Source of the DNA: Haloplanus sp. GDY1
GTDB taxonomy: Archaea; Halobacteriota; Halobacteria; Halobacteriales; Haloferacaceae
Direction: 5' to 3'
Length of the DNA: 64,000 nucleotides
Assembly: GCF_023703775.1 (NCBI RefSeq)
Contig: NZ_CP098514.1
Coordinates: forward strand, 2,205,998-2,269,997
The notes under the pieces were generated by a model. That model was not told the DNA's origin. It worked only from the letters and a program-made list of their open reading frames with translations, and did not search any database. The translations under genes and the position numbers were made by a program. Of the stretch, positions 1-64,000 are shown piece by piece. The stretch's first letter is position 1; each line of letters opens with the position of its first letter.

Positions 1-900
1 GCGGCGGTCGAGGACGGAACGCTCGACGGGGCCGCCATCGACGTGTTCGCGGACGAACCCGTCGACGCCGACAACCCGCTGCTCGCCGTCGACGACGTCG
101 TCGTCACGCCCCACCTGGGCGCCGCGACGGAGGCGGCACAGGAACACGTCGCCACGAGCATCGCGGATCAGATCGTCGCCGCCTTCAACGACGAACCCGT
201 CGCGAACGCGCTGAACGCCCCCTCCATCGACGAGAGCGCGTTCCCGCGCGTCCAGCCGTACATCGAACTCGCGGAGACGGCCGGCAAGGTCGCCGCCCAG
301 ATGTTCGACGGCCGCATCTCCGAGGTCCGGGTGCGCTACGAGGGCGACATCGCGGAGGAGGACATCGAGTTCGTCACCGCGAGCGGGCTCAAGGGCGTCT
401 TCGAGCCCCTGGAGTGGCAGGTGAACGCGGTCAACGCCCCGAAGATCGCCGAGGAGCGGGGCATCGAGGTGACCGAGGAGAAGACCCGACAGAGCGAGGA
501 CTTCCAGAGCCTCGTCACCGTCACCGTCGGCGACGGCACCGACGAAGTCGGCGTGTGTGGCACGCTCTTCGCCGGCGACGACCCCCGGATCGTCCGCATC
601 GACGGCTACCGGGTCGACGCCGTCCCCCACGGCCAGATGCTCGTCGTGCGCAACTACGACCGCCCCGGCGTGCTGGGCCTGATCGGGACCGTCCTCGGCG
701 ACAACGACATCAACATCGCGGGGATGTTCAACGGCCGCGAGACGCTCGGCGGCGAGGCGATGACCGTCTACAACCTCGACGAGCAGGTTCCCGAGGCCGT
801 CGTCGGGCAGATCCGGGCGGACGAGCGCATCATCGAGGTGAAACAGCTCACCCTCGGCGACGGCGAGGACGAGGGCGACACCGGGACCGCGGACGACTAG
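1..900 (+). CDS. serA: D-3-phosphoglycerate dehydrogenase, C-terminal part (5' end outside window)
   Basis: The frame is open from base 1, so the gene begins upstream. The protein oxidises 3-phosphoglycerate with NAD in the first step of serine synthesis. Visible parts are the end of the catalytic and nucleotide-binding domain with the family signature PHLGAATEAAQEH, the intervening (ASB) domain, and a C-terminal ACT domain (MLVVRNYDRPGVLGLIGTVL) that usually senses serine. The long form with ASB and ACT domains is typical of archaeal and Bacillus-type SerA. The N-terminal Rossmann core and most catalytic residues are missing only because of the window edge. The stop overlaps the end of the convergent coiled-coil gene by 4 bp. 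Confidence 0.95.
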   Translation, partial: AAVEDGTLDGAAIDVFADEPVDADNPLLAVDDVVVTPHLGAATEAAQEHVATSIADQIVAAFNDEPVANALNAPSIDESAFPRVQPYIELAETAGKVAAQMFDGRISEVRVRYEGDIAEEDIEFVTASGLKGVFEPLEWQVNAVNAPKIAEERGIEVTEEKTRQSEDFQSLVTVTVGDGTDEVGVCGTLFAGDDPRIVRIDGYRVDAVPHGQMLVVRNYDRPGVLGLIGTVLGDNDINIAGMFNGRETLGGEAMTVYNLDEQVPEAVVGQIRADERIIEVKQLTLGDGEDEGDTGTADD

Positions 901-1220
901 AGGCCGAAAAAGCGGGCGATGCGGCCGAGGGCGTCGTCGTCCGTGTCGGGCGGCGACACCTCGGCCCCGCCGTCGTCGGTCGGCGAGTCGGACGCCGACC
1001 CACACTCCCGCTGCCGTTCGAGCAACCGCTCGTACCGCTCGACGATCCGCTCGTTCTCGCGGCGCTGTTTCTCGACCGCGGCGCGGAGCGCCTCGTTTTC
1101 CCGCTCCAGTTCGGCGATGCGCGTGCGTGCGTCGGCGTCGGCAGCGGGGGAGTCGCGGGAGACCGACGGCCCGTCCCGCCCGCTGCTGACCGTCCCGGTC
1201 GGAAGGCCACTCGGAACCAT
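897..1220 (-). CDS. Coiled-coil protein of unknown function
   Basis: A 107-residue acidic protein. Residues about 30-70 form one long heptad-rich helix (RIAELERENEALRAAVEKQR and onward) consistent with a coiled coil. It is followed by an acidic, Ser/Asp-rich linker and a short hydrophobic end (ALGRIARFFGL). There is no signal peptide or catalytic motif. It is convergent with serA and divergent from the next small gene. I recognise no named family. The composition matches neighbouring haloarchaeal genes, so it is probably real. Confidence 0.7.
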   Translation of the reverse strand: MVPSGLPTGTVSSGRDGPSVSRDSPAADADARTRIAELERENEALRAAVEKQRRENERIVERYERLLERQRECGSASDSPTDDGGAEVSPPDTDDDALGRIARFFGL

Positions 1221-1321
1221 GCGTGATACATGCTCACACGCGACGAAAAACCCCCGTCAGACGGCCGTCGGACGGTCGTCGACTCGCAACGTATAGGTGG
1301 CCGGCGGCCCGGCCCGGACAC

Positions 1322-1630
1322 ATGAGCGAGGACGACGACTTCCGAGCGACGGTCGCGGAGGGGTTCGAGTCACGGTTCGGCGCCGACGCCGAGACGGCGG
1401 CCGCCGCGGCGGCGGCGGCGGCGACGTTCCGCGACGAGGTGGCCGAGGACCTGACCGCCGACGAACTGCTCGACGCCGTCGCCGAGGCGGACGACTACGA
1501 GGGCTTCGCCCACCGGTACGACCTCGCCATCGGCGACCTGGCGGCCGACGACGAGGACTGCACCGACTCGCGGGCGTACCGGCTCGCCGGGTTCGACGAC
1601 CTGTCGGCCGATCCGGACATCGGCGCCTGA
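1322..1630 (+). CDS. Small acidic haloarchaeal protein of unknown function
   Basis: A 102-residue protein starting MSEDDDFRATVAEGF at an ATG. The same frame stays open upstream to 1223, but that part reads as low-complexity Arg-rich peptide, so the ATG at 1322 is preferred. The sequence is alanine- and acid-rich with predicted helices and no cysteines, membrane segments or known motif. It is convergent with threonine synthase, with only 6 bp between the stops. Function unknown. Confidence 0.7.
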   Translation: MSEDDDFRATVAEGFESRFGADAETAAAAAAAAATFRDEVAEDLTADELLDAVAEADDYEGFAHRYDLAIGDLAADDEDCTDSRAYRLAGFDDLSADPDIGA

Positions 1631-1636
1631 GCGCGG

Positions 1637-2896
1637 CTACTCCGCGAGGTGGTCCAGCACCGCCCCGACGTCGTTCGGGACGGGTTCGGGCTCGTTGCCG
1701 GCGGCGAAGGCCGCGTCGGGGTCCTTCAGCAGGTGGCCGGTCGTGAGACAGACCACCCGCTCGTCGTCGCCGACGACGCCCCGCTCCCGGAGTTTCCGGA
1801 GGCCCGCGACGGAGGCCGCGGAGGCGGGTTCGACGCCGACGCCCTCGGCCGCGAGCGACCGCTGGGCGTCGGTGATGGCCTCGTCGGAGACGGCCACGGC
1901 GGTGCCGCCCGTCTCTCGGATGCCCGGCAGCGCCTTCGGCGCGTTCACCGGGTTGCCGATGCGGATGGCGGTGGCGATGGTCTCGACCTCCGGCCACCGA
2001 CGGACCTCGTCGTTGCCCTCCTCGACCGCCTCGACCAGCGGCGCCGCGCCCTCGGCCTGGACCCCCGTGAGCTTCGGGACGTCGGCGGGGTCCAGCGCGC
2101 CGCTCCCGACGAGTTCCCGGAAGCACTTGTACAGCGCCGCGGTGTTGCCCGCGTTGCCCACCGGCAGGACGATCCGGTCGGGGTAGGTGCCGTGGTCCGC
2201 GTGGAACTCCTCGAGGATCTCCAGCCCGATGGTCTTCTGGCCCTCCAGGCGGAAGGGGTTGAGCGAGTTGAGCAGGTACGCCTCGCCGCGGCCGGCCAGA
2301 TCCTGCACGATGTCGAGGCAGTCGTCGAAGTTGCCGTCGACCTCGAGGATGCGGGCGTCGTGGAGCGCGGCCTGTGCGACCTTGCCGGCGGCGACCTTCC
2401 CCGCCGGCAGGAGTACGAGCGTCTCCATCCCGCCCCGGGCGCCGTAGGCCGCGAGCGCGGCGCTGGTGTTGCCCGTCGAGGCACAGGCCAGTCGGCCGAC
2501 GCCGAGTTCCTTCGCGACGCGGACGCCGACGGTCATGCCCCGGTCCTTGAAGCTGCCCGTCGGGTTCATGCCCTCGTGTTTGATCCGGAGGCGCTCGACG
2601 CCCACGTCTGCCTCCAGCCGGGGGACGCGGTGCAGCGGCGTGGCGCCCTCGGGGAGTGAGACGCCGGCCTCGAAGGGGAGCGCGGCCGCGTAGCGCCAGA
2701 CGCCGTCGCCCTCGAAGTCCGCGAAGGTCGGCGGGTCGGCGTAGCGCACCTCCAGCAGACCCGAACAGTCGTCGCAGGTGTACCGGATCGACGAGAAGGG
2801 GGCGAACGTCTCGCCGCACTCGATGCAGGCGAGCCAGACGCCGTCGGTGGCGGCCGCCGGTGCCGCCGGGGCGTCCGCGGTCAGGTCGAGACTCAT
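1637..2896 (-). CDS. thrC: Threonine synthase
   Basis: A PLP-dependent enzyme converting O-phosphohomoserine to threonine. It has an N-terminal zinc ribbon (CIECGETF, then CDDCSGLLEV) as in archaeal ThrC. The PLP lysine lies in NPTGSFKDRGM, a glycine-rich phosphate loop follows (LPVGNAGNTAA), and the C-terminal half has a Ser/Thr dehydratase-like fold. I chose the ATG at 2896 (MSLDLTADAP). An in-frame start 27 bp upstream adds only a Pro/Arg-rich stretch. The 419-residue length fits the family. Upstream is a TrmB-like regulator on the same strand. Confidence 0.93.
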   Translation of the reverse strand: MSLDLTADAPAAPAAATDGVWLACIECGETFAPFSSIRYTCDDCSGLLEVRYADPPTFADFEGDGVWRYAAALPFEAGVSLPEGATPLHRVPRLEADVGVERLRIKHEGMNPTGSFKDRGMTVGVRVAKELGVGRLACASTGNTSAALAAYGARGGMETLVLLPAGKVAAGKVAQAALHDARILEVDGNFDDCLDIVQDLAGRGEAYLLNSLNPFRLEGQKTIGLEILEEFHADHGTYPDRIVLPVGNAGNTAALYKCFRELVGSGALDPADVPKLTGVQAEGAAPLVEAVEEGNDEVRRWPEVETIATAIRIGNPVNAPKALPGIRETGGTAVAVSDEAITDAQRSLAAEGVGVEPASAASVAGLRKLRERGVVGDDERVVCLTTGHLLKDPDAAFAAGNEPEPVPNDVGAVLDHLAE

Positions 2897-2936
2897 TACC
2901 GGAGGGACGAGCCGCGGAGGCAAAAACGGGGCGGGT

Positions 2937-3314
2937 TCACTCCCGCTCGGTCCCGAAGTCGTCGATGGCGTCGTGGACCCGATCGGCCCACTCGTCGAGG
3001 GTGCGGTGCATCAGCTCCTTGGCCTCCGGGAGCGGCGTCGCGGTGTACTGGTAGACGTACCCCCCGGGGTCGAGCAGCCGGCGCTCCCGCTCCACGAGCC
3101 GTTTGTCGAGCAGCGTCGTCAGCGACCGGTTGACGTTGCTCCGGTCGCGGTCGAGTTCCGCCGCGAGTTCGGCCACCGTGCTCCCGGGGTTGTCGAGCAA
3201 GACGAGATACGTCCGGCTCTCGTGGTCCTGAATGCCGAAGACACAGGAGAGGACGTGCTGGAACTCCGGCTCCTCGACGCCGACCAGCTCCTCGATGTCG
3301 GGGGCGTCGGACAT
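2937..3314 (-). CDS. TrmB-like winged-helix transcriptional regulator
   Basis: A 125-residue DNA-binding protein. Residues about 30-95 form a winged helix of the TrmB type: helices around SRTYLVLLDNPGSTVAELAA, a recognition helix around DRDRSNVNRSLTTLLDK, and a wing with RRLLDPGGYVYQYTATP. A short C-terminal helix could dimerise. It lacks the sugar-binding domain of full TrmB proteins, so it belongs to the short haloarchaeal TrmB/HTH class. It precedes thrC on the same strand with a 40-bp gap and may control it, though that is inference. Confidence 0.8.
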   Translation of the reverse strand: MSDAPDIEELVGVEEPEFQHVLSCVFGIQDHESRTYLVLLDNPGSTVAELAAELDRDRSNVNRSLTTLLDKRLVERERRLLDPGGYVYQYTATPLPEAKELMHRTLDEWADRVHDAIDDFGTERE

Positions 3315-3369
3315 ACCCTCCGTTGGCCACGGGTGACGTTAAAACCCCGCCAGGGTCGCGTGGCTCGCC

Positions 3370-3603
3370 CTATTCGCCGCGACCGTAGCCCATCTCCTCG
3401 ATGCAGGTGCGCATCGCGTCGACCGACTCGTGTTTGTGGAGCGTCGTCGGCGTGTCGCAGTAGTAGGTGGTGCCGTCGTGACGGAGCGTCACCTCGTGGA
3501 CGCCGCCGAGCATCTCGACGCGGACGACGACCCGCTGGCCGTCCTCCAGGGCGTCGAGAATCTCCGCGGCGGTGAGTTCGCCGGCGTCGACCGTGAGCGT
3601 CAT
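3370..3603 (-). CDS. Small conserved-looking protein of unknown function
   Basis: A 77-residue protein starting MTLTVDAGELTAAEI at the ATG at 3603. The frame is open further upstream, but that part is Arg/Pro-rich and looks non-coding. Predicted beta strands (QRVVVRVEMLGGVHEVTLRH) and two cysteines (YYCDTPTTLHKH, MRTCIEEMGYG) give it a compact alpha/beta look. I recognise no named domain. It is separated from the TrmB-like gene by 55 bp on the same strand. Confidence 0.7.
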   Translation of the reverse strand: MTLTVDAGELTAAEILDALEDGQRVVVRVEMLGGVHEVTLRHDGTTYYCDTPTTLHKHESVDAMRTCIEEMGYGRGE

Positions 3604-3653
3604 GGAGGGACGTGTGGCGGCCACCGACATAGTAGGGGCGGCGGACCCGAAGC

Positions 3654-3929
3654 GTGAAGGTGGTCGCGTCCCCGGGTCCGGGCGTGCAGCCCTCCGACGG
3701 ACGCTGGACGCGGCTGTTCGCGGTCCTCGGCGGTCTGGTCGGCGTCGCCGTCGTGACGCTCCACTCCCCGGAGTGGGTCCCGCGACCGGTCGTCGCCGGC
3801 CTCCTCGGCCTCCCCGCGACGGGGCTCGTCTACGGGACGACCGACCGGGGGTGGCGAACCAGCCTCCGACACGGCGGTGCGCTCGGCGTCGGGATGGGAC
3901 TCGCCGCCGCCGTCGGCGCCCTCGGGTAA
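3654..3929 (+). CDS. Small membrane protein of unknown function
   Basis: A protein of up to 91 residues with a GTG start. A second in-frame GTG at 3684 (read as MQPSDGRWTR) is an equally good start. It has two to three hydrophobic segments (LFAVLGGLVGVAVVTL, PVVAGLLGLPATGLVYG, GALGVGMGLAAAVGALG), which indicates a small integral membrane protein. It lies upstream of the Hel308 gene on the same strand with a 54-bp gap. No family recognised. Confidence 0.6.
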   Translation: MKVVASPGPGVQPSDGRWTRLFAVLGGLVGVAVVTLHSPEWVPRPVVAGLLGLPATGLVYGTTDRGWRTSLRHGGALGVGMGLAAAVGALG

Positions 3930-3983
3930 CGGCGTCCCGACCCGAAAGCCTAACCGCGGACCCGCGCCAAGGGTCACCGACCG

Positions 3984-6272
3984 ATGAACCCCACCGACGT
4001 GTCCGGCCTCCCGTCGGGCGTCCCCGACGTCCTTCGGGAGTCGGGGATCGAGGAGCTCTATCCGCCACAGGCCGCGGCCGTCGACGCCGGCGTCACCGAG
4101 GGAGAGAGCGTGGTCGCGAGCGTTCCCACCGCGAGCGGCAAGACCCTCGTGGCGGAACTCGCCATGCTGTCGAGCGTCCACCGGGGCGGCAAGGCGCTGT
4201 ACGTCGTGCCGCTCCGCGCGCTCGCCAGCGAGAAGAAGGCCGAGTTCGAGCGCTGGAGCGACTTCGGCGTCGAGGTGGGCATCTCGACGGGCAACTACGA
4301 GTCGAGCGAGGAGTGGCTGGCCTCCCGCGACGTCGTCGTCGCGACGAGCGAGAAGGTCGACTCGCTCGTCCGCAACGGGGCGCCGTGGATCGACGACCTC
4401 ACCTGCGTCGTCGCCGACGAGGTCCACCTCGTCGACGACCCCAGCCGGGGACCGACCCTGGAGGTGACGCTGGCGAAACTCCGGCGCATCAACCCCGGCC
4501 TCCAGACCGTCGCGCTCTCGGCCACCGTCGACAACGCCGACGAGGTGGCCGACTGGCTGGACGCCGAACTGGTGAAGTCGGACTGGCGGCCCGTCGACCT
4601 GCGGACGGGCGTCCACTACGGCGACGCCATCACCTTCGCCGACGGGGAGCAACGCGAGGTGCCGGTGGGACGGGGCGAGCGTCCGACCGCCGCGCTCCTC
4701 GACGACACGCTGTCGGAGGGTGGCTCGTCGCTCGTCTTCGTCAACTCCCGCCGGAACGCCGAGGCGGCGGCCCGGCGGGGGGCCGACGTGGCCGAGGACC
4801 ACCTCACCGACGACGAGCGCGACGACCTGGCCGCCCTCGCCGACGAGGTGGCGGGCGTCTCCGACACCGAGACGAGCGAGGACCTCGCCGCAGTGGTGGA
4901 GCGGGGCGCCGCCTTCCACCACGCCGGCCTCTCCGCCGAACACCGGTCGCTCGTCGAGGACGCGTTCCGCGACCGCCTGCTGAAGGTCATCTGTGCGACG
5001 CCGACGCTGGCGGCGGGAGTGAACACCCCCAGCCGGCGGGTGATCGTCCGGGACTGGCGCCGCTACGACGGCGAGTTCGGCGGCATGAAACCCCTCGACA
5101 CCCTGGAGGTCCACCAGATGTTCGGCCGCGCGGGGCGGCCGGGGCTGGACCCCTACGGCGAGGCCGTCCTGATCGCGAAGGATCACGACGCGATGGACCA
5201 ACTGTTCGACCGGTACGTCGAGGCAGAGCCCGAGCCCGTACAGTCGAAACTCGCGCGGGAGCCCGCGATGCGGACCCACCTGCTCGCGACGGTCGCCTCC
5301 GGGTTCGCCCGCACGCGCTCGGGGCTCCTCGACTTCCTCGACCGGACGCTGTACGCGGCACAGAGCGAGGGTACCGAGCGCCTGGAGTCGGTCGTCGACT
5401 CGACGCTCGACTACCTCGTCGCCAACGACTTCGTGGAGCGCGACGGGGAGGAGATCACCGCCACGGCGCTGGGTCACACCGTCTCCCGCCTCTACCTCGA
5501 TCCGATGAGCGCCGCGGAGATCGTCGACGGCCTGCGGGACGCCGAGGACCCCTCCCCGCTCGGGCTCTACCACCTCGTCTGTCGTACCCCCGACATGTAC
5601 GAACTCTACCTGAAGTCGGGGGACCGGGAGACGTACACCGAACGCTGTTACGAGCGCGAGGACGAATTTCTGGGCCGGGTCCCCTCGGAGTTCGAGGACG
5701 TGCGCTTCGAGGAGTGGCTGTCGGCGCTGAAGACGGCGAAACTGCTGGAGGACTGGGCGCGGGAGGTCGACGAGGACCGCATCACCGAGCGGTACGGCGT
5801 CGGCCCCGGCGACGTGCGCGGGAAGGTCGACACCGCGGAGTGGCTGCTCGGCGCGGCCGAGCGCCTCGCGGTCGAACTCGACCTCGACTGCGCCGTGGCG
5901 GTGCGCGAGGCGAAAAAGCGGGTCGCGGACGGCGTGCGCGAGGAACTGCTCGATCTGACGGGCGTGCGCGGCGTGGGGCGCAAGCGCGCTCGTCGGCTCT
6001 ACGAGGCGGGCGTCGAGTCGCGCGCCGACCTCCGCGAGGCGGAGAAGTCGGTCGTCCTCGGGGCGCTCCGTGGCCGCGAGCGGACGGCCGAGCGGGTCCT
6101 CGAGAACGCCGGGCGGGAGGACCCCTCGATGGAGGGCGTGAGCGTCGCCGAGGCGAGCGCCGACGGCGAGGACGGGGACGGGGACGGGAGCGACGCGGAC
6201 ACGCGACGCGCCGGGGACGGGTCGGCCGCGGATTCGGGCGATCAGCAGGCCAGCCTGGGTGATTTCGAGTGA
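3984..6272 (+). CDS. hel308: ATP-dependent DNA helicase Hel308
   Basis: A superfamily 2 3'-to-5' DNA helicase of 762 residues, the archaeal counterpart of HELQ/Mus308, acting at stalled forks. In order: Q-motif-like start, Walker A in [19 protein letters not shown] box, SAT (ALSATVDN), and motif VI in [13 protein letters not shown] winged helix, ratchet domain and C-terminal helix-hairpin-helix ([20 protein letters not shown]) follow. The last residues, QQASLGDFE, match a PCNA-interacting peptide (Q-x-x-L-x-x-F). The stop overlaps the GTG start of cgi121, so the two are translationally coupled. Confidence 0.96.
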
Positions 6273-6769
6273 TCGTCGTCGAGGGGGTCGCCACGGTGAG
6301 CGACCTCGACGACTTCCTCGCGACCCTCGATGCCGCCGCCGAGGAGTACGGCGTCACGGTGCAGGCCTTCGACGCGCGCTACCTGGTCGGCCGGACCCAC
6401 CTGGAGCGGGCGGTCGAACTCGCCGACCGGGCGTTCGAGCGGGGGGAGAACGTCGCCCGCGAGCGGAGCGTCGAGATCCTGCTGTACGCCGCGGGCCGCC
6501 GACAGATCGACGACGCGCTGGAGATGGGCGTCAGCGAGGGGGAGACGCCGGTCGCGGTCCTGATCGACGGCGCGGCGGGCGACGAGTCGGCCGCGGCCGA
6601 CGCCCTGCGGGACCGCCTCGACCTCGACCCGGCGCCGACGCTCGGGTCGGTCGACGCCGAGCGGGTGCGGGCGTTCTTCGACGTGACGAGCGCGGAACTC
6701 GACGCGGGTGCGGGCGACCTGAGCGACCTGGTGTGCGAGCGCGTGGCGTTGCTCGACGTCGAAAAGTAG
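6269..6769 (+). CDS. cgi121: KEOPS complex subunit Cgi121
   Basis: A 166-residue protein of the Cgi121/TPRKB family. It is the subunit of the KEOPS complex that binds the tRNA 3' end and helps the kinase Bud32 during t6A37 tRNA modification. The GTG start overlaps the Hel308 stop by 4 bp. Family features are the central helical motif [22 protein letters not shown] and the following strand VAVLIDG. Hel308 and Cgi121 being adjacent is, from memory, common in haloarchaea; the functional link is unknown. No other KEOPS gene is in the window. Confidence 0.9.
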
Positions 6770-6847
6770 CGCCGCCGGGGGGAATAAAAAACCGTGTCAG
6801 AATCGTCCCGGTCGCTTACATAGGGGGGAGACCTCTATCCCGTCGAG

Positions 6848-8563
6848 ATGACTACGGACGACGCCGACGGCGACGACGCACCGACGGACATGGAGATCGC
6901 ACGGGCGACGGAGACGCGCCCGATCACCGACGTGGCCGGCGATCTCGGGCTGTCCCGGGACGACCTCGATCCGCAGGGCAACGGCATCGCGAAGATCGAG
7001 CAGGACGCGATCCAGCGGACCCTCGAGGACGCCGACGAGGGGAACCTCATCCTCGTGACGGGGACGACGGCGACGCCGAAGGGCGCGGGCAAGACCGTCA
7101 CGACGGTCGGCCTCGGACAGGGACTGAACCACATCGGCGAGCAGGGCGTCGTCGCGGTACGCGAGCCGTCGCTCGGCCCCGTCTTCGGCATCAAGGGCGG
7201 CGCCGCTGGCGGCGGCTACTCGCAGGTGCTCCCGATGGAGGACATCAACCTCCACTTCACGGGCGACCTCCACGCCCTGACGACGGCGCACAACCTCGTC
7301 TCGGCGACGCTCGACACCAAGATCCACTACGGCAACCAACACGACGTCGACGTGGACAACGTGTCCTGGAAGCGCGCGCTGGACATGAACGACCGCGCGC
7401 TCCGCGAGGTGGTCGTCGGCCTCGGCGGCGAGACCAACGGCCCGCCCCGGGAGGAGGGGTTCCAGATCACGGCCGCCTCCGAGGTGATGGCGGTGCTCTG
7501 TCTGGCCGACTCCCTCTCGGACCTGAAGGAGCGACTCTCCCGCACCATCGTCGCCTACGACTCCGAGGGCGACCCCGTCACCGTCTCGGATCTGGGCATC
7601 CAGGGCGCGATGGCCATGCTCCTGAAGGACGCGCTGCGACCGAACCTCGTCCAGACCATCGAGGGGACGCCCGCCTTCGTCCACGGCGGCCCCTTCGCCA
7701 ACATCGCCCACGGGACGAACTCGCTCGTGGCCGACAAACTCGGCCTCGCCCTCGGTGACTACCTCGTCACGGAGGCGGGCTTCGCCGCCGACCTCGGCTT
7801 CGAGAAGTTCGGCAACATCGTCTCCCGACACGGCGTCGCGCCCGACGCGGCGGTCCTGACGACCGCCGTTCGGTCGATGAAGTACCACGGACTCGACATG
7901 TGGCCGGTCGACTACGACCGCCTGAAGGAACCCGACCCCGACGCGGTGCGGGCGGGCATGTCGAACCTCGACCACCACGCCGGCATCATCGACCAGTTCG
8001 GCGTCCCCTTCGTCGTCGCCATCAACCGCTTCCCGACGGACACCGACGAGGAGATTCAGGCGATCATCGACCACTGCGAGCGGGAGGGGTACCCCGTCGT
8101 CGTCTCGAACGCCTTCGCCGACGGCGGCGAGGGCGCGGCGGAACTCGCCGAGACGGCCAAGGCCCTCGCGGACAGCGACGAGGGCGACTTCGAACCCCTC
8201 TACGACGTCGACGAGGAGCTGACGGAGAAGATCCGAACCGTCGCCACCGACGTGTACGGCGCCTCCGACGTCCACTTCACGGAGGACGCGCTCGACGACC
8301 TGGAGCGCCTCGAGGAACAGGGCTACGGCGACATGCCCGTCTGTCTCTCGAAGACACAGCACTCGACCACGGACGACCCGACGCGGAAGGGTGCCCCGGC
8401 GCTCGACTGGACGCTCACGGTGCGCGAGTGTTACCCCGACGCCGGCGCCGGCTTCGTCGTCGTCCTGACGGGCGACGTGCTCACCATGCCGGGGCTGCCC
8501 GCGGAACCCGCCGCCGAGGAGATGGACGTGGACGCCGAGGGCAACGTGAGCGGCCTGTTCTAG
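6848..8563 (+). CDS. fhs: Formate--tetrahydrofolate ligase
   Basis: A 571-residue enzyme that makes 10-formyl-tetrahydrofolate from formate, ATP and tetrahydrofolate, supplying one-carbon units to purine synthesis. The P-loop reads TGTTATPKGAGKTVTTVGLG, typical of the family. Other landmarks are EPSLGPVFGIKGGAAGGGYS, DLHALTTAHNL and the C-terminal TGDVLTMPGLPAEPAAEEM. Length and motifs indicate an intact enzyme. It stands alone, 78 bp after cgi121. The purine gene purO near the right end of the window is a functional partner but not a neighbour. Confidence 0.96.
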   Translation: MTTDDADGDDAPTDMEIARATETRPITDVAGDLGLSRDDLDPQGNGIAKIEQDAIQRTLEDADEGNLILVTGTTATPKGAGKTVTTVGLGQGLNHIGEQGVVAVREPSLGPVFGIKGGAAGGGYSQVLPMEDINLHFTGDLHALTTAHNLVSATLDTKIHYGNQHDVDVDNVSWKRALDMNDRALREVVVGLGGETNGPPREEGFQITAASEVMAVLCLADSLSDLKERLSRTIVAYDSEGDPVTVSDLGIQGAMAMLLKDALRPNLVQTIEGTPAFVHGGPFANIAHGTNSLVADKLGLALGDYLVTEAGFAADLGFEKFGNIVSRHGVAPDAAVLTTAVRSMKYHGLDMWPVDYDRLKEPDPDAVRAGMSNLDHHAGIIDQFGVPFVVAINRFPTDTDEEIQAIIDHCEREGYPVVVSNAFADGGEGAAELAETAKALADSDEGDFEPLYDVDEELTEKIRTVATDVYGASDVHFTEDALDDLERLEEQGYGDMPVCLSKTQHSTTDDPTRKGAPALDWTLTVRECYPDAGAGFVVVLTGDVLTMPGLPAEPAAEEMDVDAEGNVSGLF

Positions 8564-8783
8564 GGCCGCACCGAGCGCTTTCCAAAGGAAAAAGATTACC
8601 ACAGTCCGCCTCCAGAGACATCACGTCCACCGGACAGTTGAGGCACCCCACACGCCGGTCGCTCGATCGTCGTGCCGGTGGACAGCTGATCGCCGAACCG
8701 ATCGCGACGCTCCCCCCCTTCCCCCTCGTCGCGATCACCCCCCTTTCGGATCGTTCAAGAGCGTCGGCCACGTACGTCGGCGC
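8564..8783. other. Intergenic region with a long-spaced inverted repeat
   Basis: A 220-bp gap between fhs and the zinc protein. It holds a 9-bp perfect inverted repeat, GTCCACCGG at 8625-8633 and CCGGTGGAC at 8675-8683, separated by 41 bp. A weak stem TTTCC/GGAAA lies just after the fhs stop (8580-8592), which could help terminate transcription. No tRNA or open frame was found. Confidence 0.4.
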
Positions 8784-9113
8784 GTGTCAGATCGGATCGA
8801 CGACGTACCCACGGTCTCCTGTGAGCGGTGCGGGCGGGAGTGGGACCTCTCCTACGAACTCGACGAACTGGTGGCGGGGAACCGCGCCGTCGAGCAGTTC
8901 GCGCTCGACCACGAGCGCCACACGGGGCACTACCCCGACGGCGTGGCGACGTGGCGCGCGGCCTGTCGGCACTGCCCGGACGGCGTCGAGCGCCTCTCGG
9001 AGTCGGCCGCGCGCCGCTGGGCGCGGACCCACGCCCGTCACACCCGCCACGACGTCACGCTCCGGGGCGCGGAGGGCGAGGAGGCGCTGATCGAGGGCGC
9101 GAACGCGGAGTGA
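8784..9113 (+). CDS. Small zinc-binding protein of unknown function
   Basis: A 109-residue protein with a GTG start. It has a Cys pair in SCERCGREW and another Cys pair in ACRHCPDGV, with several His residues (DHERHTGHY, THARHTRHD), consistent with one or two zinc sites. The duplicated H-x2-H-x2-H pattern suggests two similar halves. There are no membrane segments. It is the only + gene between fhs and the precorrin-2 dehydrogenase gene. No named family recognised. Confidence 0.7.
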   Translation: MSDRIDDVPTVSCERCGREWDLSYELDELVAGNRAVEQFALDHERHTGHYPDGVATWRAACRHCPDGVERLSESAARRWARTHARHTRHDVTLRGAEGEEALIEGANAE

Positions 9114-9133
9114 CTCGTCCGGTCCGTCGTGTC

Positions 9134-9487
9134 TCACCGCGGGTCGCTCTCCCACCGGTAGTCACACGCCCCGCAGTCGGCGTACTCGGTGTCGCGACGC
9201 GTCTCGGGGTAGAACGCGGCGTCGTCGACGCGCGCGCCGCAGTCCGGACAGACCGCGTGGTCGGGGACGAGCGTGCCCTTGAACACCGTCCCGCAGTCCG
9301 GGCACTCGACCCCGTGGTCGGCGCCGACGCCCTCGACGGTCGCGCCACACTCCGTGCAGGTGTAGCGGCGGGGCGGCCCGTCGCCGCCGTACTCGGCGCC
9401 CGGATCGGTCCAGTCGAGGCCGGCGTCGTCCCCCGCGTCCGCGTCGCGGTCCCCCAGTCCGAGCCACCCCAGCACCCGTCCGAGCAT
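9134..9487 (-). CDS. Multi-zinc-ribbon protein
   Basis: A 117-residue protein with an N-terminal amphipathic stretch (MLGRVLGWLGLG), an acidic linker, and then three zinc-knuckle units: YTCTECGATVEG with VECPDCGTVFKG, AVCPDCGARVDD, and YADCGACDYRWE. That gives at least two four-cysteine zinc sites (rubredoxin or zinc-ribbon type). Such proteins are common in haloarchaea and usually bind nucleic acid or protein partners. The role is unknown here. It is divergent from sirC, with 71 bp between the starts. Confidence 0.75.
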   Translation of the reverse strand: MLGRVLGWLGLGDRDADAGDDAGLDWTDPGAEYGGDGPPRRYTCTECGATVEGVGADHGVECPDCGTVFKGTLVPDHAVCPDCGARVDDAAFYPETRRDTEYADCGACDYRWESDPR

Positions 9488-9558
9488 GGCGGCGGCTACG
9501 AACCCGGTGACAAAACCTCTAGGGGACGACTTTTGGCCGCCGGCCGCGATGGGCCACC

Positions 9559-10209
9559 GTGATCCCGCTGGTCCACGACTTCGACGGCGAGGTGGTGCTG
9601 GTGTTCGGCGGCGGCGCCGTCGGCGCCCGGAAGGCCCGACGCTTCGCTCGCGAGGCGCGGGTCGTCGTCCTCAGCCCCGCGTTCGCGGACGCCGACTTCG
9701 GCGGGAGCGAGTTCGTCCGCGCGGCACCCGGTCCCGAGGACGTGCCGGCGTGGCTCGACGCCGCCGACCCCGCGCTGGTCGTCGCCGCGACGGACGACGC
9801 GGCGCTCAACGCCGCCGTCGAGCGTCACGCCCGCGAGGCGGGCGTCCTCGTCAACCGCGCCGACCGGAGCGGCGACCGGGCGCGCGGCAGCGTCGTCGTC
9901 CCCGCCACCGTCGACGACGACCCGGTGCGCGTCGCGGTCACGACGGGGGGCACCAGCCCCGCGGTGAGCCGCCACCTGCGCCGGGAGCTGGCGGGCGTGA
10001 TCGAGGGAGCGGGACTGGTCGCGACGGTCGTCGCGGACCTGCGTGCCGACCTCAAGGATCGCGGCGTCGACCCGGAGCGGCGGCGGGCGGCGATCCGTGC
10101 CGCGGCGGCGGCTCCGTCGGTGTGGTCGGCGGCCGAGGGCGACGGCGACGAGGAGCGCGTCCGCACGGCCGCGCGGCGGGCGGTCGAGGACGCACTCGAC
10201 GGGCCGTGA
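9559..10209 (+). CDS. sirC: Precorrin-2 dehydrogenase (siroheme synthesis)
   Basis: A 216-residue NAD-dependent enzyme oxidising precorrin-2 to sirohydrochlorin. An N-terminal Rossmann fold is seen in VVLVFGGGAVGARKARRF. The CysG/Met8-like core includes VVAATDDAALNAAVERHA, VNRADRSGDRARGSVVVPA and the conserved TTGGTSPAVSRHLRREL. It lacks the methyltransferase half of bacterial CysG, which is supplied here by the separate cobA gene. It is convergent with the ferredoxin end of the - reductase operon. Its place beside cobA and a CbiX-type chelatase supports siroheme rather than cobalamin supply. Confidence 0.9.
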   Translation: MIPLVHDFDGEVVLVFGGGAVGARKARRFAREARVVVLSPAFADADFGGSEFVRAAPGPEDVPAWLDAADPALVVAATDDAALNAAVERHAREAGVLVNRADRSGDRARGSVVVPATVDDDPVRVAVTTGGTSPAVSRHLRRELAGVIEGAGLVATVVADLRADLKDRGVDPERRRAAIRAAAAAPSVWSAAEGDGDEERVRTAARRAVEDALDGP

Positions 10210-10237
10210 CGACCAGTCGACGCTCAGCGTGCCGCCA

Positions 10238-10573
10238 CTACCAGTCGACGCTCAGCGTTCCGTCACCCTCGGGGTCGGGCGCGACCTCCTCGTCGGTGCG
10301 GCGGTCGATCACGTGGATGACGCCCCGTCCCTTCTTGGCCGGGCAGACCTCCGCGGCGCGGACGTTGTGCGAGAGGTCGTCCGCTCCGACGTAGTAGGAC
10401 CGCGGGCGCGCCAGCCCGGTGTCGAGGTCGAGATCCCAGTTGTCCGACACCTCGGCGCACTTCCCGGTGCCGATGCATTTGTTCGCCTCGAAGATGATCT
10501 TGTAGGGCTTCTCGTCGACCGGCGGCGCGTCGGCGTCGCCGACGTCGCTCGGCCGGATGGGGTCCTCGCTCAT
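10238..10573 (-). CDS. Ferredoxin, three-cysteine (3Fe-4S-like) type
   Basis: A 111-residue ferredoxin. The cluster motif is NKCIGTGKCAEV followed by AEVCPAKKG. The second cysteine of the normal C-x2-C-x2-C-xn-CP pattern is replaced by Thr, so three ligands remain. That suggests a 3Fe-4S cluster, or a 4Fe-4S with a labile site. It is the last gene of the reductase operon, 28 bp after the TrpD-like gene, and is a plausible electron donor to the siroheme reductase. The N-terminus is acidic, as in halophilic ferredoxins. Confidence 0.85.
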   Translation of the reverse strand: MSEDPIRPSDVGDADAPPVDEKPYKIIFEANKCIGTGKCAEVSDNWDLDLDTGLARPRSYYVGADDLSHNVRAAEVCPAKKGRGVIHVIDRRTDEEVAPDPEGDGTLSVDW

Positions 10574-10601
10574 GGCGGTCGTTGGTCGCTGAGGGAGATA
10601 C

Positions 10602-11648
10602 TCAGAACCCCCGAAGGTCGTCGAGGACGGCCGCGGCGGACCCGTCGTCGATGGCCGACCGGGCGGCGTCGAGGCCGGCGTCGAGGCTGTCGGCGTCGCC
10701 GCCGGCGTAGATCCGGACGGCGGCGTTCAGCGCGACGGCGTCGTACCAGTGGTCGGTCCTGTCGCCCGCGACCACCTCGCGGGTGAGGCGGGCGCTGTCC
10801 GCGGCGACGTCCTCGACGCCCAAGTCCTCGGTTTCGAAGTCCATGCCGTACTCGGCGGTCTCGATCTCGTAATCCTCGAACTCGCCGTCGGCCGACCAGT
10901 CGGCGACCTTCGTGTAGCCGGGCCGGATGTCGTCGTACCCCTCCATCCCCTGGAACATGATGACGCGATCCAGGTCGTGGAACGTGCTCTCGTCGAACGT
11001 CTCGACCACCTTCTTCGCGAAGGCGAGGTGGTAGAAGGAGCCGAGGTGGACGCTCGCGCCCGCGGGGTTGGCGAGCGTCTCGACGGTGTTGACGAAGGTG
11101 CGCACGCCCATCCGGTCCCGGCGGTCGAACAGGTCGTGGACGGCGGGGTTGAAGGCCGGCTGGTAGTAGAAGCCGAAGCCCACCTCGTCGACCATCGCGG
11201 CGGAATCGCGGGGCGTCAGTTCGGTCGCGACGCCGAGTTCGTCGAGGACGTGCTTGTACGCGTCCTGCTTCTGCGTGGGGACGCGGTCGCCGGAGTGGGC
11301 GACCACGGGCGTCCCCGCGGCGGCGGCGACGACGCCGGCGGCGACGCCGAGGATGGCCGACCGGCCCTTGCCGTCGTAGTTGGCGCCGCAGTCGACCGGG
11401 TCGGCGTCCGGCGTCGCGTACTCGACGCGGTCGCACATCTCGTCGGTGAACGCGGCGAGTTCGGTCGGGGTGTTGTGTTTCCAGCGGTTGGCCAGCCAGA
11501 AGGCGCCGAGCGTCGTCGGGTCGGGGTCGCCGTCGAGGATGCGACGCATCGCCTCGCCCGCCTGCCGGCGGGTCATGTCTTCCGCCGATTTGGTCCCCGA
11601 CCCCACCACCTCGGTCATCAGGCGCTTGAGCGGCCACGACTCAGTCAC
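10602..11648 (-). CDS. Anthranilate phosphoribosyltransferase-like protein (TrpD2 type)
   Basis: A 348-residue member of the nucleoside phosphorylase/TrpD fold. N-terminal helices (RRQAGEAMRRILDGDPDP) are followed by the glycine-rich region (ILGVAAGVVAAAAGTPVVAH) where TrpD would bind PRPP. The usual GTGGD signature is absent; the equivalent position reads CGANYDGKGRS. Genuine TrpD activity is therefore doubtful. The gene overlaps cobA by 8 bp inside a siroheme and nitrite/sulfite reductase operon, far from any trp gene, so a role linked to that pathway is more likely. Confidence 0.8.
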   Translation of the reverse strand: MTESWPLKRLMTEVVGSGTKSAEDMTRRQAGEAMRRILDGDPDPTTLGAFWLANRWKHNTPTELAAFTDEMCDRVEYATPDADPVDCGANYDGKGRSAILGVAAGVVAAAAGTPVVAHSGDRVPTQKQDAYKHVLDELGVATELTPRDSAAMVDEVGFGFYYQPAFNPAVHDLFDRRDRMGVRTFVNTVETLANPAGASVHLGSFYHLAFAKKVVETFDESTFHDLDRVIMFQGMEGYDDIRPGYTKVADWSADGEFEDYEIETAEYGMDFETEDLGVEDVAADSARLTREVVAGDRTDHWYDAVALNAAVRIYAGGDADSLDAGLDAARSAIDDGSAAAVLDDLRGF

Positions 11649-12483
11649 TGTCGGTCACCTCCACGACCCGCTCGCCGGGGACGGCGAGGGGGGTCCCCTC
11701 GGCCACCGCGTCGCCGCCGCCGAGGCAGTGCGCGACCGTCTCGCGGACGTCCACCACGTCGCCGACGACGGTGACGGCGGGGGGTTCGACCGCCGCCTCC
11801 TCGGCCCGGGAGACGATGGAGTCGAGCGTCCCCGTGACCACCCGCTCGTCGTCGAGGGTGGCACGCTCGACCATCGCGACGGGCGTGTCGGCGTCGACGC
11901 CGCCCGCCCGGAGCGCCGCCACGTTGTCGGGCAGGCGCCCCACGCCCATCAGGATCACCAGCGTCCCGCCGGCGGCGACGAGGGAAGACAGGGCGTCCCA
12001 GTCGAGGGCGCTGTCGGCCTTGGTCGGGTCCTCGTGACCCGTCACGACCGCGAGCGTCGAGGCGTGGTCGCGGTGCGTCGGCGGGATGCCGGCGACGCCG
12101 GGGGCGGCGACGGCGCTCGTGATCCCGGGCACCACCTCGAAGGGGACGCCGTGGCTCGCGAGGTGTTCGGCCTCCTCGCCCCCGCGGGCGAAGATGGTCG
12201 GGTCGCCGCCCTTCAGGCGGACCACCTCGCGGCCCGCGGTCGCCTCGCGGACCAGGCGGTCGTTGATCTCCGCCTGTGGCGTCCGCTCGCCGTCGGCGCG
12301 CTTGCCGACGTTCTCGACCCGCGTCGGGTCGGGGATCGATTCGATCACGCCGTCGCCCACGAGCGAGTCGTGGAGGACGACGTCGGCCTCGTCGAGCAGG
12401 CGCCGGGCCTTCACGGTCATGAGTTCGGGATCACCCGGGCCGGCGCCGACGAGATACACCGTTCCGGTCGTCGTCGTGTTCAT
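11641..12483 (-). CDS. cobA: Uroporphyrinogen-III C-methyltransferase
   Basis: A 280-residue SAM-dependent tetrapyrrole methylase that makes precorrin-2 from uroporphyrinogen III. The N-terminus carries YLVGAGPGDPELMTVKA, with VRLKGGDPTIFARGGEEAEH, VVPGITSAVAAPGVAGIPPT and VILMGVGRLPDN, all landmarks of SUMT enzymes. The ATG at 12483 is chosen because it gives the family N-terminus and overlaps the preceding gene by 4 bp. The open frame further upstream is low-complexity shadow. It feeds SirC and the CbiX-type chelatase. Confidence 0.95.
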   Translation of the reverse strand: MNTTTTGTVYLVGAGPGDPELMTVKARRLLDEADVVLHDSLVGDGVIESIPDPTRVENVGKRADGERTPQAEINDRLVREATAGREVVRLKGGDPTIFARGGEEAEHLASHGVPFEVVPGITSAVAAPGVAGIPPTHRDHASTLAVVTGHEDPTKADSALDWDALSSLVAAGGTLVILMGVGRLPDNVAALRAGGVDADTPVAMVERATLDDERVVTGTLDSIVSRAEEAAVEPPAVTVVGDVVDVRETVAHCLGGGDAVAEGTPLAVPGERVVEVTDSD

Positions 12484-14000
12484 CTGTGAGTGGTCGTGTG
12501 GGTGCCGCCGGCGCGCCGGTAGCGGACCCGGTAGCGGTTGGCCGGATCGGTCAGGTCGCCCGGCGGCACGTCGGCGGCTGGCTGTTCTGGTGGCTGTTCC
12601 TCCGGCGGTTCGTCGACCAGCACCTCGCGGGCCGCGGCGACGAGGAAGGAACACGGCTCCCGGCAGGGGAGCGGCCCCTCGCCCCGGTCGACGGGGAGCG
12701 CGTCCCCCGCGCGCTCGTCCCACTCGCGGCGCTTGGCGCAGTTGCCACAGACCGCCTCGGTCACGTCGATCAGTTGCTCGCGGGAGAGGTTCGAGACGCG
12801 CTCGTAGATGCCCGTCTGTCTGGCGGCCACCTCGCGGTAGGGGACGGGGTCGGCGTCGTCGGCCCACTCCTCGACGGCGGCGGGGTACACCGCGGCGACG
12901 GCGCGCAGGAGTTCCCGGCCGTCGAGGTCCGACAGGACCCACCCGGTCGGCAGCGAGCGCTCGCCCGCGAAGGGGCGGTAGCGGCCGTCGTCGTCGCTGC
13001 GGACGAACCCGCGGAACGAGGCGGGGTCGCGCGCCGAGAGGTCGCTCCGGGGGACCCCGCGGTCGCTCCGGTGGCGGAGTTCGTAGGCCCCGTCGGCGAC
13101 GACGAGGAGGTCGCCCCACTCACGGGTCCGGCGACCGTCGGTCGCGGGCGCGGCGTCCACCCACGACAGGAAGGCCTCGCCGGCGTCGGGGCGGACGGGC
13201 GTCCCCGGGCCGGCGGCCCCGTCGACGTCGGCGCCCGCGTCCGCCGCGCGCTCGAGGAGCACCTCGGGCATGAGCGGGTCGGTGCCCACCGCGGAGGTGT
13301 ACCAGATCCGGCGGCCCTCGACCTCGCCGGGGACGGGGTAGCCCGCCCGCGGGTCGTCCGTGATGCCGAGGAGTTCCGGAATCTCGTCCTGGGTGTGGAA
13401 GCCGTCGGCGATGAAGAGGGGGACGACCGCGACGTCGTCGGCGTCGAACCGGTCGAGGACGTCGTCGACGTAGGGCTCCTCGTCCATGAACAGGGCGCCG
13501 ACCTCCGCGAAGTCGGTCGTCCCGCGCAGGGCGTCGACGTGGTCGTAGATGGCGTCGGCGCTGTTGGGGTTGCGCTCGGTGCCGTGGCCGACCACCGCGA
13601 GCGCCGCCGACGCCTCGTCGACGTCGTCGCCGAGGTAGCGACGGGCGCGTTCGGCCACCACCTCGGTCATCGCGGGGTGGGTGCCGACGGGGTCGGTGTA
13701 GACCACCTCGGGTTCCGCCTCGGTGCCCGTCACGTCGGCGACGCCGAGGCCGAACTCCCGGGGGAGCACCCCGTCGACGAAGTAGCCCTCGCTCACGAAC
13801 AGCGGCACGACGTACGCCACGTCGGCGTCGACCGTCCGCATCGCGGACCGGAAGGAGGGCGCCTCCTTCCAGAAGGCCTCGCGCACCTGCTCGAAGCAGC
13901 CGCGCTCGCGGATGGCGTCGGCGTGGGCGTACGTCGGCGTCGCGGAGTCCGGATTCCGGTGGGAGCCGTGTGCCGCGACGATCAGCGCCTGGTCGGTCAT
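12480..14000 (-). CDS. cbiX: CbiX-type sirohydrochlorin chelatase fused to an Fe-S (DR2241-like) domain
   Basis: A 506-residue protein. The N-terminal half has two tandem CbiX-like chelatase units: LIVAAHGSHRNPDSATPTYA with EAPSF and VPLFVSEGYF, then LAVVGHGTERNPNSADAIYD with VPLFIADGFHT. These insert iron (or cobalt) into sirohydrochlorin. The C-terminal 220 residues contain the cysteine set VCGNCAKRR and PCREPCSFL, as in the DR2241-type 4Fe-4S binding domain. The gene overlaps both neighbours by 4 bp. With sirC and cobA it completes siroheme synthesis from uroporphyrinogen III. Confidence 0.9.
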   Translation of the reverse strand: MTDQALIVAAHGSHRNPDSATPTYAHADAIRERGCFEQVREAFWKEAPSFRSAMRTVDADVAYVVPLFVSEGYFVDGVLPREFGLGVADVTGTEAEPEVVYTDPVGTHPAMTEVVAERARRYLGDDVDEASAALAVVGHGTERNPNSADAIYDHVDALRGTTDFAEVGALFMDEEPYVDDVLDRFDADDVAVVPLFIADGFHTQDEIPELLGITDDPRAGYPVPGEVEGRRIWYTSAVGTDPLMPEVLLERAADAGADVDGAAGPGTPVRPDAGEAFLSWVDAAPATDGRRTREWGDLLVVADGAYELRHRSDRGVPRSDLSARDPASFRGFVRSDDDGRYRPFAGERSLPTGWVLSDLDGRELLRAVAAVYPAAVEEWADDADPVPYREVAARQTGIYERVSNLSREQLIDVTEAVCGNCAKRREWDERAGDALPVDRGEGPLPCREPCSFLVAAAREVLVDEPPEEQPPEQPAADVPPGDLTDPANRYRVRYRRAGGTHTTTHR

Positions 14001-14278
14001 TCGTCGTTCGCGTCCACTCGGTCCGCGGCCTTGTGTAGTTCGGTCGCGAGGGTGCGCGCCTCCGCGGCCGAGAGCGTCACGCGGTCGGCGTGGGCCGGGA
14101 CCGACTCCAGTTGGGTGTTGTCGAGTTCGAGGTCGAGCGAGATCTCCTCGGGGTCCTCGCGGGCCGTCCGCACGTTCAGCGTGGCGAAGGCCTCCTCCTC
14201 GAAGCCGTGCCCCTCGACCCGGGCGTCGAGCAGGTCGAACGTCGTGAAGGCGTTGACCTTCAGCACGCGGTCGGCCAT
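13997..14278 (-). CDS. Small protein of the siroheme reductase operon (DUF6360-like)
   Basis: A 93-residue acidic alpha/beta protein without cysteines (FTTFDLLDARVEGHGFEEEA, SLDLELDNTQLESVPAHADRVTLS). It sits between the reductase and the chelatase gene with a 4-bp overlap on one side and 1 bp on the other, so it is co-translated with them. From memory it resembles the haloarchaeal family named DUF6360; I could not confirm this. A role in reductase maturation or regulation is inferred only from position. Confidence 0.75.
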   Translation of the reverse strand: MADRVLKVNAFTTFDLLDARVEGHGFEEEAFATLNVRTAREDPEEISLDLELDNTQLESVPAHADRVTLSAAEARTLATELHKAADRVDANDE

Positions 14279-14279
14279 C

Positions 14280-16058
14280 TCAGTCGTCCGAGGGGAGCGG
14301 TTCGCCGCGACCGTCCGTCGGCGCGGGCGAGGCGTTCATGTCGGTGTCCTCGGCGTAGGGGTACCACGTCATCTTCGTGTTCCCGAGGTAGGGGTCCTCG
14401 TAGCTCGTCTCCTCGGCGTCGGCGAGGGCGGCGAGTTCGTCCTCGTCCCTGTCGGCGACGAACTCGCGGAAGGACTCCTCGGGGCCCGCACGCTCCGCCT
14501 CGTAGGTTTCGAGCAGGTTCTCGACGTACCCGGGCACCTCGTCGGCGGGCACGCGCATCTTCACCCAGTCGGCGAACTTCGGGTTCTCGCCGAGGCCGCC
14601 GCCCAGACCCACGTCGAACGCCTCCACGGCGTCGCCGTCCTTCCGGGTCTTCATGCCTCGGAGGCTGATGTCGGCGATCTGTGGCTGGGCACAGGAGGCG
14701 GTACACCCCGAGAGGTGGATGTGGAAGTCCTCGACGCCCTCGGGGACGGGCACGTTGTCCCGGAGCCAGCGCCCGTAGCGGACCATCCGGTTTTTCGTCT
14801 CGACGATGGAGAGCGAGCAGTACTCGGTGCCCGTACACGCGATGGAGCCACGCATGAACGGATGGGGGTCCGGCGAGTGTTCCTCCAGCAGACCCTCGTC
14901 GAGGAAGTCGTCGAGGTCCTCGTCGGCGATGTCGCCGACGATGACGTTCTGGCGCTGGGTCAGGCCGATCATCTCGGAGCCGTACGCCTCGGCCAGGTCC
15001 GCGAGTTCGATCACGTCGTCGGCGCCCATGCGCCCGACGAGGACCGAGAGGCCGACGAAGTTCTGCCCGTCGTCCTGGTCGTGGACGCCGATGTAGTCGC
15101 CCGGCGAGTCCGAACGGCCGGCGTTGTAGTCGTACTCGTCGCGGAGTCCCTCGCCGGCGGTCGGGAGTTCGTAGTCGACGTACTCGTCCTGCAGCACCGA
15201 ACGGACCTTCTCGGGGCCCCACTCGTCGACGAGGAACTTGATGCGGGCGTTGAAGCGATCCTCGCGGTCGCCGTAGTCGCGGAAGAGCGCGGAGAGACCG
15301 GCGGCCACGTCGGCCGCGTTCTCGGGACGGCAGAAGACGTCGATGTCGCGGGCGAAGCGGGGTTCCTTGCGGGCGAGGCCGCCGCCGACGTTGACGTTGA
15401 AGCCGGCGACCTCCTCCCCCTCGATCTCCTTGACCGCGGGCTCGAAGGCGAGGTCGTTGATGTCGCCCTGGCCGGCGCCGCGGCGGTCGCCGGTCACGGC
15501 GACCTTCCACTTCCGGGGCAGGTTGGCGTAGAGGTCGTTGCCCTTGAACGTCTCGTGGAGTTCCTGCACCACGGGCCAGACGTCGATGAGTTCCTCGGCG
15601 TCGCGGCCGGCGACGGGCGAGCCGACGATGTTGCGCCAGGAGTCGCCACACGCCTGAATCGTGGACAGCCCCACGGATTCGAGTGCGTCGAATATCTCCG
15701 GAATGTCCTCGACTTTGATCCAGTGGAGCTGGATCGACTGCCGGGTCGTGAAGTCGGCGTAGGCCTCGCCGAACTCGGGGTTGTCGACCGGGCCGGTGGC
15801 GTACTCCCGGGCCACCTCGCCGACGGTCCGGAGCTGTTCGGGCGTCATCCGGCCCATCGGCGTCCCGATGCGCATCATGAAGTAGCTCTCCTGCCCCTTC
15901 CGCTGGTGATACAGCCCCCACCACTTGAACCGCTCGAACCACGCGTCGTGTTCGTCCTCCGGGATGGCGTCCCACCCCTCCTCCGCGAATCGGAGGAGGT
16001 GGTCGCGGATCTCCATCCCGTAGATTTCGTCTTTCCAGCTCTCGACCTTGGACGGCAT
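14280..16058 (-). CDS. Ferredoxin-dependent nitrite (or sulfite) reductase
   Basis: A 592-residue siroheme and 4Fe-4S enzyme that reduces nitrite to ammonia or sulfite to sulfide. The cluster and siroheme ligands are in ACTGTEYCSLSIVETK and HLSGCTASCAQPQIADISL. Two ferrodoxin-like half-domains are visible (TRQSIQLHWIKVEDIPEI; LTQRQNVIVGDI). The SCxQxQIADI sequence after the second Cys pair leans toward nitrite reductase, but sulfite reductase cannot be excluded, and no nitrate reductase gene is in the window. It is the first gene of the operon with the siroheme enzymes and a ferredoxin. The TATA-like box is at 16081-16087. Confidence 0.9.
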   Translation of the reverse strand: MPSKVESWKDEIYGMEIRDHLLRFAEEGWDAIPEDEHDAWFERFKWWGLYHQRKGQESYFMMRIGTPMGRMTPEQLRTVGEVAREYATGPVDNPEFGEAYADFTTRQSIQLHWIKVEDIPEIFDALESVGLSTIQACGDSWRNIVGSPVAGRDAEELIDVWPVVQELHETFKGNDLYANLPRKWKVAVTGDRRGAGQGDINDLAFEPAVKEIEGEEVAGFNVNVGGGLARKEPRFARDIDVFCRPENAADVAAGLSALFRDYGDREDRFNARIKFLVDEWGPEKVRSVLQDEYVDYELPTAGEGLRDEYDYNAGRSDSPGDYIGVHDQDDGQNFVGLSVLVGRMGADDVIELADLAEAYGSEMIGLTQRQNVIVGDIADEDLDDFLDEGLLEEHSPDPHPFMRGSIACTGTEYCSLSIVETKNRMVRYGRWLRDNVPVPEGVEDFHIHLSGCTASCAQPQIADISLRGMKTRKDGDAVEAFDVGLGGGLGENPKFADWVKMRVPADEVPGYVENLLETYEAERAGPEESFREFVADRDEDELAALADAEETSYEDPYLGNTKMTWYPYAEDTDMNASPAPTDGRGEPLPSDD

Positions 16059-16080
16059 GGACAGCTAGAATACACGCGAA

Positions 16081-16087
16081 CATATAC
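16081..16087 (-). promoter_or_regulatory. TATA box of the nitrite/sulfite reductase operon
   Basis: On the - strand the site reads GTATATG, centred about 26 nt upstream of the reductase ATG at 16058. This predicts a leaderless or nearly leaderless operon transcript. Confidence 0.6.
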
Positions 16088-16169
16088 GGTCGGGCACGTC
16101 GTCAACCTTCCCCGGCTCTCCGGGGATGAGGAAACATTTGCCTCTATGTGTGAGACGCCCCGCGGCCCT

Positions 16170-16505
16170 TCAGGGCGGCGACGCCAGCCGGCGCCGTCGG
16201 TTCGGCACGTGGACGCTCTCGGGGACGACCGACCGGAATTCGTCGGTCTCGGGATCGACGCGGCCGAGGGTGAGCCACTCGGTGACACCGCTCTCGCCGC
16301 ACTGGATGCACTGGCCGGCGATGCGGGCCTCCACGTCCGCCCCGTCGGCGGCCACCTCGACGAACCCCTCCGCGAGGAAGTCCGCGAGCCGGCACCCGCA
16401 GAAATCGTGTCGTGCGAGCCGCCAGAGGTTGCTGACGTTCACCTCGCGGGAGTCGTTGACGCTGACCCAGGCCCCGTCGTCGAGTTGGTGAACGGCGGTG
16501 GTCAT
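16170..16505 (-). CDS. Small zinc-binding protein of unknown function
   Basis: A 111-residue protein. A Cys pair in HDFCGCRLADFL and a second in AGQCIQCGESGVTEW could form one zinc site. Aromatic and acidic residues surround a predicted beta-rich middle. The gene is upstream of the reductase operon on the same strand, but a 111-bp gap containing the operon's TATA box separates them, so it is probably transcribed apart. No family recognised with certainty. Confidence 0.65.
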   Translation of the reverse strand: MTTAVHQLDDGAWVSVNDSREVNVSNLWRLARHDFCGCRLADFLAEGFVEVAADGADVEARIAGQCIQCGESGVTEWLTLGRVDPETDEFRSVVPESVHVPNRRRRLASPP

Positions 16506-16731
16506 GCTTCCCGCTTGACCGCCGAGGGCGGTAAGCCCGTCGGCGGCAGCGACGATTGCCGCTCGTCACGCACGAGAGTCGGGAGCGAGCGAGCGAAATC
16601 GCCCGACTGCGTCGTCCCGACGGCTCGATCCCCCGTCACGGATACCGGAAAGGACCGCCTCCATGCGGGAGAACGGGTAGCGATTACGGCCGAACACGGC
16701 CTTATGAGGGCGTGACGTCTACGGGGTTTCG

Positions 16732-16896
16732 ATGACCGAGAAAAGCGAGACCGTGATGGGGTCGGCGGAGGTCGACGCCGAGCGAGACGACGACGCCGAA
16801 GAGCGAACGCATCTCTCCGACGTCGAGGCCGGGGCGGGCTGTACGGAGATCTGGGAGCATCTGAGCGAGACGCGGGACGACGCGGAGCGGGACTGA
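16732..16896 (+). CDS. 54-residue haloarchaeal micro-protein
   Basis: A short gene reading MTEKSETVMGSAEVDAERDD and ending in WEHLSETRDDAERD. The middle HLSDVEAGAGCTEIWEHLS looks like a conserved module with one cysteine. The AT-rich CCTTATGAGG at 16699-16708 lies about 28 nt upstream and fits a TATA box for a leaderless message. Codon use is like the neighbours, with strong GC at third positions. It is convergent with the glycosyltransferase gene (4-bp gap). Function unknown. Confidence 0.65.
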   Translation: MTEKSETVMGSAEVDAERDDDAEERTHLSDVEAGAGCTEIWEHLSETRDDAERD

Positions 16897-16900
16897 ACGG

Positions 16901-18037
16901 CTACTTCTCCACGCGTTCGGCGGGCGAACGGCCGAGGAGTTCGGCCACGTGGCGCCGGATCGCGGCGTGAAACCGGTCGCTCGCGTAGCGGTCGCGGGGG
17001 AGCGTGGGTCGGGCGTCCGCCTCGATGGCCGCGGCGACGGTCGCCACCGCGTCGGCCGTGGAGTCGAACAGCCGGTCCGTGCGGTTCGCCAACACCTCCC
17101 GTTGCCCGCCGGCGTCGGGCGCGAACGCCACCATCCCCGCCGCGACGTACTCCGCGACGGCCATCCCGAAGTGTTCCCGTGGCTTGCAGTTGAGCCCGTA
17201 GCGGTGGGTTTCCAGCAACTCGTCGATCCGCTCGCGGGGCGCGTCGCGGTCCAGGTGGACGTACGGCCGGTCGGCGGCCGCGGCGGCGACCCGTCGGGCG
17301 TACTCGGCGTAGGCCGACGAGGACGACCCGGCCAGGTGGAGATGCAGGTCGTGTCCCCGCTCGCGGACGCCGTCGACGATCCGGATCGCCCGCAGCGGCC
17401 GCTTGTCGGGCGCCAGACGCCCCACCACGACGATCCCGCTCTCGCGTTCGGTCCACGGACGCGGATCCGGCGGCGGGTCGACCGGCGGGAACGTGACCGC
17501 GGGTCGGCGGCCGTAGACGGCCTCGACGGCGTCGGCCGTCCACGCGGAGTTGGCGAGGAGGCGGGCGTCGGCCGGGAGGCGTCGGTCCCCGAGGCCGGCC
17601 AGCCGGCTCCAGAGCGGGTTCAGGCGGCCCGCCGACCCGGCCGGCGCCGCCCGCCGGTTGAACTGCGGGTAGTGGACGTACTGCACGGAGGGAACCGGGA
17701 GGGCGAACTCGTTGGCGGTGCTGACGGCGGCGTCGAACCGGTCGGCGTGGCGGGCGAACAGGCGGTGAAGCAGGACGCTCCGCGGGGCCAGCGCCGGCCC
17801 CCAGCGTTCGGGGAGGGCGTCGAACGCCCGGCAGACGAGGGCCGTGCCCGGCGGACGGTAGACGGGGACGCGTGCGTCGGTGTCGAACAGCCGGTTCAGG
17901 TCCGCGAGCGACGACCGCGAGAGGGTGAGGAGGGTCACGTCGTGGACGGACTGGAGCGCCTCACAGACGTGGAGACAGACGGCGTCGGCGCCGCCGCGGC
18001 CGTCGAGCGTGTTGTGGAGGACCGCCACCCGCGCCAT
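16901..18037 (-). CDS. Glycosyltransferase family 4
   Basis: A 378-residue GT-B fold glycosyltransferase. The N-terminal half begins VAVLHNTLDGRGGADAVCLH with the GGA loop that contacts the acceptor. The C-terminal donor-binding half contains GIVVVGRLAPDKRPLRAIRI and the EX7E-type motif in EHFGMAVAEYVAAGM, followed by DAGGQREVL. It resembles ALG11/PimB-like mannosyltransferases, but donor and acceptor are unknown. It is divergent from the fused oxidoreductase gene (68-bp gap) at the start of the 16.9-24.4 kb cluster. Confidence 0.9.
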   Translation of the reverse strand: MARVAVLHNTLDGRGGADAVCLHVCEALQSVHDVTLLTLSRSSLADLNRLFDTDARVPVYRPPGTALVCRAFDALPERWGPALAPRSVLLHRLFARHADRFDAAVSTANEFALPVPSVQYVHYPQFNRRAAPAGSAGRLNPLWSRLAGLGDRRLPADARLLANSAWTADAVEAVYGRRPAVTFPPVDPPPDPRPWTERESGIVVVGRLAPDKRPLRAIRIVDGVRERGHDLHLHLAGSSSSAYAEYARRVAAAAADRPYVHLDRDAPRERIDELLETHRYGLNCKPREHFGMAVAEYVAAGMVAFAPDAGGQREVLANRTDRLFDSTADAVATVAAAIEADARPTLPRDRYASDRFHAAIRRHVAELLGRSPAERVEK

Positions 18038-18105
18038 GGCCGTCGTGGGGGGCGAACCGACTTAAGCGGCGGGAGGCTTTTCACGACCGCCGCCTGCCGA
18101 CGGGT

Positions 18106-20085
18106 ATGGAGTGTGCGTTCGTGGGGTGTGGCGCGGTGGCCCGGAAGTACGCCGCCACCCTGGACGCCTCGCCGCTCTCGCCGGTCGCGGCGTGTGACTT
18201 CGACGCCGACCGGGCGGCCGCGTTCGCGGCCGAGACGGGCGCGACGGCCTACACCGACCTCGACGCCGCCCTCGCGGCGACGGACGCGCCGCTGGTGGTG
18301 AACCTCACGAGCCACGACGCCCACGCGACGGTGACGGAGCGGGCGCTCCGCGCGGGGCGACACGTCTGGAGCGAGAAACCGCTCGCGCTGTCGGCCGACC
18401 GGGCGCGGGAACTGGTCGCCCTCGCGGAGCGGCGGGGGTTGGCGCTCGGGTGTGCGCCCACCAACCCCGAGGGCGAGGCCCAGCGACTCGCGCGGCGGGC
18501 GGTCGACGACGGTCGCCTCGGCGCCGTCCGCCTGGCGTACGCCCACGCCCACGTCGGCCGGGTGACGGAGTGGCACGACGACCCCGACTCCTTCCTCCGG
18601 GTCGGCCCGCTGTACGACGGCGGGGTCTACCCGCTGACCCTCCTCGTGGCGTGGTTCGGACCGGTGGCCCGGGTGCGGACCGCCGACGCCGTCGACCCCT
18701 GGCCCGACCGGGCGGCGCGGACGCCGGAGCGGCCCAGTCACGTCGAGGCGACCCTCGACTTCGCCGACGGTCCGGTGACGCGCCTGACCGCGAGCTTCTA
18801 CGCCCCCCACCGGAGCCGGGAGTTCACCAGCCTCGAACTCCACGGCGACGACGGATCGTGCTATCTCGACGACGCGGGCGCCCTCGGCGGCGACGGCGAG
18901 CGCCACGTCTCGGTGGGCCGGGCGGGGCGGGAGTACACCCCGAACCCGCTCACCGCGCCGTCGCGGCGGACGCCGTATCTCGCGGGGCCGGAGCGCCTCG
19001 CGGCGAGCGTCCGCCGGGGGCGGCCGGACCGCTCGACCGCCCGGCGGGCCGCCCACGTCGTCGCCGTCTGCAACGCGGTCGAACGGGCGGCCGAGCGGGG
19101 GTCGGCGGCGGTGGACGCGTGCGGCGTCGACGCGCCCGCCGAGCGGCGCGTGGTGTGGGGGGCGGCCGGCGGGACGGACGCCGACGGCCCCGTCGGCCCC
19201 CCGGACGCCGCCCTCCGTCTCCCCCCGGTCGGGTTCGGGTGTTCGCGCTACCGCGACGGCGAGTACGTCGACCGGCGGGACTCCATCGAGCGGGCGCTGG
19301 ACGCCGGCTATCGCCTCCTCGACTCCGCGGAACTGTACGGCAACGAGGCGCGGATCGGCGAGATTCTGGCCGCGCCGGGGAGCCCCGACCGGGAGGCCCT
19401 GTTCGTCGCGAGCAAGGCGTGGAACACCAACCACGGTCACGTCGCGGAGGCCTGCGAGACGACGCTCGCCGACCTCGGGCTGGACTCCCTGGACTGCTAC
19501 ATGCTCCACTGGCCGGAGTCGTGGGCGTACACCGGACCGCTGCGGCGACTCGCGGAGCTACCGGTCGAGAGACAGGAGGCGCTCACCTTCCCCGAGACGG
19601 CGGACGGCGACCGGGAGCGGGCGGACGTGAGCCTCGAATCGGCGTGGCGGGGGATGGAGGACCTCCACGACCGGGGGCTCGCGGCGACGCTCGGGATCTG
19701 TAACGTCGACCTGTCGACGCTCGTCGAACTCGTCGCGTTCGCGCGGGTTCCCCCCGCCGTCGTGCAGGTGGCGTGCCACCCCTACCGGCCCCGGACCGAC
19801 CTGGTCGACTGGTGTCACGAGCGGGGAATCCGGGTAGTGGCCCACTCCCCGCTGTCGGTGCCGGGGCTGCTCGACGACCCGGTCGTCGAGGACGTCGCCG
19901 CCGCGATGGGCGTCACGCCGGCGGCGGCGGTCCTCGCGTGGCACGTCGGCCGGGGCGTCGTCCCCATCCCCTCCAGCACCGACCCCGACCACGTGGTCGA
20001 GAACCTCGCCGCGGCGGGCCACCGCCTCCCCCCCGAGGCGCGGGAGCGGTTCGCGGGGCTCGAAGACCCGGAGTTCGAGCGATGA
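18106..20085 (+). CDS. Fused Gfo/Idh/MocA oxidoreductase and aldo/keto reductase
   Basis: A 659-residue protein joining two sugar-type oxidoreductases. Residues 1 to about 345 are Gfo/Idh/MocA: Rossmann loop FVGCGAVARKYAATL and the EKP motif in GRHVWSEKPLALS. Residues about 370-659 are an aldo/keto reductase TIM barrel with YRLLDSAELYGNEARIGEIL (Asp and Tyr of the tetrad), VASKAW (Lys) and YMLHWPESW (His), ending in the NADP-binding IPSSTDPDHV. All key residues appear present, so both halves may be active and pass an intermediate between them. The stop overlaps the next ATG by 4 bp. Confidence 0.88.
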   Translation: MECAFVGCGAVARKYAATLDASPLSPVAACDFDADRAAAFAAETGATAYTDLDAALAATDAPLVVNLTSHDAHATVTERALRAGRHVWSEKPLALSADRARELVALAERRGLALGCAPTNPEGEAQRLARRAVDDGRLGAVRLAYAHAHVGRVTEWHDDPDSFLRVGPLYDGGVYPLTLLVAWFGPVARVRTADAVDPWPDRAARTPERPSHVEATLDFADGPVTRLTASFYAPHRSREFTSLELHGDDGSCYLDDAGALGGDGERHVSVGRAGREYTPNPLTAPSRRTPYLAGPERLAASVRRGRPDRSTARRAAHVVAVCNAVERAAERGSAAVDACGVDAPAERRVVWGAAGGTDADGPVGPPDAALRLPPVGFGCSRYRDGEYVDRRDSIERALDAGYRLLDSAELYGNEARIGEILAAPGSPDREALFVASKAWNTNHGHVAEACETTLADLGLDSLDCYMLHWPESWAYTGPLRRLAELPVERQEALTFPETADGDRERADVSLESAWRGMEDLHDRGLAATLGICNVDLSTLVELVAFARVPPAVVQVACHPYRPRTDLVDWCHERGIRVVAHSPLSVPGLLDDPVVEDVAAAMGVTPAAAVLAWHVGRGVVPIPSSTDPDHVVENLAAAGHRLPPEARERFAGLEDPEFER

Positions 20086-20858
20086 GCGGGAGGAACGTCC
20101 GCGAACGGCGACTGGGGGCCGCCGCGGTGACGGCGACGGCCGTCGCCGCCGCCGGGGTGGCGGTCGGGGGGTGGACGCTCGTCGCCGACGCGACGACCCG
20201 CGCCGCCGCGAACCGGTGGACGCTGGTGACGGGGGCGGTCCTGGCCTACGAGGTGGGCTTTCTCGCCTACCACGTCGACGCCGACCGACCGGGAGCGGCG
20301 GCCGCCCCGCCGAACCTCGTCACGCTGGCACGGGGGCTGCTGTACGCCGCGACGGCGGGGTTTCTGGTCGTCCCGCCGTCGGCGCCGGCGGTGCGCTGGG
20401 CGCCCGCGGTCTGTTACGGGACCGGCGTCGCCCTCGATTTCGCCGACGGCCGTCTCGCGCGGCGAACGGGGCGGACGACGCCGCTCGGGGAGAGACTCGA
20501 CCACGCCTTCGATACGCTGGGCTTTCTCGTCGCGCCGCTCGTGGGCGTCGCGTGGGGGCGACTCCCCCTCGCCTACCTCTCGCTGTCGGCCGCGCGGTAC
20601 GTCTACCGCGCCGGCGTCGGGTGGCGCCGCCGCCGGGAGCGACCCGTGGCCGACCTGCCGGCCAGCCGGGTGCGACGCCCGCTGGCGGCGCTCCAGATGG
20701 GGTTCATCACCGTCGCGCTGGCGCCGGCCCTGCCGGCGTCGCTCGTCCACCCGGCGAGCCTGGTCGTCGTCGCGCCGTCGCTCGCCGTCTTCGCGCGCGA
20801 CTACCTGGCCGTCACGGGGCGACTGGGGGGACGGATCGGCCGGCGCGGCGATGGGTAG
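20082..20858 (+). CDS. CDP-alcohol phosphatidyltransferase family membrane protein
   Basis: A 258-residue integral membrane enzyme with about six hydrophobic segments. The full CDP-alcohol phosphotransferase signature D-x2-DG-x2-AR-x8-G-x3-D-x3-D is intact in DFADGRLARR followed by TGRTTPLGERLDHAFD. Such enzymes move a phosphoalcohol from a CDP-linked donor to an alcohol acceptor, usually making a lipid head group. The ATG at 20082 overlaps the previous stop. Substrates are unknown; the cluster suggests a modified polyol or sugar. Confidence 0.9.
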   Translation: MSGRNVRERRLGAAAVTATAVAAAGVAVGGWTLVADATTRAAANRWTLVTGAVLAYEVGFLAYHVDADRPGAAAAPPNLVTLARGLLYAATAGFLVVPPSAPAVRWAPAVCYGTGVALDFADGRLARRTGRTTPLGERLDHAFDTLGFLVAPLVGVAWGRLPLAYLSLSAARYVYRAGVGWRRRRERPVADLPASRVRRPLAALQMGFITVALAPALPASLVHPASLVVVAPSLAVFARDYLAVTGRLGGRIGRRGDG

Positions 20859-20908
20859 CCGCCCGTCCCGGGCGGCAGTATGAAGTGAGCGGCGTCGCTA
20901 GAGCGTTC

Positions 20909-21964
20909 GTGACAGGGAGCGTCGAGGACGCCGACGAGACGGGGACCACCCTCCCCACGACCGGACGGTCGCTCTACTTCACCGAGCCACGGACGGTCAG
21001 CGTCGAACCGGAGCCGGTGAGCGCCCCCGGCCCCGACGAGGTGCTCGTCGAGACGCGCCGCTCGGCGGTGAGTTCGGGGACCGAACTCCTGATCTACCGT
21101 GGGGAGATGCCCCGCGACCTGCCCGCCGACGCGACGCTCGATTCGCTCGACGGCGACCTCTCCTACCCGCTGAAGTACGGCTACGCGGCCGTCGGGGAGG
21201 TGGTGGCCTGCGGCGCGAACGTCGACGAGTCGTGGCGCGGCCGGCGGGTCTTCGCCTTCCACCCCCACGAGAGCCACTTCCTCGCGACGCCGGACGCCCT
21301 CGTGCCGGTGCCGGAGGACGTCTCGACGGAGACGGCGGCCCTCCTGCCGACGGCGGAGACGGCGACGACGCTCGCCATGGACGGCCGGCCGCGGGTCGGC
21401 GAACGGGTCGTCGTCTTCGGCGCGGGCATGGTCGGCCTCGTCACGACGAGCGTCCTGTCGTCGTTCCCGCTGGAGCGGCTCACGGTGGTCGAGCCCGTCC
21501 CCCACCGGCGGGAGATGGCCACCCGCCTCGGCGCCGACGAGACGCTCCGGCCCGAGGCGGCGGCGACGGTGGGCGAGCGCGGCGACCCCCCGGGCGCGGA
21601 CCTGGTTTACGAACTCTCGGGGTCGCCCGAGACGCTCGACGGCGCCATCGACGCCGTGGGGTACGACGGCCGGATCGTCGTCGGGTCGTGGTACGGGCGC
21701 AAGCGCGCCGAGACGGACCTCGGGGGCTTTTTCCACCGGAACCGGATCGACGTGTCGTCGAGTCAGGTGAGCACGCTCGCGCCCGACCTCCGGGGTCGGT
21801 GGACCAAGGAACGGCGGCTGGACGTGGCGTGGGAGCGCCTCCGGGGACTGGCGACCGACCGCCTCGTCACCCACCGGATCGGCGTCGGGAGCGCCGGGGA
21901 CGCCTACCGACTGCTGGACGACGGCCCCGAGAACGCGCTGCAGGTGTTGCTCACCTACGAGTAG
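20909..21964 (+). CDS. Zinc-type alcohol dehydrogenase-like protein (MDR family)
   Basis: A medium-chain dehydrogenase/reductase of about 351 residues. The nucleotide-binding loop is VVVFGAGMVGLVTTSVLSSF. The N-terminal GroES-like part contains RRSAVSSGTELLIYRGEM and VGEVVACGANVDE. The cysteine cluster of the structural zinc site is absent. The GTG at 20909 is taken as start; an in-frame GTG at 20885 would add eight residues. It lies 50 bp after the CDP-alcohol gene and is followed by the PTPS-like gene. The substrate is unknown and probably shared with the fused oxidoreductase. Confidence 0.85.
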   Translation: MTGSVEDADETGTTLPTTGRSLYFTEPRTVSVEPEPVSAPGPDEVLVETRRSAVSSGTELLIYRGEMPRDLPADATLDSLDGDLSYPLKYGYAAVGEVVACGANVDESWRGRRVFAFHPHESHFLATPDALVPVPEDVSTETAALLPTAETATTLAMDGRPRVGERVVVFGAGMVGLVTTSVLSSFPLERLTVVEPVPHRREMATRLGADETLRPEAAATVGERGDPPGADLVYELSGSPETLDGAIDAVGYDGRIVVGSWYGRKRAETDLGGFFHRNRIDVSSSQVSTLAPDLRGRWTKERRLDVAWERLRGLATDRLVTHRIGVGSAGDAYRLLDDGPENALQVLLTYE

Positions 21965-22000
21965 GCCGGGGTATAAGTCGATCCGCCCCCACGCCCGGGT

Positions 22001-22378
22001 ATGTATCGGCTCTCGGTGTCGCGGGACTTCGTGGCCCAACACTTCCTCACGGTCCCCGACCCCGGCCCCGAAGGCGAGGTGCACAGCCACCACTTCGAGG
22101 TGGCGGTGCGCTTCGCCGGCCCCGACCTCAACGAGTACGGCTACCTCGTCGACATCGACGCCGTCGACGCCGCCCTCGACGACCTGGAGGCCCGCTATCG
22201 CGACGCGCTCCTGAACGACCTGCCGGAGTTCGAGGGGGCGAACCCGAGCGTCGAGCGCTTCGCGCGGGTCTTCGGCGACCGGTTCGTCGAGCACGTTCCC
22301 ACCGACCACCCCACGCGCCTGACCGTCCGGATGTGGGAGGACGAGGACGCGTGGGCCAGCCACGAGCGCGCGCTGTGA
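22001..22378 (+). CDS. 6-pyruvoyl-tetrahydropterin synthase/QueD-like protein without cysteines
   Basis: A 125-residue T-fold protein. The zinc-binding histidines are AQHF near residue 14 and VHSHHFEV near residues 29-31. The catalytic cysteine of PTPS and QueD is missing, and there is no cysteine in the whole protein; Glu residues precede the second His pair (PEGEVHSHH). A Glu/His-based variant resembling PTPS-III is possible, so the reaction may differ from queuosine or biopterin synthesis. It is coupled to the next gene by a TGATG overlap. Confidence 0.82.
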   Translation: MYRLSVSRDFVAQHFLTVPDPGPEGEVHSHHFEVAVRFAGPDLNEYGYLVDIDAVDAALDDLEARYRDALLNDLPEFEGANPSVERFARVFGDRFVEHVPTDHPTRLTVRMWEDEDAWASHERAL

Positions 22379-23205
22379 TGAACCACGCCGACGAGGGGTA
22401 TCTGGAGGCGAAGCGCACGGTCGACGAGCGCGCGCTGGACCGGCGGGTGCGTGACCGCCTCCTCGACGAACTCCCGGCGGCGCCGCGGGTGCTTGAGGCC
22501 GGCTGTGGCACCGGCGTCACCGTCCCCCGTCTCGTGGCGTGGGGCGTGACCGACGGCGAGTACCGGGGAGTCGACCGCGACGCCGCCACCGTCGAGCGCG
22601 CCCGGGCGCTGCGGGCGGCGGAACTCGACGCCGACGCCGACGCCGACGGCGAGGGATTCCGCGTCGACGACCTGACCGTCCGGTTCGAGGCGGGCGACGC
22701 CCTCGACGCGTTCGCCGGCGAGCGGGCGGACCTCGTCGTCGCGGCGGCGTTTCTGGACCTCGTGCCCGTCGACGAGGCGCTCGACGCCTTCGCGTCGGCG
22801 CTGGCGCCCGGCGGCCTGGTGTACGCGCCGATCACCTTCGACGGCGAGACGGTCTTCCAGCCCGACCACCCGGCCGACGACGCCGTCGTCGCGGCGTATC
22901 ACGACGCCATCGACGACGAACCGGGGCGGGACGCCCGGGCGGGCCGGCACCTGCTCGACCGCTGCCGGGCGCGGGACGGCGCCCTGCTGGCGGCCGGCGC
23001 GTCGGACTGGATCGTCCACCCCCGCGACGGCGGCTACCCCGCGGACGAGCGCCGCTTCCTCGGAGCGATCCTCTCGTTCGTCGAGGAGGCGGTCGACGGG
23101 GTGCCGGGAGCCGAGGACTGGCTCCGAACCCGCCGCCGACAGCTCGATTCGGGGACGCTGACCTACGTGGCCCACGGGTACGACGTGCTCTACCGGCCCG
23201 GGTGA
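22378..23205 (+). CDS. SAM-dependent methyltransferase (class I)
   Basis: A 275-residue protein. SAM-binding motif I is RVLEAGCGTGVTVPRL, the acidic residue after strand 2 is in YRGVDRDAATVERA, and motif post-II is ADLVVAAAFLDLVP. A C-terminal cap region (DSGTLTYVAHGYDVLYRPG) completes the fold. The start codon shares its A with the stop of the PTPS-like gene. The substrate is unknown and is likely the product of the cluster. Confidence 0.85.
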   Translation: MNHADEGYLEAKRTVDERALDRRVRDRLLDELPAAPRVLEAGCGTGVTVPRLVAWGVTDGEYRGVDRDAATVERARALRAAELDADADADGEGFRVDDLTVRFEAGDALDAFAGERADLVVAAAFLDLVPVDEALDAFASALAPGGLVYAPITFDGETVFQPDHPADDAVVAAYHDAIDDEPGRDARAGRHLLDRCRARDGALLAAGASDWIVHPRDGGYPADERRFLGAILSFVEEAVDGVPGAEDWLRTRRRQLDSGTLTYVAHGYDVLYRPG

Positions 23206-23228
23206 GCGCCGCCTCTCGGGGCGAGCGA

Positions 23229-23588
23229 CTACGCCTCCCGGCGGTAGAGGACGACGAGGACGGCGATCAGCGTCACCTGCACCACCTTGTCGCCGATGCC
23301 GCCGGGGCCGAGGACGTTGGGCCAGTTCAGGTAGAAGTAGAGGAGGATCTGGACGCCGGTGAAGGGAATCCCGACGAGATAGAGGAGCCGGCGGCGATAC
23401 CCCACCAGGAGGAGGAGGATGGCGACGAAGAAGGCGACGCCCGCGAGGACGAAGCTGACGCCCTGGAGAGTGTCGATGGCGAGGACGCCGAAGTACAGGT
23501 GGACGAGGCCGGTGACGGCCGCCAGCGCGACGCCGAACCAGTGGAGGCGGGTGAGCGACGCCGTCTCGAAGGTGGACGTGGACGACAT
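23229..23588 (-). CDS. Four-helix membrane protein (DUF7475-like)
   Basis: A 119-residue protein with four hydrophobic segments: WFGVALAAVTGLVHLYFGVL, FVLAGVAFFVAILLLLV, LYLVGIPFTGVQILLYFY and VVQVTLIAVLVVLYR. It has the layout of haloarchaeal small integral membrane proteins; the DUF7475 label is from memory. It is convergent with the methyltransferase and divergent from the GT2 gene. Confidence 0.8.
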   Translation of the reverse strand: MSSTSTFETASLTRLHWFGVALAAVTGLVHLYFGVLAIDTLQGVSFVLAGVAFFVAILLLLVGYRRRLLYLVGIPFTGVQILLYFYLNWPNVLGPGGIGDKVVQVTLIAVLVVLYRREA

Positions 23589-23632
23589 TCCCTCCCACGG
23601 TTGTCGCGAGGCGGCCTAAACCCTGGGGTCGG

Positions 23633-23641
23633 TTATTTATT
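23633..23641 (+). promoter_or_regulatory. TATA box of the GT2 gene
   Basis: TTATTTATT in an otherwise GC-rich stretch, centred about 28 nt before the ATG at 23665. A nearly leaderless transcript is expected. Confidence 0.55.
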
Positions 23642-23664
23642 GACCGGCGGGCCGTCGGTTGGGT

Positions 23665-24387
23665 ATGGGCATCGAGTACGTGCGGCGGGCGAGCGATCCG
23701 GCCGTGTCGGTCGTCGTGCCGTCGGTGCCGGCCTCCGACCACCGGCCGACGATGGCCTGCCTGCGGGCACAGGCGTTCGACGGTGACTACGAAATCCTCC
23801 TCGTCGACGACGGGTCGGTCGACCGCTCGGAAGCCAGAAACAGGGGGCTGGAGGCGGCGTCGGCCGGGGTGGTGGCGCTCACCGACGACGACACCAGACC
23901 GCCGGCGGACTGGCTGGCGACGGCCCACGCCGCCTTCGAGTCGGATCCGGCGCTGGTCTGTCTGGAGGGTCCCGTCTACGGCGGCTGTCGCAGTTTCGGC
24001 CCGCGACACTACGTGGGGTGTAACCTCGCCGTCCGGCGGGACGCGGCCCTCGACGTCGGCGGCTTCCGGTCGGCGTTCTCCGAGTGGCGCGAGGACGTGG
24101 AGTTCGGCTGGCGGATGGAGGCCGAGGCGGCGGGTCGCTGTCGGTTCGAGGAGTCGTTCCGGATGTGCCACCCGTCGGTGCCACGGACGGCGTTCGACCC
24201 GGCGCTGGAGGCGCGGCTGAAGCGGGAGTATCCCGAGCGATACGACGAGGTGATGGACGTGACGCCGACGCGACGGCTCTATCGTCGGGCGCGGGCCGCG
24301 GGGATCACCCAGCCGCTCCAGCGGGTGCGAAACGCGATCAAGCGGCGGCTACGGGGGGAGTGCGTGGGGGCCGCCGGAAGCGAGTAG
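23665..24387 (+). CDS. Glycosyltransferase family 2
   Basis: A 240-residue GT-A fold glycosyltransferase. Strand 1 is VSVVVPSVP, and the nucleotide-sugar site is YEILLVDDGSVDRSEARNRG with the metal-binding DDD in VVALTDDDTRPPADW. The acceptor region is EDVEFGWRMEAEAAG. The ATG at 23665 is preferred over the TTG two codons earlier because of its spacing to the TATA box. It closes the 16.9-24.4 kb cluster and probably acts on the same glycoconjugate as the GT4 enzyme. Confidence 0.88.
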   Translation: MGIEYVRRASDPAVSVVVPSVPASDHRPTMACLRAQAFDGDYEILLVDDGSVDRSEARNRGLEAASAGVVALTDDDTRPPADWLATAHAAFESDPALVCLEGPVYGGCRSFGPRHYVGCNLAVRRDAALDVGGFRSAFSEWREDVEFGWRMEAEAAGRCRFEESFRMCHPSVPRTAFDPALEARLKREYPERYDEVMDVTPTRRLYRRARAAGITQPLQRVRNAIKRRLRGECVGAAGSE

Positions 24388-24395
24388 CCGGAGGG

Positions 24396-24647
24396 CTATC
24401 GGCGCTCGGCGAGGGCGACGTAGGCGGAGTGTTCGGAGAGCGAAGTCCGAAGCGAGGCGGCGATCAGAAGGGGGAGCATCACGACGGCGGCCGTGGCCGC
24501 GGCGGCGGGGGCGAAGAGGGAGCCCGCGGCGGCGACGGCGGCGACGGTCGCGACCATCACGGTGCCGAGGACGACCTGCGCTTCGGGGGGTCCCTCGCCC
24601 GAATCGGAGCCGAATCGGTCGTCGCAGGTGTCGGGAACGGCGGCCAT
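24396..24647 (-). CDS. Small membrane protein of unknown function
   Basis: An 83-residue protein with two adjacent hydrophobic segments (VVLGTVMVATVAAVAAAGSL; AAAATAAVVMLPLLIAASL) and polar ends. It has the look of a small two-helix haloarchaeal membrane protein. It is convergent with the GT2 gene with a gap of 8 bp. No named family. Confidence 0.6.
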   Translation of the reverse strand: MAAVPDTCDDRFGSDSGEGPPEAQVVLGTVMVATVAAVAAAGSLFAPAAAATAAVVMLPLLIAASLRTSLSEHSAYVALAERR

Positions 24648-24814
24648 CGGTCTCTCAGCAATTTATGGCTGGACCCAAATATATTTGACGAGGTAATTGT
24701 CGACCGTTATTAAAATGGATATTCATGAATGATTCTGCCGGGAAAGTAACTGCACGGCGGGGTGGAACGCGGCGGGGTGGAACGCGGCGGAGAGGCGACA
24801 GCGGGCGGGACGGG
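24648..24814. other. AT-rich intergenic region with a 15-bp tandem repeat
   Basis: The left part (24656-24735) is unusually AT-rich (AAATATATTTG, TTATTAAAATGGATATTC) and may hold the promoter of the 24396-24647 gene. The right part holds two exact tandem copies of GGCGGGGTGGAACGC at 24756-24770 and 24771-24785 plus a 5-bp partial copy. No gene is convincing here. Confidence 0.5.
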
Positions 24815-25024
24815 TCACGGGTCGAAGTCGGCCATGAACGAGGAGTGCAGTCGGTAGAACAGCAGCATGCCGCCGACCCAGCTCAGGATCCCGTAGGCGA
24901 CGTAGGCGAGCGTCGGGAGGTCCATGTAGAGGTACATGTACGACCCGATCAGCAGATAGGCGGCGACGAAGACGCCGAGGATGCGGATGCCGCGACGGGA
25001 GACCCCTTGTTTCGGATCGACCAT
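24815..25024 (-). CDS. Two-helix membrane protein of unknown function
   Basis: A 69-residue protein starting MVDPKQGVSRRGIRILGVFV. It has two hydrophobic helices (VFVAAYLLIGSYMYLYM; AYVAYGILSWVGGMLLFY) and a short acidic tail. The ATG at 25024 is chosen over an upstream in-frame ATG that adds an Arg-rich stretch. It is divergent from the GAPDH gene. Function unknown. Confidence 0.65.
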   Translation of the reverse strand: MVDPKQGVSRRGIRILGVFVAAYLLIGSYMYLYMDLPTLAYVAYGILSWVGGMLLFYRLHSSFMADFDP

Positions 25025-25123
25025 GATGGGCCGACGACGCGGGTGGCGGCGCCGGTACCGGAGGTGAGTAGGCACGGCGGTTAAGGACGAAAGTTCATGC
25101 AAAACCTGCGAAAGACATCGACA

Positions 25124-25130
25124 CTATATG
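25124..25130 (+). promoter_or_regulatory. TATA box of the GAPDH operon
   Basis: CTATATG, centred about 25 nt before the ATG at 25152, fits a leaderless transcript. No TrmB-type palindrome (TAC-N7-GTA) was evident next to it. Confidence 0.55.
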
Positions 25131-25151
25131 CGGGTGAGGCCAACGAACGGT

Positions 25152-26144
25152 ATGATTCGCGTAGGCGTAAACGGATACGGCACCATCGGCAAGCGGGTCG
25201 CCGACGCAGTGAGCTCGATGCCCGACATGGAGCTCGTGGGCATCGGCAAGGCCAGTCCGAACCACACGGCGGACGCGGCCGCGGAGCGCGGCTACGACAT
25301 CTACGTCCCGGAGGGGCGGGAGGACCGGTGGGCCGAGGCTGGGATGGCGGTCGCGGGCGACATCCACGACCTCATCGAGGCGAGCGACATCGTCGCCGAC
25401 GCGACGCCGGCCGGGATGGGCGCGGAGTACCGCCCGGTCTACGAGGAGTACGACACGCCGGCGCTGTTCCAGGGCGGCGAGGGCGCCGACGTTGCCGAGG
25501 CGAGTTTCACCGCCCGCGCCAACTACTCCGAGGCGACCGACGAGGAGTACGTGCGGATCGTCTCCTGTAACACGACGGGGCTGAACCGGATGTTCGCGCC
25601 GCTGCACGAGGAGTACGGCGTCGAACGCGCGAGCATCACGCTCGTGCGGTGTCGGGGCGAACACGCGGTCATCTCCGCCGATCCCGTCACGCTCCCCTCG
25701 CATCACGGTCCGGACGCGCTCGAAGTCATTCCGGATATGGGACCGGTGACGACGATGGGGATGAAGGTGCCGACGGTGCGCCACCACTTCCACGGGATCA
25801 ACGTGGAACTCGGGGCGGAGCCGAGCGCCGCGGAGGTTCGGGACCTGCTCGCCTCCCAGTCGCGCATCCACGTCGTCGACGGCGACCTGGGGATCGACTC
25901 CGGGTGGGAGCTACAGGAGTTCGCCCTCGACCGCGGCCGCGACCGGATGAACCTCTACGAGAACCAGATCTTCGAGGACTCCATCAGCATGGAGGGGCCA
26001 CAGCTCCACCTGTTCCAGTCCATCCACCGCGAGAGCGACGTGGTGCCGGAGAACGTCGACGCCATCCGCGCGATGATGGGCGACGCCGACGCCGAGGAGA
26101 GCATCGAACTGACGAACGACGTGCTGGGAATCGGCAACATTTAA
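25152..26144 (+). CDS. gap: Glyceraldehyde-3-phosphate dehydrogenase, archaeal type II
   Basis: A 330-residue NAD(P)-dependent enzyme of glycolysis/gluconeogenesis. The N-terminal Rossmann motif is IRVGVNGYGTIGKRVADAV and the catalytic cysteine is in IVSCNTTGLNRM. The archaeal phosphate-binding region reads PSHHGPDALEVIP. The ATG at 25152 gives the family N-terminus; an upstream in-frame ATG at 25128 is only 1 nt downstream of the TATA core, so it is excluded. The TAA stop is followed immediately by the next gene's ATG. Confidence 0.96.
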   Translation: MIRVGVNGYGTIGKRVADAVSSMPDMELVGIGKASPNHTADAAAERGYDIYVPEGREDRWAEAGMAVAGDIHDLIEASDIVADATPAGMGAEYRPVYEEYDTPALFQGGEGADVAEASFTARANYSEATDEEYVRIVSCNTTGLNRMFAPLHEEYGVERASITLVRCRGEHAVISADPVTLPSHHGPDALEVIPDMGPVTTMGMKVPTVRHHFHGINVELGAEPSAAEVRDLLASQSRIHVVDGDLGIDSGWELQEFALDRGRDRMNLYENQIFEDSISMEGPQLHLFQSIHRESDVVPENVDAIRAMMGDADAEESIELTNDVLGIGNI

Positions 26145-27491
26145 ATGGCAAGCGAGACCGAGACGGTCGACGAGCCGTCGGAACCGGGCACCGAACTGGT
26201 CAGCGGCTACGGATCGAGCCCCGGCGTCGCGACCGGTCCCGTGAGGATCATCGAGGACATCGACGAGGCCGACCGGATCGACGAGGGGGACGTGATCGTC
26301 ACCGAGATGACCGCGCCCGACATGGTGCCCGCGATGAAACGCTCGGCGGGGATCATCACCGACGAGGGCGGGATGACCTCCCACGCGGCCATCGTCTCCC
26401 GCGAACTCGGCGTGCCCGCCATCGTCGGCTGTGGCGACGCCACGTCCGTCCTGTCCGACGGCCAGCGGGTCACCCTCGACGGCCAGAAAGGGACGGTCGT
26501 CGTCGCCGAGGAGGAAGTCGAGGACGCCGATCCCGGGGACGACCCCACCGAGGGCGGCAGCGGCGCCCCGCCGACCACGGCGACGGAGGTGAAGGTGAAC
26601 GTCTCAATCCCCGACGCCGCCCAGCGGGCGGCCGACACGGGCGCCGACGGCGTCGGCCTCCTGCGACTGGAGCACATCCTGCTCTCGACGAGCAAGACGC
26701 CCGAGAGGTACGTCGCGGACCACGGCGAGGACGCCTTCGTCGAGGAGATCTCCGAGGAGATCCGGAAGGTGGCCGACGCGTTCTACCCGCGGCCGGTGCG
26801 CGCCCGCACCCTCGACGCCCCGACGGACGAACTCGCGGAACTCGAGGGGGGCGAGGAGGAACCCCACGAGCACAACCCGATGCTCGGCTACCGGGGCATC
26901 CGGCGCTCGCTGAAGGAACCCGAGATGGTCAAACTCGAACTGCGGGCGTTCAAGCGCCTGCACGACATGGGCTACGACAACGTCGAGGTCATGTTCCCCC
27001 TCCCCAACGACGCGGCGGACGTGCGCCGCGCCCGCGAACTGATGGACGAGGTGGGCATCGACCGGGAGAAGCACCGCTGGGGGGCGATGATCGAGACGCC
27101 GGCCAGCATCCGCGCCATCGACGAGATCATCGACGAGGGCATCGACTTCGTCGCGCTGGGCACCAACGACATCGTCCAGTTCATGCTCGCGGTCGACCGC
27201 AACAACGCGATGGTCGCGGACCGCTTCGACGACTTCCACCCCACCATCCTGGAGGCGATGGCGGAGGTCATCGAGGCGTGTAACGAACGCGACGTCGACA
27301 CCACCATCACGGGACAGTCCGGCTCCCACCCCGACATGGCGAAGTTCCTCGTGGAGAGGGGGATCAGTTCCCTCTCCTCGAACATCGACGCCGTCGGCGA
27401 GGTGCGCCGCGTCGTCGCCCGCGCCGAGCGGAAACTCCTGCTCGACGCGGCGCGGGAGAACCTGGACGACGAGGACCCCCGGATCGACTGA
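26145..27491 (+). CDS. PEP-utilizing protein: swivelling His domain plus TIM barrel, no ATP-grasp domain
   Basis: A 448-residue protein equal to the C-terminal two thirds of PEP synthase/PPDK/enzyme I. The phosphohistidine domain is residues about 20-125 (GGMTSHAAIVSRELGVPAIV). The PEP-binding TIM barrel is residues about 145-440 (ADGVGLLRLEHIL, NPMLGYRGIRRS, MIETPASIRAID, LGTNDIVQF, with ITGQSGSHPDM near the active-site end). The ATP-grasp domain that would load the histidine is absent. It abuts GAPDH, so it belongs to central carbon metabolism. It may act with a separate ATP-binding partner or as a regulatory form. Confidence 0.85.
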   Translation: MASETETVDEPSEPGTELVSGYGSSPGVATGPVRIIEDIDEADRIDEGDVIVTEMTAPDMVPAMKRSAGIITDEGGMTSHAAIVSRELGVPAIVGCGDATSVLSDGQRVTLDGQKGTVVVAEEEVEDADPGDDPTEGGSGAPPTTATEVKVNVSIPDAAQRAADTGADGVGLLRLEHILLSTSKTPERYVADHGEDAFVEEISEEIRKVADAFYPRPVRARTLDAPTDELAELEGGEEEPHEHNPMLGYRGIRRSLKEPEMVKLELRAFKRLHDMGYDNVEVMFPLPNDAADVRRARELMDEVGIDREKHRWGAMIETPASIRAIDEIIDEGIDFVALGTNDIVQFMLAVDRNNAMVADRFDDFHPTILEAMAEVIEACNERDVDTTITGQSGSHPDMAKFLVERGISSLSSNIDAVGEVRRVVARAERKLLLDAARENLDDEDPRID

Positions 27492-27551
27492 TCGCCGCGA
27501 CTCCGTTCGCCGTCGACAGGGGTTTCCCCCACGCACGCGAGGAGCCGGCAC

Positions 27552-28244
27552 GTGAGCAGTCGTCCGCTTCCCCTTTCCCAGCCCCCACGGATCGTCAGAA
27601 CGGTCGCCGTCTTCGCCCTCGGCCTCCTGCTGGTCGCCAACGGCCTGTATCTCTACCCCGCGGGGAACCCCGCGGAACGGGTGTCCGTCTACGAGGCCCG
27701 CGAGGTGGGCGACGCGGCGCCCGGCGCCCTGCCCGACGACGCCGTCGAGGGCGTCCTCGACTGCAACTACGTCGCCGTCGAGTCGCGGGACTGCGCCCTC
27801 GTTCGCTACGTCCGGACGGAGGGACCGCTCCGCGTCGAGACGGACGCGGACGTCGACGGGCGGGCTGCCGACCACCGGTTCGTCGCCGCGAACGGCTCGG
27901 TCTTCCGACCGACCGCGCGCGTCGAGGGCGACACGCTCGTCCTGGGTCTCGACCGCGTCCCGCCCGAGCGGGCACGCCGGGCGCTGGCGACGGCGTACGG
28001 TGACGCGAGCCCGGCCGCCCGGACGGCCATCGAGGAGGGGCGGGTCCGCACCACCGCGTCCGTCGGCGAGCGATACGTCGCCCACGAGGGGACCTACTAC
28101 GTCCTCTCGCGGGTGCGGACGGTCGAGGAGACGCGGCGGTGGGGGATCGAGTCGCCGCCGCCGGCGCAGGTGGCCCTGCTGCGCCTCGTGGGGTGGCTCG
28201 GCGGCCTCGCGCTGGTGTGGACCGCCGGCCGGCGGGCGTCCTGA
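27552..28244 (+). CDS. Haloarchaeal membrane-anchored protein of unknown function
   Basis: A 230-residue protein with a GTG start. It has an N-terminal helix (TVAVFALGLLLVANGLYLYP) and a C-terminal helix (ALLRLVGWLGGLALVWTAG) bracketing about 160 residues that would lie outside the membrane. The outer part contains two cysteines (LDCNYVAVESRDCALVRYVR) and is beta-rich. Function unknown. It follows the PEP-utilizing gene with a 60-bp gap and is convergent with the Nramp-like gene. Confidence 0.75.
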   Translation: MSSRPLPLSQPPRIVRTVAVFALGLLLVANGLYLYPAGNPAERVSVYEAREVGDAAPGALPDDAVEGVLDCNYVAVESRDCALVRYVRTEGPLRVETDADVDGRAADHRFVAANGSVFRPTARVEGDTLVLGLDRVPPERARRALATAYGDASPAARTAIEEGRVRTTASVGERYVAHEGTYYVLSRVRTVEETRRWGIESPPPAQVALLRLVGWLGGLALVWTAGRRAS

Positions 28245-28264
28245 GGGGACGGGAAAAAGGAGGG

Positions 28265-29653
28265 CTACATCCCGAGCAGCGTCTGGATCGACCCGCGCGC
28301 CTCCCAGAGCCCGGAGACGATCATGACGACGCCGGCGAAGACGGCGAGGGCGACGGCCCACCGGCGCGTCGGCGAGAGGGAGTCGATGTCGATGTCGAAG
28401 GACATGTACATCACGGCGAGGTACATGAGGCCGATCACCGGCGCGAACAGCGCCCCGGAGAGGGCAAAGAGGATGAGCGGCGCCTCGAAGAGGAGGTTGA
28501 GCGCGAGCGGGATGGCCGCGAAGAGCAGGACCGTCGCGCGGAAGACGGTGTCACGGGTGACGTCGAACCGGTCGAAGACGCCGTGGAGCGCGAAGGCGTC
28601 CTCCCAGAGCCGCGACATGCCGTAGAGCGGGCCGATGAGCGTCGAGAACAGCGCGGCGACGGTGGTCAACAGGAAGAGCGCGGCGGACCACTCGCCGAAC
28701 TGGGTCGTGAAGATCTCGGCCATCTGCGGGATGACGGTGAACCCGCTGGGCTCGATGCCCTGCGTGTGCAGCGTCGCGGCGGCGGCCGTCCACATGAAAA
28801 AGGAGAAGACGGCCAGGATGGTCGAGGACAGCAGGTTCTGCCAGAGGACGATGTCGCCCCACCCCTTGAGGCGGTCGATCTCCTCGTCGGAGAGATCGTA
28901 CTTGTCGACGTCGTGGCCCGCCTCGAGGGGTTCGAACATCCCCATCACCTTGTCCTTCGCGAACCAGACGTAGGAGACGGTCGGGCCGAAGCCGGCGCCG
29001 ATCCAGCCGAACATCGTGAGGACGAACGCCATGCCGCCGACGCCGAGGCCGGACACCTCGCCGGGCATCGAGGGGACCAGGCCGCTCGCGAGGCCGTCCA
29101 TCCACCGCCCCGCGGTGCTGAGCGAGACGAACGCGATCAACACGAGGAAGATCCACAGCAGCGAGGTGGCGATCTTCTCGATCAGGTCGTAGGACCGGGT
29201 CATCACGATGGCGAGGCCGGCGAGGACGGTCACGATCATCCACACCTCGGTGGAGAGGGGGACGAGTTCCTGGAACGCGCCGGCGGTCTCCCCGAGGTGG
29301 CCGGAGAGCCCGATGGCGTATATCAGGCCGCCGAGGAACACGTAGTAGAAGATCCACTTCAGCGCCCAACCCTTCTCGTAGAGGGCGTCGAGGAACGTGT
29401 CGCCGGTCATGACGCCGTAGCGGACGAGGTAGTACTGCCCGAAGATCTTCGTAAAGGTGATCAGCGGGATGAGCCAGATGCCCTCCATCCCGAGGTAGGC
29501 ACCGCCGAGTGGCACGCTCAACACCTCGCCCCCGCCGATCTGCGAGGCGGTGAACACCCACGCCGGCCCCATGTAACTCAGGAACTCCGTCAGGGTGGCC
29601 GGGGGCTCGGAGATGCGCGTTTCGGTCGCGGCGTCCACGGATCCGGTACTCAC
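28265..29653 (-). CDS. Nramp-family transporter lacking the canonical metal-binding motifs
   Basis: A 462-residue membrane protein with about 11 hydrophobic segments in the Nramp/LeuT layout. The first helix reads MGPAWVFTASQIGGGEVLSV, where classical Nramp has DPGN. The sixth reads LTMFGWIGAGFGPT, where classical Nramp has MPHN. The Asp, Asn, Met and His ligands are therefore gone and the substrate may not be Mn or Fe. The GTG at 29653 is chosen because upstream sequence reads as Arg/Pro-rich leader. A TATA-like TTTATAC on - near 29812-29822 implies a leader of over 100 nt. Confidence 0.83.
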   Translation of the reverse strand: MSTGSVDAATETRISEPPATLTEFLSYMGPAWVFTASQIGGGEVLSVPLGGAYLGMEGIWLIPLITFTKIFGQYYLVRYGVMTGDTFLDALYEKGWALKWIFYYVFLGGLIYAIGLSGHLGETAGAFQELVPLSTEVWMIVTVLAGLAIVMTRSYDLIEKIATSLLWIFLVLIAFVSLSTAGRWMDGLASGLVPSMPGEVSGLGVGGMAFVLTMFGWIGAGFGPTVSYVWFAKDKVMGMFEPLEAGHDVDKYDLSDEEIDRLKGWGDIVLWQNLLSSTILAVFSFFMWTAAAATLHTQGIEPSGFTVIPQMAEIFTTQFGEWSAALFLLTTVAALFSTLIGPLYGMSRLWEDAFALHGVFDRFDVTRDTVFRATVLLFAAIPLALNLLFEAPLILFALSGALFAPVIGLMYLAVMYMSFDIDIDSLSPTRRWAVALAVFAGVVMIVSGLWEARGSIQTLLGM

Positions 29654-30039
29654 CGCGACACACCCCCCGCGGGATCGCCGTCGGGGCGGCGGGGGCGACT
29701 GCGTGTCCGCGAGCGGAACTGGCCAGTGCGTCCGGGGGCGTCGACCGGGGTCGACGCGGGAGCGAATCGTGGTCTCTGCCGCATGTACAACCCGATGAAA
29801 GACGGTGACCGTGGTATAAACGCGGATCGGCGCACATTTTGCATTATTTATCATGAACACCATATTCCTTAAGGTGATTTAACAGCCTTCGTTTCAGGAA
29901 GATCTCGGTGGGAAATCGGCTGCCGTCGCCGCGATAGTGGCGACAGTCGCCTCGATCGAGCCGCGGCGAACCAGTCGGTACGTAGTAATGAATGACGCGG
30001 TCGAAAGTGCTTTAATTATTGTTAGGAATTACTGGTCGC
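29654..30039. other. 386-bp intergenic region between divergent transporter and UspA genes
   Basis: It contains the long leader and TATA-like element of the Nramp-like gene on -, an AT-rich patch at 29835-29880 (TTTGCATTATTTATCATG), and the TATA box of the UspA gene at 30011-30020. No tRNA, repeat array or convincing open frame was seen in the middle (29880-30000). Confidence 0.5.
30011..30020 (+). promoter_or_regulatory. TATA box of the UspA gene
   Basis: TTTAATTATT, centred about 25 nt before the ATG at 30040. A leaderless message is expected. Confidence 0.6.
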
Positions 30040-30459
30040 ATGGTGATACTCACAGCCATCGACAGAGACCCGGGCTGCAAGGGTGTCGTCGAGACGGCGT
30101 ACGACCTCGCGACGAGCATGGACGAGGAGCTGGTGATCCTCCACGTCGTCCCCGAGGACGGGGACGAGGAGGGTGCCCGGGCGGAGGTGACCGAAATCGT
30201 CCGGTCGGTCATCGACGACCTGGACGGGGTGGATCTGCGGATCATGCCCGAGCAGACGCGCCGTGACCTGCCGACGGGGCGGACGGCCAACCACATCCTG
30301 CAGGTGGCCGAGGAGCTCGATCCGGACTACATCGTCATCGGGTCGCGCAAGCGCACGGGACTGGGAAAGATCCTGCTCGGGAGCGTCTCGAAGCTGATCC
30401 TGGCGAACGCGGACGTGCCCGTCGTGACGGTCGAACAGAAGCGGCGGGCGGAGGCCTGA
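30040..30459 (+). CDS. Universal stress protein (UspA family)
   Basis: A 139-residue single-domain UspA protein. It begins MVILTAIDRDPGCKGVVETA and carries ELVILHVVPED. The ATP-binding signature G-x2-G-x9-G-S is seen as IVIGSRKRTGLGKILLGSVS followed by PVVTVEQ. It probably binds ATP. The ATG at 30040 is chosen from the TATA spacing. It is divergent from the Nramp-like gene and convergent with the MFS gene, the two stop codons abutting. Confidence 0.92.
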   Translation: MVILTAIDRDPGCKGVVETAYDLATSMDEELVILHVVPEDGDEEGARAEVTEIVRSVIDDLDGVDLRIMPEQTRRDLPTGRTANHILQVAEELDPDYIVIGSRKRTGLGKILLGSVSKLILANADVPVVTVEQKRRAEA

Positions 30460-31665
30460 TCACCGGCGAAGGAGCAGGTAGACCGCGCCGCCGGCGAGGG
30501 CCGCCCCGAGGCCAGTGACGGCGAGGAGGAAGCGGTAGCCGGCGAGCGGCGAGTCGAAGGCGAGTCCCGCAGTCGCGGTGAAGCCGACCGGGCCGAGCGT
30601 CTGCCCGAGTCGCAACACGCTGGTTCGCATCCCCATCACGCCGGCTCGCAGGTCGTCGTCGACGAGCGTGACGACCGCGGTGTCGATGGAGGGCATCACG
30701 ACGCCGAACCCGACTCCGAAGACGGCGAGCGACGCGCCCACGGCGAGCGGCGAGGGGGAGAGTCGGACGGCCAGGAGCCCCACACCGTAGGCGACGAAGC
30801 CGAGCGCGACGAGTTCCGACGCCGACCGGCGCCCCGAGAGGCGGCCGTAGCCCGAGGAGACGGCGGCGCTCGCGAGGGCGACGGCCGACAGCGTGGCGCC
30901 GATGCGGCCGGCGCCCAGCCCGTAGGCGTCGCTCAGGAGGAGCGGGAGGACCGTGAGGACGGCACCGTAGAAGATGAAGAAGGCGAGAAAGAGCGCGGCG
31001 AAGATGGCGAGCGCCCGCGGCAGGACGGCGACGGCCCGGAGACGGCCGAGGTACGCCCGCAGGTCGGTCGACCGCTCGGCGTCCGGTTCGGTCAGGACGG
31101 CGGCGGCGAAGACGCCGACGAGCGCGGCGACGCCGAAAAACAGGAAGGGCGCGCTCCAGCGGATGCCCGCGAGCGCGCCGCCGAGAAGCGGGTAGAAGGC
31201 GGCGCCGGTGCCGATGGTGCTCCCGTTCAGCCCCATGACGGCGTCGCGCCGGCGGCCGTCGTAGACGTCGCCGATGAGGGTCACCGCGAGGGTGATGAGC
31301 GCGCTCGCGCCCACCCCCTGCAGCAGGCGGAGCGCGAGCACCTCGGCGAACGTGCGGGCGAAGGCGACGCCCGTCCCGGCGGCGGCGAAGAGAAAGAGGA
31401 GGGGGATCACGACGCGCCGGCGGCCGAACCGGTCGGCGACGAGGCCGACGAAGGGCGTGACGACGACGCCCGGGAGGGTGTAGGCCGTGATGACCAGCCC
31501 GACGGCCGCGTCCGAGACGCCGAAGACGGGGCGCAGGTCCGGGAGGACCGGGCTGACCAGCGAGACGCCCATCACGCCCATCAGCGAACACGAGAGGACG
31601 ACGTAGAGCGTACTCGACCGCCACGGGACGAGCGCCAGTCCGCGGTCCCCATCGACGCCGGACAC
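30460..31665 (-). CDS. Major facilitator superfamily transporter
   Basis: A 401-residue protein with 12 hydrophobic helices. The loop 2-3 motif is GLVADRFGRRRVVIPL, as in drug/proton antiporters of the DHA type, and helix 5 contains GASALITLAVTLIGDVYDGR. It may export drugs or small metabolites; the substrate is unknown. The GTG start is at 31665 (MSGVDGDRG). Its stop directly abuts that of the UspA gene. Confidence 0.9.
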   Translation of the reverse strand: MSGVDGDRGLALVPWRSSTLYVVLSCSLMGVMGVSLVSPVLPDLRPVFGVSDAAVGLVITAYTLPGVVVTPFVGLVADRFGRRRVVIPLLFLFAAAGTGVAFARTFAEVLALRLLQGVGASALITLAVTLIGDVYDGRRRDAVMGLNGSTIGTGAAFYPLLGGALAGIRWSAPFLFFGVAALVGVFAAAVLTEPDAERSTDLRAYLGRLRAVAVLPRALAIFAALFLAFFIFYGAVLTVLPLLLSDAYGLGAGRIGATLSAVALASAAVSSGYGRLSGRRSASELVALGFVAYGVGLLAVRLSPSPLAVGASLAVFGVGFGVVMPSIDTAVVTLVDDDLRAGVMGMRTSVLRLGQTLGPVGFTATAGLAFDSPLAGYRFLLAVTGLGAALAGGAVYLLLRR

Positions 31666-31718
31666 GGGAGTGGGTCACGCGGTGGGCTTGTTACCGTTGC
31701 GTTCGCGGCACCCGGCGA

Positions 31719-32108
31719 TCAGAACTGCTCGGCCGTGTCGACGCCGACGACCACGCCCACCTCGTCCGGGGCGAACCCGTCGTCGGCCTCGACGGCCGAG
31801 GCGAAGAGGAGGCGGGCCTGTTCGGTGTGGGCCGCCCGGACCGCCGCGGCGGTCGACGCCGCGAATCCCAGGTCCTCGATCAGCGACGCCCACCTGTCCT
31901 CGTCGACGCGGTAGGCGCGCTTCCCGTCGACGGTGACGTAGTCGGCCGTTCGCTCGAACGCCGAGTGTCGCCCGAGCAACTCCGCGTTGAGCGCGAGGAG
32001 GGCGTCGACGACGGCGGCGGCGTCGGGGGCGGCCTCGGCGGCCACCCGCTCGACGACCGCGCCGGTGATCGGGGCTTCGCCGGTGTCGACCGTGGTCTCG
32101 TCGGTCAT
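31719..32108 (-). CDS. Haloarchaeal protein of unknown function
   Basis: A 129-residue acidic helical protein with no cysteines, signal or membrane segment (VVDALLALNAELLGRHSAFE, RAAHTEQARLLFASAVEAD). The ATG at 32108 is chosen because longer in-frame extensions are Arg-rich shadow. It is 53 bp upstream of the MFS gene on the same strand and divergent from the ABC transporter. No family recognised. Confidence 0.7.
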   Translation of the reverse strand: MTDETTVDTGEAPITGAVVERVAAEAAPDAAAVVDALLALNAELLGRHSAFERTADYVTVDGKRAYRVDEDRWASLIEDLGFAASTAAAVRAAHTEQARLLFASAVEADDGFAPDEVGVVVGVDTAEQF

Positions 32109-32209
32109 ACGCGGTGTCGGCACCCCCGACCCTTCGGTCTTGGGGAGAACGTTGATGCGTGGCCGGACGGTACGATCCCCACGGGCACGTAGTGGACGCC
32201 CGCCGATCC

Positions 32210-32878
32210 ATGACGAACCTGCGCGCCGAAGAACTGAGTTACGAGGTCGAGGGGGACCGCATCCTCGACCGGGTGTCGCTCGACGTCGCGAGCGGGGAGA
32301 CGGTGGCCATCGTCGGCCCCTCCGGCGCCGGAAAGTCGTCGCTGCTCCGCCTGTGCAATCGCCTCGACGAGCCGACCGAGGGGACGGTGTACCTCGACGG
32401 GACCGACTACCGGACGCTGGCGCCGGAGACGCTGCGAAAGCGGGTGGGACTGGTGCCACAACAGCCCGCACTGCGGGACGGGACCGTCCGCGAGAACGTC
32501 ACCATCGGCCCGCGCCTCCGCGGCGAGTCGATCCCCGAGACGCGCCTCGTCGACCTGCTCGACGCCGTGGGGCTGTCGGGCTACGCCGACCGGGAGACGG
32601 GCGACCTGTCCGGCGGGGAGGCCCAGCGGGTCGCCATCGCGCGGACGGTCGCCAACGACCCCGAGGTGCTCCTGCTCGACGAGCCGACCGCCAGCCTCGA
32701 TAGCGCCGCCGAGGCCGAGGTCGAGCGCCTGCTGTCGGACCTCCTGGCGTCGGGCGAGCGGACCGTCGTCCTCGTCACGCACGACGAGCGACAGGCCGAG
32801 CGCCTGGCCGACCGCGTGGCGCGGCTGCGCGACGGCCGGATCGTCGAGGTGGGGACGCCCCGGGAGGTGATCGCGTGA
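32210..32878 (+). CDS. fetA: ABC transporter ATP-binding protein, FetA/YbbL type
   Basis: A 222-residue ATPase. Walker A is GPSGAGKSSLLRLCNRL, the Q-loop is VGLVPQQPALRDGT, the ABC signature LSGGEAQRVAIAR, Walker B LLLDEPTASLD, and the switch His is in LVTHDERQAE. With the next gene it forms a two-component FetAB system; characterised bacterial members export iron. The GTG start of the permease overlaps its stop by 4 bp. The ATG at 32210 removes a non-conserved upstream extension. Confidence 0.9.
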   Translation: MTNLRAEELSYEVEGDRILDRVSLDVASGETVAIVGPSGAGKSSLLRLCNRLDEPTEGTVYLDGTDYRTLAPETLRKRVGLVPQQPALRDGTVRENVTIGPRLRGESIPETRLVDLLDAVGLSGYADRETGDLSGGEAQRVAIARTVANDPEVLLLDEPTASLDSAAEAEVERLLSDLLASGERTVVLVTHDERQAERLADRVARLRDGRIVEVGTPREVIA

Positions 32879-33714
32879 GCGCCCTGCCCGACCGCCTGGC
32901 CGATCCCGTGGTCGTCGAGGGGCTGCTCCAGGTCGCCGCCGCGACGGCGCTCGCGGCGGTCGTCGTCGGCATCTCGTCGCTCCGTGGACTGGATCTGGAG
33001 CGGGAACTCGGCGGCTCCTTCGCCCGCGGGTTCGTCCAGGTGCTCGCGATGGGGGCGCTGATCGGCGCGCTCTTTGCCATCCCGCTCGCCTACTCCGGGC
33101 TCCTGCTCGCCGCGATGGTGGGCTACGCCGCCTGGGAGTCGCGCAAGCGCGGCGACCGCGTGCCGGGGGCCTTCCGCATCTCCGTCGTCTCGCTCGCGCT
33201 CGGGTCGGCGGTCGTCATCGTGACGATGGTCGCCGCGGGCGCCATCGAGCGCACGGTCCGGAACCTCGTGCCGGTCGGCGGCATGATCATCGCGAACGCG
33301 ATGAAGACCAACTCGCTGACCCTGGATCGGTTCCAGGGGGAGATCGAGTCGAACCGCGGGGAGATCGAGGCGATCCTCGCGCTCGGCGTCCCGCCCGAGC
33401 GCGCCGTCTCGGCGGTCGTCACCGAGTCCGTACGGGCGTCGCTCATCCCCGTCGTCGACGCGATGCGGACGCTCGGTCTCGTCTACATCCCGGGGATGAT
33501 GGCCGGCATGATCCTCGGGGGCGCGAACCCCATCTACGCCGCCGAGTACCAGTTCGTCATCATGGGCATGATCTTCGCCGCGGGCGGTCTGACGAGCATG
33601 ACCACCAGCCTCCTGCTCACCCGAGTGGCCTTCACCGACGCCGCACAGCTCCGCCGGTTCGAACCCGCGGAGACGACGCTGCTCGGGGCGCTGCGGGCGG
33701 CCGTGCAGCGGTGA
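32875..33714 (+). CDS. fetB: ABC transporter permease, FetB/YbbM type
   Basis: A 279-residue permease with about seven helices. The characteristic cytoplasmic motif is GGMIIANAMKTNSLTLDRF. Family landmarks VRASLIPVVDAMRTLGLVYI, PGMMAGMILGGANP and MTTSLLLTRVAF are all present. It pairs with FetA through a GTGA overlap. Iron or other metal export is inferred from the bacterial family. Confidence 0.92.
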   Translation: MSALPDRLADPVVVEGLLQVAAATALAAVVVGISSLRGLDLERELGGSFARGFVQVLAMGALIGALFAIPLAYSGLLLAAMVGYAAWESRKRGDRVPGAFRISVVSLALGSAVVIVTMVAAGAIERTVRNLVPVGGMIIANAMKTNSLTLDRFQGEIESNRGEIEAILALGVPPERAVSAVVTESVRASLIPVVDAMRTLGLVYIPGMMAGMILGGANPIYAAEYQFVIMGMIFAAGGLTSMTTSLLLTRVAFTDAAQLRRFEPAETTLLGALRAAVQR

Positions 33715-33727
33715 CCGGAGGCCCCGA

Positions 33728-34228
33728 TCAGGCCGACGCGACGGCGTCGAGGATGGCGTCGTAGTCGGGTTCGTTCGTCGGATCGTCGGCCACCCAGCGG
33801 TAAGTGACGACCCCGTCGGCGTCGAGGACGAACACGGCGCGGTTCGCGACGCCGTGGAGGCCGAGGTCCGGGATCGACATCGTCAGGCCGTACGCGTCGA
33901 TGGCGTCGCCGTCCATGTCGCTGACGAGGTCGAACTCCAGGCCGTGTTCCTCGCGGAACGCCCCCTGTGAGAACGGGGAGTCGGCGCTCACGCCGAGGAC
34001 GGTCGCCCCGGCGTCACGGAAGTCGTCGAGGCGGTCCTGCAGGGCGATCATCTCGTTCCGACAGGGCGGGGTGAAGGCGCCGGGGAAGAAGGCGAGGACG
34101 ACCGGGCCGTCGCCGAGGTGGTCGGCGAGGTCGAACGACTCGTGTTCTGCGGTGCCGAGCGTCGCCGTGAACGTCGGTGCGGCGTCTCCGGGAGAGACCA
34201 TGTCGGACGGGTGGGTCGCGGTCGACAT
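33728..34228 (-). CDS. Peroxiredoxin (AhpC/TSA, BCP-like)
   Basis: A 166-residue thiol peroxidase reducing peroxides. The peroxidatic cysteine sits in LAFFPGAFTPPCRNEM, with the conserved Pro and Thr of the active site. There is no second conserved cysteine (no C-terminal Cys), so it is likely a 1-Cys or externally resolved enzyme. The ATG at 34228 (MSTATHPSDM) is chosen over more upstream starts. It is divergent from the NhaC gene (57 bp), placing both promoters in a short shared region. Confidence 0.88.
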   Translation of the reverse strand: MSTATHPSDMVSPGDAAPTFTATLGTAEHESFDLADHLGDGPVVLAFFPGAFTPPCRNEMIALQDRLDDFRDAGATVLGVSADSPFSQGAFREEHGLEFDLVSDMDGDAIDAYGLTMSIPDLGLHGVANRAVFVLDADGVVTYRWVADDPTNEPDYDAILDAVASA

Positions 34229-34285
34229 AAACCCAGTCACGAACGGAGACGAACAACTAACTACCGTGGCACGGTACCGACCCAC

Positions 34286-35911
34286 ATGGCAGAGTTCGGC
34301 GCCCTCTCGCTCGTGCCCCCGCTGTTCGCCATCGGCCTGGCCATCGTCACGCGGAAGGCGGTGCTGTCGCTCTTTCTCGGCGTGTGGTCGGGCGGGGTGA
34401 TCTTCACCGGCGGGGTGGGGCTGGGGCAGACGTTCGACTGGATCGCCGCCTCAATCGGCGAGAGCACCTTCCACGCGCAGATCCTCATCTTCACCCTGCT
34501 GCTGGGGTCGGCGGTGGCGATGATCTGGCGGCTCGGCGGCTCGCACGCGGTGCGGGACTGGGCCATCGCCCGCCTCGACACCCGACGCAAGGTCGGGGTG
34601 GCGGCGTGGCTGCTCGGCCTGCTCCTCTTTTTCGACGACTACGCCAACACGGCGGTCGTCGGGAGCACGATGCGGGACGTCTCCGATCACCTGCGGATCT
34701 CCCGGGAGAAGCTCTCCTACCTCGTCGACTCGACGGCGGCGCCCGTGGCGACGCTCGCCATCTCCTCGTGGGTCGCCTTCCAGCTCTCCATGATCGAGTC
34801 GGGCTACGAGGCGACCGACCTCGCCGCGAGCGAGGTGCCCAACTCCTTCGCCGTCTTCCTGCGGTCCATCCCGTACAACACCTACGCCATCCTCGCGATC
34901 GTCATGGTCGGCATCGTCGTCCTGAGCGGCCGCGACTACGGCGAGATGCTCGCCGCCGAGCGCCGCGCCGCTGAGACGGGGAAGGTGACCCGCGACGACG
35001 CCCGACCCATGCAGGACGTGTCGGCCGAACTCGGCGAACCGACCGTCGAGGACCCCCGGCTGGTCGCCTTCTTCCTGCCCATCGGCGTCCTGATCGGCGT
35101 GACGCTCGGGTCGGCGCTGTGGACCGGCTACAGCCCCGGTGCGGGCCTCTACGACACCATCGTCGGCGCCGACTACGCCGTCGCGCTCATCTTCGGCTCC
35201 TTCGCGATGGTCGCCTCGACGTACGCCATCGGCGTCGCCACCGACCGCCTGTCGCTCGGCGAGAGCGTCGACACGACCATCGAGGGCTTCGGCGTCATGC
35301 TCACGGCGGTGACCATCCTCGTCCTCGCGTGGTCCATCGGCAACGTCGTCGAGGCGCTCGGCACCGGGGAGTACGTCGGCCGGATCGCGGGGCAGGTGCT
35401 CGACCCCGCGGTCCTCCCGGTCGTGGTGATGTTCACCGGCGCGTTCATCGCCTTCTCGACCGGGAGTTCGTGGGGGACGATGGGCATCGTGACGCCCATC
35501 GCCGTCCCCGTCGCGTGGGACCTGACCGGCGGTCACGCCATGGTCGCCGCGGTGGTCGGCGCCGTCTTCTCCGGCGCCATCTTCGGCGATCACGCCTCCC
35601 CCATCTCGGACACGACCGTCCTCTCGGCCACCTTCACCGGCGCGGACCTGATCGATCACGTCCGCACCCAACTGTACTACGCCGTCACCGTCGTCGTCGT
35701 CGCGGCCACGCTCCTGATCGTGTGGGGGTACACCCGTCTGAACCCGTGGTATCTGCTCCCCGTCGGCGCCCTCGCGCTCGTCGGCCTGGTCTACGGCCTG
35801 TCGACGCTCGACGCACGGCGGCGGGGGGTCGAGCCGGTCGACGTCGGTGGGACGACGTCCGGGAACGCCGGAGCGGCCGACGCCGGCGCGCCCGAGGCGG
35901 ACGACGGCTGA
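34286..35911 (+). CDS. Na+/H+ antiporter NhaC-family transporter
   Basis: A 541-residue membrane protein with 11-12 hydrophobic helices, starting MAEFGALSLVPPLFAIGLAI. NhaC landmarks are LLLFFDDYANTAVVGSTMRD, STGSSWGTMGIVTPIAVPVA and SGAIFGDHASPISDTTVLS. Such proteins exchange Na+ for H+, or amino acids or dicarboxylates for Na+. The acidic tail (TSGNAGAADAGAPEADDG) is likely cytoplasmic. A role in salt and pH balance is inferred from the family. Confidence 0.9.
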   Translation: MAEFGALSLVPPLFAIGLAIVTRKAVLSLFLGVWSGGVIFTGGVGLGQTFDWIAASIGESTFHAQILIFTLLLGSAVAMIWRLGGSHAVRDWAIARLDTRRKVGVAAWLLGLLLFFDDYANTAVVGSTMRDVSDHLRISREKLSYLVDSTAAPVATLAISSWVAFQLSMIESGYEATDLAASEVPNSFAVFLRSIPYNTYAILAIVMVGIVVLSGRDYGEMLAAERRAAETGKVTRDDARPMQDVSAELGEPTVEDPRLVAFFLPIGVLIGVTLGSALWTGYSPGAGLYDTIVGADYAVALIFGSFAMVASTYAIGVATDRLSLGESVDTTIEGFGVMLTAVTILVLAWSIGNVVEALGTGEYVGRIAGQVLDPAVLPVVVMFTGAFIAFSTGSSWGTMGIVTPIAVPVAWDLTGGHAMVAAVVGAVFSGAIFGDHASPISDTTVLSATFTGADLIDHVRTQLYYAVTVVVVAATLLIVWGYTRLNPWYLLPVGALALVGLVYGLSTLDARRRGVEPVDVGGTTSGNAGAADAGAPEADDG

Positions 35912-35917
35912 GCCGCC

Positions 35918-36382
35918 TCAGACCGGTTCGAACTCGTGGATCGGCCACTCCCGCTCGTGGTCGCGGGCCATCGCCAGTTCGTCCGCCTCGGGCGGCCGAG
36001 CCGCGAGCGCCACCGGCAGGCCGATTTCGGCGTCGGCGTGAGGGACGGTCAGCCGGCCGGTGAGCCGCGCGCCGGAGTCGAGTTCGACGACGGCGACCGT
36101 GTAGGGCGCCCGCTCCGCGAGCGCCGGCGGCGGCGTGCGGACCTCGGTGTAGGTGACCACGGCCCCGGTCTTGGGCTGCGACTCGACCCGGAGGTCGCGC
36201 CCCCCGCAGGCGTAACACGCCGGCCGCGGCGGGAGCAGGCGCTCGCCGCAGTCCGCACAGACGGCGGCCAGCAGGTCGCCCTCGGCCAGCGCCGCGAAGA
36301 AGCCGGGGAGCGTGAAGGGGCTGTCGGCGGTGAACTCGTCGGCGGTGCGCGGAACGGTCGTGGAGTCGGCGTCGTCAGGCAT
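35918..36382 (-). CDS. DUF35 OB-fold/zinc-ribbon protein, thiolase partner
   Basis: A 154-residue protein with a zinc ribbon (VCADCGERL, then CYACGGRDL) followed by an OB fold (GAVVTYTEVRTPPPALAER to LTGRLTVPHADAEIG). In other archaea such proteins bind thiolases and hold the CoA channel. It overlaps the downstream end of the thiolase gene by 8 bp, which supports that partnership. There are no acyl-CoA dehydrogenases or HMG-CoA synthase nearby. Confidence 0.88.
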   Translation of the reverse strand: MPDDADSTTVPRTADEFTADSPFTLPGFFAALAEGDLLAAVCADCGERLLPPRPACYACGGRDLRVESQPKTGAVVTYTEVRTPPPALAERAPYTVAVVELDSGARLTGRLTVPHADAEIGLPVALAARPPEADELAMARDHEREWPIHEFEPV

Positions 36383-37538
36383 TGGTGAGGACGTGAGCGA
36401 CGGTGACGGCGTCGGCGACGCCGCCCTCGTTGACGAGCAGGCCAGTCGTGGCGCCGTCGACCTGTCGGTCGGGCGTCGCGGTACCCGTGAGCTGTTCGTA
36501 GGCCTCGACCGCCTGCGCCAGCCCGGTGGCGCCGATGGGATGGCCGCGGGCCTTGAGCCCGCCGCTCGTGCTCAGGCGGACGTCGGTCCACCCGTCCGAG
36601 CGCTCGGCGGGCGGGAGCGCGCTCTCGTAGCCGCGGCCGCGGGGCGCGAACCCCGCCGCCTCCGCCAGCAGCGCCTCGGAGACGGTGAAGGCGTCGTGAA
36701 CCTCCGCCACGTCGACGTCGGGAGGCGAGACGCCCGCCTCCTCGTAGGCGCGGGTCGTCACCTCGTGGGCGCCCTCGATCTCGGTGAGGTTGCGCTCCGC
36801 GACGGCGATGTTGTTCGCGCCGGCGGCGACGCCCGCGACCCGGACGGTCTCGCCGGGGAGCGTCGTCGCCACGTCCTCGCTCGTGACGAGGACGGCGGCC
36901 GCGCCGTCGGTGACCGGCGCGCAGTCGTACAGTTTCAGCGGCGGGGCGACGTAGTCGGAGTCGAGCACGGTCTCGACGTCCACCTCGCGCCGGAACTGGG
37001 CCCGGGGGTTGGCGACGGCGTTGGCGTGGTTCTTCACGGCGATGCGGGCCAGGTCCGCCTCCGTCGCGTCCGTCTCGTGGAGGTAGCGCTTCGCGAGGAG
37101 GGCGTACTGACTCGGCGCGGTGACGCCCGACCGCGCTTCGAGCGCGCGGTCGAAGGCCGCCGAGAGCGCGGTCGTGGCGCCGTCGGTCCCCCCGGCGGTC
37201 ATCTTCTCGACGCCGCAGGCGAGGACGGCGTCGCGGCGGCCGCTCCGGACGTCCTCGACGGCGTGGCGGAGGGCCATCGCGCCCGCGGCGGCACAGCCCT
37301 CGACGCGCTCGGCGGGGACGTGACGCAGCCCCGCCCACTCAGCCAGCAGCGTGCCGTACATGATCTGGCCCTCGTAGGACTCGGACTGGTTGCCGACGTA
37401 CACCGCCTCGACGACGTCGGCGGGATCGGGACCCTCCTCGAACGCCTCGGTGACGGCGGCACCGAAGAGGTCCCGACCCGTGAGGTCGGTGCGGCCGAAC
37501 GGTGAAGTGCCGACGGCCGCGATGTGTGGATCCGTCAC
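36375..37538 (-). CDS. Thiolase family acetyl-CoA acetyltransferase
   Basis: A 387-residue thiolase of the archaeal/SCP2-like class. The catalytic Cys is in RVEGCAAAGAMALRHA, His in VAEVHDAFTVSEA, and GHPIGATGLAQAVEAYEQL gives the second catalytic His. The usual C-terminal cysteine motif is replaced by LLVNEGGVADAV, normal for this class. It probably condenses acetyl-CoA to acetoacetyl-CoA or cleaves 3-oxoacyl-CoA. Co-translation with the DUF35 protein supports a thiolase-DUF35 complex. Confidence 0.9.
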   Translation of the reverse strand: MTDPHIAAVGTSPFGRTDLTGRDLFGAAVTEAFEEGPDPADVVEAVYVGNQSESYEGQIMYGTLLAEWAGLRHVPAERVEGCAAAGAMALRHAVEDVRSGRRDAVLACGVEKMTAGGTDGATTALSAAFDRALEARSGVTAPSQYALLAKRYLHETDATEADLARIAVKNHANAVANPRAQFRREVDVETVLDSDYVAPPLKLYDCAPVTDGAAAVLVTSEDVATTLPGETVRVAGVAAGANNIAVAERNLTEIEGAHEVTTRAYEEAGVSPPDVDVAEVHDAFTVSEALLAEAAGFAPRGRGYESALPPAERSDGWTDVRLSTSGGLKARGHPIGATGLAQAVEAYEQLTGTATPDRQVDGATTGLLVNEGGVADAVTVAHVLTNA

Positions 37539-37569
37539 ATGGGTAGCGTGGCGGGCCAGGGAGTTAATC

Positions 37570-38481
37570 CTATGTCACCGCGTCGAGTTCCGCGGCGAGC
37601 GCGTCGAGGGCGTCGTCGAGCGAGAACCGGTCGCGCTCGACCCGGCGGAGCGCCGCCATCACGGTCGGATCGACCGGCGGCGAGCGGATGGTGTGGGCGC
37701 TCCCCGTCGCGGTCGTCCGGTGGAGCCACCGGACGGCCGTCCGCGCCGGCGCCCAGCCGACGTCGGTCAGGGCGACGGCCGTCCGCCACGCCCACGCCCG
37801 CCCCTCGGTCATCGAGAACAGGGAGAAGGCCTCGTCGAACCGGCCGAACGTGGTATCGACCGTCGACAGCCCCGGCGCGTAGAGGTCGGCCAGCGCCGCC
37901 TGCTGGGCGTCGACGAGGCCGGCGAGGACGCCGTCGATCCGGTCGTGGTCGGCGTGCTTCCGCTCCCGGTCGGGGTCGATGCCCAGGTCGCGGAGCGTCA
38001 GCGCGAGGTCGTAGTTGATGTGGGCGTTGATGCCGAGGAAGGCGTCCTGCGCGACGAGGGCGTCGCCCGCCAGCGCGGTCCCGAAGGCCACCCGCCACGG
38101 GGCCGGGACGGCGGCGTGATCGCCGCGCTCGAAGGAACGGAAGGCGCGTCGGTAGTAGTCGGCGAAGGAGACGGTGTACCGCCGCATCCACGCGGCGTCG
38201 TCGAAGCGGCCGTCCGCGATGGCCCCGCGGACGGCGTCGGTCATGCGGGTGTAGACGGTGAGGAAGACGGCGCGCCGGTCGCCGGCGGCGCGCAGTCGGG
38301 ATTCGAGGTCGGCGAGGCGGTCGTAGGCGCCGTCGACGCTCCGGAAGGGCCGCTCAAGGAGGTCGACGAGCGCCGGGTCGGGGTCGTGATCGGGTGACGG
38401 CGGGGCGGCGCGCACGCCGATCAGGGTGGCGCGGACCCGGCTGGCGTCGAGCAGTCGGAGCGCCGAGGCGTAGCCGGCCAT
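37570..38481 (-). CDS. DUF5995 family protein
   Basis: A 303-residue helical protein. The hallmark FLGINAHINYDLALTLRDLG lies in the middle, with other conserved His/Asp residues (HADHDRIDGVL, WMRRYTVSFADYYRRAF). The His/Asn pattern suggests a metal or heme-like site, but the function of DUF5995 is unknown to me. It is separated from the thiolase gene by 31 bp on the same strand and divergent from the histidine kinase gene. Confidence 0.82.
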   Translation of the reverse strand: MAGYASALRLLDASRVRATLIGVRAAPPSPDHDPDPALVDLLERPFRSVDGAYDRLADLESRLRAAGDRRAVFLTVYTRMTDAVRGAIADGRFDDAAWMRRYTVSFADYYRRAFRSFERGDHAAVPAPWRVAFGTALAGDALVAQDAFLGINAHINYDLALTLRDLGIDPDRERKHADHDRIDGVLAGLVDAQQAALADLYAPGLSTVDTTFGRFDEAFSLFSMTEGRAWAWRTAVALTDVGWAPARTAVRWLHRTTATGSAHTIRSPPVDPTVMAALRRVERDRFSLDDALDALAAELDAVT

Positions 38482-38597
38482 CGCGTGTCGAGGAGGGAGG
38501 GGGCGAGCAAATAACTGGCGGCGAGTGGGGACTCGACGCCGCTCAACCCGGCGTCGGCGGAATCACTTTGGTGGCCGGGGCCCACGTTCGCGTCGAG

Positions 38598-40739
38598 ATG
38601 GACGCATCGATCCGGGTGTTACACGTCGACGACGATCCGGAGTTCGCGGCGATGGTGTCGACGTTCCTGGAACGGGAGGACGGCCGGTTCGAGGTCGAAA
38701 CGACCACGAGCGCCAGCGAGGCGCTGGATCGGATCGACGACGGCGTCGACTGTGTCGTCTCCGACTACGACATGCCCGGGACCGACGGGATCGAGTTCCT
38801 CGAAGCCGTCCGCGAGACACACGACGACCTCCCCTTCATCCTCTTCACCGGGAAGGGCAGCGAGGAGGTGGCGAGCGATGCCATCTCCGCGGGCGTCACC
38901 GACTACCTGGAGAAAGGCAGCGACACGAGCCGGTACGCCGTGCTGGCGAATCGGATCGGGAACGTGGTCGACCAGTATCGCTCGCGTCGGGAACTCGAAG
39001 CCAGCCGCGAACGGCTCTCGCTGTTCTTCGAGCAGTCGCCGCTTGGCGTCGTCGAGTGGGACGAACACTTCGAGATCGTCCGCGTCAACGACGCGGCGAC
39101 GGACATCCTCGGCTACGACGAGGACGAGTTGGTCGGGGAGTCGTGGGAGCGGATCGTTCCCGAGGCGGAGACGGAGGCGGTCGAACGCGTCGTCGAGGCC
39201 CTGCTTGCGGATCGGGGCGGCTACCGGAGCGTCAACGAGAACGTCCGGGCGGACGGCGAGCGGATCGTCTGTGAGTGGCACAACCGCGTCGTGACCGACG
39301 CGGACGGCGACACCGTCGGCATCTTCTCGCAGTTTCAGGACATCACCGAGCGCCGGGAGCGCAAGGAGCGCCTCCAGCGGAGTACGGCCCGGCTCGAAGC
39401 GCTCTTCGAGAACTCGCCGGACATGATCAACGTCCACGACACCGACGGGAACATCATCGAACCGAACCCTCAGCTGTGCGAGAAGACGGGGTACGACGCC
39501 GCGACGCTCACCGACATGAAGGTGTGGGACCTCGACCAGCGGATCGATCCCGAGGAGGCACGGGCGGTCTGGGAGGAGATGGACGTCGGCGACAGACGGC
39601 GTCTCGAGGGCGTCTACGGCCGTCGCGACGGCTCGACGTTCCCGGTGGAGGTACACCTCCGACGCCTCGACCTGGAGGGCGAGAAGCGGTTCGTCGTCAT
39701 CAGCCGCGACATCTCCGAGCGGAAGGCCCGGGAGGAGGACCTGGAGGCGACCAAGGAGCGCCTCGACACGGTCGTCTCGAACGTGCCCGTCGTGCTCTTC
39801 GCGCTCGACGCCGAGGGCGTGTTCACGCTGTCGGAGGGGAAGGGATTGAGCACGCTCGACCTGGAATCCGGCGAGGTCGTCGGTTCCTCCGTCTTCGACC
39901 TGTACGGGGACCAGCCGGACGTGATCGACGCCGTCGAGCGTGCCCTCGACGGCGAGGAGGTGAGCACGATACAGGAGGTCGAAAACCGGTTCTACGAGAC
40001 CGCCTACCAGCCGGTGTTCGACGACGGCACCGTCACCGGGGCCATCGGCGTCGCCATCGACATCACCGAGCGCCGGCGCCGGGAGCGCGAACTCCGCCGA
40101 CAGAACGATCGCCTGGAGGATTTCGTCGGCGTCGTCTCGCACGACCTGCAGACCCCGCTCAACGTCGCCGCGGGGCGCGTCGAACTGGCACGCGAGGAGT
40201 GCGAGAGCGGCCACCTCGACGGCGTCGCGGGCGCCCTCGACCGGATGGACGAACTGATCTCGGACCTGCTCCGTCTGGCGAGGGAGGGAGAGCGGGTGAA
40301 CGAGATCGACTCCGTGACGCTCGCGGACGCCGTCGAGGACTGCTGGCGCAACGTCGAGACGGCGGGGGCGAGCCTCGTCGTCGAGACGTCGCTGACGATC
40401 CGTGGCGATCCCGGACGGCTCCAGCACCTCCTGGCGAACCTCCTGCAGAACGCCGTCGAACACGGGGTGACGGGGACCGACGACCGGAGCGTCACGGTCA
40501 CGGTCGGCACCCTCGACGACGGGACCGGATTCTACGTCGCCGACGACGGGCCCGGGATTCCGGAATCGAACCGGGGGCGGGTCTTCGAGAGCGGCTTCTC
40601 GACCGCGGCGGACGGCACCGGGTTCGGCCTCGCCATCGCCGAGGAGGTGGCGGAGGCCCACGGCTGGTCCATCGGCGTGACCGAGAGCGCGGCCGGCGGC
40701 GCCCGCTTCGAGATCACCGCCGTGGACGTCGTCGAGTGA
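38598..40739 (+). CDS. Hybrid sensor: REC domain, three PAS domains, histidine kinase
   Basis: A 713-residue cytoplasmic signalling protein without membrane helices. Residues 1-125 are a receiver domain (VLHVDDDPEF; phospho-acceptor D56 in VVSDYDMPGTDG). PAS domains lie at about 145-255, 265-380 and 385-500, joined by ITERRERK-type linkers. HisKA carries H515 in FVGVVSHDLQTPLN, and HATPase_c shows NLLQNAVEHG, DDGPGIP and GTGFGLAI. REC at the N-terminus is common in haloarchaea. Signal and partner are unknown; no separate response regulator is adjacent. Confidence 0.93.
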   Translation: MDASIRVLHVDDDPEFAAMVSTFLEREDGRFEVETTTSASEALDRIDDGVDCVVSDYDMPGTDGIEFLEAVRETHDDLPFILFTGKGSEEVASDAISAGVTDYLEKGSDTSRYAVLANRIGNVVDQYRSRRELEASRERLSLFFEQSPLGVVEWDEHFEIVRVNDAATDILGYDEDELVGESWERIVPEAETEAVERVVEALLADRGGYRSVNENVRADGERIVCEWHNRVVTDADGDTVGIFSQFQDITERRERKERLQRSTARLEALFENSPDMINVHDTDGNIIEPNPQLCEKTGYDAATLTDMKVWDLDQRIDPEEARAVWEEMDVGDRRRLEGVYGRRDGSTFPVEVHLRRLDLEGEKRFVVISRDISERKAREEDLEATKERLDTVVSNVPVVLFALDAEGVFTLSEGKGLSTLDLESGEVVGSSVFDLYGDQPDVIDAVERALDGEEVSTIQEVENRFYETAYQPVFDDGTVTGAIGVAIDITERRRRERELRRQNDRLEDFVGVVSHDLQTPLNVAAGRVELAREECESGHLDGVAGALDRMDELISDLLRLAREGERVNEIDSVTLADAVEDCWRNVETAGASLVVETSLTIRGDPGRLQHLLANLLQNAVEHGVTGTDDRSVTVTVGTLDDGTGFYVADDGPGIPESNRGRVFESGFSTAADGTGFGLAIAEEVAEAHGWSIGVTESAAGGARFEITAVDVVE

Positions 40740-40743
40740 CGAC

Positions 40744-41889
40744 CTACCGCTCGACCGTCGCCAGCAGGTCGTCGAGGCGGGAGATCGCCTCCCGGATCGC
40801 GTCCGCGTCGGTCGCGTAGGAGAACCGGAGGTAGGCCGCCGCCTGATCGCCGAAGTCGGCGCCGGGCGTGACCGCGACGCCCGCCTCCTCGAGGAACAGG
40901 TCGGCGACGTCGAACGCGTCGCCGGGCAGGTCGCTCACGTCAGCCAGCAGGTAGTAGGCGCCCTGTGGGGTGTAGCCGGGGTCCAGCCCCCAGTCGGCGA
41001 CGGCGTCGACCAGCAGGTCGCGGCGCTCGCGGTAGGTCTCTCGGATGGCGTCGAGGCGCTCGGGCGGCGTCTCCAGGGCGGCGACGCCCGCGTCCTGCAC
41101 GAAGTTCGGGGCACAGATGAACAGGTTCTGCGCGAGGCGGTTGACCGCGTCGACGAGACCCGGCGGCACGACCATCCACCCGAGGCGCCAGCCCGTCATC
41201 GCGAACCGCTTCGAGAAGCCGTCGAGGACGACGGCGTCGTCCGTGTACTCGAGGACCGTGTGCTCCTCGGCGTCGTACGAGAGCCCGTGGTACACCTCGT
41301 CGACGACGGGCGTGGCGTCGGCCTCGGCCGCGAGGTCGACGAGGGCCGAGAGCGTGTCGCCGTCCATCACGGCCCCGGTGGGGTTGGCGGGGGAGTTGCA
41401 CAGCAGCGCTCGGGTGTCGGGCCCCATCGCGTCCGCGAACGCCGACGCCCGGGGACGGAAGCCGTCGGCCGGGCGCAACGGGACCGTGCGGACGGTGCCG
41501 CCGACGACGCGCACGAAGTTGGGATAGCAGGCGTAATGCGGGTCGGTGAGCACCACCTCGTCGCCCGGGTCGACGAGCGCCGCCATGGCCAACAGGAGGC
41601 CCGGCGAGGAGCCCGGAGTGACGACGACGCGTCCGGGGTCGACGTCGACGCCGTACGTGCGGTCGTAGTGGGCGGCGATGGCGCGCCGGAGTTCCGGCTT
41701 CCCCCGCGCCGCGGTGTAGTCCGTGTTGCCGGCTCGGAGCGACTCCACGGCCGTCTCGACCACCCGCTCCGGGGGGTCGAAGTCCGGTTCGCCAACCTCC
41801 AGGTGGATCACGTCGTCGGTGTCGTTCGCCCGCTCCAGCACGTCCATCGCCAGGAACGGGCTGACGTCGGCTGCGCGCTCGGAGACCAT
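40744..41889 (-). CDS. Class I/II pyridoxal-phosphate aminotransferase
   Basis: A 381-residue fold-type I aminotransferase. Key parts: LEVGEPDFDPPERVVETAV, LLCNSPANPTGAVMDG, VVDEVYHGLSYD, and the PLP lysine in VLDGFSKRFAMTGWRLGW. It is likely an aspartate- or aromatic-type transaminase of subgroup I-gamma; the substrate cannot be fixed from sequence. It is convergent with the histidine kinase gene and downstream of the HTH-10 regulator on the same strand. Confidence 0.92.
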   Translation of the reverse strand: MVSERAADVSPFLAMDVLERANDTDDVIHLEVGEPDFDPPERVVETAVESLRAGNTDYTAARGKPELRRAIAAHYDRTYGVDVDPGRVVVTPGSSPGLLLAMAALVDPGDEVVLTDPHYACYPNFVRVVGGTVRTVPLRPADGFRPRASAFADAMGPDTRALLCNSPANPTGAVMDGDTLSALVDLAAEADATPVVDEVYHGLSYDAEEHTVLEYTDDAVVLDGFSKRFAMTGWRLGWMVVPPGLVDAVNRLAQNLFICAPNFVQDAGVAALETPPERLDAIRETYRERRDLLVDAVADWGLDPGYTPQGAYYLLADVSDLPGDAFDVADLFLEEAGVAVTPGADFGDQAAAYLRFSYATDADAIREAISRLDDLLATVER

Positions 41890-41949
41890 CGGTGTCGGAG
41901 GCGATACGGCGGGGGAGCGGGAATACGCTCCGGTCGACTGGCGGGGAGG

Positions 41950-42627
41950 TCACTCCGACCGGATGGGGTCGTCGGGCTCCCCCTCGCCGACGAACAGGGT
42001 GTCCTCGACGAGCGCCTTCGTCCCGCGCCGGAGTCGCTCGGAGAGCGCCTGGTGGGAGATGTCGAACTCCTCGGCCAGCGACTCCAGGTCGACCGAGCGC
42101 GGGACGTCGAAGTAGCCCGCACGGGTCGCCGCCGCAAGCGCCCGGTACTGCTCGTCGGTGAGCCCGTACCGGCCGGCCGGCTCCCCGTCCAGGTCGCGGA
42201 TGGAGCGAACGTCGAAGCCGAGGCCGTGTTCGGCACAGAACTCGTGTGTGCGCGAGAAGTGGTCGCGGTCCGGATAGAGGACCCGAAGCTCCCACCGGTC
42301 GGCCGACCCCCAGGCGTCCATGACCGTGGCCGACGAGTTGGCGAGCATCTGGACCAGCAACTGGACGTGGTCGATCCACTCCATCCGGTAGAGGAGTTCG
42401 TCGTCGAACTCGTCGAGGAGCGTCACGTTGTCGACCGAGGGGTCGGCCGCGAGGGCCTCCTCGACCGTCGACCGGGGCGTTCCGCGCGCCCACAGCAGCG
42501 GCATGACCGTGTCCTTGCCCGTCTCGACGATGCGCTCCGTCTCGACGCTGAGGTCGGGACACGCATCCAGCGTCCGGGCGAGGGCGAACTCCTCGGCGGG
42601 GACCGTCCCGAGTACGATGGTCGCCAT
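41950..42627 (-). CDS. HTH-10 (bacterio-opsin activator-like) transcriptional regulator
   Basis: A 225-residue haloarchaeal regulator. The first 150 residues form a sensor-like region (MATIVLGTVPAEEFALARTL; LRVLYPDRDHFSRTHEFC). The C-terminal HTH_10 domain (YGLTDEQYRALAAATRAGYF, LESLAEEFDISHQALSERLR) binds DNA. There is no GAF or PAS domain, so it is the short class. It may control the adjacent aminotransferase gene, 60 bp downstream on the same strand. Confidence 0.9.
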   Translation of the reverse strand: MATIVLGTVPAEEFALARTLDACPDLSVETERIVETGKDTVMPLLWARGTPRSTVEEALAADPSVDNVTLLDEFDDELLYRMEWIDHVQLLVQMLANSSATVMDAWGSADRWELRVLYPDRDHFSRTHEFCAEHGLGFDVRSIRDLDGEPAGRYGLTDEQYRALAAATRAGYFDVPRSVDLESLAEEFDISHQALSERLRRGTKALVEDTLFVGEGEPDDPIRSE

Positions 42628-42742
42628 ACCCTCGATTCGCGAACCGGCCCTAAATATCCCTCGTGGGAGCCCGGCCGTCGACGGCGGCCGACTTGCAGCC
42701 ACAAGCACCGAGGTTAGGCCGCTCACGCCCCTCCGTGGGGAC

Positions 42743-42865
42743 ATGCGACTCTCGACTGCAGCCATCGTGCTCGGCGCGTTCGTGTTCGTGCTTCCGATCC
42801 CCGGGACCTTCGTCCTCGGCGCGCTCACCGTCGGGGCCGGCGTCGGTGCGCGCGCCCTCACGTGA
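42743..42865 (+). CDS. 40-residue single-helix membrane micro-protein
   Basis: It reads MRLSTAAIVLGAFVFVLPIP followed by GTFVLGALTVGAGVGARALT. Two short hydrophobic stretches with a Pro-Ile-Pro-Gly turn suggest a hairpin or one bent helix. The same layout is familiar from small haloarchaeal membrane proteins (from memory). It lies between the HTH-10 regulator (divergent) and the next + gene. Confidence 0.55.
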   Translation: MRLSTAAIVLGAFVFVLPIPGTFVLGALTVGAGVGARALT

Positions 42866-42938
42866 GCCGTCCGCGTCGCACGGGACTGCGTGGGCAAGCA
42901 CTACGCCGAAGCGGCTGAGACGGGTAGAGACGGTCGCA

Positions 42939-43184
42939 ATGGCAAGCGTTCAGATCACGGACGACCACGTCGGCGCGTCGGTCGTCGACGGCGACGGCGA
43001 CGACGTCGGCATCGTCAGCGCAGTGGAACACGGAACCGCGTACGTGGAACCGGACCCCGGACTCGCGGCGACGCTGAAGGCGAAACTCGGGTGGGAGGAC
43101 ACCGACGACGACGCCTACCCCCTCCAGGAGGAGGCGATCGAGACGGTGACCGACGACGAGATCAGGCTCCGGTCGGACCTGTAG
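42939..43184 (+). CDS. Small PRC-barrel-like protein
   Basis: An 81-residue acidic beta-rich protein (VQITDDHVGASVVDGDGDDV, IVSAVEHGTAYVEPDPG). The start resembles PRC-barrel proteins, in which this region forms a small beta barrel. The end (EEAIETVTDDEIRLRSDL) fits the last strand. The identification is by pattern only. It precedes a second acidic gene by 71 bp. Confidence 0.6.
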   Translation: MASVQITDDHVGASVVDGDGDDVGIVSAVEHGTAYVEPDPGLAATLKAKLGWEDTDDDAYPLQEEAIETVTDDEIRLRSDL

Positions 43185-43255
43185 AGCCCCACAGGGCGGG
43201 AAAAGCTGCGTCTGCAAGCGGTGACCCTACGGGCGTCGAGCCACACGGGAGACAC

Positions 43256-43654
43256 GTGAACGACACCGATCCAGGTTCGCGAGAGGTGCTCGTCGAACGG
43301 GACGCGATCCGGTCGTGGGCCGAGACGCACGACGCCGTGCCGGTCCGTGGCGGGGAGTCGACCGGCGCGCCGGTCGGCCTGTCGACCGGCGTCGAAGTCG
43401 AGGACCGCATCGAGTGGTCGACCTTCTTCGACGCCTTCGAGAGCGGCCGGCTGGCGCTGCTCGTCGACGGTGACGACGTCGAGTTCGTCGACCGCGACCG
43501 GGTGGCCGACACCGGCGACGACCGACCGGTCGACGACGACGCCCGCGGCGAACCCGACGCCCCTGCCGATCCGGACGAGCGGCGCCGCGAGGCCGAGGCC
43601 GCCGATCAGGAGAACGTCGACAACCACCGGGACGAGGAACCGTTCCAGAGCTAG
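43256..43654 (+). CDS. Acidic haloarchaeal protein of unknown function
   Basis: A 132-residue protein with a GTG start. The first 85 residues are alpha/beta (IRSWAETHDAVPVRGGES, IEWSTFFDAFESGRLALLVD). The last 45 residues are a disordered Asp/Glu/Arg tail. The region VEVEDRIEWSTFFDAFE followed by ALLVDGDDVEFVDR suggests a small folded domain of unknown role. It is convergent with the large surface protein gene. Confidence 0.65.
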   Translation: MNDTDPGSREVLVERDAIRSWAETHDAVPVRGGESTGAPVGLSTGVEVEDRIEWSTFFDAFESGRLALLVDGDDVEFVDRDRVADTGDDRPVDDDARGEPDAPADPDERRREAEAADQENVDNHRDEEPFQS

Positions 43655-43759
43655 GTCGCGACCGACCTCCTTCTCCGCAGTCGACGTCTCGTGAGCGGTG
43701 AGCCGCTCGTCCGGTCGCCGCGTCCGCGTCGCCGACCCGCCGTGAGCGGCGGATCCGGG

Positions 43760-46700
43760 CTACGCCGACCGCCGGCGCCCGAGCAGCAGCGCCGCCGCGA
43801 CGGCCGCGAGGAGGGCGGGCAGCGGGCCGAACCCGTCGCCGCTGGACTCGGTGGCCGTGGCGTCGTCCGCGGCCGCCGCGGTGGCGTCGCCGCCGTCGCC
43901 GTCGTCGCCGCCGGGTGCGGCCGTGGCGTCGTCGCTCCCGTCCGGCCGGGGCGTCGCCGTGGCCGTCGCGTCCTCGGCCCCGTCGGCCGCGGGGGTGGAC
44001 GTCGTCGCGTTCGAGCCGGCGGGCTGGGCGGCGGTGAGCGCGAACGTCGAGAATCCGGGCGTCTCCGCCTGGACGGTGACGATCGACCCGCTTCGGCCGG
44101 CGACCTGCGTGTCGAGCGTCTCCCACGTGTCGGTCGCGTCGTCGTAGTGGGCGATCCGGAGTCGCTCCGCGTCGACGCCGACCTGCGACTGCCGGACCGA
44201 GAGCCGCACCGTGGCCGAACGCCCCGCCATCTCCGCGGGCACCTGTACGCTGACGGGATTGCCGACGCGGTTCGGGAGGGGTGCCGTGCCGTCCGGCAGC
44301 GACCTGAGTTCCGACGCCCGGACGAAGCCGGTGGTCGCCGACTCCGGACGGATCTCGACGGCCGAGAACGTCGTCCCGGAGAGCGAGAGCGTCGTCGACT
44401 CGCTGTCCGAGAAGACGATGGCCCGCGAGGAGGCGGCGCGGTTCGACGGTGACCCGGCGAAGGAGGCCGCGCCCCCGCCGCCGCCACCGGAGATGGTGGC
44501 CGTCGCCGTCTCCCCGCCCGCGCCGTCGTTGCCGGCCGCGTCCGCCGCGGTGTCGAGCGTGACGGTGAACTCGCCGATGGCCGGTGGCTCGTAGGCGAGC
44601 GTGTGGGTGTACGGCCCGCTGCCGCTCGTCGAGAAGCTCGAGAGCGTCGTCGGCGCCGGGCCGCTCACGTCGACGGTGATCGACGCCAGCGGCTCGCTGG
44701 CCTCGACCGTCACCAGAAGCTCCCCGTCGGTGGCGGACGCCGAGACGTTCGTGACCACCGGCGTCGCCGCGTCGGTCTCGTCCACGCCGCCGGCCGTCAG
44801 CGCGGCGAGCGCGTTCCCGTTGGTGTCCCGTGCCGTTCCCGGCGTGTACGTGACCTGCGCCGGTCCCGTGCCGGGCACCTCGTCGCCGTCGGTCGCGATC
44901 CGCAGTTCGACGGCGTCGTCGTTCGGCGTCGCCCCGGTGACGACCGAATCGGGCTGTCTCCCGCCGATGGTCCAGGCGCTCGGCGAGAGCGTGGAGTCGT
45001 CGATGGCGGCGGAGAAGGTCACCTCCGCGGCGTCGACGTCGCCGTCGCCGTCGCGGTCGAGCGTGGTCACCGCCGTCACGACCGGCCGCGCCCCGCTGGT
45101 CGTCCCCGTGAACGTCTGACTCGACGCGAGCGCGTTGCCCGCGGGGTCGTAGACGCGGCTCGCGTCGAGCGTCACGTCGGGCGCGGCGCTCGTCCCCGTC
45201 AGCCCCGACACCGTGATCGTCGCGTTGTCGTCGTCGCCGCTCGTCCCGGTGTCGACGCCGGTCACGCTGCCCGCGCCGACGGCGTACGTCGTGGTGTCGA
45301 GCGTCGACGCCGCGTCGTCGATGGCCTCGCTGTGGGTGACGACGATCTCGTCGACGTCGCCGTCGTCGTTCGCGTCGCTCGTCCGCGCCGCGACGACGAG
45401 CGGGGGCGCGCCGTCGGCCGACGTCACCGTCTGTGCCGAACTCGGGCCCGCGTTGGGCGTCGACGCCAGGTCGTCGACGCTCCCCTGCGTGAGCGTCAGG
45501 TCAGGCGTGACGCTCGTGTTCTCGGTCTCCAGCTTCGAGACGGTCAGGTTCACGGCCGCGTCGTCGGGGCCGCCCGGGTGCGCGAGGCCGTCGATCGACG
45601 CGCTGGAGGACGAGAAGTCCCCCCTCGCGAGGGTCCCGTCGTCGACGTTCTCGGTGAACGTGACGTTGATCCGGTCGACCGTGCCGTCCCGGTTCGCGTC
45701 GCCCGTGACCGCCGTGTCGATCCGCGGTCCCACGCCGTCGGTCGGCGTGAGCGTCTGGTCGCCGTCACCGGGGCCGTCGTTGGGCGTCGACGCCAGGTCC
45801 GTGACGTTGCCCTGCGCGAGCGTCAGGTCCGGCGTGACGCTCGTGTTCGCCGCCGGCAGCCCCGAGACCGTCAGGTTGGCGGCCGCGTCGTTCGTCCCGT
45901 CGGGGTTGGCGACGCTCCCGACCGAGCCCCCGACGACCGAGAAGTCGGCGGCCGCGAGGCTCGTGTCGTTCACCGCCTCGGAGAAGGTGACGTTGATCCG
46001 GTCGACCGTGCCGTCGTCGGTCGCGTCACCCGTCTCCGCGGTATCGATCCGCGGTGCCGCCCCGTCGGTCGTCCCCGTGAACGTCTGACTCGATCCGAGC
46101 GCGTTGCCCGCCGAATCGTAGAGCTGTCCCGCGTTGAGCGTGACGGTCGGCGTCGCGCCGGTGCCCGAGATGCCCGAGGCGGTGACGACGACGGCGTCGT
46201 CGCCCCCGCCGTCGCCGGTGCCGGCGTCGTCGGCGGTGCCGGTGCCCAGCGAGAACGTCCCCGAGTCGAACGTCGAGGCGCCGTCGTCCAGGGGTTCGGA
46301 GAGCGTGACGTTGAACTGGTCGACCGACCCGTCGTTCGAGGAGTCGTACGTGTTCGCCGCGACGACGGCCGGCGCCGCCCCGTCGGCGGTCGTGAGCGTC
46401 TGGTCGCTACCCTCCGGACCGGGGTTGCCGGCCGTGTCGGTGACGTTGCCCTGCGCGAGCGTCAGGTCCGGCGTGACGCTCGTGTCGTCGGCCGGCAGCC
46501 CCGAGACCGTCAGGTTGGCGACCGCGTCGTCGTTCCCGTCCGGGTTCGACACCGCGTCGATGGACGCGGTCCCGGAGGAGAAATCACCCGCGTCGAGGCT
46601 CCCGTCGTCGACGTTCTCCGAGAAGGTGACGTTGATCCGGTCGACCGTGCCGTCGCGGTCCGCGTCGCCCGTCTGCGCGCCGAGGAGCCGCGGCCCGACG

Positions 46701-47578
46701 CCGTCCGTCGGGTTCGACTCCGTGGTGTCGTCGAGCAGGTTCCCCGCCTCGTCGGCCAGCGTCCCCTGCGTGTACTGCACCGTCGGGGTCGCGCCCGTGT
46801 CGACCGACCCCGACTCCTCCAGGTCGATGACCACCGTGTCGTTGTTCGGCGTGCCGGCGTCGGTGATGGCGTCGATCGTGTAGCCCGTGACGTCGAAGTC
46901 GTCGGTCCTGACGGTCGAGTCGTCCACGTCCTCCGAGAACGTCACGACGAGCTGGTCGATCTGGCCGTCGTCCGCCGTCGACGCGCTCCCGTCGCTGCCG
47001 GCGATCACCGACCCCGGCGCCGGGCCCGCGTCCCGGGTGACGACGGTGTCGATGGTCGGGTCGGTGTTGTCGACGGCGAGGGAGGTGACGGTCGTGTCGG
47101 GCGAGGTGGTTATCGAGGTCCCTTCGGTGATCCCGAGGACGATGCTCCCCTCGGTGAAGGTGTTCGCGCTCCCCCCGTCGACGACCAGGTCGGTCGTGAT
47201 GCTCCCGTCCTCCGACCCGTCCAGGTCGCCGGCACCCCCGTCGGTGATCGTCACTGCAGTGGTGGAGCCGTTGACGCCCTGATCGTCGGGCGTCGTCGAG
47301 AAGTCGCCGTCCGCGTCGAAGACGAACGTCGCGTTGTTGCCGGCCGTCCCGATGCTGACGGTGACCCGAACCGTCGAGGCCCCCTCGTCGGTCGACGCGG
47401 CGCTCCGCACCTCGACGGTCCCGTCGCCGTCGTCGTCGGTCGGCGAATCGATGTTCGGTCCGCTCGCCGTCCCCGCGGCCACGCCGGCCGTCCCGACGAC
47501 GCCGCCAACGACGACGGCGGCGGCGAGGAGGGCGAGGAGTACACCCCGAGCCGAATCCCGGTCCGGTGACTCGATCAT
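43760..47578 (-). CDS. Large secreted repeat protein with a PGF-CTERM-like sorting tail
   Basis: About 1272 residues, starting at the ATG at 47578 (a TTG four codons upstream is possible). An N-terminal signal helix (GVLLALLAAAVVVGGVVGT) is followed by at least six beta-sandwich-like repeats of about 105-110 residues. Each opens with a Ca-binding-like loop such as GDANRDGTVDRINVTF. A Thr/Asp/Ala-rich linker leads to GFGPLPALLAAVAAALLLG and an Arg cluster, as in archaeosortase substrates, but with DGF in place of PGF. It is probably an adhesin or surface-layer accessory protein anchored to the envelope. Confidence 0.88.
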   Translation of the reverse strand: MIESPDRDSARGVLLALLAAAVVVGGVVGTAGVAAGTASGPNIDSPTDDDGDGTVEVRSAASTDEGASTVRVTVSIGTAGNNATFVFDADGDFSTTPDDQGVNGSTTAVTITDGGAGDLDGSEDGSITTDLVVDGGSANTFTEGSIVLGITEGTSITTSPDTTVTSLAVDNTDPTIDTVVTRDAGPAPGSVIAGSDGSASTADDGQIDQLVVTFSEDVDDSTVRTDDFDVTGYTIDAITDAGTPNNDTVVIDLEESGSVDTGATPTVQYTQGTLADEAGNLLDDTTESNPTDGVGPRLLGAQTGDADRDGTVDRINVTFSENVDDGSLDAGDFSSGTASIDAVSNPDGNDDAVANLTVSGLPADDTSVTPDLTLAQGNVTDTAGNPGPEGSDQTLTTADGAAPAVVAANTYDSSNDGSVDQFNVTLSEPLDDGASTFDSGTFSLGTGTADDAGTGDGGGDDAVVVTASGISGTGATPTVTLNAGQLYDSAGNALGSSQTFTGTTDGAAPRIDTAETGDATDDGTVDRINVTFSEAVNDTSLAAADFSVVGGSVGSVANPDGTNDAAANLTVSGLPAANTSVTPDLTLAQGNVTDLASTPNDGPGDGDQTLTPTDGVGPRIDTAVTGDANRDGTVDRINVTFTENVDDGTLARGDFSSSSASIDGLAHPGGPDDAAVNLTVSKLETENTSVTPDLTLTQGSVDDLASTPNAGPSSAQTVTSADGAPPLVVAARTSDANDDGDVDEIVVTHSEAIDDAASTLDTTTYAVGAGSVTGVDTGTSGDDDNATITVSGLTGTSAAPDVTLDASRVYDPAGNALASSQTFTGTTSGARPVVTAVTTLDRDGDGDVDAAEVTFSAAIDDSTLSPSAWTIGGRQPDSVVTGATPNDDAVELRIATDGDEVPGTGPAQVTYTPGTARDTNGNALAALTAGGVDETDAATPVVTNVSASATDGELLVTVEASEPLASITVDVSGPAPTTLSSFSTSGSGPYTHTLAYEPPAIGEFTVTLDTAADAAGNDGAGGETATATISGGGGGGAASFAGSPSNRAASSRAIVFSDSESTTLSLSGTTFSAVEIRPESATTGFVRASELRSLPDGTAPLPNRVGNPVSVQVPAEMAGRSATVRLSVRQSQVGVDAERLRIAHYDDATDTWETLDTQVAGRSGSIVTVQAETPGFSTFALTAAQPAGSNATTSTPAADGAEDATATATPRPDGSDDATAAPGGDDGDGGDATAAAADDATATESSGDGFGPLPALLAAVAAALLLGRRRSA
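44800..46990 (-). repeat. Coding tandem repeats of about 320 bp in the surface-protein gene
   Basis: Six to seven diverged units of about 105-110 codons. Each starts with a D-x-N/D-x-DG-x-VD loop and continues with a strand of the VTFSE type, then SVTPDLTLAQGNVTD or TPTVTLNAGQLYDSAGN. The two middle units (about residues 515-625 and 625-735) are closest to each other. Boundaries are approximate. Confidence 0.7.
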
Positions 47579-47604
47579 AGGAGATGACAAAATGTGGGAA
47601 TAGG

Positions 47605-47614
47605 TTATACTTTA
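47605..47614 (-). promoter_or_regulatory. TATA box of the surface-protein gene
   Basis: On the - strand the site reads TAAAGTATAA, centred about 31 nt before the ATG at 47578, giving a leader of a few nucleotides. Confidence 0.55.
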
Positions 47615-47617
47615 TCA

Positions 47618-48095
47618 TCACTCGGCCGACACTAATCGCCGTCGGGGGGCGACGAGGTGGGGTGAAATCCGCCGCACGACCAGTAGGCGGGGTGGATCGG
47701 AGAATGTGTTAGTTTTCGAATGGTTAGTGGCGCGAACGCCCCGACGAGCGAATCGATACGGGCGGCGTTGCTCGACCGAGGGGTCGCACCGGGTGGCCGG
47801 CTCGCGCGGCGGCCGAAGCGGAAGCCGACGGCGCTCAACCCGGCGTCGGCACCCCGGGTCCCGTCGGCTTCCCGTCGTCGTTCGGATCCTCGCGATTGAG
47901 GATGGCGTCGCGGATGCGCTCGAACGCCGATCTGTCCGTGCGGACGGTGGGCGTTATCATGGCCCGTTCGGTGTTACCGTTTGACACACTTGGATCTGGC
48001 GGGCGTCGCGAAACGACGAGACTCGCAGACACGGCTCCGCAGGGCGGGGTGTCCGATCCGTCACGGCGAGCGCAACGCTGGAGGGTCAGAAATCA
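47618..48095. other. Gene-poor junction between chromosome and integrated element
   Basis: Between the surface-protein promoter and attL. It holds no convincing gene except possibly the 41-codon frame at 47835-47960. A 25-bp sequence at 47826-47850 recurs almost exactly at 38534-38558. This is the chromosomal segment that would lie just beyond the tRNA-Gln 3' end if the element were absent. Confidence 0.45.
47835..47960 (-). CDS. Possible 41-residue protein or gene remnant
   Basis: It reads MITPTVRTDRSAFERIRDAI and ends NREDPNDDGKPTGPGVPTPG. Codon use resembles real genes, with one short helix and a Pro/Gly tail. No TATA box or homologous family is evident, so it may be a fragment left by the neighbouring insertion. 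Low confidence. Confidence 0.3.
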   Translation of the reverse strand: MITPTVRTDRSAFERIRDAILNREDPNDDGKPTGPGVPTPG

Positions 48096-48107
48096 TAGTC
48101 CCACCAG
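48096..48107 (+). repeat. attL core (copy of tRNA-Gln 3' end)
   Basis: TAGTCCCACCAG, identical to 62599-62610. Flanking bases differ on both sides, so the shared core is exactly 12 bp. It lies 48 bp before the integrase ATG. Confidence 0.8.
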
Positions 48108-48130
48108 AAACTACCGTGAGAGGTTACATA

Positions 48131-48154
48131 GTTCCCACGTCCGTGAGTGGGAAC
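48131..48154 (+). promoter_or_regulatory. Perfect inverted repeat abutting the integrase start codon
   Basis: GTTCCCAC (48131-48138) and GTGGGAAC (48147-48154) with an 8-nt spacer, ending at the base before the ATG at 48155. In DNA it is a candidate operator for self-repression or an integrase arm site. In mRNA it would form a hairpin at the start codon. Confidence 0.6.
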
Positions 48155-49399
48155 ATGGCCGACACCAACGACGTCCAAGAATACGGGCGAAAGCTCCAGA
48201 ACCAACTGGAGAAGCTCGAAGACGCCGATATTCCCGATGACGACCGTGAGACGATCCGACAGTTCGTCGACTACCTCGACGTCCGAACCAGCAACAACCA
48301 GGGAACCATCGTCTCGAACCTGAATCGGCTCCGACTTGCCGCCGAGCGCGGCGGGACGCCCCTCACCGAGGCCGAGGAGAGTGACATCACGGCACTCATG
48401 GGGACGCTGAAGCGTGAGTACGGTCTCAGGGAGGGCACGCTGCGAGAGTACCGAAAGGCCCTCCGGAAGTTCTACAAGTGGCGCGGCGAGGACTGGGGCG
48501 AGGACATCGAAATCGGCCCCTCGCCGAAGCGGTCGGTCGACCCGGACCAGCTCCTCTCGGATGACGAGATCGACGCCATCCTCGACGCCGCCGAGAACCC
48601 CCGTGACAAGGCTGCCGTCGCGCTGCTCGCGGACACGGGGATCCGCATCGGCGCACTCGCGAGCCTCCGCGTGAAGGATGTCGACCTCTCCGCACAGCCC
48701 GCCGAACTGCACATCAACGAGGACGCCAACGTGAAGGGGGCGAGTGGCAAGACGTTGATGACTTGGAGCCGTGGGTACGTCGCGAACTACCTCGAGGTCC
48801 ATCCCCGTCGCGACGATCCCGACGCCGCCCTCATCCACAAGAACGCCGGTCACCACACCGCCGGCGAGGACGATGGTGCGCTCACCTACCAGTACCTCAG
48901 CCGTCGGATCAAGGAGGTCGGCGAGCGTGCTGGAATCGACGCCGGGCGACTGAACGCCCACAACTTCCGAAAGAGCGCCATCACGCGCTGGATCCGGGAA
49001 GGCCAGCCCGAACAGTGGATCAAAAACCGGGCGTTCTGGGTGGACGACAGCCGGCAGTTCGAGACGTATTCGGGCGTCACCGACGACAACGTGATCACCG
49101 ACATCGCCGACCACTACGGGATCGACGTCGGCGAGCGCGAGACGGCGCGCCCGAACCTGGAAAACTGCCCGCAGTGCGGGTCGCCACTTCGGGACACGGC
49201 CCGTTTCTGCCCCGGGTGTGGTGCGCCGCTCACCCAAGCCGCGGGCGAGGAGAAGCAGTCGGTCGAAGACGCGACCTTTGACTCCGTCGCCGCGGCCGAC
49301 GGTCAGGAGATCGACTACTTCGCCGAGTTCCGCCGCCGGTTCAACGAGGATCCGGCCTTTCGGGAACGCGTCGCCGGCGATCATGACGAGTCCCCCTGA
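48155..49399 (+). CDS. Tyrosine recombinase (integrase) with C-terminal zinc ribbon
   Basis: A 414-residue site-specific recombinase. Residues about 10-110 are a SAM-like core-binding domain. The catalytic domain shows R164 (LADTGIRIGALASLRV), a Lys in the beta hairpin (about K194-K199), H269-x2-R272 (NAHNFRKSAI) and the nucleophile Y305 (QFETYSGV). Residues 338-355 form a zinc ribbon, NCPQCG then FCPGCG, an addition seen in haloarchaeal phage-type integrases. The ATG at 48155 directly follows the inverted repeat. It lies next to attL and should catalyse integration at tRNA-Gln. Confidence 0.94.
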   Translation: MADTNDVQEYGRKLQNQLEKLEDADIPDDDRETIRQFVDYLDVRTSNNQGTIVSNLNRLRLAAERGGTPLTEAEESDITALMGTLKREYGLREGTLREYRKALRKFYKWRGEDWGEDIEIGPSPKRSVDPDQLLSDDEIDAILDAAENPRDKAAVALLADTGIRIGALASLRVKDVDLSAQPAELHINEDANVKGASGKTLMTWSRGYVANYLEVHPRRDDPDAALIHKNAGHHTAGEDDGALTYQYLSRRIKEVGERAGIDAGRLNAHNFRKSAITRWIREGQPEQWIKNRAFWVDDSRQFETYSGVTDDNVITDIADHYGIDVGERETARPNLENCPQCGSPLRDTARFCPGCGAPLTQAAGEEKQSVEDATFDSVAAADGQEIDYFAEFRRRFNEDPAFRERVAGDHDESP

Positions 49400-49542
49400 G
49401 CGATGTCGTGTTCCAGGGCCCGCTTCGCGACGCGAGCGAGCGGGTACTCCTCGGGATCGAGGTTCGCGATTCGTTCGAGGAGTTGCTCGTCGCTGAGGTC
49501 TTCGATACTGCCGTCGGGATCAAGTAGCGGGCTCTTGCTCAT
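49381..49542 (-). CDS. Small element protein, 53 residues
   Basis: It reads MSKSPLLDPDGSIEDLSDEQ and continues LLERIANLDPEEYPLARVAK. A predicted two-helix acidic protein, last of the four-gene antisense micro-operon. It overlaps the 3' end of the integrase gene by 19 bp. The start is adjacent to the upstream gene's TAG. Function unknown; small partners of integrases (excisionase-like) occur in this position, but no DNA-binding motif is clear. Confidence 0.65.
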   Translation of the reverse strand: MSKSPLLDPDGSIEDLSDEQLLERIANLDPEEYPLARVAKRALEHDIAQGDSS

Positions 49543-49710
49543 CTAACTGGACACCCCCAGTTCGTGCTTGCGGGCGTAGGGATCGGTCTCGTCACTCTGA
49601 ATGATGTTTTCGGGCTCGATACTCGTCGGACAGTCGAGGCGGTCGTACTCGTCGATCCAGCCGCTCGAACAGTCCGTTCCGGTCGTAGGGGGGTCGTGGT
49701 CAGCACTCAT
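49543..49710 (-). CDS. Small element protein, 55 residues
   Basis: It reads MSADHDPPTTGTDCSSGWID and contains LDCPTSIEPENIIQ. Two cysteines and a polar composition suggest a small, possibly zinc-binding protein. It overlaps the upstream gene by 11 bp and abuts the next ATG. Function unknown. Confidence 0.55.
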   Translation of the reverse strand: MSADHDPPTTGTDCSSGWIDEYDRLDCPTSIEPENIIQSDETDPYARKHELGVSS

Positions 49711-49891
49711 CGGTGGCGCCGGTTGCGGCCCGGCGGGAGCCGGACGGCGCCGAAAAGCCCTTGTCGCGCCGACCCGTAGGCCGGCGTGACGAGGCCCCCT
49801 CGGCGTCGTCGTTGGTGTTGCTCGCCACGTGCAGGGCTGGGTTGGGTGCCTTTCCTGCCGTGGTGTTCGGTTCAAGAATCCTGAGAGTCAT
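49700..49891 (-). CDS. Small basic element protein, 63 residues
   Basis: It reads MTLRILEPNTTAGKAPNPAL and then a Ser/Arg-rich region (SSRRPTGRRDKGFSAPSGSR). Low complexity with several Arg/Lys suggests a disordered nucleic-acid-binding tail. The ATG overlaps the TGA of the RHH-like gene (ATGA). Function unknown. Of the four this is the least certain to be translated. Confidence 0.5.
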   Translation of the reverse strand: MTLRILEPNTTAGKAPNPALHVASNTNDDAEGASSRRPTGRRDKGFSAPSGSRRAATGATDEC

Positions 49892-50025
49892 CGCTCGGTT
49901 TCCTTGTCGAGTAGCGACCGGAGTGCCTCGTTGTAGTTCGGATGACCGTGTTCGTCCCGGTAGTCCGCGAGGCGGTCGCGGATCTCCGATTCGAGGGGTC
50001 CAACTGTGGTACCTCCGACTGCCAT
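49888..50025 (-). CDS. Ribbon-helix-helix-like small DNA-binding protein
   Basis: A 45-residue protein, MAVGGTTVGPLESEIRDRLA then DYRDEHGHPNYNEALRSLLD and KETER. A short strand followed by two helices with the spacing HPNYNEALRSLLD resembles the end of RHH (CopG-like) repressors. It is first in the antisense micro-operon, facing a divergent TATA region, and so is a plausible autoregulator of the integrase or excision genes. Confidence 0.6.
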   Translation of the reverse strand: MAVGGTTVGPLESEIRDRLADYRDEHGHPNYNEALRSLLDKETER

Positions 50026-50043
50026 GTTTGTCCATACGTCCGG

Positions 50044-50053
50044 AATATATTTA
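50044..50053. promoter_or_regulatory. Divergent TATA region of the element
   Basis: AATATATTTA lies about 23 nt from the - start at 50025 and about 22-31 nt from the + starts at 50071/50080. It reads as a TATA element in both directions, so the micro-operon and the 50080 gene probably share a regulatory region. Confidence 0.5.
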
Positions 50054-50079
50054 TCCTTGCGCTCAGCAATATGTTCCTC

Positions 50080-50700
50080 ATGAGTGATAGTGACCGGCCG
50101 ACGGCCATTCTCACGGATCGGCAGCGGACATTCCTGCGTGGGGAGGGCGACCTCGGTGAACGAGGCGAACGGGCCGCACGCGCGAGGATTAGGGATCGGT
50201 TAGACGCCGCTTTCGACGACCTGCGGTTGATATTAAATACCGACGTCGAAGCGTTTGAGGACGACGTCGAGCAGGTACTAACTGACATCGACGCCGGGCG
50301 CATGTGGGCTCTCCCTGCGCTCTTGTTTCTGTGGGCGGTCGAACACCCAACTTTCAGTGATCGGGATGACATGGTCGGGGTTCTCTCATCTCCTGGCGAG
50401 GACTGGCCCATAGAGGATCGGATAGAATGGATCACCGAGTCGTTCGACAGCCAGGTCGAACGCGGTGTCACTGCCGCGCTCGAAGACCTGGAGTTCGACC
50501 AGGTCCCGGAGGAGGTCGACAACGAACTCACGGTGGGTCTCGGGCGCTCCGTTTCGGAGATGACACCGGCCGAACTGGCCGAACTCTCTCGCGAGACGAT
50601 CGACTTTCTCTTTCGGAGAGACGACCTCGATAACGAGCTGTATGCGGAGGTGATGGCGCTCAAACTTGGGCGCGACACCGACTCGGACGACGACAAGTAG
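50080..50700 (+). CDS. Haloarchaeal mobile-element protein of unknown function
   Basis: A 206-residue acidic protein starting MSDSDRPTAILTDRQRTFLR. An ATG at 50071 would add three residues. The N-terminal segment ILTDRQRTFLRGEGDLGERG, followed by ARARIRDRLDAAFDD, is a pattern repeated in the neighbouring small gene (ALLTDREREIVAGE) and in many haloviral proteins; it is probably DNA-binding. The rest is helical and ends in an acidic tail. Not assignable further. Confidence 0.75.
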   Translation: MSDSDRPTAILTDRQRTFLRGEGDLGERGERAARARIRDRLDAAFDDLRLILNTDVEAFEDDVEQVLTDIDAGRMWALPALLFLWAVEHPTFSDRDDMVGVLSSPGEDWPIEDRIEWITESFDSQVERGVTAALEDLEFDQVPEEVDNELTVGLGRSVSEMTPAELAELSRETIDFLFRRDDLDNELYAEVMALKLGRDTDSDDDK

Positions 50701-50713
50701 CCCACCGACACGC

Positions 50714-50824
50714 TCACTCCCCGCCGGCGCTCCGGAGCACGGCGCGACAGACATCACCGACGGGGTCGCCCTCCTCGTAGCGGTCGGCGAGCCGGCGGAA
50801 GACGTCGAGTTCGTCGTCGGTCAT
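50714..50824 (-). CDS. 36-residue element micro-protein
   Basis: It reads MTDDELDVFRRLADRYEEGD and PVGDVCRAVLRSAGGE. The ATG overlaps the TGA of the upstream helix-turn-helix-like gene, so the two are coupled. One cysteine, one main helix. Function unknown. Confidence 0.5.
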   Translation of the reverse strand: MTDDELDVFRRLADRYEEGDPVGDVCRAVLRSAGGE

Positions 50825-51063
50825 CGGCCGTCCTCCTCGTCGACGTCGTCGCACACCACCTCGCGGAGTTCGTCAGCGAGTTCACCGTGCTTTTCGAGAG
50901 CTTCGAGGTCTCCGTCCAGCCGCTTGAACCGAGCACGAACCCGGCTGATGGTTTGGTATCGGTAACTGTCGGAGACGTCGGCTTCGCCAGCGACAATCTC
51001 TCGTTCTCGATCAGTTAGCAGCGCCCGACGGTCGGCCATACAGGCCGATTCGGCTGTTGCCAT
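50821..51063 (-). CDS. Small helix-turn-helix-like element protein
   Basis: An 80-residue protein; an internal ATG at 51039 (MADRRALLTDREREIVAGEA) may be the real start. It has the same TDRER module as the 50080 gene, followed by VSDSYRYQTISRVRARFKRL, which reads like a DNA-binding helix pair as in haloarchaeal regulators. It ends in an acidic tail. It faces the structured-leader promoter region and may regulate that operon. Confidence 0.65.
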   Translation of the reverse strand: MATAESACMADRRALLTDREREIVAGEADVSDSYRYQTISRVRARFKRLDGDLEALEKHGELADELREVVCDDVDEEDGR

Positions 51064-51133
51064 ACAATATGTTGTGGACTGGGAGCTTGTAAAGGTCTAC
51101 ACCAAACAAACAACGTTCGCAATATACACGCAA

Positions 51134-51141
51134 TCTATAAG
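51134..51141 (+). promoter_or_regulatory. TATA box of the structured-leader operon
   Basis: TCTATAAG lies about 26-30 nt upstream of 51167, where the folded RNA begins. A second AT-rich block (AATATAGTGTATAG, 51151-51164) could be an alternative. Confidence 0.5.
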
Positions 51142-51166
51142 TGGGTTCGCAATATAGTGTATAGTA

Positions 51167-51243
51167 GAGACGGTCCCCGCTCCTCGGGGCGCTTCTTCTC
51201 GGAGAAGTGCCCGGGTGTTGGAGCACCCGAGCGGGGCTGTCTC
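51167..51243 (+). ncRNA. Predicted three-way-junction leader RNA upstream of the SWIM-protein operon
   Basis: Base pairing read from the sequence: P1 pairs 51167-51173 with 51237-51243 and 51175-51182 with 51229-51236 (15 bp, one G-U, one bulged U at 51174). P2 pairs 51088+100 (51188-51196) with 51203-51211, 9 bp with a TCTCGG loop. P3 pairs 51213-51217 with 51224-51228 around TTGGAG. An alternative hairpin (51175-51179 with 51185-51189) would break P1, so the leader could switch. It ends 14 nt before the ATG at 51258. It may be a cis-regulatory leader or an independent small RNA. No known RNA family recognised. Confidence 0.6.
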
Positions 51244-51257
51244 GCCAGAGAGCAGCC

Positions 51258-51947
51258 ATGTCAACCGACGCTTTCGGGTCACTTGAACGTGACCCCACGA
51301 CCGATCGTACCGACTTGGAGAAGCGCACGCGCCGCGCGCTCGAACAGTACCTGACCGTCCTCGACGACGTCGACGAGGCCGCCGGCGCCGACGACCTGTA
51401 CGTCGTCGTTTCTGAGAGCGGCTCGCAGTACTGCGTCGACGCTCGCGGCGGCAGTTGCACCTGTCCCGACGCGGAGCACCGCGACCCCGACGGCGGCTGT
51501 AAGCACGTCCGTCGCGTGGCCTTCGCGACCGGCGCCGACGCGATCCCGGCGGCGGCCGACCCCGACGCGGTCGACGATCAGCTGGGCGCCCACGTCGACG
51601 GCCCCGTTCGGTGGGCGTGCGAGCACGGCCGGGGATTCTGTGCCGAGAGCGCCGCCGCTCGCGATGACGCTGTCCGGTGCTCGGACTGCGAGATCGAGGC
51701 CGCCGCGACGCCCACCGAGCGTGTCGTCCCCGACGGCGGGATCGTCGAGGCCGGCGACGAGGGTGAGCTCCTCGACGAGGATGACGACGTCGTCGACCTG
51801 AGCGAGGTCACGGGCGAGGCCGACCCCGACCGCCCCGACGACTGCGACTGCGGCGCGTGGAACGGGGGGCTTGGCCTGCCATGCTGGCCCTGCTACCGCG
51901 AGGGCTTCGAGACGCCGGCGAGCGCCGGCGAGGAGGAGGAGGCATGA
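51258..51947 (+). CDS. SWIM zinc-finger protein
   Basis: A 229-residue protein. The SWIM motif C-x-C-xn-C-x-H is seen in GGSCTCPDAEHRDPDGGCKH after LYVVVSESGSQYCVDARG. A second zinc region follows (WACEHGRGFCAES, VRCSDCEIEAA), and the tail contains DCDCGAWNGGLGLPCWPCY. SWIM domains bind DNA or protein and are common in haloarchaeal viruses and plasmids. It is first in a chain of eight genes with 4-8 bp overlaps, behind the structured leader. Confidence 0.88.
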   Translation: MSTDAFGSLERDPTTDRTDLEKRTRRALEQYLTVLDDVDEAAGADDLYVVVSESGSQYCVDARGGSCTCPDAEHRDPDGGCKHVRRVAFATGADAIPAAADPDAVDDQLGAHVDGPVRWACEHGRGFCAESAAARDDAVRCSDCEIEAAATPTERVVPDGGIVEAGDEGELLDEDDDVVDLSEVTGEADPDRPDDCDCGAWNGGLGLPCWPCYREGFETPASAGEEEEA

Positions 51948-52114
51948 TGGCCGCCGCCAACGAGCGAACCTGCCGGCGCTGCGGCGATGCCGTCGGCATC
52001 CCGCACTACCTCGAAGTCGAACAGCCGGACGGGAGTATGTTCGTTGCCGACCTTTGCGCGGCCGACGCCCGGCGCGTGGCCGATCTCATCGACTCGACGG
52101 AGGACAGCCGATGA
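51944..52114 (+). CDS. Small zinc-knuckle protein
   Basis: A 56-residue protein MMAAANERTCRRCGDAVGIP, with CRRC at the start and one further Cys (ADLCAADARRVADLI). Likely binds one zinc. The start overlaps the previous stop (ATGA). Function unknown. Confidence 0.7.
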   Translation: MMAAANERTCRRCGDAVGIPHYLEVEQPDGSMFVADLCAADARRVADLIDSTEDSR

Positions 52115-52356
52115 CGCGCCCGACCACGGTCGAGGCCGTCGACACGATGGTCAGAATCACCGACGGCCGCGTGTCGATGACCGCGTCGAGCGAGACGACG
52201 GCGCGCGTCCACATTCCCGACCGCCAGCCACTCGCCGCCATCGAGACCCACGCCACGATCCGCGTCGACGGCCCGGACTACAAGGCCACGCTCGAACTCG
52301 ACGCCGACGCGGCCGCAGCGCTGCATGCGGCCCTGGAGGAGGCGATCAACCGATGA
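52111..52356 (+). CDS. Small beta-rich element protein
   Basis: An 81-residue protein (MTRPTTVEAVDTMVRITDGR). Strands VRITDGRVSMTASSETTARV and ETHATIRVDGPDYKATLELD are followed by a helix DADAAAALHAALEEAIN. No cysteines. Coupled by 4-bp overlaps on both sides. Function unknown. Confidence 0.65.
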   Translation: MTRPTTVEAVDTMVRITDGRVSMTASSETTARVHIPDRQPLAAIETHATIRVDGPDYKATLELDADAAAALHAALEEAINR

Positions 52357-52784
52357 CGTCCCGTCGCGACGTACTCGAGGGGGTCCTCGGCGCCATGGCC
52401 CTAGCGCCGGCGGCGGCCGGCGGCGCACCTGCGACCGACGCCGAGGCGGGGATCCCGGCGCCGTTCGACGCCGTCCCGGCGCTCGAGGATCCGCCGGAGC
52501 GGCTCCGCGGCATCGCCGGTGTCGTGTTCCCGCCCGCGGCTGTTCCCGACGAGGGTCCGATCCCCGACGTGCATCACACCCACACTGAGGCGGTCGAGGT
52601 CACGGTGCCGCCGTGGGCCTTCGAGGCGGTGCGGTGGCGGCTCGATCACGCCGATCCAGACAAGATCGACCGCTGGTACGTTGAGGAGCTCCTCGTCGAG
52701 TACGCCCACGCCGACGAACAGTTCCGCACGCCCGACGGTCGCGACGCCGTCGACGTCCTCCTGGAGGCCGTCAACGATGGGTGA
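52353..52784 (+). CDS. Element protein with a twin-arginine-like N-terminus
   Basis: A 143-residue protein starting MTSRRDVLEGVLGAMALAPA. SRRDVL plus a hydrophobic stretch resembles a Tat signal, as is usual for secreted haloarchaeal proteins, so export is possible. The rest is acidic and beta/alpha (VEVTVPPWAFEAVRWRLDH, WYVEELLVEYAHADEQF). No lipobox cysteine. It overlaps its neighbours by 4 and 8 bp. Function unknown. Confidence 0.65.
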   Translation: MTSRRDVLEGVLGAMALAPAAAGGAPATDAEAGIPAPFDAVPALEDPPERLRGIAGVVFPPAAVPDEGPIPDVHHTHTEAVEVTVPPWAFEAVRWRLDHADPDKIDRWYVEELLVEYAHADEQFRTPDGRDAVDVLLEAVNDG

Positions 52785-52998
52785 CCTCACGGCGCCGGAC
52801 GAGGGCGCGGCCTCGTCGTCCCGGGCGATTGCTGACGAGCTGTCCGAGGCCCTCGTCGCGTTCGATCACGTCGACTACAACGCGGTCACCGTCGACGAAC
52901 TCCGGGAGCTGCTCGACGCTCGCGACACAGTTGAGGAGCTATGTCTTCGCTACCGGCGTCAGCAACCCCAGCGTGGCAGCCAGGAGGCCGAGTCGTGA
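52777..52998 (+). CDS. Small helical element protein
   Basis: A 73-residue acidic protein (SSSRAIADELSEALVAFDHV, VDELRELLDARDTVEELCLR) that is mostly helical, with one cysteine. Overlaps the previous gene by 8 bp and the next by 4 bp (GTGA). Function unknown. Confidence 0.6.
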   Translation: MGDLTAPDEGAASSSRAIADELSEALVAFDHVDYNAVTVDELRELLDARDTVEELCLRYRRQQPQRGSQEAES

Positions 52999-53126
52999 CG
53001 ACCCGCACCCGCACCGAACGCGGCGAGTGGACCCTCGCCGAAGGGCTGGTCTCGGGGATCCCGCGGGCACGGGTGGCACTGGCCGGGGTGAAGGCGAATC
53101 ACGAACGCGCGGAGGGTATCCGATGA
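52995..53126 (+). CDS. Small element protein, 43 residues
   Basis: GTG start; reads MTTRTRTERGEWTLAEGLVS and GIPRARVALAGVKANHERAE. An upstream ATG at 52941 would add 18 residues but would overlap the previous gene by 58 bp, so the GTG is preferred. Basic and short. Function unknown. Confidence 0.5.
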   Translation: MTTRTRTERGEWTLAEGLVSGIPRARVALAGVKANHERAEGIR

Positions 53127-53368
53127 GCGCCGCTGCGGACGTCGACCCCGCGCGCTTCGAGGGCGATCCGCCGGCGGTCGTGCTCACCTTCGGCGGCCAC
53201 GGCGGTCGGGTCTACCACCGCGTTCGCGAGACACTCGAGGGCGAACACGTGACGGCGTGCGGCCAGCAGGGGCGCAATCCCTACCTGAAGGAGCGCGCGG
53301 TGATCGAGAGCCACTACACGCCGTGTCGGCGGTGCTTTCCCGACGGCCTGGAGGACGCCGATGAGTAG
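53123..53368 (+). CDS. Small zinc-binding element protein with a CRRC tail
   Basis: An 81-residue protein. The body is beta-rich (AVVLTFGGHGGRVYHRVRET, EHVTACGQQGRNPYLKERA). The C-terminus is IESHYTPCRRCFPDG, giving with ACGQ a likely Cys3/His zinc site. It overlaps the RuvC-like gene by 8 bp. Its C-terminal 19 codons recur as a diverged copy directly after that gene. Small proteins of this kind are common in haloarchaeal proviruses. Confidence 0.65.
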   Translation: MSAAADVDPARFEGDPPAVVLTFGGHGGRVYHRVRETLEGEHVTACGQQGRNPYLKERAVIESHYTPCRRCFPDGLEDADE

Positions 53369-53996
53369 CCGCCTGCGCGCCGAGGCGACTGCGTCCGCGC
53401 TCCCGCCGGCGACGACACCCATCGGCGTCGACGTCGGGGAAGATCCGCTGTATGCCGTCGCGACGCCCGACACGGCGCCGAATGACGCTCGGACGGTCAG
53501 CGGCGACGGACTCGGGAGCACCGCCGATGCGCTCGTCGAGACGATCCGCGTGCTCCGATCCGGCGCGCCCGTCGGCGACGCCGTCGAGGCGGCGGTCGTC
53601 GCGAGCTACTGGCGGGAGCTCCGGAGCATGGTCGACGGGGCGATCCCGGCCGTCCTTGAGTACGCCCACGGCCACACCGCGCCGGTGCTCGTCCTGGAGG
53701 ACCTCGGCCACGACCCACCGACGCTGTGGGAGCTTCGCGACGCCGAGCGGTCGGCCTGGAGCCCGTGGGTCGTGACGCTCGTCCAAGCCCGTCTCGTCGA
53801 CGCCGCGACCGCGGCCGGCATTCCGATCCTGTGGACGCCGCCGAACGGAACGACACGGAAGTGTCACGCCTGCGGTGAGCGTGGCGAACTTCCCGAGTTC
53901 GGCACCGTGTTCCGGTGCACAACGGCGTCATGCTCGGTGGACGTCGTCGACCGTGACTGCGGCGCCGCGGTGTCGATCGCGAAGCGGGGGGTGTGA
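53361..53996 (+). CDS. Minimal RuvC-like putative nuclease related to TnpB C-terminal half
   Basis: A 211-residue protein. RuvC-I is IGVDVGEDPLYAV with D24, RuvC-II is VLVLEDLG with E113, and RuvC-III is RDCGAAVSIAKRG with D199, aligning with the TnpB D-x-N-A-A pattern. A four-Cys zinc ribbon (KCHACGERG, RCTTASCSVD; C168, C171, C186, C191) interrupts as in TnpB/Cas12. The N-terminal REC/WED-like half of TnpB (about 170-200 residues) is absent, yet all three acidic residues are kept. It ends an eight-gene operon, so it looks like a domesticated element nuclease rather than a transposon passenger. Confidence 0.8.
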   Translation: MSSRLRAEATASALPPATTPIGVDVGEDPLYAVATPDTAPNDARTVSGDGLGSTADALVETIRVLRSGAPVGDAVEAAVVASYWRELRSMVDGAIPAVLEYAHGHTAPVLVLEDLGHDPPTLWELRDAERSAWSPWVVTLVQARLVDAATAAGIPILWTPPNGTTRKCHACGERGELPEFGTVFRCTTASCSVDVVDRDCGAAVSIAKRGV

Positions 53997-54052
53997 TCGA
54001 GACCCACTGCGAACCCAGCCGGCGCTGCCTTCCCGACAGCGTCGGCGAGTAA
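53993..54052 (+). pseudogene. 3' remnant of a 53123-type zinc-protein gene
   Basis: Nineteen codons ending in TAA, reading VIETHCEPSRRCLPDSVGE. They match the C-terminus of the 53123-53368 protein (VIESHYTPCRRCFPDG) at 10 of 16 positions. There is no upstream part in this frame. It overlaps the stop of the RuvC-like gene, so it is a leftover of a duplication or insertion. Confidence 0.5.
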
Positions 54053-54070
54053 CCGCCTCCCTCGGCGGTT
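54051..54070. terminator. Hairpin terminator between RuvC-like operon and lipoprotein gene
   Basis: AACCGCC (54051-54057), 6-nt loop, GGCGGTT (54064-54070), followed on + by ATTCTT. The right arm overlaps the stop codon of the convergent lipoprotein gene, so it may serve both directions. Confidence 0.55.
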
Positions 54071-54638
54071 ATTCTTGGGGAGTCGTTGTGATGCGGTCCA
54101 TCGCGGCGATCGACAACGCTGGCACCGTTTTTTGTGCACCTGCACCGGTTTGATAACTTTCCGTGCCGAGCACCTCGGCCCAGATGTCGACGACGTCCTC
54201 TGTCAGATACCGCTCACCGACCCAAGAGGCGTATGCGGGCTGCTGAATCGAATTGCCGATTAGGAGAAAGAATGTGAAATAACCCCGACCTTCGAGCACC
54301 TGGCCAATAGTTGCCCGATATTTGACGGCTCTCCCGACATAGGAGTCGATGTCTCGGAAAAGCGTCCGGTAATCCATCGACCGAGCGTCTTGTCGAACCG
54401 TCTCGATCTCAGAAGGCGTGTAGTCTCGGTAGCGAATGTCGACGTATTGAGGGTCTTCCTGAGTGGGACCGCGGAACTGACTTGTCGGCGGTGACGTAGG
54501 TGTCGGTTCCGGAGTTGGAGTCGCGGTCCCTGTTGCCGTCGCTGTTGGTGTCGGGTTACTGTCCGCGCTATCACCATTCCCACCAGCGCATCCTGCCCCA
54601 AGCGTACCGATCGCCGCGAGGAACGCGCGTCGATCCAT
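54069..54638 (-). CDS. Tat-exported lipoprotein of unknown function
   Basis: A 189-residue protein starting MDRRAFLAAIGTLGAGCAGG: twin arginines, a hydrophobic segment and the lipobox Cys at residue 17. A Thr/Pro-rich linker (residues about 28-55) leads to a folded domain of about 130 residues (YVGRAVKYRATIGQVLEGRG, YLTEDVVDIWAEVLGTESY). The fold looks beta-barrel-like, as in haloarchaeal lipoproteins with an OB-like core. The surface location suggests superinfection exclusion or host interaction, but this is inference. Confidence 0.8.
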   Translation of the reverse strand: MDRRAFLAAIGTLGAGCAGGNGDSADSNPTPTATATGTATPTPEPTPTSPPTSQFRGPTQEDPQYVDIRYRDYTPSEIETVRQDARSMDYRTLFRDIDSYVGRAVKYRATIGQVLEGRGYFTFFLLIGNSIQQPAYASWVGERYLTEDVVDIWAEVLGTESYQTGAGAQKTVPALSIAAMDRITTTPQE

Positions 54639-54711
54639 ACTACACGTTGGTCTTTTCGACTGACAAAAGAGTGCTCCTGTTCTCAGACGTTACTCTCTGT
54701 TCCTCAATGTG

Positions 54712-54993
54712 TCACAACGAGACAACGCGGAACGGCTCGAACTCCGCCGCCGACTGCGCCTCGTTCGCCTCGGCCTGCCGTTCGCGACGCCGGCGCTGCT
54801 TCTCCTGCTCGGCCAGGTACTCCAGGCGCTCCCGGGAGCGGATGTCGACGCCGAACTGGAGCCCCCGCGCGAAGTACGGGCCGAGCTTGTACCAGTCCGG
54901 CGCGGTCGCGATCTCCTCGAGCTCCTCGTCGTCGAGGGTCTGCATGAACGCACGCTGCTGCCGCCGTTGACGGTCGACGTCTGTCGCTGACAT
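54712..54993 (-). CDS. Charged helical element protein
   Basis: A 93-residue protein MSATDVDRQRRQQRAFMQTL. The middle contains LEEIATAPDWYKLGPYFARG, and the C-terminal half is a long Arg/Glu-rich helix (LEYLAEQEKQRRRRERQAEA) likely to form a coiled coil. The ATG at 54993 excludes an upstream Pro-rich extension. It lies at the end of the - operon after a 303-bp gap. Function unknown; structural or DNA-packaging-like roles are possible. Confidence 0.65.
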   Translation of the reverse strand: MSATDVDRQRRQQRAFMQTLDDEELEEIATAPDWYKLGPYFARGLQFGVDIRSRERLEYLAEQEKQRRRRERQAEANEAQSAAEFEPFRVVSL

Positions 54994-55296
54994 GGCTCCG
55001 GGTAGGCACGCGGCGCCTATCAAACGGGGCGACGTTTTACGCCGGGTTGCAGGGGCCGGTGACCGTCCCCTACCACCCCCTCGACTCGGAGGGGGGTCGC
55101 GCAACTGCGGGGGGTGGTGAAGGGTGGTGACCCACGTGGTGAGCGGGTGGTTCCGGGGGTGGTACCCGGGGTGGTCCCACCTGCCACTACCCGCAGGAGG
55201 ATGGGCGAAGGATGGGAAAAAGCCGGGGCAGGGGGTGGGCCCGACCGGGGCGGACGTCCACCCCACGTCGATGATAAAGAAAGTCCGGGGGGCAGA
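54994..55296. other. 303-bp gap with a G-rich phased repeat array and a hairpin
   Basis: No gene. It contains a 7-bp hairpin CCCCCTC/GAGGGGG (55076-55082 and 55089-55095) and the GGGTGGT array at 55112-55175. A further G-rich tract (55205-55250) follows. It separates the repeat-protein genes from the charged helical gene. Confidence 0.6.
55112..55175 (+). repeat. Array of five GGGTGGT motifs plus one degenerate copy
   Basis: GGGTGGT at 55112, 55122, 55145, 55157 and 55169, with CGTGGT at 55135. Starts are spaced 10, 13, 10, 12 and 12 bp, near one helical turn. On the - (transcribed) strand it reads ACCACCC. It could be a protein-binding array or fold into G-quadruplexes. Confidence 0.65.
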
Positions 55297-56571
55297 CTAC
55301 CGGATTCCCGGGCCGCCGCCGAGTTGCTTCGCGATCTCCCTCTTTGCCTCCCGCTTCGCCTGTTCCATCGCCCGGTCCAACTCTCGCTGATCCGGCCCGT
55401 CGGCAGTCACGTTGACCTCGACGTTCGTCCCGCCCCCACGCCGATCGTAGCGGTCACGCGCCGCGTTCGTCGCCGAGATGCTGTCCGAGGACGACGCCGT
55501 CGGCGTCACGCCCATCGACGCCCGTCGCGTGCGATCCTGCCCACCACCGAAGTTCGGCAGGTCGGGGAGGAAGCGCTCCAGAAGGCCGCCCTCGCCGCGG
55601 TCGCGACGGCGCTCGGACTGTGCGACGAGCATCGAGGGGATCATGAACGGCGCCGTCACGGCCGACCCGACACGCGCCGCCGATCCGAAGGGGCCGCTCC
55701 CCTGAGACGCTTGCCGGGCCGCCTCGGCGCCCGCACCGGCAGTGAGCGCGCCGGCGATGACCTCCTTGATGTCGATGCCGCCCTCGGGGACGTCGACGAG
55801 ATCTGCCACCGCGAGGTCGATGGGCTCGTCGATCACGTCCGGGGCGTCGATCCCGGCCTTGTCGCGGATGAGGTGGTACGCCTCGATCCCGGCGGGGTCG
55901 TCGACGACATCGATCGCGTCGACGACGGCCGGATCGTCGATCAGGGTCGCCGCAGCGACGGACGCCCCGCCGGCGACGAGATCTGTGGCGGTAAGCGGGA
56001 CGGGCGCGTCGATCACGTCGGAGGCAGTCACATCGGCGGGATTGCCGATCAGGGCGCTCGCCGTCACCGACGCACCCGAGGCGAGTACGTCGCCCGGGAG
56101 GAGGTCCACCGCTCCGATGGCCTCGGCCGGGTCGAGATCGCCGAGCACGTCGGCGACGCGGGTCGCGATGAGGCCGCCGAGACCAACCCCACCAAGCAGG
56201 CCAGCGAACACGCCACCGAGCCCGCCCAGACCACCGCCCTTTGCCTGCGAAAAGTTCCCCGACTCCGTCTCCTCAAGGAGATCCCGGAGGAGTTCGTTGC
56301 GCGTCTCGTCGAGTTCCAGTCCGCGGTCCAGGTGTTCGGTGACCGTTTCGAGGCGGGAATTCTGGTCCGTGAGAAGCTGCCGGGACATCGCCCGCTCCCT
56401 CCCGGTGCTCCGACTGCCGCTGGTCGCCCGTGCCGAGGCGCCACTCGTCGAGACGTCAACGGCAACGTCACCGAGGGTATCCTCGATCTCAGCTCTGGCG
56501 CTGCGAAGGCTGGCCGAGTCAGGGGAGACGAGGAGCGATGCCTCGGTACTGAACTCGCTCACGAAGTCCAC
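55297..56571 (-). CDS. Repeat protein B of the element (12-residue repeats)
   Basis: A 424-residue protein. The head (residues 1-50) is LVSPDSASLRSARAEIEDTL. A coiled coil at about 65-105 follows (LETVTEHLDRGLELDETRNE), then a Gly-rich hydrophobic segment at about 112-140 (GGLGGVFAGLLGGVGLGGLI). Nine 12-residue repeats at about 166-273 have consensus P-A-x-V-x-A-x-D-V-I-D-x (PAVVDAIDVVDD, PAGIEAYHLIRD). A basic C-terminal helix follows (QAKREAKREIAKQLGG). The layout recalls tape-measure or membrane-associated virion proteins. It overlaps protein A's gene by 13 bp. Confidence 0.75.
   Translation of the reverse strand: MDFVSEFSTEASLLVSPDSASLRSARAEIEDTLGDVAVDVSTSGASARATSGSRSTGRERAMSRQLLTDQNSRLETVTEHLDRGLELDETRNELLRDLLEETESGNFSQAKGGGLGGLGGVFAGLLGGVGLGGLIATRVADVLGDLDPAEAIGAVDLLPGDVLASGASVTASALIGNPADVTASDVIDAPVPLTATDLVAGGASVAAATLIDDPAVVDAIDVVDDPAGIEAYHLIRDKAGIDAPDVIDEPIDLAVADLVDVPEGGIDIKEVIAGALTAGAGAEAARQASQGSGPFGSAARVGSAVTAPFMIPSMLVAQSERRRDRGEGGLLERFLPDLPNFGGGQDRTRRASMGVTPTASSSDSISATNAARDRYDRRGGGTNVEVNVTADGPDQRELDRAMEQAKREAKREIAKQLGGGPGIR
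55756..56076 (-). repeat. Nine 36-bp coding repeats in repeat protein B
   Basis: Each unit encodes 12 residues of the PAxVxAxDVIDx type. DNA copies are diverged (for example GATCACGTCNGNGGCGTCGAT-like on +), so selection appears to act on the protein periodicity. A beta-solenoid is one possible fold. Confidence 0.6.
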
Positions 56572-57575
56572 GCCTCCCGGAAGCCCTCGCGAGCGGCATC
56601 CTTGGCAACCCGCTTGAAGTCCCGCCGCATCGACGAGAGGCCGTTGATCGTCGCCTCAACCCTCGCGTCAACGGTGAGTGGTCGCCGGGACTGACCGCGG
56701 TTACGTGCTCGTGTTGCCTCGTTGAGGAGGCGCTGATCCGGTGGGGCGAGTCCGCGGTCGGTCGCAGCCGGCGCGGCCGGCGGCGCGTTCCGGTCACCGG
56801 CGATGAGGCGCTGGAGGTCCTGGATCCATGACGGCGTCTCGGAACGGACGTTCGTCAGTGTCGAGAGCCAGTCCGGCTCTTGGATCCGCGGGTTCGTCAG
56901 CGTCGAGAGCCATCGTGGGGTGTCGAACCGAAGCGTCGTGAGGTCGGTCACCCACGACGGCGTCTCGAACTGGAGGGTCGTCAGCTCCGACAGCCACGAT
57001 GGCGTCTCGAAGCGCAGCGAGGCGAGCCGCGACAGCCACGACGGCGCCGGGATCGACGGCCAGGACAGGTTCGAGAGGTCCGGCGGGCGGACGAGCGGCT
57101 CGGCGTCCATCTCTCCCGTGTCACGGGCCGATTCGCCGGTGTCGGGGCGCGCTGGTGGCGCGCCGGGGTCAGTAAGCGGGCCGCGTTCGGCGTTCGCGCT
57201 GATCGCAGCGATGAAGGCGGCAATCGGGGCGAGACCGGCGAGCCCGATGCCGGTGGCCGTCGCGGCTGCCGATGCGGCGCCGCCGGTAGCAGCCGCGAAT
57301 CCACCACCACCACCGCCACCACCACCGCGAAGGGCCCCGTCCTCGATGGCCTCGCGAATCTCCTCCAGGTGCTCGGTCTGCTGTTCGAGAAGATCGCGGA
57401 CGCCGCCCCTGCCGTCGGAGAGAGGGGCCACGTCGTTCGTAGTACTTGCGCCGGTCCCGGAGCCGATCGTCGCCCGGACGCTGCCGAACTCCGACTCGAT
57501 GGTGTCACGGGCATCGTTGAGGCTTCCCGAGTCGACTTCGACCTCCAACATCGTTCGGGTGCTGAAATCGGTCAT
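56559..57575 (-). CDS. Repeat protein A of the element (14-residue W-L repeats)
   Basis: A 338-residue protein with the same plan as protein B. The head is VEVDSGSLNDARDTIESEFG. A coiled coil lies at about 60-80 (LLEQQTEHLEEIREAIEDG), a Gly/Ala-rich hydrophobic segment at about 84-128 (IGLAGLAPIAAFIAAISA), and six 14-residue repeats at about 177-258 (PSWLSELTTLQFET and relatives). A basic C-terminal part follows (RRDFKRVAKDAAREGFREAW). Shared heads and different arrays suggest the two arose by duplication. It overlaps the upstream gene by 4 bp. Confidence 0.75.
   Translation of the reverse strand: MTDFSTRTMLEVEVDSGSLNDARDTIESEFGSVRATIGSGTGASTTNDVAPLSDGRGGVRDLLEQQTEHLEEIREAIEDGALRGGGGGGGGGFAAATGGAASAAATATGIGLAGLAPIAAFIAAISANAERGPLTDPGAPPARPDTGESARDTGEMDAEPLVRPPDLSNLSWPSIPAPSWLSRLASLRFETPSWLSELTTLQFETPSWVTDLTTLRFDTPRWLSTLTNPRIQEPDWLSTLTNVRSETPSWIQDLQRLIAGDRNAPPAAPAATDRGLAPPDQRLLNEATRARNRGQSRRPLTVDARVEATINGLSSMRRDFKRVAKDAAREGFREAWTS
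56802..57047 (-). repeat. Six 42-bp coding repeats in repeat protein A
   Basis: Units encode P-S-W-L-S-x-L-T-T-L-x-F-E-T with small changes. On + the recurring DNA is GACAGCCACGA-type with GGCGTCTCGAA, strongly conserved between neighbouring copies, so recent tandem amplification is likely. Confidence 0.7.
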
Positions 57576-58048
57576 TCCAATCCAGACTTGGGGGCGACTT
57601 CGTCGAGCGAAAGGCCGCCTGTATCGCCAGGTTGAGTTTGGCGCTGCTGTTCGACCTTGGTCTTCCGGTCAGCAATCGCGTCGATGACTGTGACGCGGTT
57701 GGCGAACTCGTTGCGCTCGGCGAACAGCACCAAGTCAAGGACGTCGTCGAACTCGCCGGTCTCGATCGCGGTGATCGCCCTGTCAGCCGTGTCGAGTGCT
57801 TCTGCGAGACGGCGAGACCGGATGTACCGGAATGCCGACTCCCCTGCGCGCTCCGCCTCTCGGAGTGTGGCCGCGATCTCATCATCCTGGACGAAGCGGT
57901 ACGCTTCGTCGCCGACTCCGTGGCCGAAGTTGGGCCCCTCAGCGAGGTGGTACCGCCCGCCGGGCCGGAGCGCAAAGACGTGCGGCACGCCGGCGCTGTC
58001 GCTGTTGTCGTCCGATTCGGTACTCTTGGTGGTCGTGTCTTCTGTCAT
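57572..58048 (-). CDS. Element protein of unknown function in the repeat-protein operon
   Basis: A 158-residue protein with a disordered Thr/Ser/Asp N-terminus (residues 1-20), then a beta-rich motif (VPHVFALRPGGRYHLAEGPN) and helices (EIAATLREAERAGESAFRYI, DVLDLVLFAERNEFANRVTV). A phage-tail-accessory or chaperone-like role before the repeat proteins is conceivable but unsupported. Its stop overlaps the start of protein A by 4 bp. Confidence 0.65.
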   Translation of the reverse strand: MTEDTTTKSTESDDNSDSAGVPHVFALRPGGRYHLAEGPNFGHGVGDEAYRFVQDDEIAATLREAERAGESAFRYIRSRRLAEALDTADRAITAIETGEFDDVLDLVLFAERNEFANRVTVIDAIADRKTKVEQQRQTQPGDTGGLSLDEVAPKSGLE

Positions 58049-58051
58049 GGG

Positions 58052-58294
58052 TTACTGGAACATCCGCTCTGCAGTTGCTGGTTTCGTGTCGATACCGCCG
58101 GTCGTGTCCTGCTTCTCGAGTTCGTCGACGAGCGTGCCGACCTGATCGGCCAGTGTTTCGACACAGTCGGCGAGGTGATCGATGTCGGGGGAAGTCTCCG
58201 CCGGCGTGGGAGCACCGCCACACTCCATCCCGGCTGAGTCACCACCGTCGGCGTCGTCGGCGAAGTCGGACAGCGTCGTTGGTTCCGTACTCAT
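58052..58294 (-). CDS. Small acidic element protein, 80 residues
   Basis: It reads MSTEPTTLSDFADDADGGDS with a later helix HLADCVETLADQVGTLVDEL that could form a coiled coil. Two cysteines. First gene of the - operon of four, 3 bp before the next start. It faces the iteron-like repeat region and probably begins a message regulated there. Confidence 0.6.
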   Translation of the reverse strand: MSTEPTTLSDFADDADGGDSAGMECGGAPTPAETSPDIDHLADCVETLADQVGTLVDELEKQDTTGGIDTKPATAERMFQ

Positions 58295-58362
58295 GCGTAG
58301 CGGGCCCGCTTTGCTCGCTCGGGGCGCGACTCCCGAGGTCATCACGGCGTTGCGCGGGGGCT

Positions 58363-58497
58363 CGTTGCTCCGGCGACTGTTCTGGGAGGAGGCTACGCGC
58401 GCGTGCGAGACCGCGGGAGAACTCGCGCCGACGCAAATAGTCGACAGCGCCGCTCGCCCGCGCAATGGGCGACTCCGAGAATTCGCGCCGGAGCAAA
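58363..58497. repeat. Iteron-like repeats upstream of the - operon
   Basis: Two direct copies, GAGAACTCGCGCCGACGCAAA (58417-58437) and GAGAATTCGCGCCGGAGCAAA (58477-58497), share 18 of 21 bases and are 60 bp apart. A third, inverted and weaker copy reads TTGCTCCGGCGACTGTTCT at 58365-58383. They lie between the winged-helix gene and the operon, so could be operators or an origin. Confidence 0.6.
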
Positions 58498-58500
58498 CGG

Positions 58501-58746
58501 TCACCGCGGGGGCGTGACCTGCGGGTGCATCCACACCCGCGTCGGACCGACCTTCTTGCTCCAGATCTGCCTCGCCTCCTCGAGCTGCTGGAGTCGATAG
58601 GCGGTCCCCTGCCGAGAGATACCGACGGTGTCGGCGATCTCCTGGGTCCCCGCGGGGGTGTGGCGGTAGACCGCGTCGAGGAGCTCGCGGTCCTCGACGG
58701 GTGTCTGTCGGCGACGCACCTGGCCGGTTGTGGATTCTGGTGGCAT
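58501..58746 (-). CDS. Winged-helix transcriptional regulator of the element
   Basis: An 81-residue protein. The helix-turn-helix is VEDRELLDAVYRHTPAGTQE, then EIADTVGISRQGTAYRLQQL, with a wing at IWSKKVGPTRVWMHPQV. It resembles ArsR/MarR-like or phage-repressor wHTH proteins. The ATG at 58746 is preferred: a TATA-like AATAATTTAAG at 58807-58817 sits about 65 nt upstream. The iteron-like repeats begin within 4 bp of its stop, making it a candidate ligand for them. Confidence 0.8.
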   Translation of the reverse strand: MPPESTTGQVRRRQTPVEDRELLDAVYRHTPAGTQEIADTVGISRQGTAYRLQQLEEARQIWSKKVGPTRVWMHPQVTPPR

Positions 58747-58806
58747 GGGTTGCGATGGAGGGGAACCGAACGGGGGAGAGCGTCGCGCAGCGTTCCCACG
58801 GGTGAA

Positions 58807-58817
58807 ATAATTTAAGT
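58807..58817 (-). promoter_or_regulatory. TATA-like element of the winged-helix regulator
   Basis: CTTAAATTATT on the - strand, about 65 nt upstream of the ATG at 58746, giving a leader of about 35-40 nt. Confidence 0.5.
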
Positions 58818-58913
58818 AGGGGACGTCGCGGGCACTCTTTCGACGCCGCAAGGCGCTCGCGCGGCTGATCGCACCGCTCTCGGCGGCGGTCATCGCGCCC
58901 CGGTGTCGGTCGG

Positions 58914-61900
58914 TCAGTCCGCGCCATCGGGCGGCCGATCACCCCGGTTCGCCGCGGATCCGGCGGCGGTTGCCCCGCCGCGGAGGTCGACGAGCGCCGA
59001 GGCTCGCCGAAGCCACTCGGCTGCCGAATCTAATTCGGACGCGAGAGCCGCCAAGCGGCGCTTTACCGCCACTTCGACATCGGCGTTATTCGTTAGAACC
59101 TCTAACGCCCGTGTCAAAGTGGCGCCGTCGGCCGAATAGGGCACGCCCTCGCGGGGTGCGTAGTCACCGGCGTCGACGAGCCCGAGGTCCTCCAGGTCCT
59201 CGATCCAGCGCCGGACCGTCCGCTCGGTCACGTCGTGGCCGGTGACGCGGGCGACGCGGTGGACCTCCCGGATCCGGAACCGGACACCGTCGCCGTCTCG
59301 CTCGACGAGCGCGGCGGCGCGGAAGCCGTCCGGTCCCTCACCGGCGGCGATGTTCGCGAGCGTCCCGGCGAGGTCGAGCGCTCCATCGGTCACCGGCAGC
59401 ATCGCCGCCGGCGTCTCGGCGAGCTCCTCGAGCGAACACACCTCGTCGATGGGGAGCGAGGTCGGGACGTTCGTGAGGAGCTCGACGTCGACGGGGTCGT
59501 CGGGATCGCCCAGCAGCGGCCGCACCCGGTGGACCACCTGTTCGAGTTCCTTCTCCCGGGCCTCACGGAACAGCGCGCCGACGAGCCCGGTGTAGTGCTT
59601 GGTCGCGACGGCCCGCCCACGCCCCTCGTCGTCGACGTACCGGAGCTTCCGGTAGATCGGCGGGTTCGGACAGTCCTCGCGGGTGGAGTGCTCGACGCCA
59701 CCGACCCGGAGGTCCTCTCGTCCCTGGGCGAGGAGTTCGGCCTTCCGGCGGAGGTCCTCGATGTCGGGATGGGGTGCCCCGACGACGATGACGGCGTCGC
59801 ACTCCTCGAAGTTGAGCCCGCGGGCGGCGTGGAAGTGGATGAACCGGGCGTTGTCGGGGAGGTCGAACAGCGCCGGCGTGTCCTGGCGCCCGACGACGAG
59901 CGGGCGGTCGTAGACGACCTCCGCGCGGTCGAGGCGGGCCTGCACGCGCCGAGCGGTCGACCGGTCCTCGTCGACGGCTTTCCGCAACGTCGAGGCGTGG
60001 TACTGGCCGTCGAGGATCTGCGTGACGCGGGCGCCGGGGAGGGCGTACTGTTCGGCGCCGGCGATGTGGACGTCGTCCTGCTCGGCGCCGTAGAGCGCGG
60101 CGATCCGCTCGGGCGTCGCCGTCGCGTCGAGGACGAGCGGGTCAGTTGGTAGCTCGTCGACGCTGGGGAGTCGGCGGCGGACGAGGGCCGGCTCCTCGGC
60201 TGGGTCCCGCGGCTCCGCGTCGATCCAGGCGAGGATCCGCGCCGGCGTGGGGTCGCCAGCCGTGAGGGCGCCGTCCTGCTCGGTCCACTCGCAGGCGGGG
60301 CAGTGTCGGCCGCCACCCCCGAACTCGAGCTCCGAGGCACACACCGGGCAGTGGTCGAGGTCGAGCGGGCGGCCGGCGACCGTCCGGACGAGGTCCTCGT
60401 CGAGGCCGGCGGCCGCCGCGGCGGCGAGCAGCGCGTCGATCGCCAGCGGCGTCCCCTTCCATTCCCGATCCGGATCGCGGATCGCGCCGAGGTGGTGGTC
60501 GAGGAACGCCCGTCGTGCCCTCGCGAGGGCTTCGACGGTCCGGGCGTCGTCGCACTCGTCCGCCTCGACGTACTCCATGTAGTGCCCGGCGGCGTCGTCG
60601 TGGCTCTCGTAGCTGTCGGCCACCGGGGTCGGCGGCGTGATCTCGCCGAGGTCCTCGCCCGCCACCAGGGCGTCGGCGACATCGCGAGCGAAGCGGCCAA
60701 CCCGCCGGAGCGTCTCACCGACGCGGCCGCGCCCATGCCAGCCTTCGAGGGTGTTCGCGAGCTGAACGAGATCCCGAACCGTGAGCCGCCGGTCGTCGGC
60801 GAGCACGCCGGGACTCTCGTCGACGAGGACGTCTCGCGGCTCGTCGCCAGCACTGCGGACGGTCTTGAGGCGCTGGTACTCGTGGACACCGACGACGGCG
60901 TCGGCGCCCTCGAGGTCGGCGAACTCGTCGATCCAGGCGCAGCCGTCGCCACCGTGGGGTTCGAGGATGAGGTGGGCGCGGACCGGTCCCACTTCGGCCG
61001 CCAGGGCCTCGAACGCCTCGCGGTCGGCGTGGCCTTCGGGGAGGTCGTAGAGCGGGCACATCCGCGGGCAGTTCGAGGGATCGCCGTGCTCGTCGCACGT
61101 TTCGCCCTCGTAGGTGACGCGGGCGCAGTCGTCCTCGCGAGGCTGGGAGGCACCGCGGAGGTGGAGGTCGACGTCGGGCGTGATGCCGCCGGCGCGGTGT
61201 TCGTGGGCCTTCGCGTGCTTGTCGAAGAGGAACCCGAGCGGTCGGTCGCGATCGGCGGCCGCGAGGTGGGCCGTCGTCGTCTTGCCGGCGCCGGGATCGT
61301 GGGCGCAGACGGTCGGCGCGTCGTCGCGCTTGACGAAGCCGTCGTAGATGGGGCCGCGAATCTGCTCGCGAACGGCGTCGATATCGACCGGCTCCAGACC
61401 GTCGGCTGGCGGGGCACACTCGACGACACGGGAGGTGTTCCCCGACTCGCTGGGTTCGAACTCGGGGAGGTCGTAGCCAGCCTCGCGAGCGGCGGCGAAG
61501 ATGTCGCTCCAGGTGTCCGAGTCAAGGCCACTCGGGAGCCACTCCCCGCAGTCGATGATTCCCTGCTCGATGCCGATGAGGTGGAGCGCGTTGCCCGTGC
61601 AGTCGTGGCGCCAGCAGCGGAAGGTCTCGCCGCGGTCGTCGACCATGAAGTTCGCGCCGGTCTCGGAACCGTGGAATGGATGTTCGCGACGCTCGCCCAC
61701 AGGGTAGCGTCCGCGGGTAAGGACATCGTACGCCGAGAGGTCGACGTCGTCGGTGGCAGTTACCCCACTCGTTCCATCGTGATCGGCTTCGTGGGGTGGC
61801 TCCCCGTCCTGCGAGCGCCGCGACTCGCGGAGGAACGGATCGAGCAGGTCCCGAAGCGTCTCCTCCTCGACGGTCGCGATCTCCTCGACCTGCAGGGGCC

Positions 61901-62474
61901 CGTAGCGGTTGCCCGAGGGGTGAATCGACCCCGGCCCGACGACGTAGGACTGCGCGGCGCCTTTGATCTCGCCGAGGTGTTCGTCGTCCTCGGGGTGGTA
62001 GAGCTTGAGGTCCTCGTCGATGCCCGGCACCTGCAGGAAGTAGTGTTCGCCCTCGCCACTCCCCGAGACCTGCCACGCGGTGTCGGGAAGCGCCTCGATC
62101 ACCTCGCGGAGGCGCTCGGGCGCGTCGGCGTCGAGGACGACGAGGTCGTTCCGACAGACAACACCGTAGCCGTGGCCGGCCTCCAGGTACGCCTCGAGGA
62201 CGGGATCGCCCGGTGCGAACAGGTGCTCGTCGGTTCGGGGGCGTCGCGTGCCCTTCTCCCGGGGTTCTATCGGGACGAACATCTGGCCAAGCGTGTCGAG
62301 CGGCGCGGGGATCTCGCTCGACCCGGGAGTTCGATCCGGGCGATCCGGAGCGTCAGTCGCGTCGCCGGCGTCAAGCGCAGCGTCACAGTCCGCACAGAGG
62401 GCACTCCCACCGAAGGCCTCGGTCGCCGGCTCACCGCAGCGGAAACACTCCGCGACGGGAGCGTCGCGAGTCAC
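58914..62474 (-). CDS. Primase-helicase replication protein of the element
   Basis: 1186 residues, GTG start. Order: zinc ribbon (CFRCGEP, CADCDAA; residues 10-30), an AEP primase/polymerase domain at about 60-215 (D115 and D117 in VVLDADAP, H144 in SGSGEGEHYF, GPGSIHPSGNRY), and a CHC2-like zinc site at about 265-295 (ETFRCWRHDC). The helicase has Walker A HDPGAGKTTTAHLAA near 395, DE in VLVDESPGVL, LDATATPERI and FHAARGLNFEECDAVIVVGA. A winged-helix C-terminus follows (VTGHDVTERTVRRWIEDLED). It should prime and unwind for element replication. A palindrome lies just upstream. Confidence 0.82.
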   Translation of the reverse strand: MTRDAPVAECFRCGEPATEAFGGSALCADCDAALDAGDATDAPDRPDRTPGSSEIPAPLDTLGQMFVPIEPREKGTRRPRTDEHLFAPGDPVLEAYLEAGHGYGVVCRNDLVVLDADAPERLREVIEALPDTAWQVSGSGEGEHYFLQVPGIDEDLKLYHPEDDEHLGEIKGAAQSYVVGPGSIHPSGNRYGPLQVEEIATVEEETLRDLLDPFLRESRRSQDGEPPHEADHDGTSGVTATDDVDLSAYDVLTRGRYPVGERREHPFHGSETGANFMVDDRGETFRCWRHDCTGNALHLIGIEQGIIDCGEWLPSGLDSDTWSDIFAAAREAGYDLPEFEPSESGNTSRVVECAPPADGLEPVDIDAVREQIRGPIYDGFVKRDDAPTVCAHDPGAGKTTTAHLAAADRDRPLGFLFDKHAKAHEHRAGGITPDVDLHLRGASQPREDDCARVTYEGETCDEHGDPSNCPRMCPLYDLPEGHADREAFEALAAEVGPVRAHLILEPHGGDGCAWIDEFADLEGADAVVGVHEYQRLKTVRSAGDEPRDVLVDESPGVLADDRRLTVRDLVQLANTLEGWHGRGRVGETLRRVGRFARDVADALVAGEDLGEITPPTPVADSYESHDDAAGHYMEYVEADECDDARTVEALARARRAFLDHHLGAIRDPDREWKGTPLAIDALLAAAAAAGLDEDLVRTVAGRPLDLDHCPVCASELEFGGGGRHCPACEWTEQDGALTAGDPTPARILAWIDAEPRDPAEEPALVRRRLPSVDELPTDPLVLDATATPERIAALYGAEQDDVHIAGAEQYALPGARVTQILDGQYHASTLRKAVDEDRSTARRVQARLDRAEVVYDRPLVVGRQDTPALFDLPDNARFIHFHAARGLNFEECDAVIVVGAPHPDIEDLRRKAELLAQGREDLRVGGVEHSTREDCPNPPIYRKLRYVDDEGRGRAVATKHYTGLVGALFREAREKELEQVVHRVRPLLGDPDDPVDVELLTNVPTSLPIDEVCSLEELAETPAAMLPVTDGALDLAGTLANIAAGEGPDGFRAAALVERDGDGVRFRIREVHRVARVTGHDVTERTVRRWIEDLEDLGLVDAGDYAPREGVPYSADGATLTRALEVLTNNADVEVAVKRRLAALASELDSAAEWLRRASALVDLRGGATAAGSAANRGDRPPDGAD

Positions 62475-62521
62475 GCCGACCCCCTCCCGGCGCGGTCGCT
62501 AACCTGTCTGTTTCCGGAGCA

Positions 62522-62535
62522 ATACCCTTGGGTAT
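62522..62535. promoter_or_regulatory. 14-bp palindrome upstream of the primase-helicase gene
   Basis: ATACCC-TT-GGGTAT, perfect, 48-61 nt before the GTG at 62474. A TATA-like TTACATAA on - lies near 62580-62590. The palindrome may be an operator or part of an origin. Confidence 0.5.
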
Positions 62536-62598
62536 CGAGTGGAGAATCGGCCGCAGAGACGCCGCGCTCAGGCGTTTGGATTATGTAAGAATTTTTAG

Positions 62599-62610
62599 TA
62601 GTCCCACCAG
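62599..62610 (+). repeat. attR core inside the tRNA-Gln 3' end
   Basis: TAGTCCCACCAG on +, the reverse complement of the last 12 nt of the tRNA (CTGGTGGGACTA). Identical to 48096-48107. Confidence 0.8.
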
Positions 62611-62671
62611 GATTCGAACCTGGGTCGAAGCCCCCAGAAGGCTTCAGGATTGGCCGCTACCCCATGGGACT
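62599..62671 (-). tRNA. tRNA-Gln (anticodon CTG)
   Basis: 73 nt. Acceptor AGTCCCA pairs perfectly with TGGGACT, discriminator A. The anticodon stem AAGCC/GGCTT closes loop TTCTGGG, whose middle is CTG. The T arm is CCAGG-TTCGAAT-CCTGG. CCA is not encoded. It reads CAG codons. Integration of the element at its 3' end left the gene complete. Confidence 0.92.
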
Positions 62672-62815
62672 GGACGTATTCGGCCGGGACACCGCGCCCG
62701 AAACCGTATCAGGCCATAGCCCCGAGTCGCATATGAGTGTTGCGAAGTCGCCGCGGGACGGGGGCGGGACGTCGGGGAACGCGCCCGCGAGCGTCGGGTC
62801 GGGAGCGCGGGGCCG

Positions 62816-63295
62816 TCACTCCCGCCCGACCCCGAGCAGTCGAACCACGTGCGCGAAACTCAGCAGGTGATCGGCCCGGTCCAGGGAGCCGTCCCCCGGG
62901 TCGAGCGCCGCCACCGCGTCGCCGACGCGGTCGTCGAGCGTCGCCGCGGCGTCCTCGCCGATCCACCCTCGGGCGCGGTAGCGGGCGATGGCCGCCCGGG
63001 TCTCCGCCTCGCCCGCCGTCCGCACGAGGTGGGCGATCCAGTCCCGGCCGATCCGCCGACCCTCCGGGACGTCCGGGAAGGTCGGGAGGTACGGGCGCTC
63101 GCCCACCGCCTCGGGGGCGACGCCGCCGACGGCGACGAGTCGCTCGCACTGCTCGTGGGAGGGTTCGTCCGGGGTCGCCGGGCGGTAGTCGGCGCCCTCC
63201 GGGCGCGGGAGGCTGACGCCCGCCTCGGCGTCGGCGTCCCCCAGGTCGGCGACGTCGCGGAGTTCCGACGGATCGTAGTCCGAGGGATCGAGCAC
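62816..63295 (-). CDS. FlaD/E-domain (archaellum-accessory-like) protein
   Basis: A 159-residue protein with a GTG start ([20 protein letters not shown]). The second half matches the FlaD/E domain: [40 protein letters not shown] and [11 protein letters not shown]. In archaella FlaD/E link the motor to the taxis system. No archaellum genes are nearby, so it is likely one of the stand-alone haloarchaeal FlaD/E proteins. It is the first gene beyond the tRNA on the chromosomal side. Confidence 0.78.
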
Positions 63296-63405
63296 GGCGG
63301 ACGGTGGGGGGCAGCGGTGAAGGCTCTTGTGGGCGGTCGACGCCCCCGGACCCGGGATCGGTGTGGACGGAAAGAGGTAGGTGGGAGGTGGGCGAACGGG
63401 CGGGT

Positions 63406-63978
63406 ATGTACGTCGGTCGCTTCGTCGTCGTCGGGCCGGGGATCGGCGCCTACCGCGTCTCCTCCCGGTCCTTCCCGAACCGTCGGATCGTCGAGCGCGA
63501 GGGAACGCTGACCGTCGCGCCCACGCCGGACGCGCCCGAGACGGACAACCCCTACGTCTCCTACAACTGCGTCCGCGAGAGCGAGGGGCGGGCGGTCCTC
63601 GGCAACGGCTCCCACGTCGACCCGGTGACGGAGAAACTCGACATGGGCTACCCGGCGCGGGACGCGCTGGCGACGGCGCTGCTCTCGCTCGACTACGAGA
63701 AGGACGACTACGACACCCCGCGGATCGCCGGCGTCGTCGAGGCGGGGACGGCGACGGTGGGGGTCGTCCGCCGGGACGCCCTGCTCGTCGAATCGGTGGC
63801 GGAGCCGACGCTGGTCGCCACCTACGAGGAAACCGAGCCACGGGCGTTCGAGTTCGCGGCGGCGGACGCCGCGGCGGCGGCCCGGGAGGCGTACGGCCTC
63901 GACTTCGAACACGCGATCTGTGCGGCGGGCGTCGCCGTCGACGGCGGGGTGGAGACGGCGGTGGTGAACGGCGACTAG
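63406..63978 (+). CDS. purO: IMP cyclohydrolase, archaeal PurO type
   Basis: A 190-residue enzyme closing the purine ring: it converts 5-formamidoimidazole-4-carboxamide ribotide to IMP in the last step of de novo synthesis. The N-terminus [20 protein letters not shown] and the motif [20 protein letters not shown] with [20 protein letters not shown] are family hallmarks. The ATG at 63406 is chosen for this N-terminus. It is divergent from the FlaD/E gene. The frame ends at 63978, leaving 22 bases to the window end with nothing visible. Confidence 0.94.
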
Positions 63979-64000
63979 CCCCGCTCGCGGCGGCGGCGGG

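Follow-up and report, generated by a model that had tools for sequence, protein, structure and literature searches.

In the genome of the haloarchaeon Haloplanus sp. GDY1, we analysed a stretch of 64,000 nucleotides (contig NZ_CP098514.1, positions 2,205,998 to 2,269,997; referred to here as the window) and found a gene cluster that recurs across haloarchaea and has nearly collinear counterparts in soil actinobacteria. The cluster is real and consists of a core (an MDR dehydrogenase, a PTPS-like protein, a methyltransferase and a GT4-family glycosyltransferase) and a lipid module (a CDP-alcohol transferase, DUF7475 and a Gfo/Idh-aldo-keto reductase fusion). Its association with a GTP cyclohydrolase, ArfA in haloarchaea and RibA in actinobacteria, is a new link. 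We give about even odds (probability approximately 0.5) to the reading that the product is derived from GTP, glycosylated, methylated and most probably attached to a membrane lipid. The literature that we searched, mostly non-subscription papers, contained no assigned pathway for or description of the cluster or of a GTP-derived lipid.

A conserved cluster in haloarchaea and actinobacteria

All eight open reading frames lie where the first-pass annotation placed them, and Pfam agrees with the families named there; the eighth gene encodes a small membrane protein, DUF7475 (Table 1). The translational coupling proposed there holds for two of the four same-strand junctions, which overlap (fusion/CDP-alcohol transferase by 4 nt, PTPS/methyltransferase by 1 nt), but not for the other two, which are gaps of 50 and 36 nt. 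The core genes lie in the order MDR-PTPS-methyltransferase, with the GT4 gene upstream and divergent. In the fusion protein, the Gfo/Idh/MocA domain spans residues 2-333 and the aldo-keto reductase domain residues 375-649. A sequence search of the methyltransferase against the PDB returned a single weak match.

Table 1. Genes of the cluster region, with positions in the window.
Gene product	Position	Strand	Pfam match and remarks
GT4-family glycosyltransferase	16901..18037	-	PF00534 3.1e-12; variant replacing the commoner cluster GT4
Gfo/Idh/MocA oxidoreductase + aldo-keto reductase fusion	18106..20085	+	PF01408, PF22725, PF00248
CDP-alcohol phosphatidyltransferase	20082..20858	+	PF01066 1.6e-16
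MDR dehydrogenase	20909 (or 20885)..21964	+	PF00107
PTPS-like T-fold protein	22001..22378	+	PF01242 4.3e-25
Class I SAM methyltransferase	22378..23205	+	PF13489 1.7e-10
DUF7475 small membrane protein	23229..23588	-	PF24287 2e-10
GT2-family glycosyltransferase	23659 (or 23752)..24387	+	PF00535 7.2e-11; judged outside the conserved cluster

The PTPS-like protein is present in 114 of 194 haloarchaeal genomes. We compared 106 haloarchaeal loci, which cover 100 of the 113 matching genomes other than the window's own (the 13 omitted were mostly the weakest matches) and 5 of 10 plasmid matches, which may repeat genomes already sampled. Families were called with our own gene caller and with profiles built from the loci themselves, and the counts are therefore not independent of the loci. 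MDR was found in 93 loci (94 by six-frame profiles), the methyltransferase in 80 and the CDP-alcohol transferase in 63, the last two counts being the same by six-frame profiles. Some GT4 of either kind occurs in 91 loci, the commoner one in 76 and the window-type variant in 15, and the two were never found together (0/106). DUF7475, present in 61-62 loci, often adjoins the CDP-alcohol transferase, and all 31 loci with the fusion also have that transferase; these three genes travel together and vary in strand and in the side of the core on which they lie. A PAP2 phosphatase was seen in 10 of the 106. None of the cluster families was found in 20 control loci around queC from the same class, one of which was only 10.6 kb long. 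Of the two glycosyltransferases that the first-pass annotation had included, the GT4 belongs to the cluster, whereas the GT2, with a counterpart in only 3 of the 106 loci, was rejected as a member. The PTPS-like protein was also found on 10 plasmid records, all haloarchaeal; a scan of viral contigs found no relatives, and a viral origin was rejected.

The bacterial counterparts that the first-pass annotation had suggested were found in actinobacteria, and the neighbourhood comparison proposed with them showed neighbours that are conserved in both groups rather than scattered. Among the best 80 of 409 confirmed actinobacterial matches, a set biased towards the query's near relatives, the order MDR-PTPS-GT4-methyltransferase recurs with a CDP-alcohol transferase alongside; 74 of the 80 loci have this transferase close to the core, and 77 have a PF03706 flippase-like gene. 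The PTPS-like proteins of these loci belong to the family of Streptomyces coelicolor SCO6650 (PDB 3D7J, entry name 'uncharacterized protein'), whose actinobacterial members are 31-33% identical to the window PTPS-like protein and whose own locus shares the gene order and the CDP-alcohol transferase with the haloarchaeal cluster. The SCO6650 locus also contains a creatininase and SCO6655, which we take to be its RibA-type enzyme. The accompanying genes differ between the two groups, being RibA, creatininase or RibD_C and the flippase-like gene in actinobacteria and ArfA (42/106), DUF7475 and the fusion in haloarchaea. A third lineage, also actinobacterial, was sampled as 20 loci out of 31 matches in a set of 296 genomes of the actinomycete phylum. 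In it, RibD_C (18/20 loci) directly precedes MDR-PTPS-GT4, an MFS exporter-like gene occurs in 9 of the 20 loci, and the CDP-alcohol transferase in none (0/20).

Active-site features of the cluster enzymes

The structure model of the PTPS-like protein (pLDDT 96.6) has SCO6650 (3d7j) as its best fold match, with a Z score of 18.5 and an rmsd of 1.4 over 125 aligned residues; a model from the single sequence (pLDDT 59.7) was set aside. With QueD/6-pyruvoyl-tetrahydropterin synthase (COG0720) the family shares the T-fold, the three zinc histidines and a glutamate aligning with the C-terminal Glu of QueD. In contrast, the position of the catalytic Cys is occupied by Glu (haloarchaea) or Ala, the catalytic Asp-His is lost, and the gene persists without QueC. 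His14, Glu85 and Glu113 are invariant in the family. The third zinc histidine, His30, is kept in haloarchaea and in the third lineage but is Ala in the actinobacterial loci of the main set, whose protein may not bind metal. PMC5041015 gives the motifs of QueD (PTPS-I) and the folate enzyme PTPS-III as CxxxHGH and ExxHGH, respectively. The corresponding region of the window protein, E24-G-E-V-H28-S-H30, matches neither: Gly25 stands three residues before His28, and the Glu four residues before it stands at the Cys position. In a comparison with 9 haloarchaeal QueD proteins over few alignment columns, the cluster family forms a clade apart from QueD (support 100/100) and the window protein falls inside the haloarchaeal clade (100/99), while the third-lineage sequences need three label changes. 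Judged from its sequence, the protein is neither QueD nor PTPS-III.

In the MDR dehydrogenase, the GxGxxG motif is intact (Gly171, Gly173 and Gly176). Its segment S55-x-G57-T58-E59 (SSGTE) faces C-GSD in the alignment with 4ilk, at what we take to be the position of the catalytic zinc Cys in zinc alcohol dehydrogenases, so that this Cys of zinc MDRs is replaced by Ser. The window genome has 4 PF01066 genes, of which the CDP-alcohol transferase of the cluster is one. This enzyme has D119..D122 G123..A126 R127..G136..D140..D144, which fits DxxDGxxARx8GxxxDxxxD, the CDP-alcohol phosphotransferase signature. This motif is kept in 100% of the 63 haloarchaeal and 98-100% of the 74 actinobacterial enzymes (best 80 of 409 loci) and is shared with archaetidylinositol phosphate synthase and other CDP-alcohol transferases, but the cluster enzyme scores well under every NCBIfam cut-off (best 28.9 versus 180 bits).

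Association with GTP cyclohydrolases

ArfA is encoded in 42 of the 106 haloarchaeal loci, at a median of 3 nt from MDR (n=34); no GTP cyclohydrolase is in the cluster in the other 64, the window included. Of 22 genomes with two ArfA copies, 18 carry the PTPS gene; in 17 of the latter, one of the ArfA genes lies in the cluster. The window genome encodes ArfA and RibD_C (ArfC) elsewhere, in one copy each, and two creatininase-family genes outside the cluster.

RibA occurs in 74 of the 80 actinobacterial loci (best 80 of 409), and at least one further RibA in all 10 actinobacterial genomes tested. Within the same 80 loci, and at a 250-bit threshold for creatininase and RibD_C, RibA enzymes with Met at one active-site position are accompanied by creatininase in 46/46 cases and by RibD_C in 0/46, whereas those with Tyr (n=26) are accompanied by creatininase in none and by RibD_C in 23. 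The partition mostly tracks genera and thus represents few independent events. We assume that Met at this position makes RibA stop at the formylated product. According to PMC9478397, a creatininase-family enzyme of Sinorhizobium deformylates this formylamino-pyrimidine intermediate. The pattern of RibA/ArfA, creatininase and RibD_C suggests that the precursor is a diamino-(ribosyl/ribityl)amino-pyrimidinone phosphate.

This precursor would be an early intermediate of the archaeal riboflavin pathway (ArfA, ArfB, ArfC), to which the cluster adds a dehydrogenase, a T-fold protein and glycosyl-, methyl- and CDP-alcohol transferases. To our knowledge, riboflavin synthesis uses no such enzymes.

Proposed pathway and alternative explanations

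From the observed gene conservation, synteny, active-site residues and RibA/creatininase partition, we infer every reaction of the cluster, the order of the steps and the lipid linkage. GTP would be opened to a formylamino-pyrimidine nucleotide by ArfA (encoded elsewhere in the window genome) or, in actinobacteria, by RibA. Deformylation by an ArfB-type creatininase or by RibA itself would yield 2,5-diamino-6-ribosylamino-4(3H)-pyrimidinone 5'-phosphate, which RibD_C/ArfC would probably reduce to the ribityl form. MDR and the PTPS-like protein would then remodel this compound, with Glu113 of the latter holding the 2-amino-4-oxo-pyrimidine ring for a chemistry other than that of QueD/PTPS. After glycosylation by GT4 and methylation by the methyltransferase, the CDP-alcohol transferase would join the product to CDP-archaeol or, in actinobacteria, where a flippase-like gene follows, to CDP-diacylglycerol. 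From the CDP-alcohol transferase and the lipid and flippase genes, we infer a membrane-lipid head group. Of the two head groups that the first-pass annotation had envisaged, the pterin-derived one has gained, since a supply by the GTP cyclohydrolases of related clusters suggests a pyrimidine derived from GTP; for the novel polyol, only the fusion gene (31/106) speaks.

It is possible, if rather doubtful, that two modules merely adjoin, the core making a soluble or exported GTP-derived glycoside (a pigment, cofactor or antibiotic-like compound) and the CDP-alcohol transferase, DUF7475 and fusion a separate polyol phospholipid. The movement of the latter three as a unit that switches strand and side is consistent with this, as is the exporter-like gene of the third set. 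The CDP-alcohol transferase is absent within the stretch read from 43 of the 106 haloarchaeal and from all third-set loci, so the lipid linkage may not be general. However, its association with the core spans two domains, which makes a chance neighbour unlikely. Quite unlikely is a plain sugar or polyol glycophospholipid pathway with the PTPS-like protein as a non-catalytic scaffold. The loss of the catalytic Cys and Asp-His would suit such a role, and the fusion and CDP-alcohol transferase could be enough for a polyol phospholipid, but the retained Glu and zinc histidines (the latter in haloarchaea and the third lineage) and the GTP cyclohydrolase, creatininase and RibD_C of related clusters argue against it.

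We also consider it unlikely, though less so than the scaffold, that the cluster is a riboflavin/F420 accessory making a flavin or lumazine derivative, with ArfA present as a riboflavin gene. The Haloferax volcanii ArfA, HVO_1284, is required for riboflavin (PMC8305020), and of the 41 genome loci with ArfA, 24 contain the sole copy in their genome; adjacency there may reflect riboflavin supply. Against this stand the 17 genomes whose cluster contains a second ArfA, the further RibA of the actinobacterial genomes, and the finding that RibA, RibD_C and creatininase are the only riboflavin-pathway members among the annotated recurrent families of the actinobacterial loci (best 80 of 409). Least credible is a reading of the PTPS-like gene as QueD (archaeosine) or PTPS-III with incidental neighbours, which we rejected because of the motif, the clade and the lack of QueC. 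Public records do label the gene 6-carboxytetrahydropterin synthase, and the window genome has no other PF01242 gene, but that genome has no strong QueC (best 3.9e-5 versus about 1e-70 elsewhere), and where QueC and the cluster occur in one genome, a second PF01242 gene is usually present.

If the product is a GTP-derived, lipid-anchored compound, we tentatively suggest a new class of membrane lipid common to haloarchaea and actinobacteria. Its head group would be built by the T-fold enzyme and dehydrogenase from the opened purine ring bearing ribityl or ribosyl phosphate, then glycosylated, methylated and linked to CDP-archaeol or CDP-diacylglycerol by way of its sugar phosphate. Such a lipid would be surface-exposed and possibly redox-active, pterin- or flavin-like, and its GTP would be opened by unrelated enzymes in two domains. 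The 'QueD' labels on these PTPS-like genes are probably wrong, and the findings suggest what the role of the solved SCO6650 structure may be. A pathway with no assigned product, whose PTPS-like gene occurs in over half of the sampled haloarchaeal genomes and in 31 of the 296 from the actinomycete phylum, leaves a hole in near-core metabolism. Our results give it a starting metabolite and a logic open to experiment: the GTP cyclohydrolases of the two domains are unrelated to each other, and the residue at one active-site position of RibA (Met or Tyr) predicts the presence of a deformylase.

Cluster genes and their conservation in haloarchaea

The 3.44 Mb haloarchaeal genome that holds the window carries all eight cluster genes counted in the first-pass annotation, with positions and families as given there. 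The eighth, which had been left without a name, encodes a DUF7475 small membrane protein. The proposed translational coupling holds at two of the four same-strand junctions, where the genes overlap, while the remaining two have no overlap. The MDR dehydrogenase retains the nucleotide-binding glycines and has Ser at the position of the catalytic zinc Cys. The signature motif of the CDP-alcohol transferase is complete, and its sequence is distant from all named NCBIfam models.

Outside the cluster, the CbiX chelatase match falls in two stretches, accompanied by DR2241 and 4Fe-4S domains, and together with its two neighbours looks like a sirohaem/assimilatory reduction group. In the PEP-utilising enzyme, preceded by a glyceraldehyde-3-phosphate dehydrogenase-like gene, the mobile and PEP-binding domains were matched and the ATP-binding domain was unmatched.

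Positions of the cluster and nearby features in the window
Feature	Position	Strand
Tetrapyrrole methylase	11641-12483	
CbiX chelatase	12480-14000	-
Nitrite/sulphite reductase	14280-16058	
Eight-gene cluster	16901-24387	
Glyceraldehyde-3-phosphate dehydrogenase-like	25128-26144	
PEP-utilising enzyme	26145-27491	+

The PTPS-like protein (PF01242) was matched in 114 of 194 members of the haloarchaeal class and in 45 of 65 genera. The window, 100 of the 113 other genomes with a match and five plasmids provided 106 loci for neighbourhood comparison; their genes were predicted by a composition-based caller and then clustered. The commoner GT4, mostly sited between the PTPS-like and methyltransferase genes, and the window-type GT4 never co-occur (neither is present at 15 loci), so the divergent GT4 of the window looks like a replacement. 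The GT2 was found at only 3/106 loci and is dropped from the cluster. None of the cluster families was found at threshold in 20 control loci around queC from the same class.

Cluster families at haloarchaeal loci and at actinobacterial loci (six-frame profiles; best 80 of 409 matches)
Family	Haloarchaea (of 106)	Actinobacteria (of 80)
MDR	93	79
Methyltransferase	80	78
GT4		79
GT4, commoner type	76	
GT4, window type	15	
CDP-alcohol transferase	63	74
DUF7475	61	
ArfA	42	
RibA		74
Gfo-AKR fusion (CDP-alcohol transferase always present)	31	
Sulfatase superfamily	22	
PAP2 phosphatase	10	
PF03706 flippase-like		77

A creatininase-family match lies near four haloarchaeal PTPS loci (L039, L063, L106, L109). 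In one haloarchaeal group (L059, L061, L062, L069, L070 and similar loci), a fixed gene set including a HAD-type hydrolase precedes the cluster, which is probably clade synteny.

GTP cyclohydrolases and their partners

The actinobacterial loci, chiefly from Streptomyces and Micromonospora, were retrieved with an actinobacterial homologue as query. The cluster families recur there, and the order MDR-PTPS-GT4-methyltransferase is the same in both groups. RibA, the actinobacterial GTP cyclohydrolase, falls into two types by one position of the motif GIGLxxKxxA[M/Y]. All 46 Met-type loci carry creatininase and none RibD_C; among 26 Tyr-type loci, none carries creatininase and 23 carry RibD_C. One His-type RibA accompanies creatininase, and at the other seven of the 80 loci the position was unreadable. 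In a study of SCO6655, a RibA-type enzyme of S. coelicolor, the Met form reportedly halts at a formylated intermediate. In Sinorhizobium, a creatininase-family protein takes off this formyl group (PMC9478397). Both RibA types would therefore reach 2,5-diamino-6-ribosylamino-4(3H)-pyrimidinone 5'-phosphate. Each of the 10 actinobacterial genomes tested gave two or more RibA matches; the cluster RibA is therefore not the sole copy.

A separate draw of 296 genomes from the actinomycete phylum gave 31 with a PTPS-like match, of which 20 loci were read. These are mostly from a third lineage, with RibD_C (18/20) immediately 5' of MDR-PTPS-GT4 and no CDP-alcohol transferase at any of the 20. The three RibA found are all Tyr-type, one from a locus with Micromonospora-type order. 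FolB adjoins the RibD_C-MDR-PTPS-GT4 block at 16/20 loci; a PlsC-like acyltransferase is also present (16/20), often with an MFS exporter-like gene.

In haloarchaea, the place of RibA is filled at 42/106 loci by the unrelated GTP cyclohydrolase IIa, ArfA, which lies immediately 5' of MDR in 34 loci (median gap 3 nt). Two ArfA copies occur in 22 genomes, of which 18 have the PTPS gene (Fisher p 0.02 for two ArfA against presence of the PTPS gene, without correction for kinship), and 17 of these 18 carry one of their ArfA in the cluster. The cluster ArfA is the genome's only one in 24 further genome loci. The ArfA of H. volcanii, HVO_1284, lies in the cluster of that species. Riboflavin in H. 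volcanii requires this ArfA (PMC8305020). Outside its cluster, the window's genome has one ArfA, one RibD_C and two creatininase-family genes, which can supply the precursor. Five of the 194 haloarchaeal genomes (G044, G079, G089, G140, G145; four from one genus) gave no ArfA match at E 1e-10.

Relation of the PTPS-like protein to QueD

The AlphaFold model of the PTPS-like protein (pLDDT 96.6) best matches SCO6650 of S. coelicolor (PDB 3D7J; Z 18.5, rmsd 1.4, 125 residues); structures of PTPS and QueD score nearly as well (Z 17.1). When it is aligned with nine haloarchaeal QueD, all three zinc-binding His line up, as does E113, the C-terminal Glu that holds pterin, and Glu24 stands at the QueD Cys. 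Against E. coli QueD, R67-D68 stand opposite the catalytic Asp-His. In the tree, from few columns, the family stands apart from QueD with full support. The cluster's gene is the only PF01242 gene in the window's genome, where QueC has no strong match, as in some other carriers; most QueC-bearing carriers have a second PF01242 gene. On the missing Cys, the separate clade and the lack of a strong QueC in this genome, the QueD reading is rejected.

Proposed pathway

MDR and the PTPS-like protein would remodel the sugar side chain of the pyrimidine or close a second ring, after which GT4 and the methyltransferase would decorate the compound. The CDP-alcohol transferase would join a phosphate-bearing form to CDP-archaeol, and the Gfo-AKR fusion may supply a polyol. 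The haloarchaeal PAP2 phosphatase, the actinobacterial flippase-like gene and the third-lineage acyltransferase fit a lipid product, which is plausible but unproven as the end point. The first-pass interpretation stands in its general direction, without the GT2. The main evidence is the GTP cyclohydrolase/creatininase/RibD_C set, found beyond the window; a GTP-derived precursor is fairly well supported, and the cluster is a genuine, broadly conserved pathway without an assigned product.

What the first reader, a model, noticed from the sequence alone, without database searches (positions are those of the whole stretch)
53361..53996. A 211-residue RuvC/zinc-ribbon protein: TnpB's nuclease half alone, with all acidic residues kept
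D24, E113 and D199 line up with RuvC-I, -II and -III, and a four-Cys ribbon interrupts as in TnpB. The RNA-binding N-terminal half is missing, and the gene sits at the end of an eight-gene element operon rather than in an IS605-type unit. Domesticated TnpB proteins usually lose catalysis and keep the guide-binding part; this appears to be the reverse. It may be a compact nuclease with a new partner in the same operon.
Basis: partly seen in the sequence, partly recalled or inferred. Interest (0 to 1): 0.78.

Follow-up and report, generated by a model that had tools for sequence, protein, structure and literature searches.

The report
Stand-alone nuclease half of TnpB
A mobile element in a salt-loving archaeon carries a small protein that is only the DNA-cutting half of the gene-scissors protein TnpB; it belongs to a conserved family that kept the cutting site, lost the guide-RNA-holding half, and in close relatives sits next to CRISPR-like guide-holding proteins.

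Summary
Window 53361-53996 encodes a 211-aa RuvC plus zinc-ribbon (TNB) protein. AlphaFold gives pLDDT 88, and the top structural matches are Cas12f, TnpB and Fanzor. D24, E113 and D199 match the RuvC triad. No TnpB N-terminal half lies near it.

It is not a decayed fragment. A profile search found 49 short relatives in 32 of 392 Halobacteriales genomes, separated from full-length TnpB in score and in a tree (100/99.6 support). All keep the triad wherever the region is present, and the two copies in this genome have dN/dS 0.18.

The window gene is the last of eight overlapping genes in a 14.5-kb element inserted in tRNA-Gln. In the sister clade the gene overlaps RAMP genes: the Cas7-like protein matches type VII/III Cas7 folds, and related loci carry HNH or RNase-H-like nucleases instead. 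These are HRAMP loci.

Best reading: an active TnpB nuclease domain turned into a stand-alone subunit recruited by other proteins. Recruitment, substrate and activity are inferred. No RAMP gene is in the window's operon, so its partner is unknown. The founding HRAMP paper could not be read, so priority on RuvC in HRAMP is unverified.

The parts
53361..53996 (+). Stand-alone RuvC/TNB protein, 211 aa; D24 = 53430-53432, E113 = 53697-53699, D199 = 53955-53957; Cys168/171/186/191
51258..51947 (+). Operon gene 1: SWIM zinc-finger-like protein, 229 aa (phrog_17897)
51944..52114 (+). Operon gene 2: 56 aa, CxxC protein
52111..52356 (+). Operon gene 3: 81 aa (cluster 27, shared with L031, L109, L111)
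52353..52784 (+). Operon gene 4: 143 aa, weak Tat-signal-like N-terminus (E 0.84; cluster 54, shared with L032)
52777..52998 (+). Operon gene 5: 73 aa (dN/dS 0.09 against the L031 copy)
52995..53126 (+). Operon gene 6: 43 aa, GTG start; called as a gene only in the L031 copy
   Evidence: sequence
53123..53368 (+). Operon gene 7: 81 aa Cys-containing protein, overlaps the RuvC gene start
53300..53347 (+). 48-nt stretch at the end of gene 7 that recurs just after the RuvC gene
53993..54040 (+). Diverged copy of that 48-nt stretch, overlapping the RuvC stop
   Evidence: alignment score 41, best of 200 shuffles 28
48096..48107 (.). Left att candidate TAGTCCCACCAG of the 14.5-kb element
   Evidence: short distance between the flanks in a relative
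62599..62610 (.). Right att candidate, 3' end of the tRNA-Gln gene
62598..62671 (-). tRNA-Gln (CTG), integration target
48155..49399 (+). Tyrosine integrase of the element
50821..51039 (-). Small protein of family phrog_26393, divergent from the operon, likely regulator
58914..62474 (-). Prim-Pol primase protein, 1186 aa

Best explanation
The protein is a catalytically intact RuvC/TNB domain that descends from TnpB, lost the WED/REC guide-binding half, and now works as a separate nuclease subunit. Shown by computation: fold, conserved triad and zinc ribbon, purifying selection, a distinct haloarchaeal family, and linkage of the sister clade to RAMP (HRAMP) genes. Inferred: it cuts DNA (probably single-stranded DNA exposed in an R-loop or in replicating element DNA) by metal-dependent RuvC chemistry, and is brought to its target by a partner instead of its own omega RNA. 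In HRAMP loci the likely partner is the Cas7/Cas5-like guide-holding complex. In the window's element it is either an element-encoded partner or, possibly, the host's own HRAMP acting in trans. The element would use it as an accessory weapon or DNA-processing enzyme; it looks optional, since many loci with the same kind of first operon gene (SWIM) lack it.
For: Fold: pLDDT 88, pTM 0.82; the leading PDB matches are Cas12f, TnpB, TranC and Fanzor, best E 1.5e-8. The family profile hits Cas12f at E 1e-13, over the C-terminal half of the chains. Triad conserved in 47/47, 49/49 and 49/49 family rows that have the region; Cys ligands conserved except C186Y in L031. dN/dS 0.18 between the two copies in this genome and 0.21-0.27 in other group-A pairs. 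Short forms are split from TnpB by a 100/99.6 branch, and the element + HRAMP clade has 97/90.7. In the HRAMP clade the RuvC gene overlaps the Cas7-like gene (L076: 9484-10146 and 10133-10996). That gene matches Csm3 (1.9e-4), the last RAMP gene matches Cmr3 (1.3e-7), and the Cas7-like model matches type VII and III Cas7 (E 6e-7). Distant HRAMP loci lack RuvC and carry HNH (4e-8) or RNase-H-like nucleases instead. No TnpB N-half is encoded nearby and no Rfam RNA was found in the element.
Against: No biochemical activity is known. The window's operon has no RAMP gene, and the window/L031 pair sits on a long branch with one Cys ligand lost in L031. Most HRAMP loci do not carry RuvC: about 9 of the places found in 94 genomes do. 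The other large subfamily (B) pairs with a coiled-coil protein or sits beside gas-vesicle genes, so RAMP partnership is not general.
Confidence: 0.55

Rival explanations
1. A guide-free nuclease: the RuvC/TNB domain acts alone on single-stranded or branched DNA during replication or recombination of the element, like a resolvase or flap nuclease, with no recruiting partner.
For: Intact triad, no TnpB N-half or known guide RNA nearby, the element encodes its own Prim-Pol, and many neighbours vary.
Against: In TnpB and Cas12 the RuvC site is normally gated by guide/target binding in the missing half (established knowledge). The close sister clade is tied to guide-holding RAMP proteins by overlapping genes.
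Confidence: 0.25
2. A non-catalytic role: the domain keeps its fold and acidic residues but works as a nucleic-acid-binding or regulatory zinc protein.
For: Zinc ligand lost in one copy (L031); very small operon neighbours.
Against: Complete conservation of the three acidic residues over very divergent members, and purifying selection.
Confidence: 0.09
3. A decaying C-terminal fragment of an IS605-type TnpB.
For: Truncated TnpB fragments do exist next in score (e.g. L118-L121).
Against: Those fragments group with TnpB, whereas the short family is a separate clade with conserved contexts, own start codons and dN/dS well below 1.
Confidence: 0.03
4. It still uses a compact guide RNA by itself, through the RuvC/TNB surface.
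For: TNB contacts nucleic acid in TnpB (established knowledge).
Against: WED and REC, which hold the omega RNA scaffold, are missing; no RNA family matched.
Confidence: 0.08

Closest known systems
TnpB of IS200/IS605 elements (haloarchaeal ISH12-type; ISDra2 TnpB)
   Same: RuvC triad, TNB zinc ribbon, overall C-terminal fold; about 28-35% identity to haloarchaeal TnpB over the C-half
   Different: About 195 N-terminal residues (WED/REC) are missing; not in an IS unit; separate clade
Cas12f / type V effectors
   Same: Top structural and profile matches
   Different: No N-half; no CRISPR-like direct-repeat array in 46.5-64 kb of the window
TldR (TnpB-like nuclease-dead repressors; PMC13418256 and Wiegand 2024 cited there)
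   Same: TnpB derivatives outside transposons, some of them in prophages
   Different: TldR loses the RuvC site and keeps guide binding; here the reverse
HRAMP (haloarchaeal RAMP; Makarova 2019 cited in PMC8730458; PMC12669027)
   Same: Sister-clade members sit in HRAMP loci, as one of several alternative nucleases
   Different: The window operon has no RAMP genes; the text I could read names HNH and PD-(D/E)xK as the usual nucleases and does not mention RuvC for HRAMP

Membership tests
TnpB (IS200/IS605) | RuvC D-E-D triad | tested here: met
TnpB (IS200/IS605) | TNB four-Cys zinc ribbon between RuvC-II and -III | tested here: met
   (PF07282 E 1.9e-6)
TnpB (IS200/IS605) | N-terminal WED/REC guide-binding half | tested here: not met
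TnpB (IS200/IS605) | Carried by an IS unit with TnpA or IS ends | tested here: inconclusive
   Gene lies inside an eight-gene operon of a tRNA-Gln element; neighbours tested gave no transposase match, but IS ends were not searched
TnpB (IS200/IS605) | Omega RNA at the 3' end | tested here: inconclusive
   No Rfam match; unknown RNAs not excluded
TldR | Inactivated RuvC site with guide-binding half kept | tested here: not met
Cas12f / type V | CRISPR array near a full effector | tested here: not met
   NCBIfam Cas12f2 hit far below cut-off (24 vs 450 bits)
HRAMP | Cas7/Cas5-like RAMP genes in the same operon (window) | tested here: not met
   the genome's HRAMP is on another contig
HRAMP | Cas7/Cas5-like RAMP genes in the same operon (sister clade, e.g. 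L076) | tested here: met
Stand-alone RuvC/TNB family described here | DNA cleavage activity | not testable with these tools
   needs a nuclease assay

The most novel reading that the evidence does not exclude
A split RNA-guided nuclease in which class 1-type RAMP proteins (Cas7/Cas5-like) hold the guide and a stand-alone TnpB RuvC domain, encoded in an overlapping gene, does the cutting; element-borne copies such as the window's could plug into the host's HRAMP in trans (this genome has one without a RuvC gene).
Probability: 0.3. Interest if true: 0.9.

Novelty: new variant of a known kind. Interest (0 to 1): 0.7.

Why it matters
TnpB's descendants known so far either keep both halves (Cas12, Fanzor) or keep the guide-binding half and lose cutting (TldR). 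A conserved family with only the cutting half shows that the nuclease can be separated from guide binding. In HRAMP loci it would join guide handling of the class 1 kind to a class 2 nuclease, which makes the open question of how array-less HRAMP attacks its targets directly testable. At about 210 aa it is also an unusually small intact RuvC module.

Tried and rejected
Degenerate-peptide scans of viral and genome contigs with the single protein found nothing; an alignment query found one distant viral contig, not pursued. Decayed-fragment reading rejected by the tree, selection and conserved contexts. Split TnpB with the N-half encoded nearby rejected by a profile search. A known RNA in the element: no Rfam match. 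Family members outside Halobacteriales: none above E 1e-30 in the phylum sample. A clade made of all element-borne members is neither shown nor rejected (p-AU 0.24). The middle HRAMP gene (cluster 17) gave no family or PDB match, so calling it Cas5-like rests on its position only. The SWIM gene as obligate partner rejected: it is far commoner than RuvC. The Makarova 2019 HRAMP paper and the Altae-Tran 2023 TnpB survey were not held.

Full report
WHAT IS THERE. The ORF at 53361-53996 (+) encodes 211 aa exactly as reported. Pfam assigns the Cas12f1-like TNB zinc-ribbon domain (PF07282, E 1.9e-6, above cut-off). The family profile hits Cas12f and TnpB structures at E down to 1e-13, over the C-terminal half of those chains. 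In the OsCas12f alignment, GVDMGE, MEDL and ADFNA line up with D24, E113 and D199. The AlphaFold model (40-row alignment) has pLDDT 88 and pTM 0.82; the leading PDB matches are Cas12f, TnpB, TranC and Fanzor. The stop-to-stop frame begins 19 codons before the ATG, so there is no room for a WED/REC half, and an HMM of 25 haloarchaeal TnpB N-halves finds none in window 46-64 kb or in the family loci searched.

A FAMILY, NOT A RELIC. A profile of six short members searched over 392 Halobacteriales genomes gives 49 matches of about 180 bits or more in 32 genomes, then a gap to 162 bits and below, where full-length TnpB begins. In the 49 family rows the triad residues are present in every row that has the region (47/47, 49/49, 49/49) and the four Cys are kept except C186Y in this genome's second copy, L031. 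The window and L031 copies have dN 0.069, dS 0.384, ratio 0.18; other group-A pairs give 0.21-0.27, subfamily B pairs 0.31 and 0.58. A careful tree separates short forms from TnpB with support 100/99.6 and groups the element-borne and HRAMP-linked forms with 97/90.7. Two very divergent members (L116, L117) were left out of that tree, and only haloarchaeal TnpBs close to the profile were sampled, so a second origin from an unsampled TnpB is not excluded. No member above E 1e-30 appeared outside the order in a 393-genome phylum sample.

CONTEXTS. Group A1 (window, L031, L032, L109, L111, L117; L116 is a divergent relative without this context): element operons. Group A2 (L033, L075-077, L081, L082, L087, L088, L090, L094, L100, L113): cluster 3 - RuvC - Cas7-like - cluster 17 - Cmr3-like, with overlapping genes, often with the zinc-ribbon cluster 6 protein upstream; some loci are partly broken, and L094 has no RAMP gene. 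Group B (31 rows in the tree): a coiled-coil protein just downstream in 21 loci, or next to gas-vesicle genes (GvpO 6e-28, Gas_vesicle 2e-16, GvpL/F 5e-44), often with a small winged-helix gene upstream.

THE A2 LOCI ARE HRAMP. The Cas7-like protein matches Csm3 (1.9e-4) and the RAMP superfamily weakly (0.008, below cut-off); the last gene matches Cmr3 (1.3e-7). The Cas7-like model (pLDDT 74) matches type VII and type III Cas7 subunits, E 6e-7, 114 matches at E<=0.001. Homologous loci occur in 94 of 392 genomes; distant ones have no RuvC but an HNH protein (PF01844, 4e-8) or an RNase-H-like protein in the cluster, which agrees with published HRAMP descriptions (PMC8730458; [quoted passage not shown]). 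RuvC is therefore an alternative nuclease in a minority of HRAMP loci. The tree places the HRAMP clade inside the element-borne lineage, which suggests, but does not prove, transfer from elements to HRAMP.

THE ELEMENT. Integrase at 48155-49399, Prim-Pol at 58914-62474, tRNA-Gln at 62598-62671. The tRNA 3'-end word TAGTCCCACCAG recurs at 48096 just before the integrase. A relative element (L109) has the same layout with a 17-nt tRNA-Cys repeat. In same-genus genome G009 the left flank match ends at 202288 and the tRNA match begins at 203009, 0.7 kb apart instead of 14.6 kb, so the element is absent there. The RuvC gene closes an eight-gene operon with overlapping stops and starts. It sits between gene 7 and a diverged 48-nt copy of gene 7's end, as if inserted as a cassette. 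SWIM-type first genes occur in 58 of 99 genomes, whereas short RuvC forms appeared in 4 of the same 99: RuvC is an optional cargo gene.

MECHANISM. Shown: fold, triad, ribbon, selection, linkage. Inferred: metal-dependent DNA cutting; recruitment by a partner in place of the lost half; in HRAMP loci the RAMP complex. The partner in this window is unknown. This genome has an HRAMP on another contig (C2:24702-25544, L182) without a RuvC gene beside it, so action in trans is possible but untested.

NOVELTY AND LIMITS. I found no paper in the held library describing a RuvC-only TnpB family, but the founding HRAMP paper is only cited there and could not be read, and the review that cites it speaks of additional nucleases without naming them in the text. 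In the three public plasmid regions I opened, the gene is annotated only as 'zinc ribbon domain-containing protein' and its immediate neighbours as 'hypothetical protein'. Everything functional here is prediction.

Noticed in passing
window 53300-53347 and 53993-54040: A 48-nt repeat of the end of the gene before RuvC follows the RuvC stop, suggesting the nuclease gene was inserted as a cassette; L031 lacks the downstream copy.
   Followed up: partly
L031:12032-12682 (-), G000:C1 about 37 kb: Second copy of the operon in the same genome, beside another integrase and a gene that looks like a type I restriction HsdM; its RuvC protein has lost one zinc ligand (C186Y).
   Followed up: partly
L035, L079, L083-085, L097, L114, L115: Subfamily B members stand next to the gas-vesicle gene cluster (gvpO side), usually with MutS further out, at a conserved position in several genomes; reason unknown.
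   Followed up: partly
L034, L072-074, L091-093, L095-096 and others (21 loci): Subfamily B members are followed by a coiled-coil protein (mostly 200-390 aa) of unknown function, a candidate partner.
   Followed up: no
L182 (G000:C2:20500-29500): The window's own genome carries an HRAMP locus with no RuvC gene beside it.
   Followed up: partly
L153 (Haloferax gibbonsii pHG4): RuvC follows two small genes of the lengths and order of cluster 6 and cluster 3 but no RAMP gene is evident, so this module may travel apart from HRAMP.
   Followed up: no
window 52353-52784; L076:8706-9173; L124:594-971: Small proteins upstream of RuvC or HRAMP genes often start with a Tat-signal-like RRxFL stretch (weak Pfam matches); odd next to nuclease genes.
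   Followed up: no
BFVD hits G8ECD7 (238 aa), UPI000018F643 (246 aa), A0A1S5V2D3 (257 aa): Short viral proteins of similar size match the fold; they may be other RuvC-only forms or just fragments.
   Followed up: no
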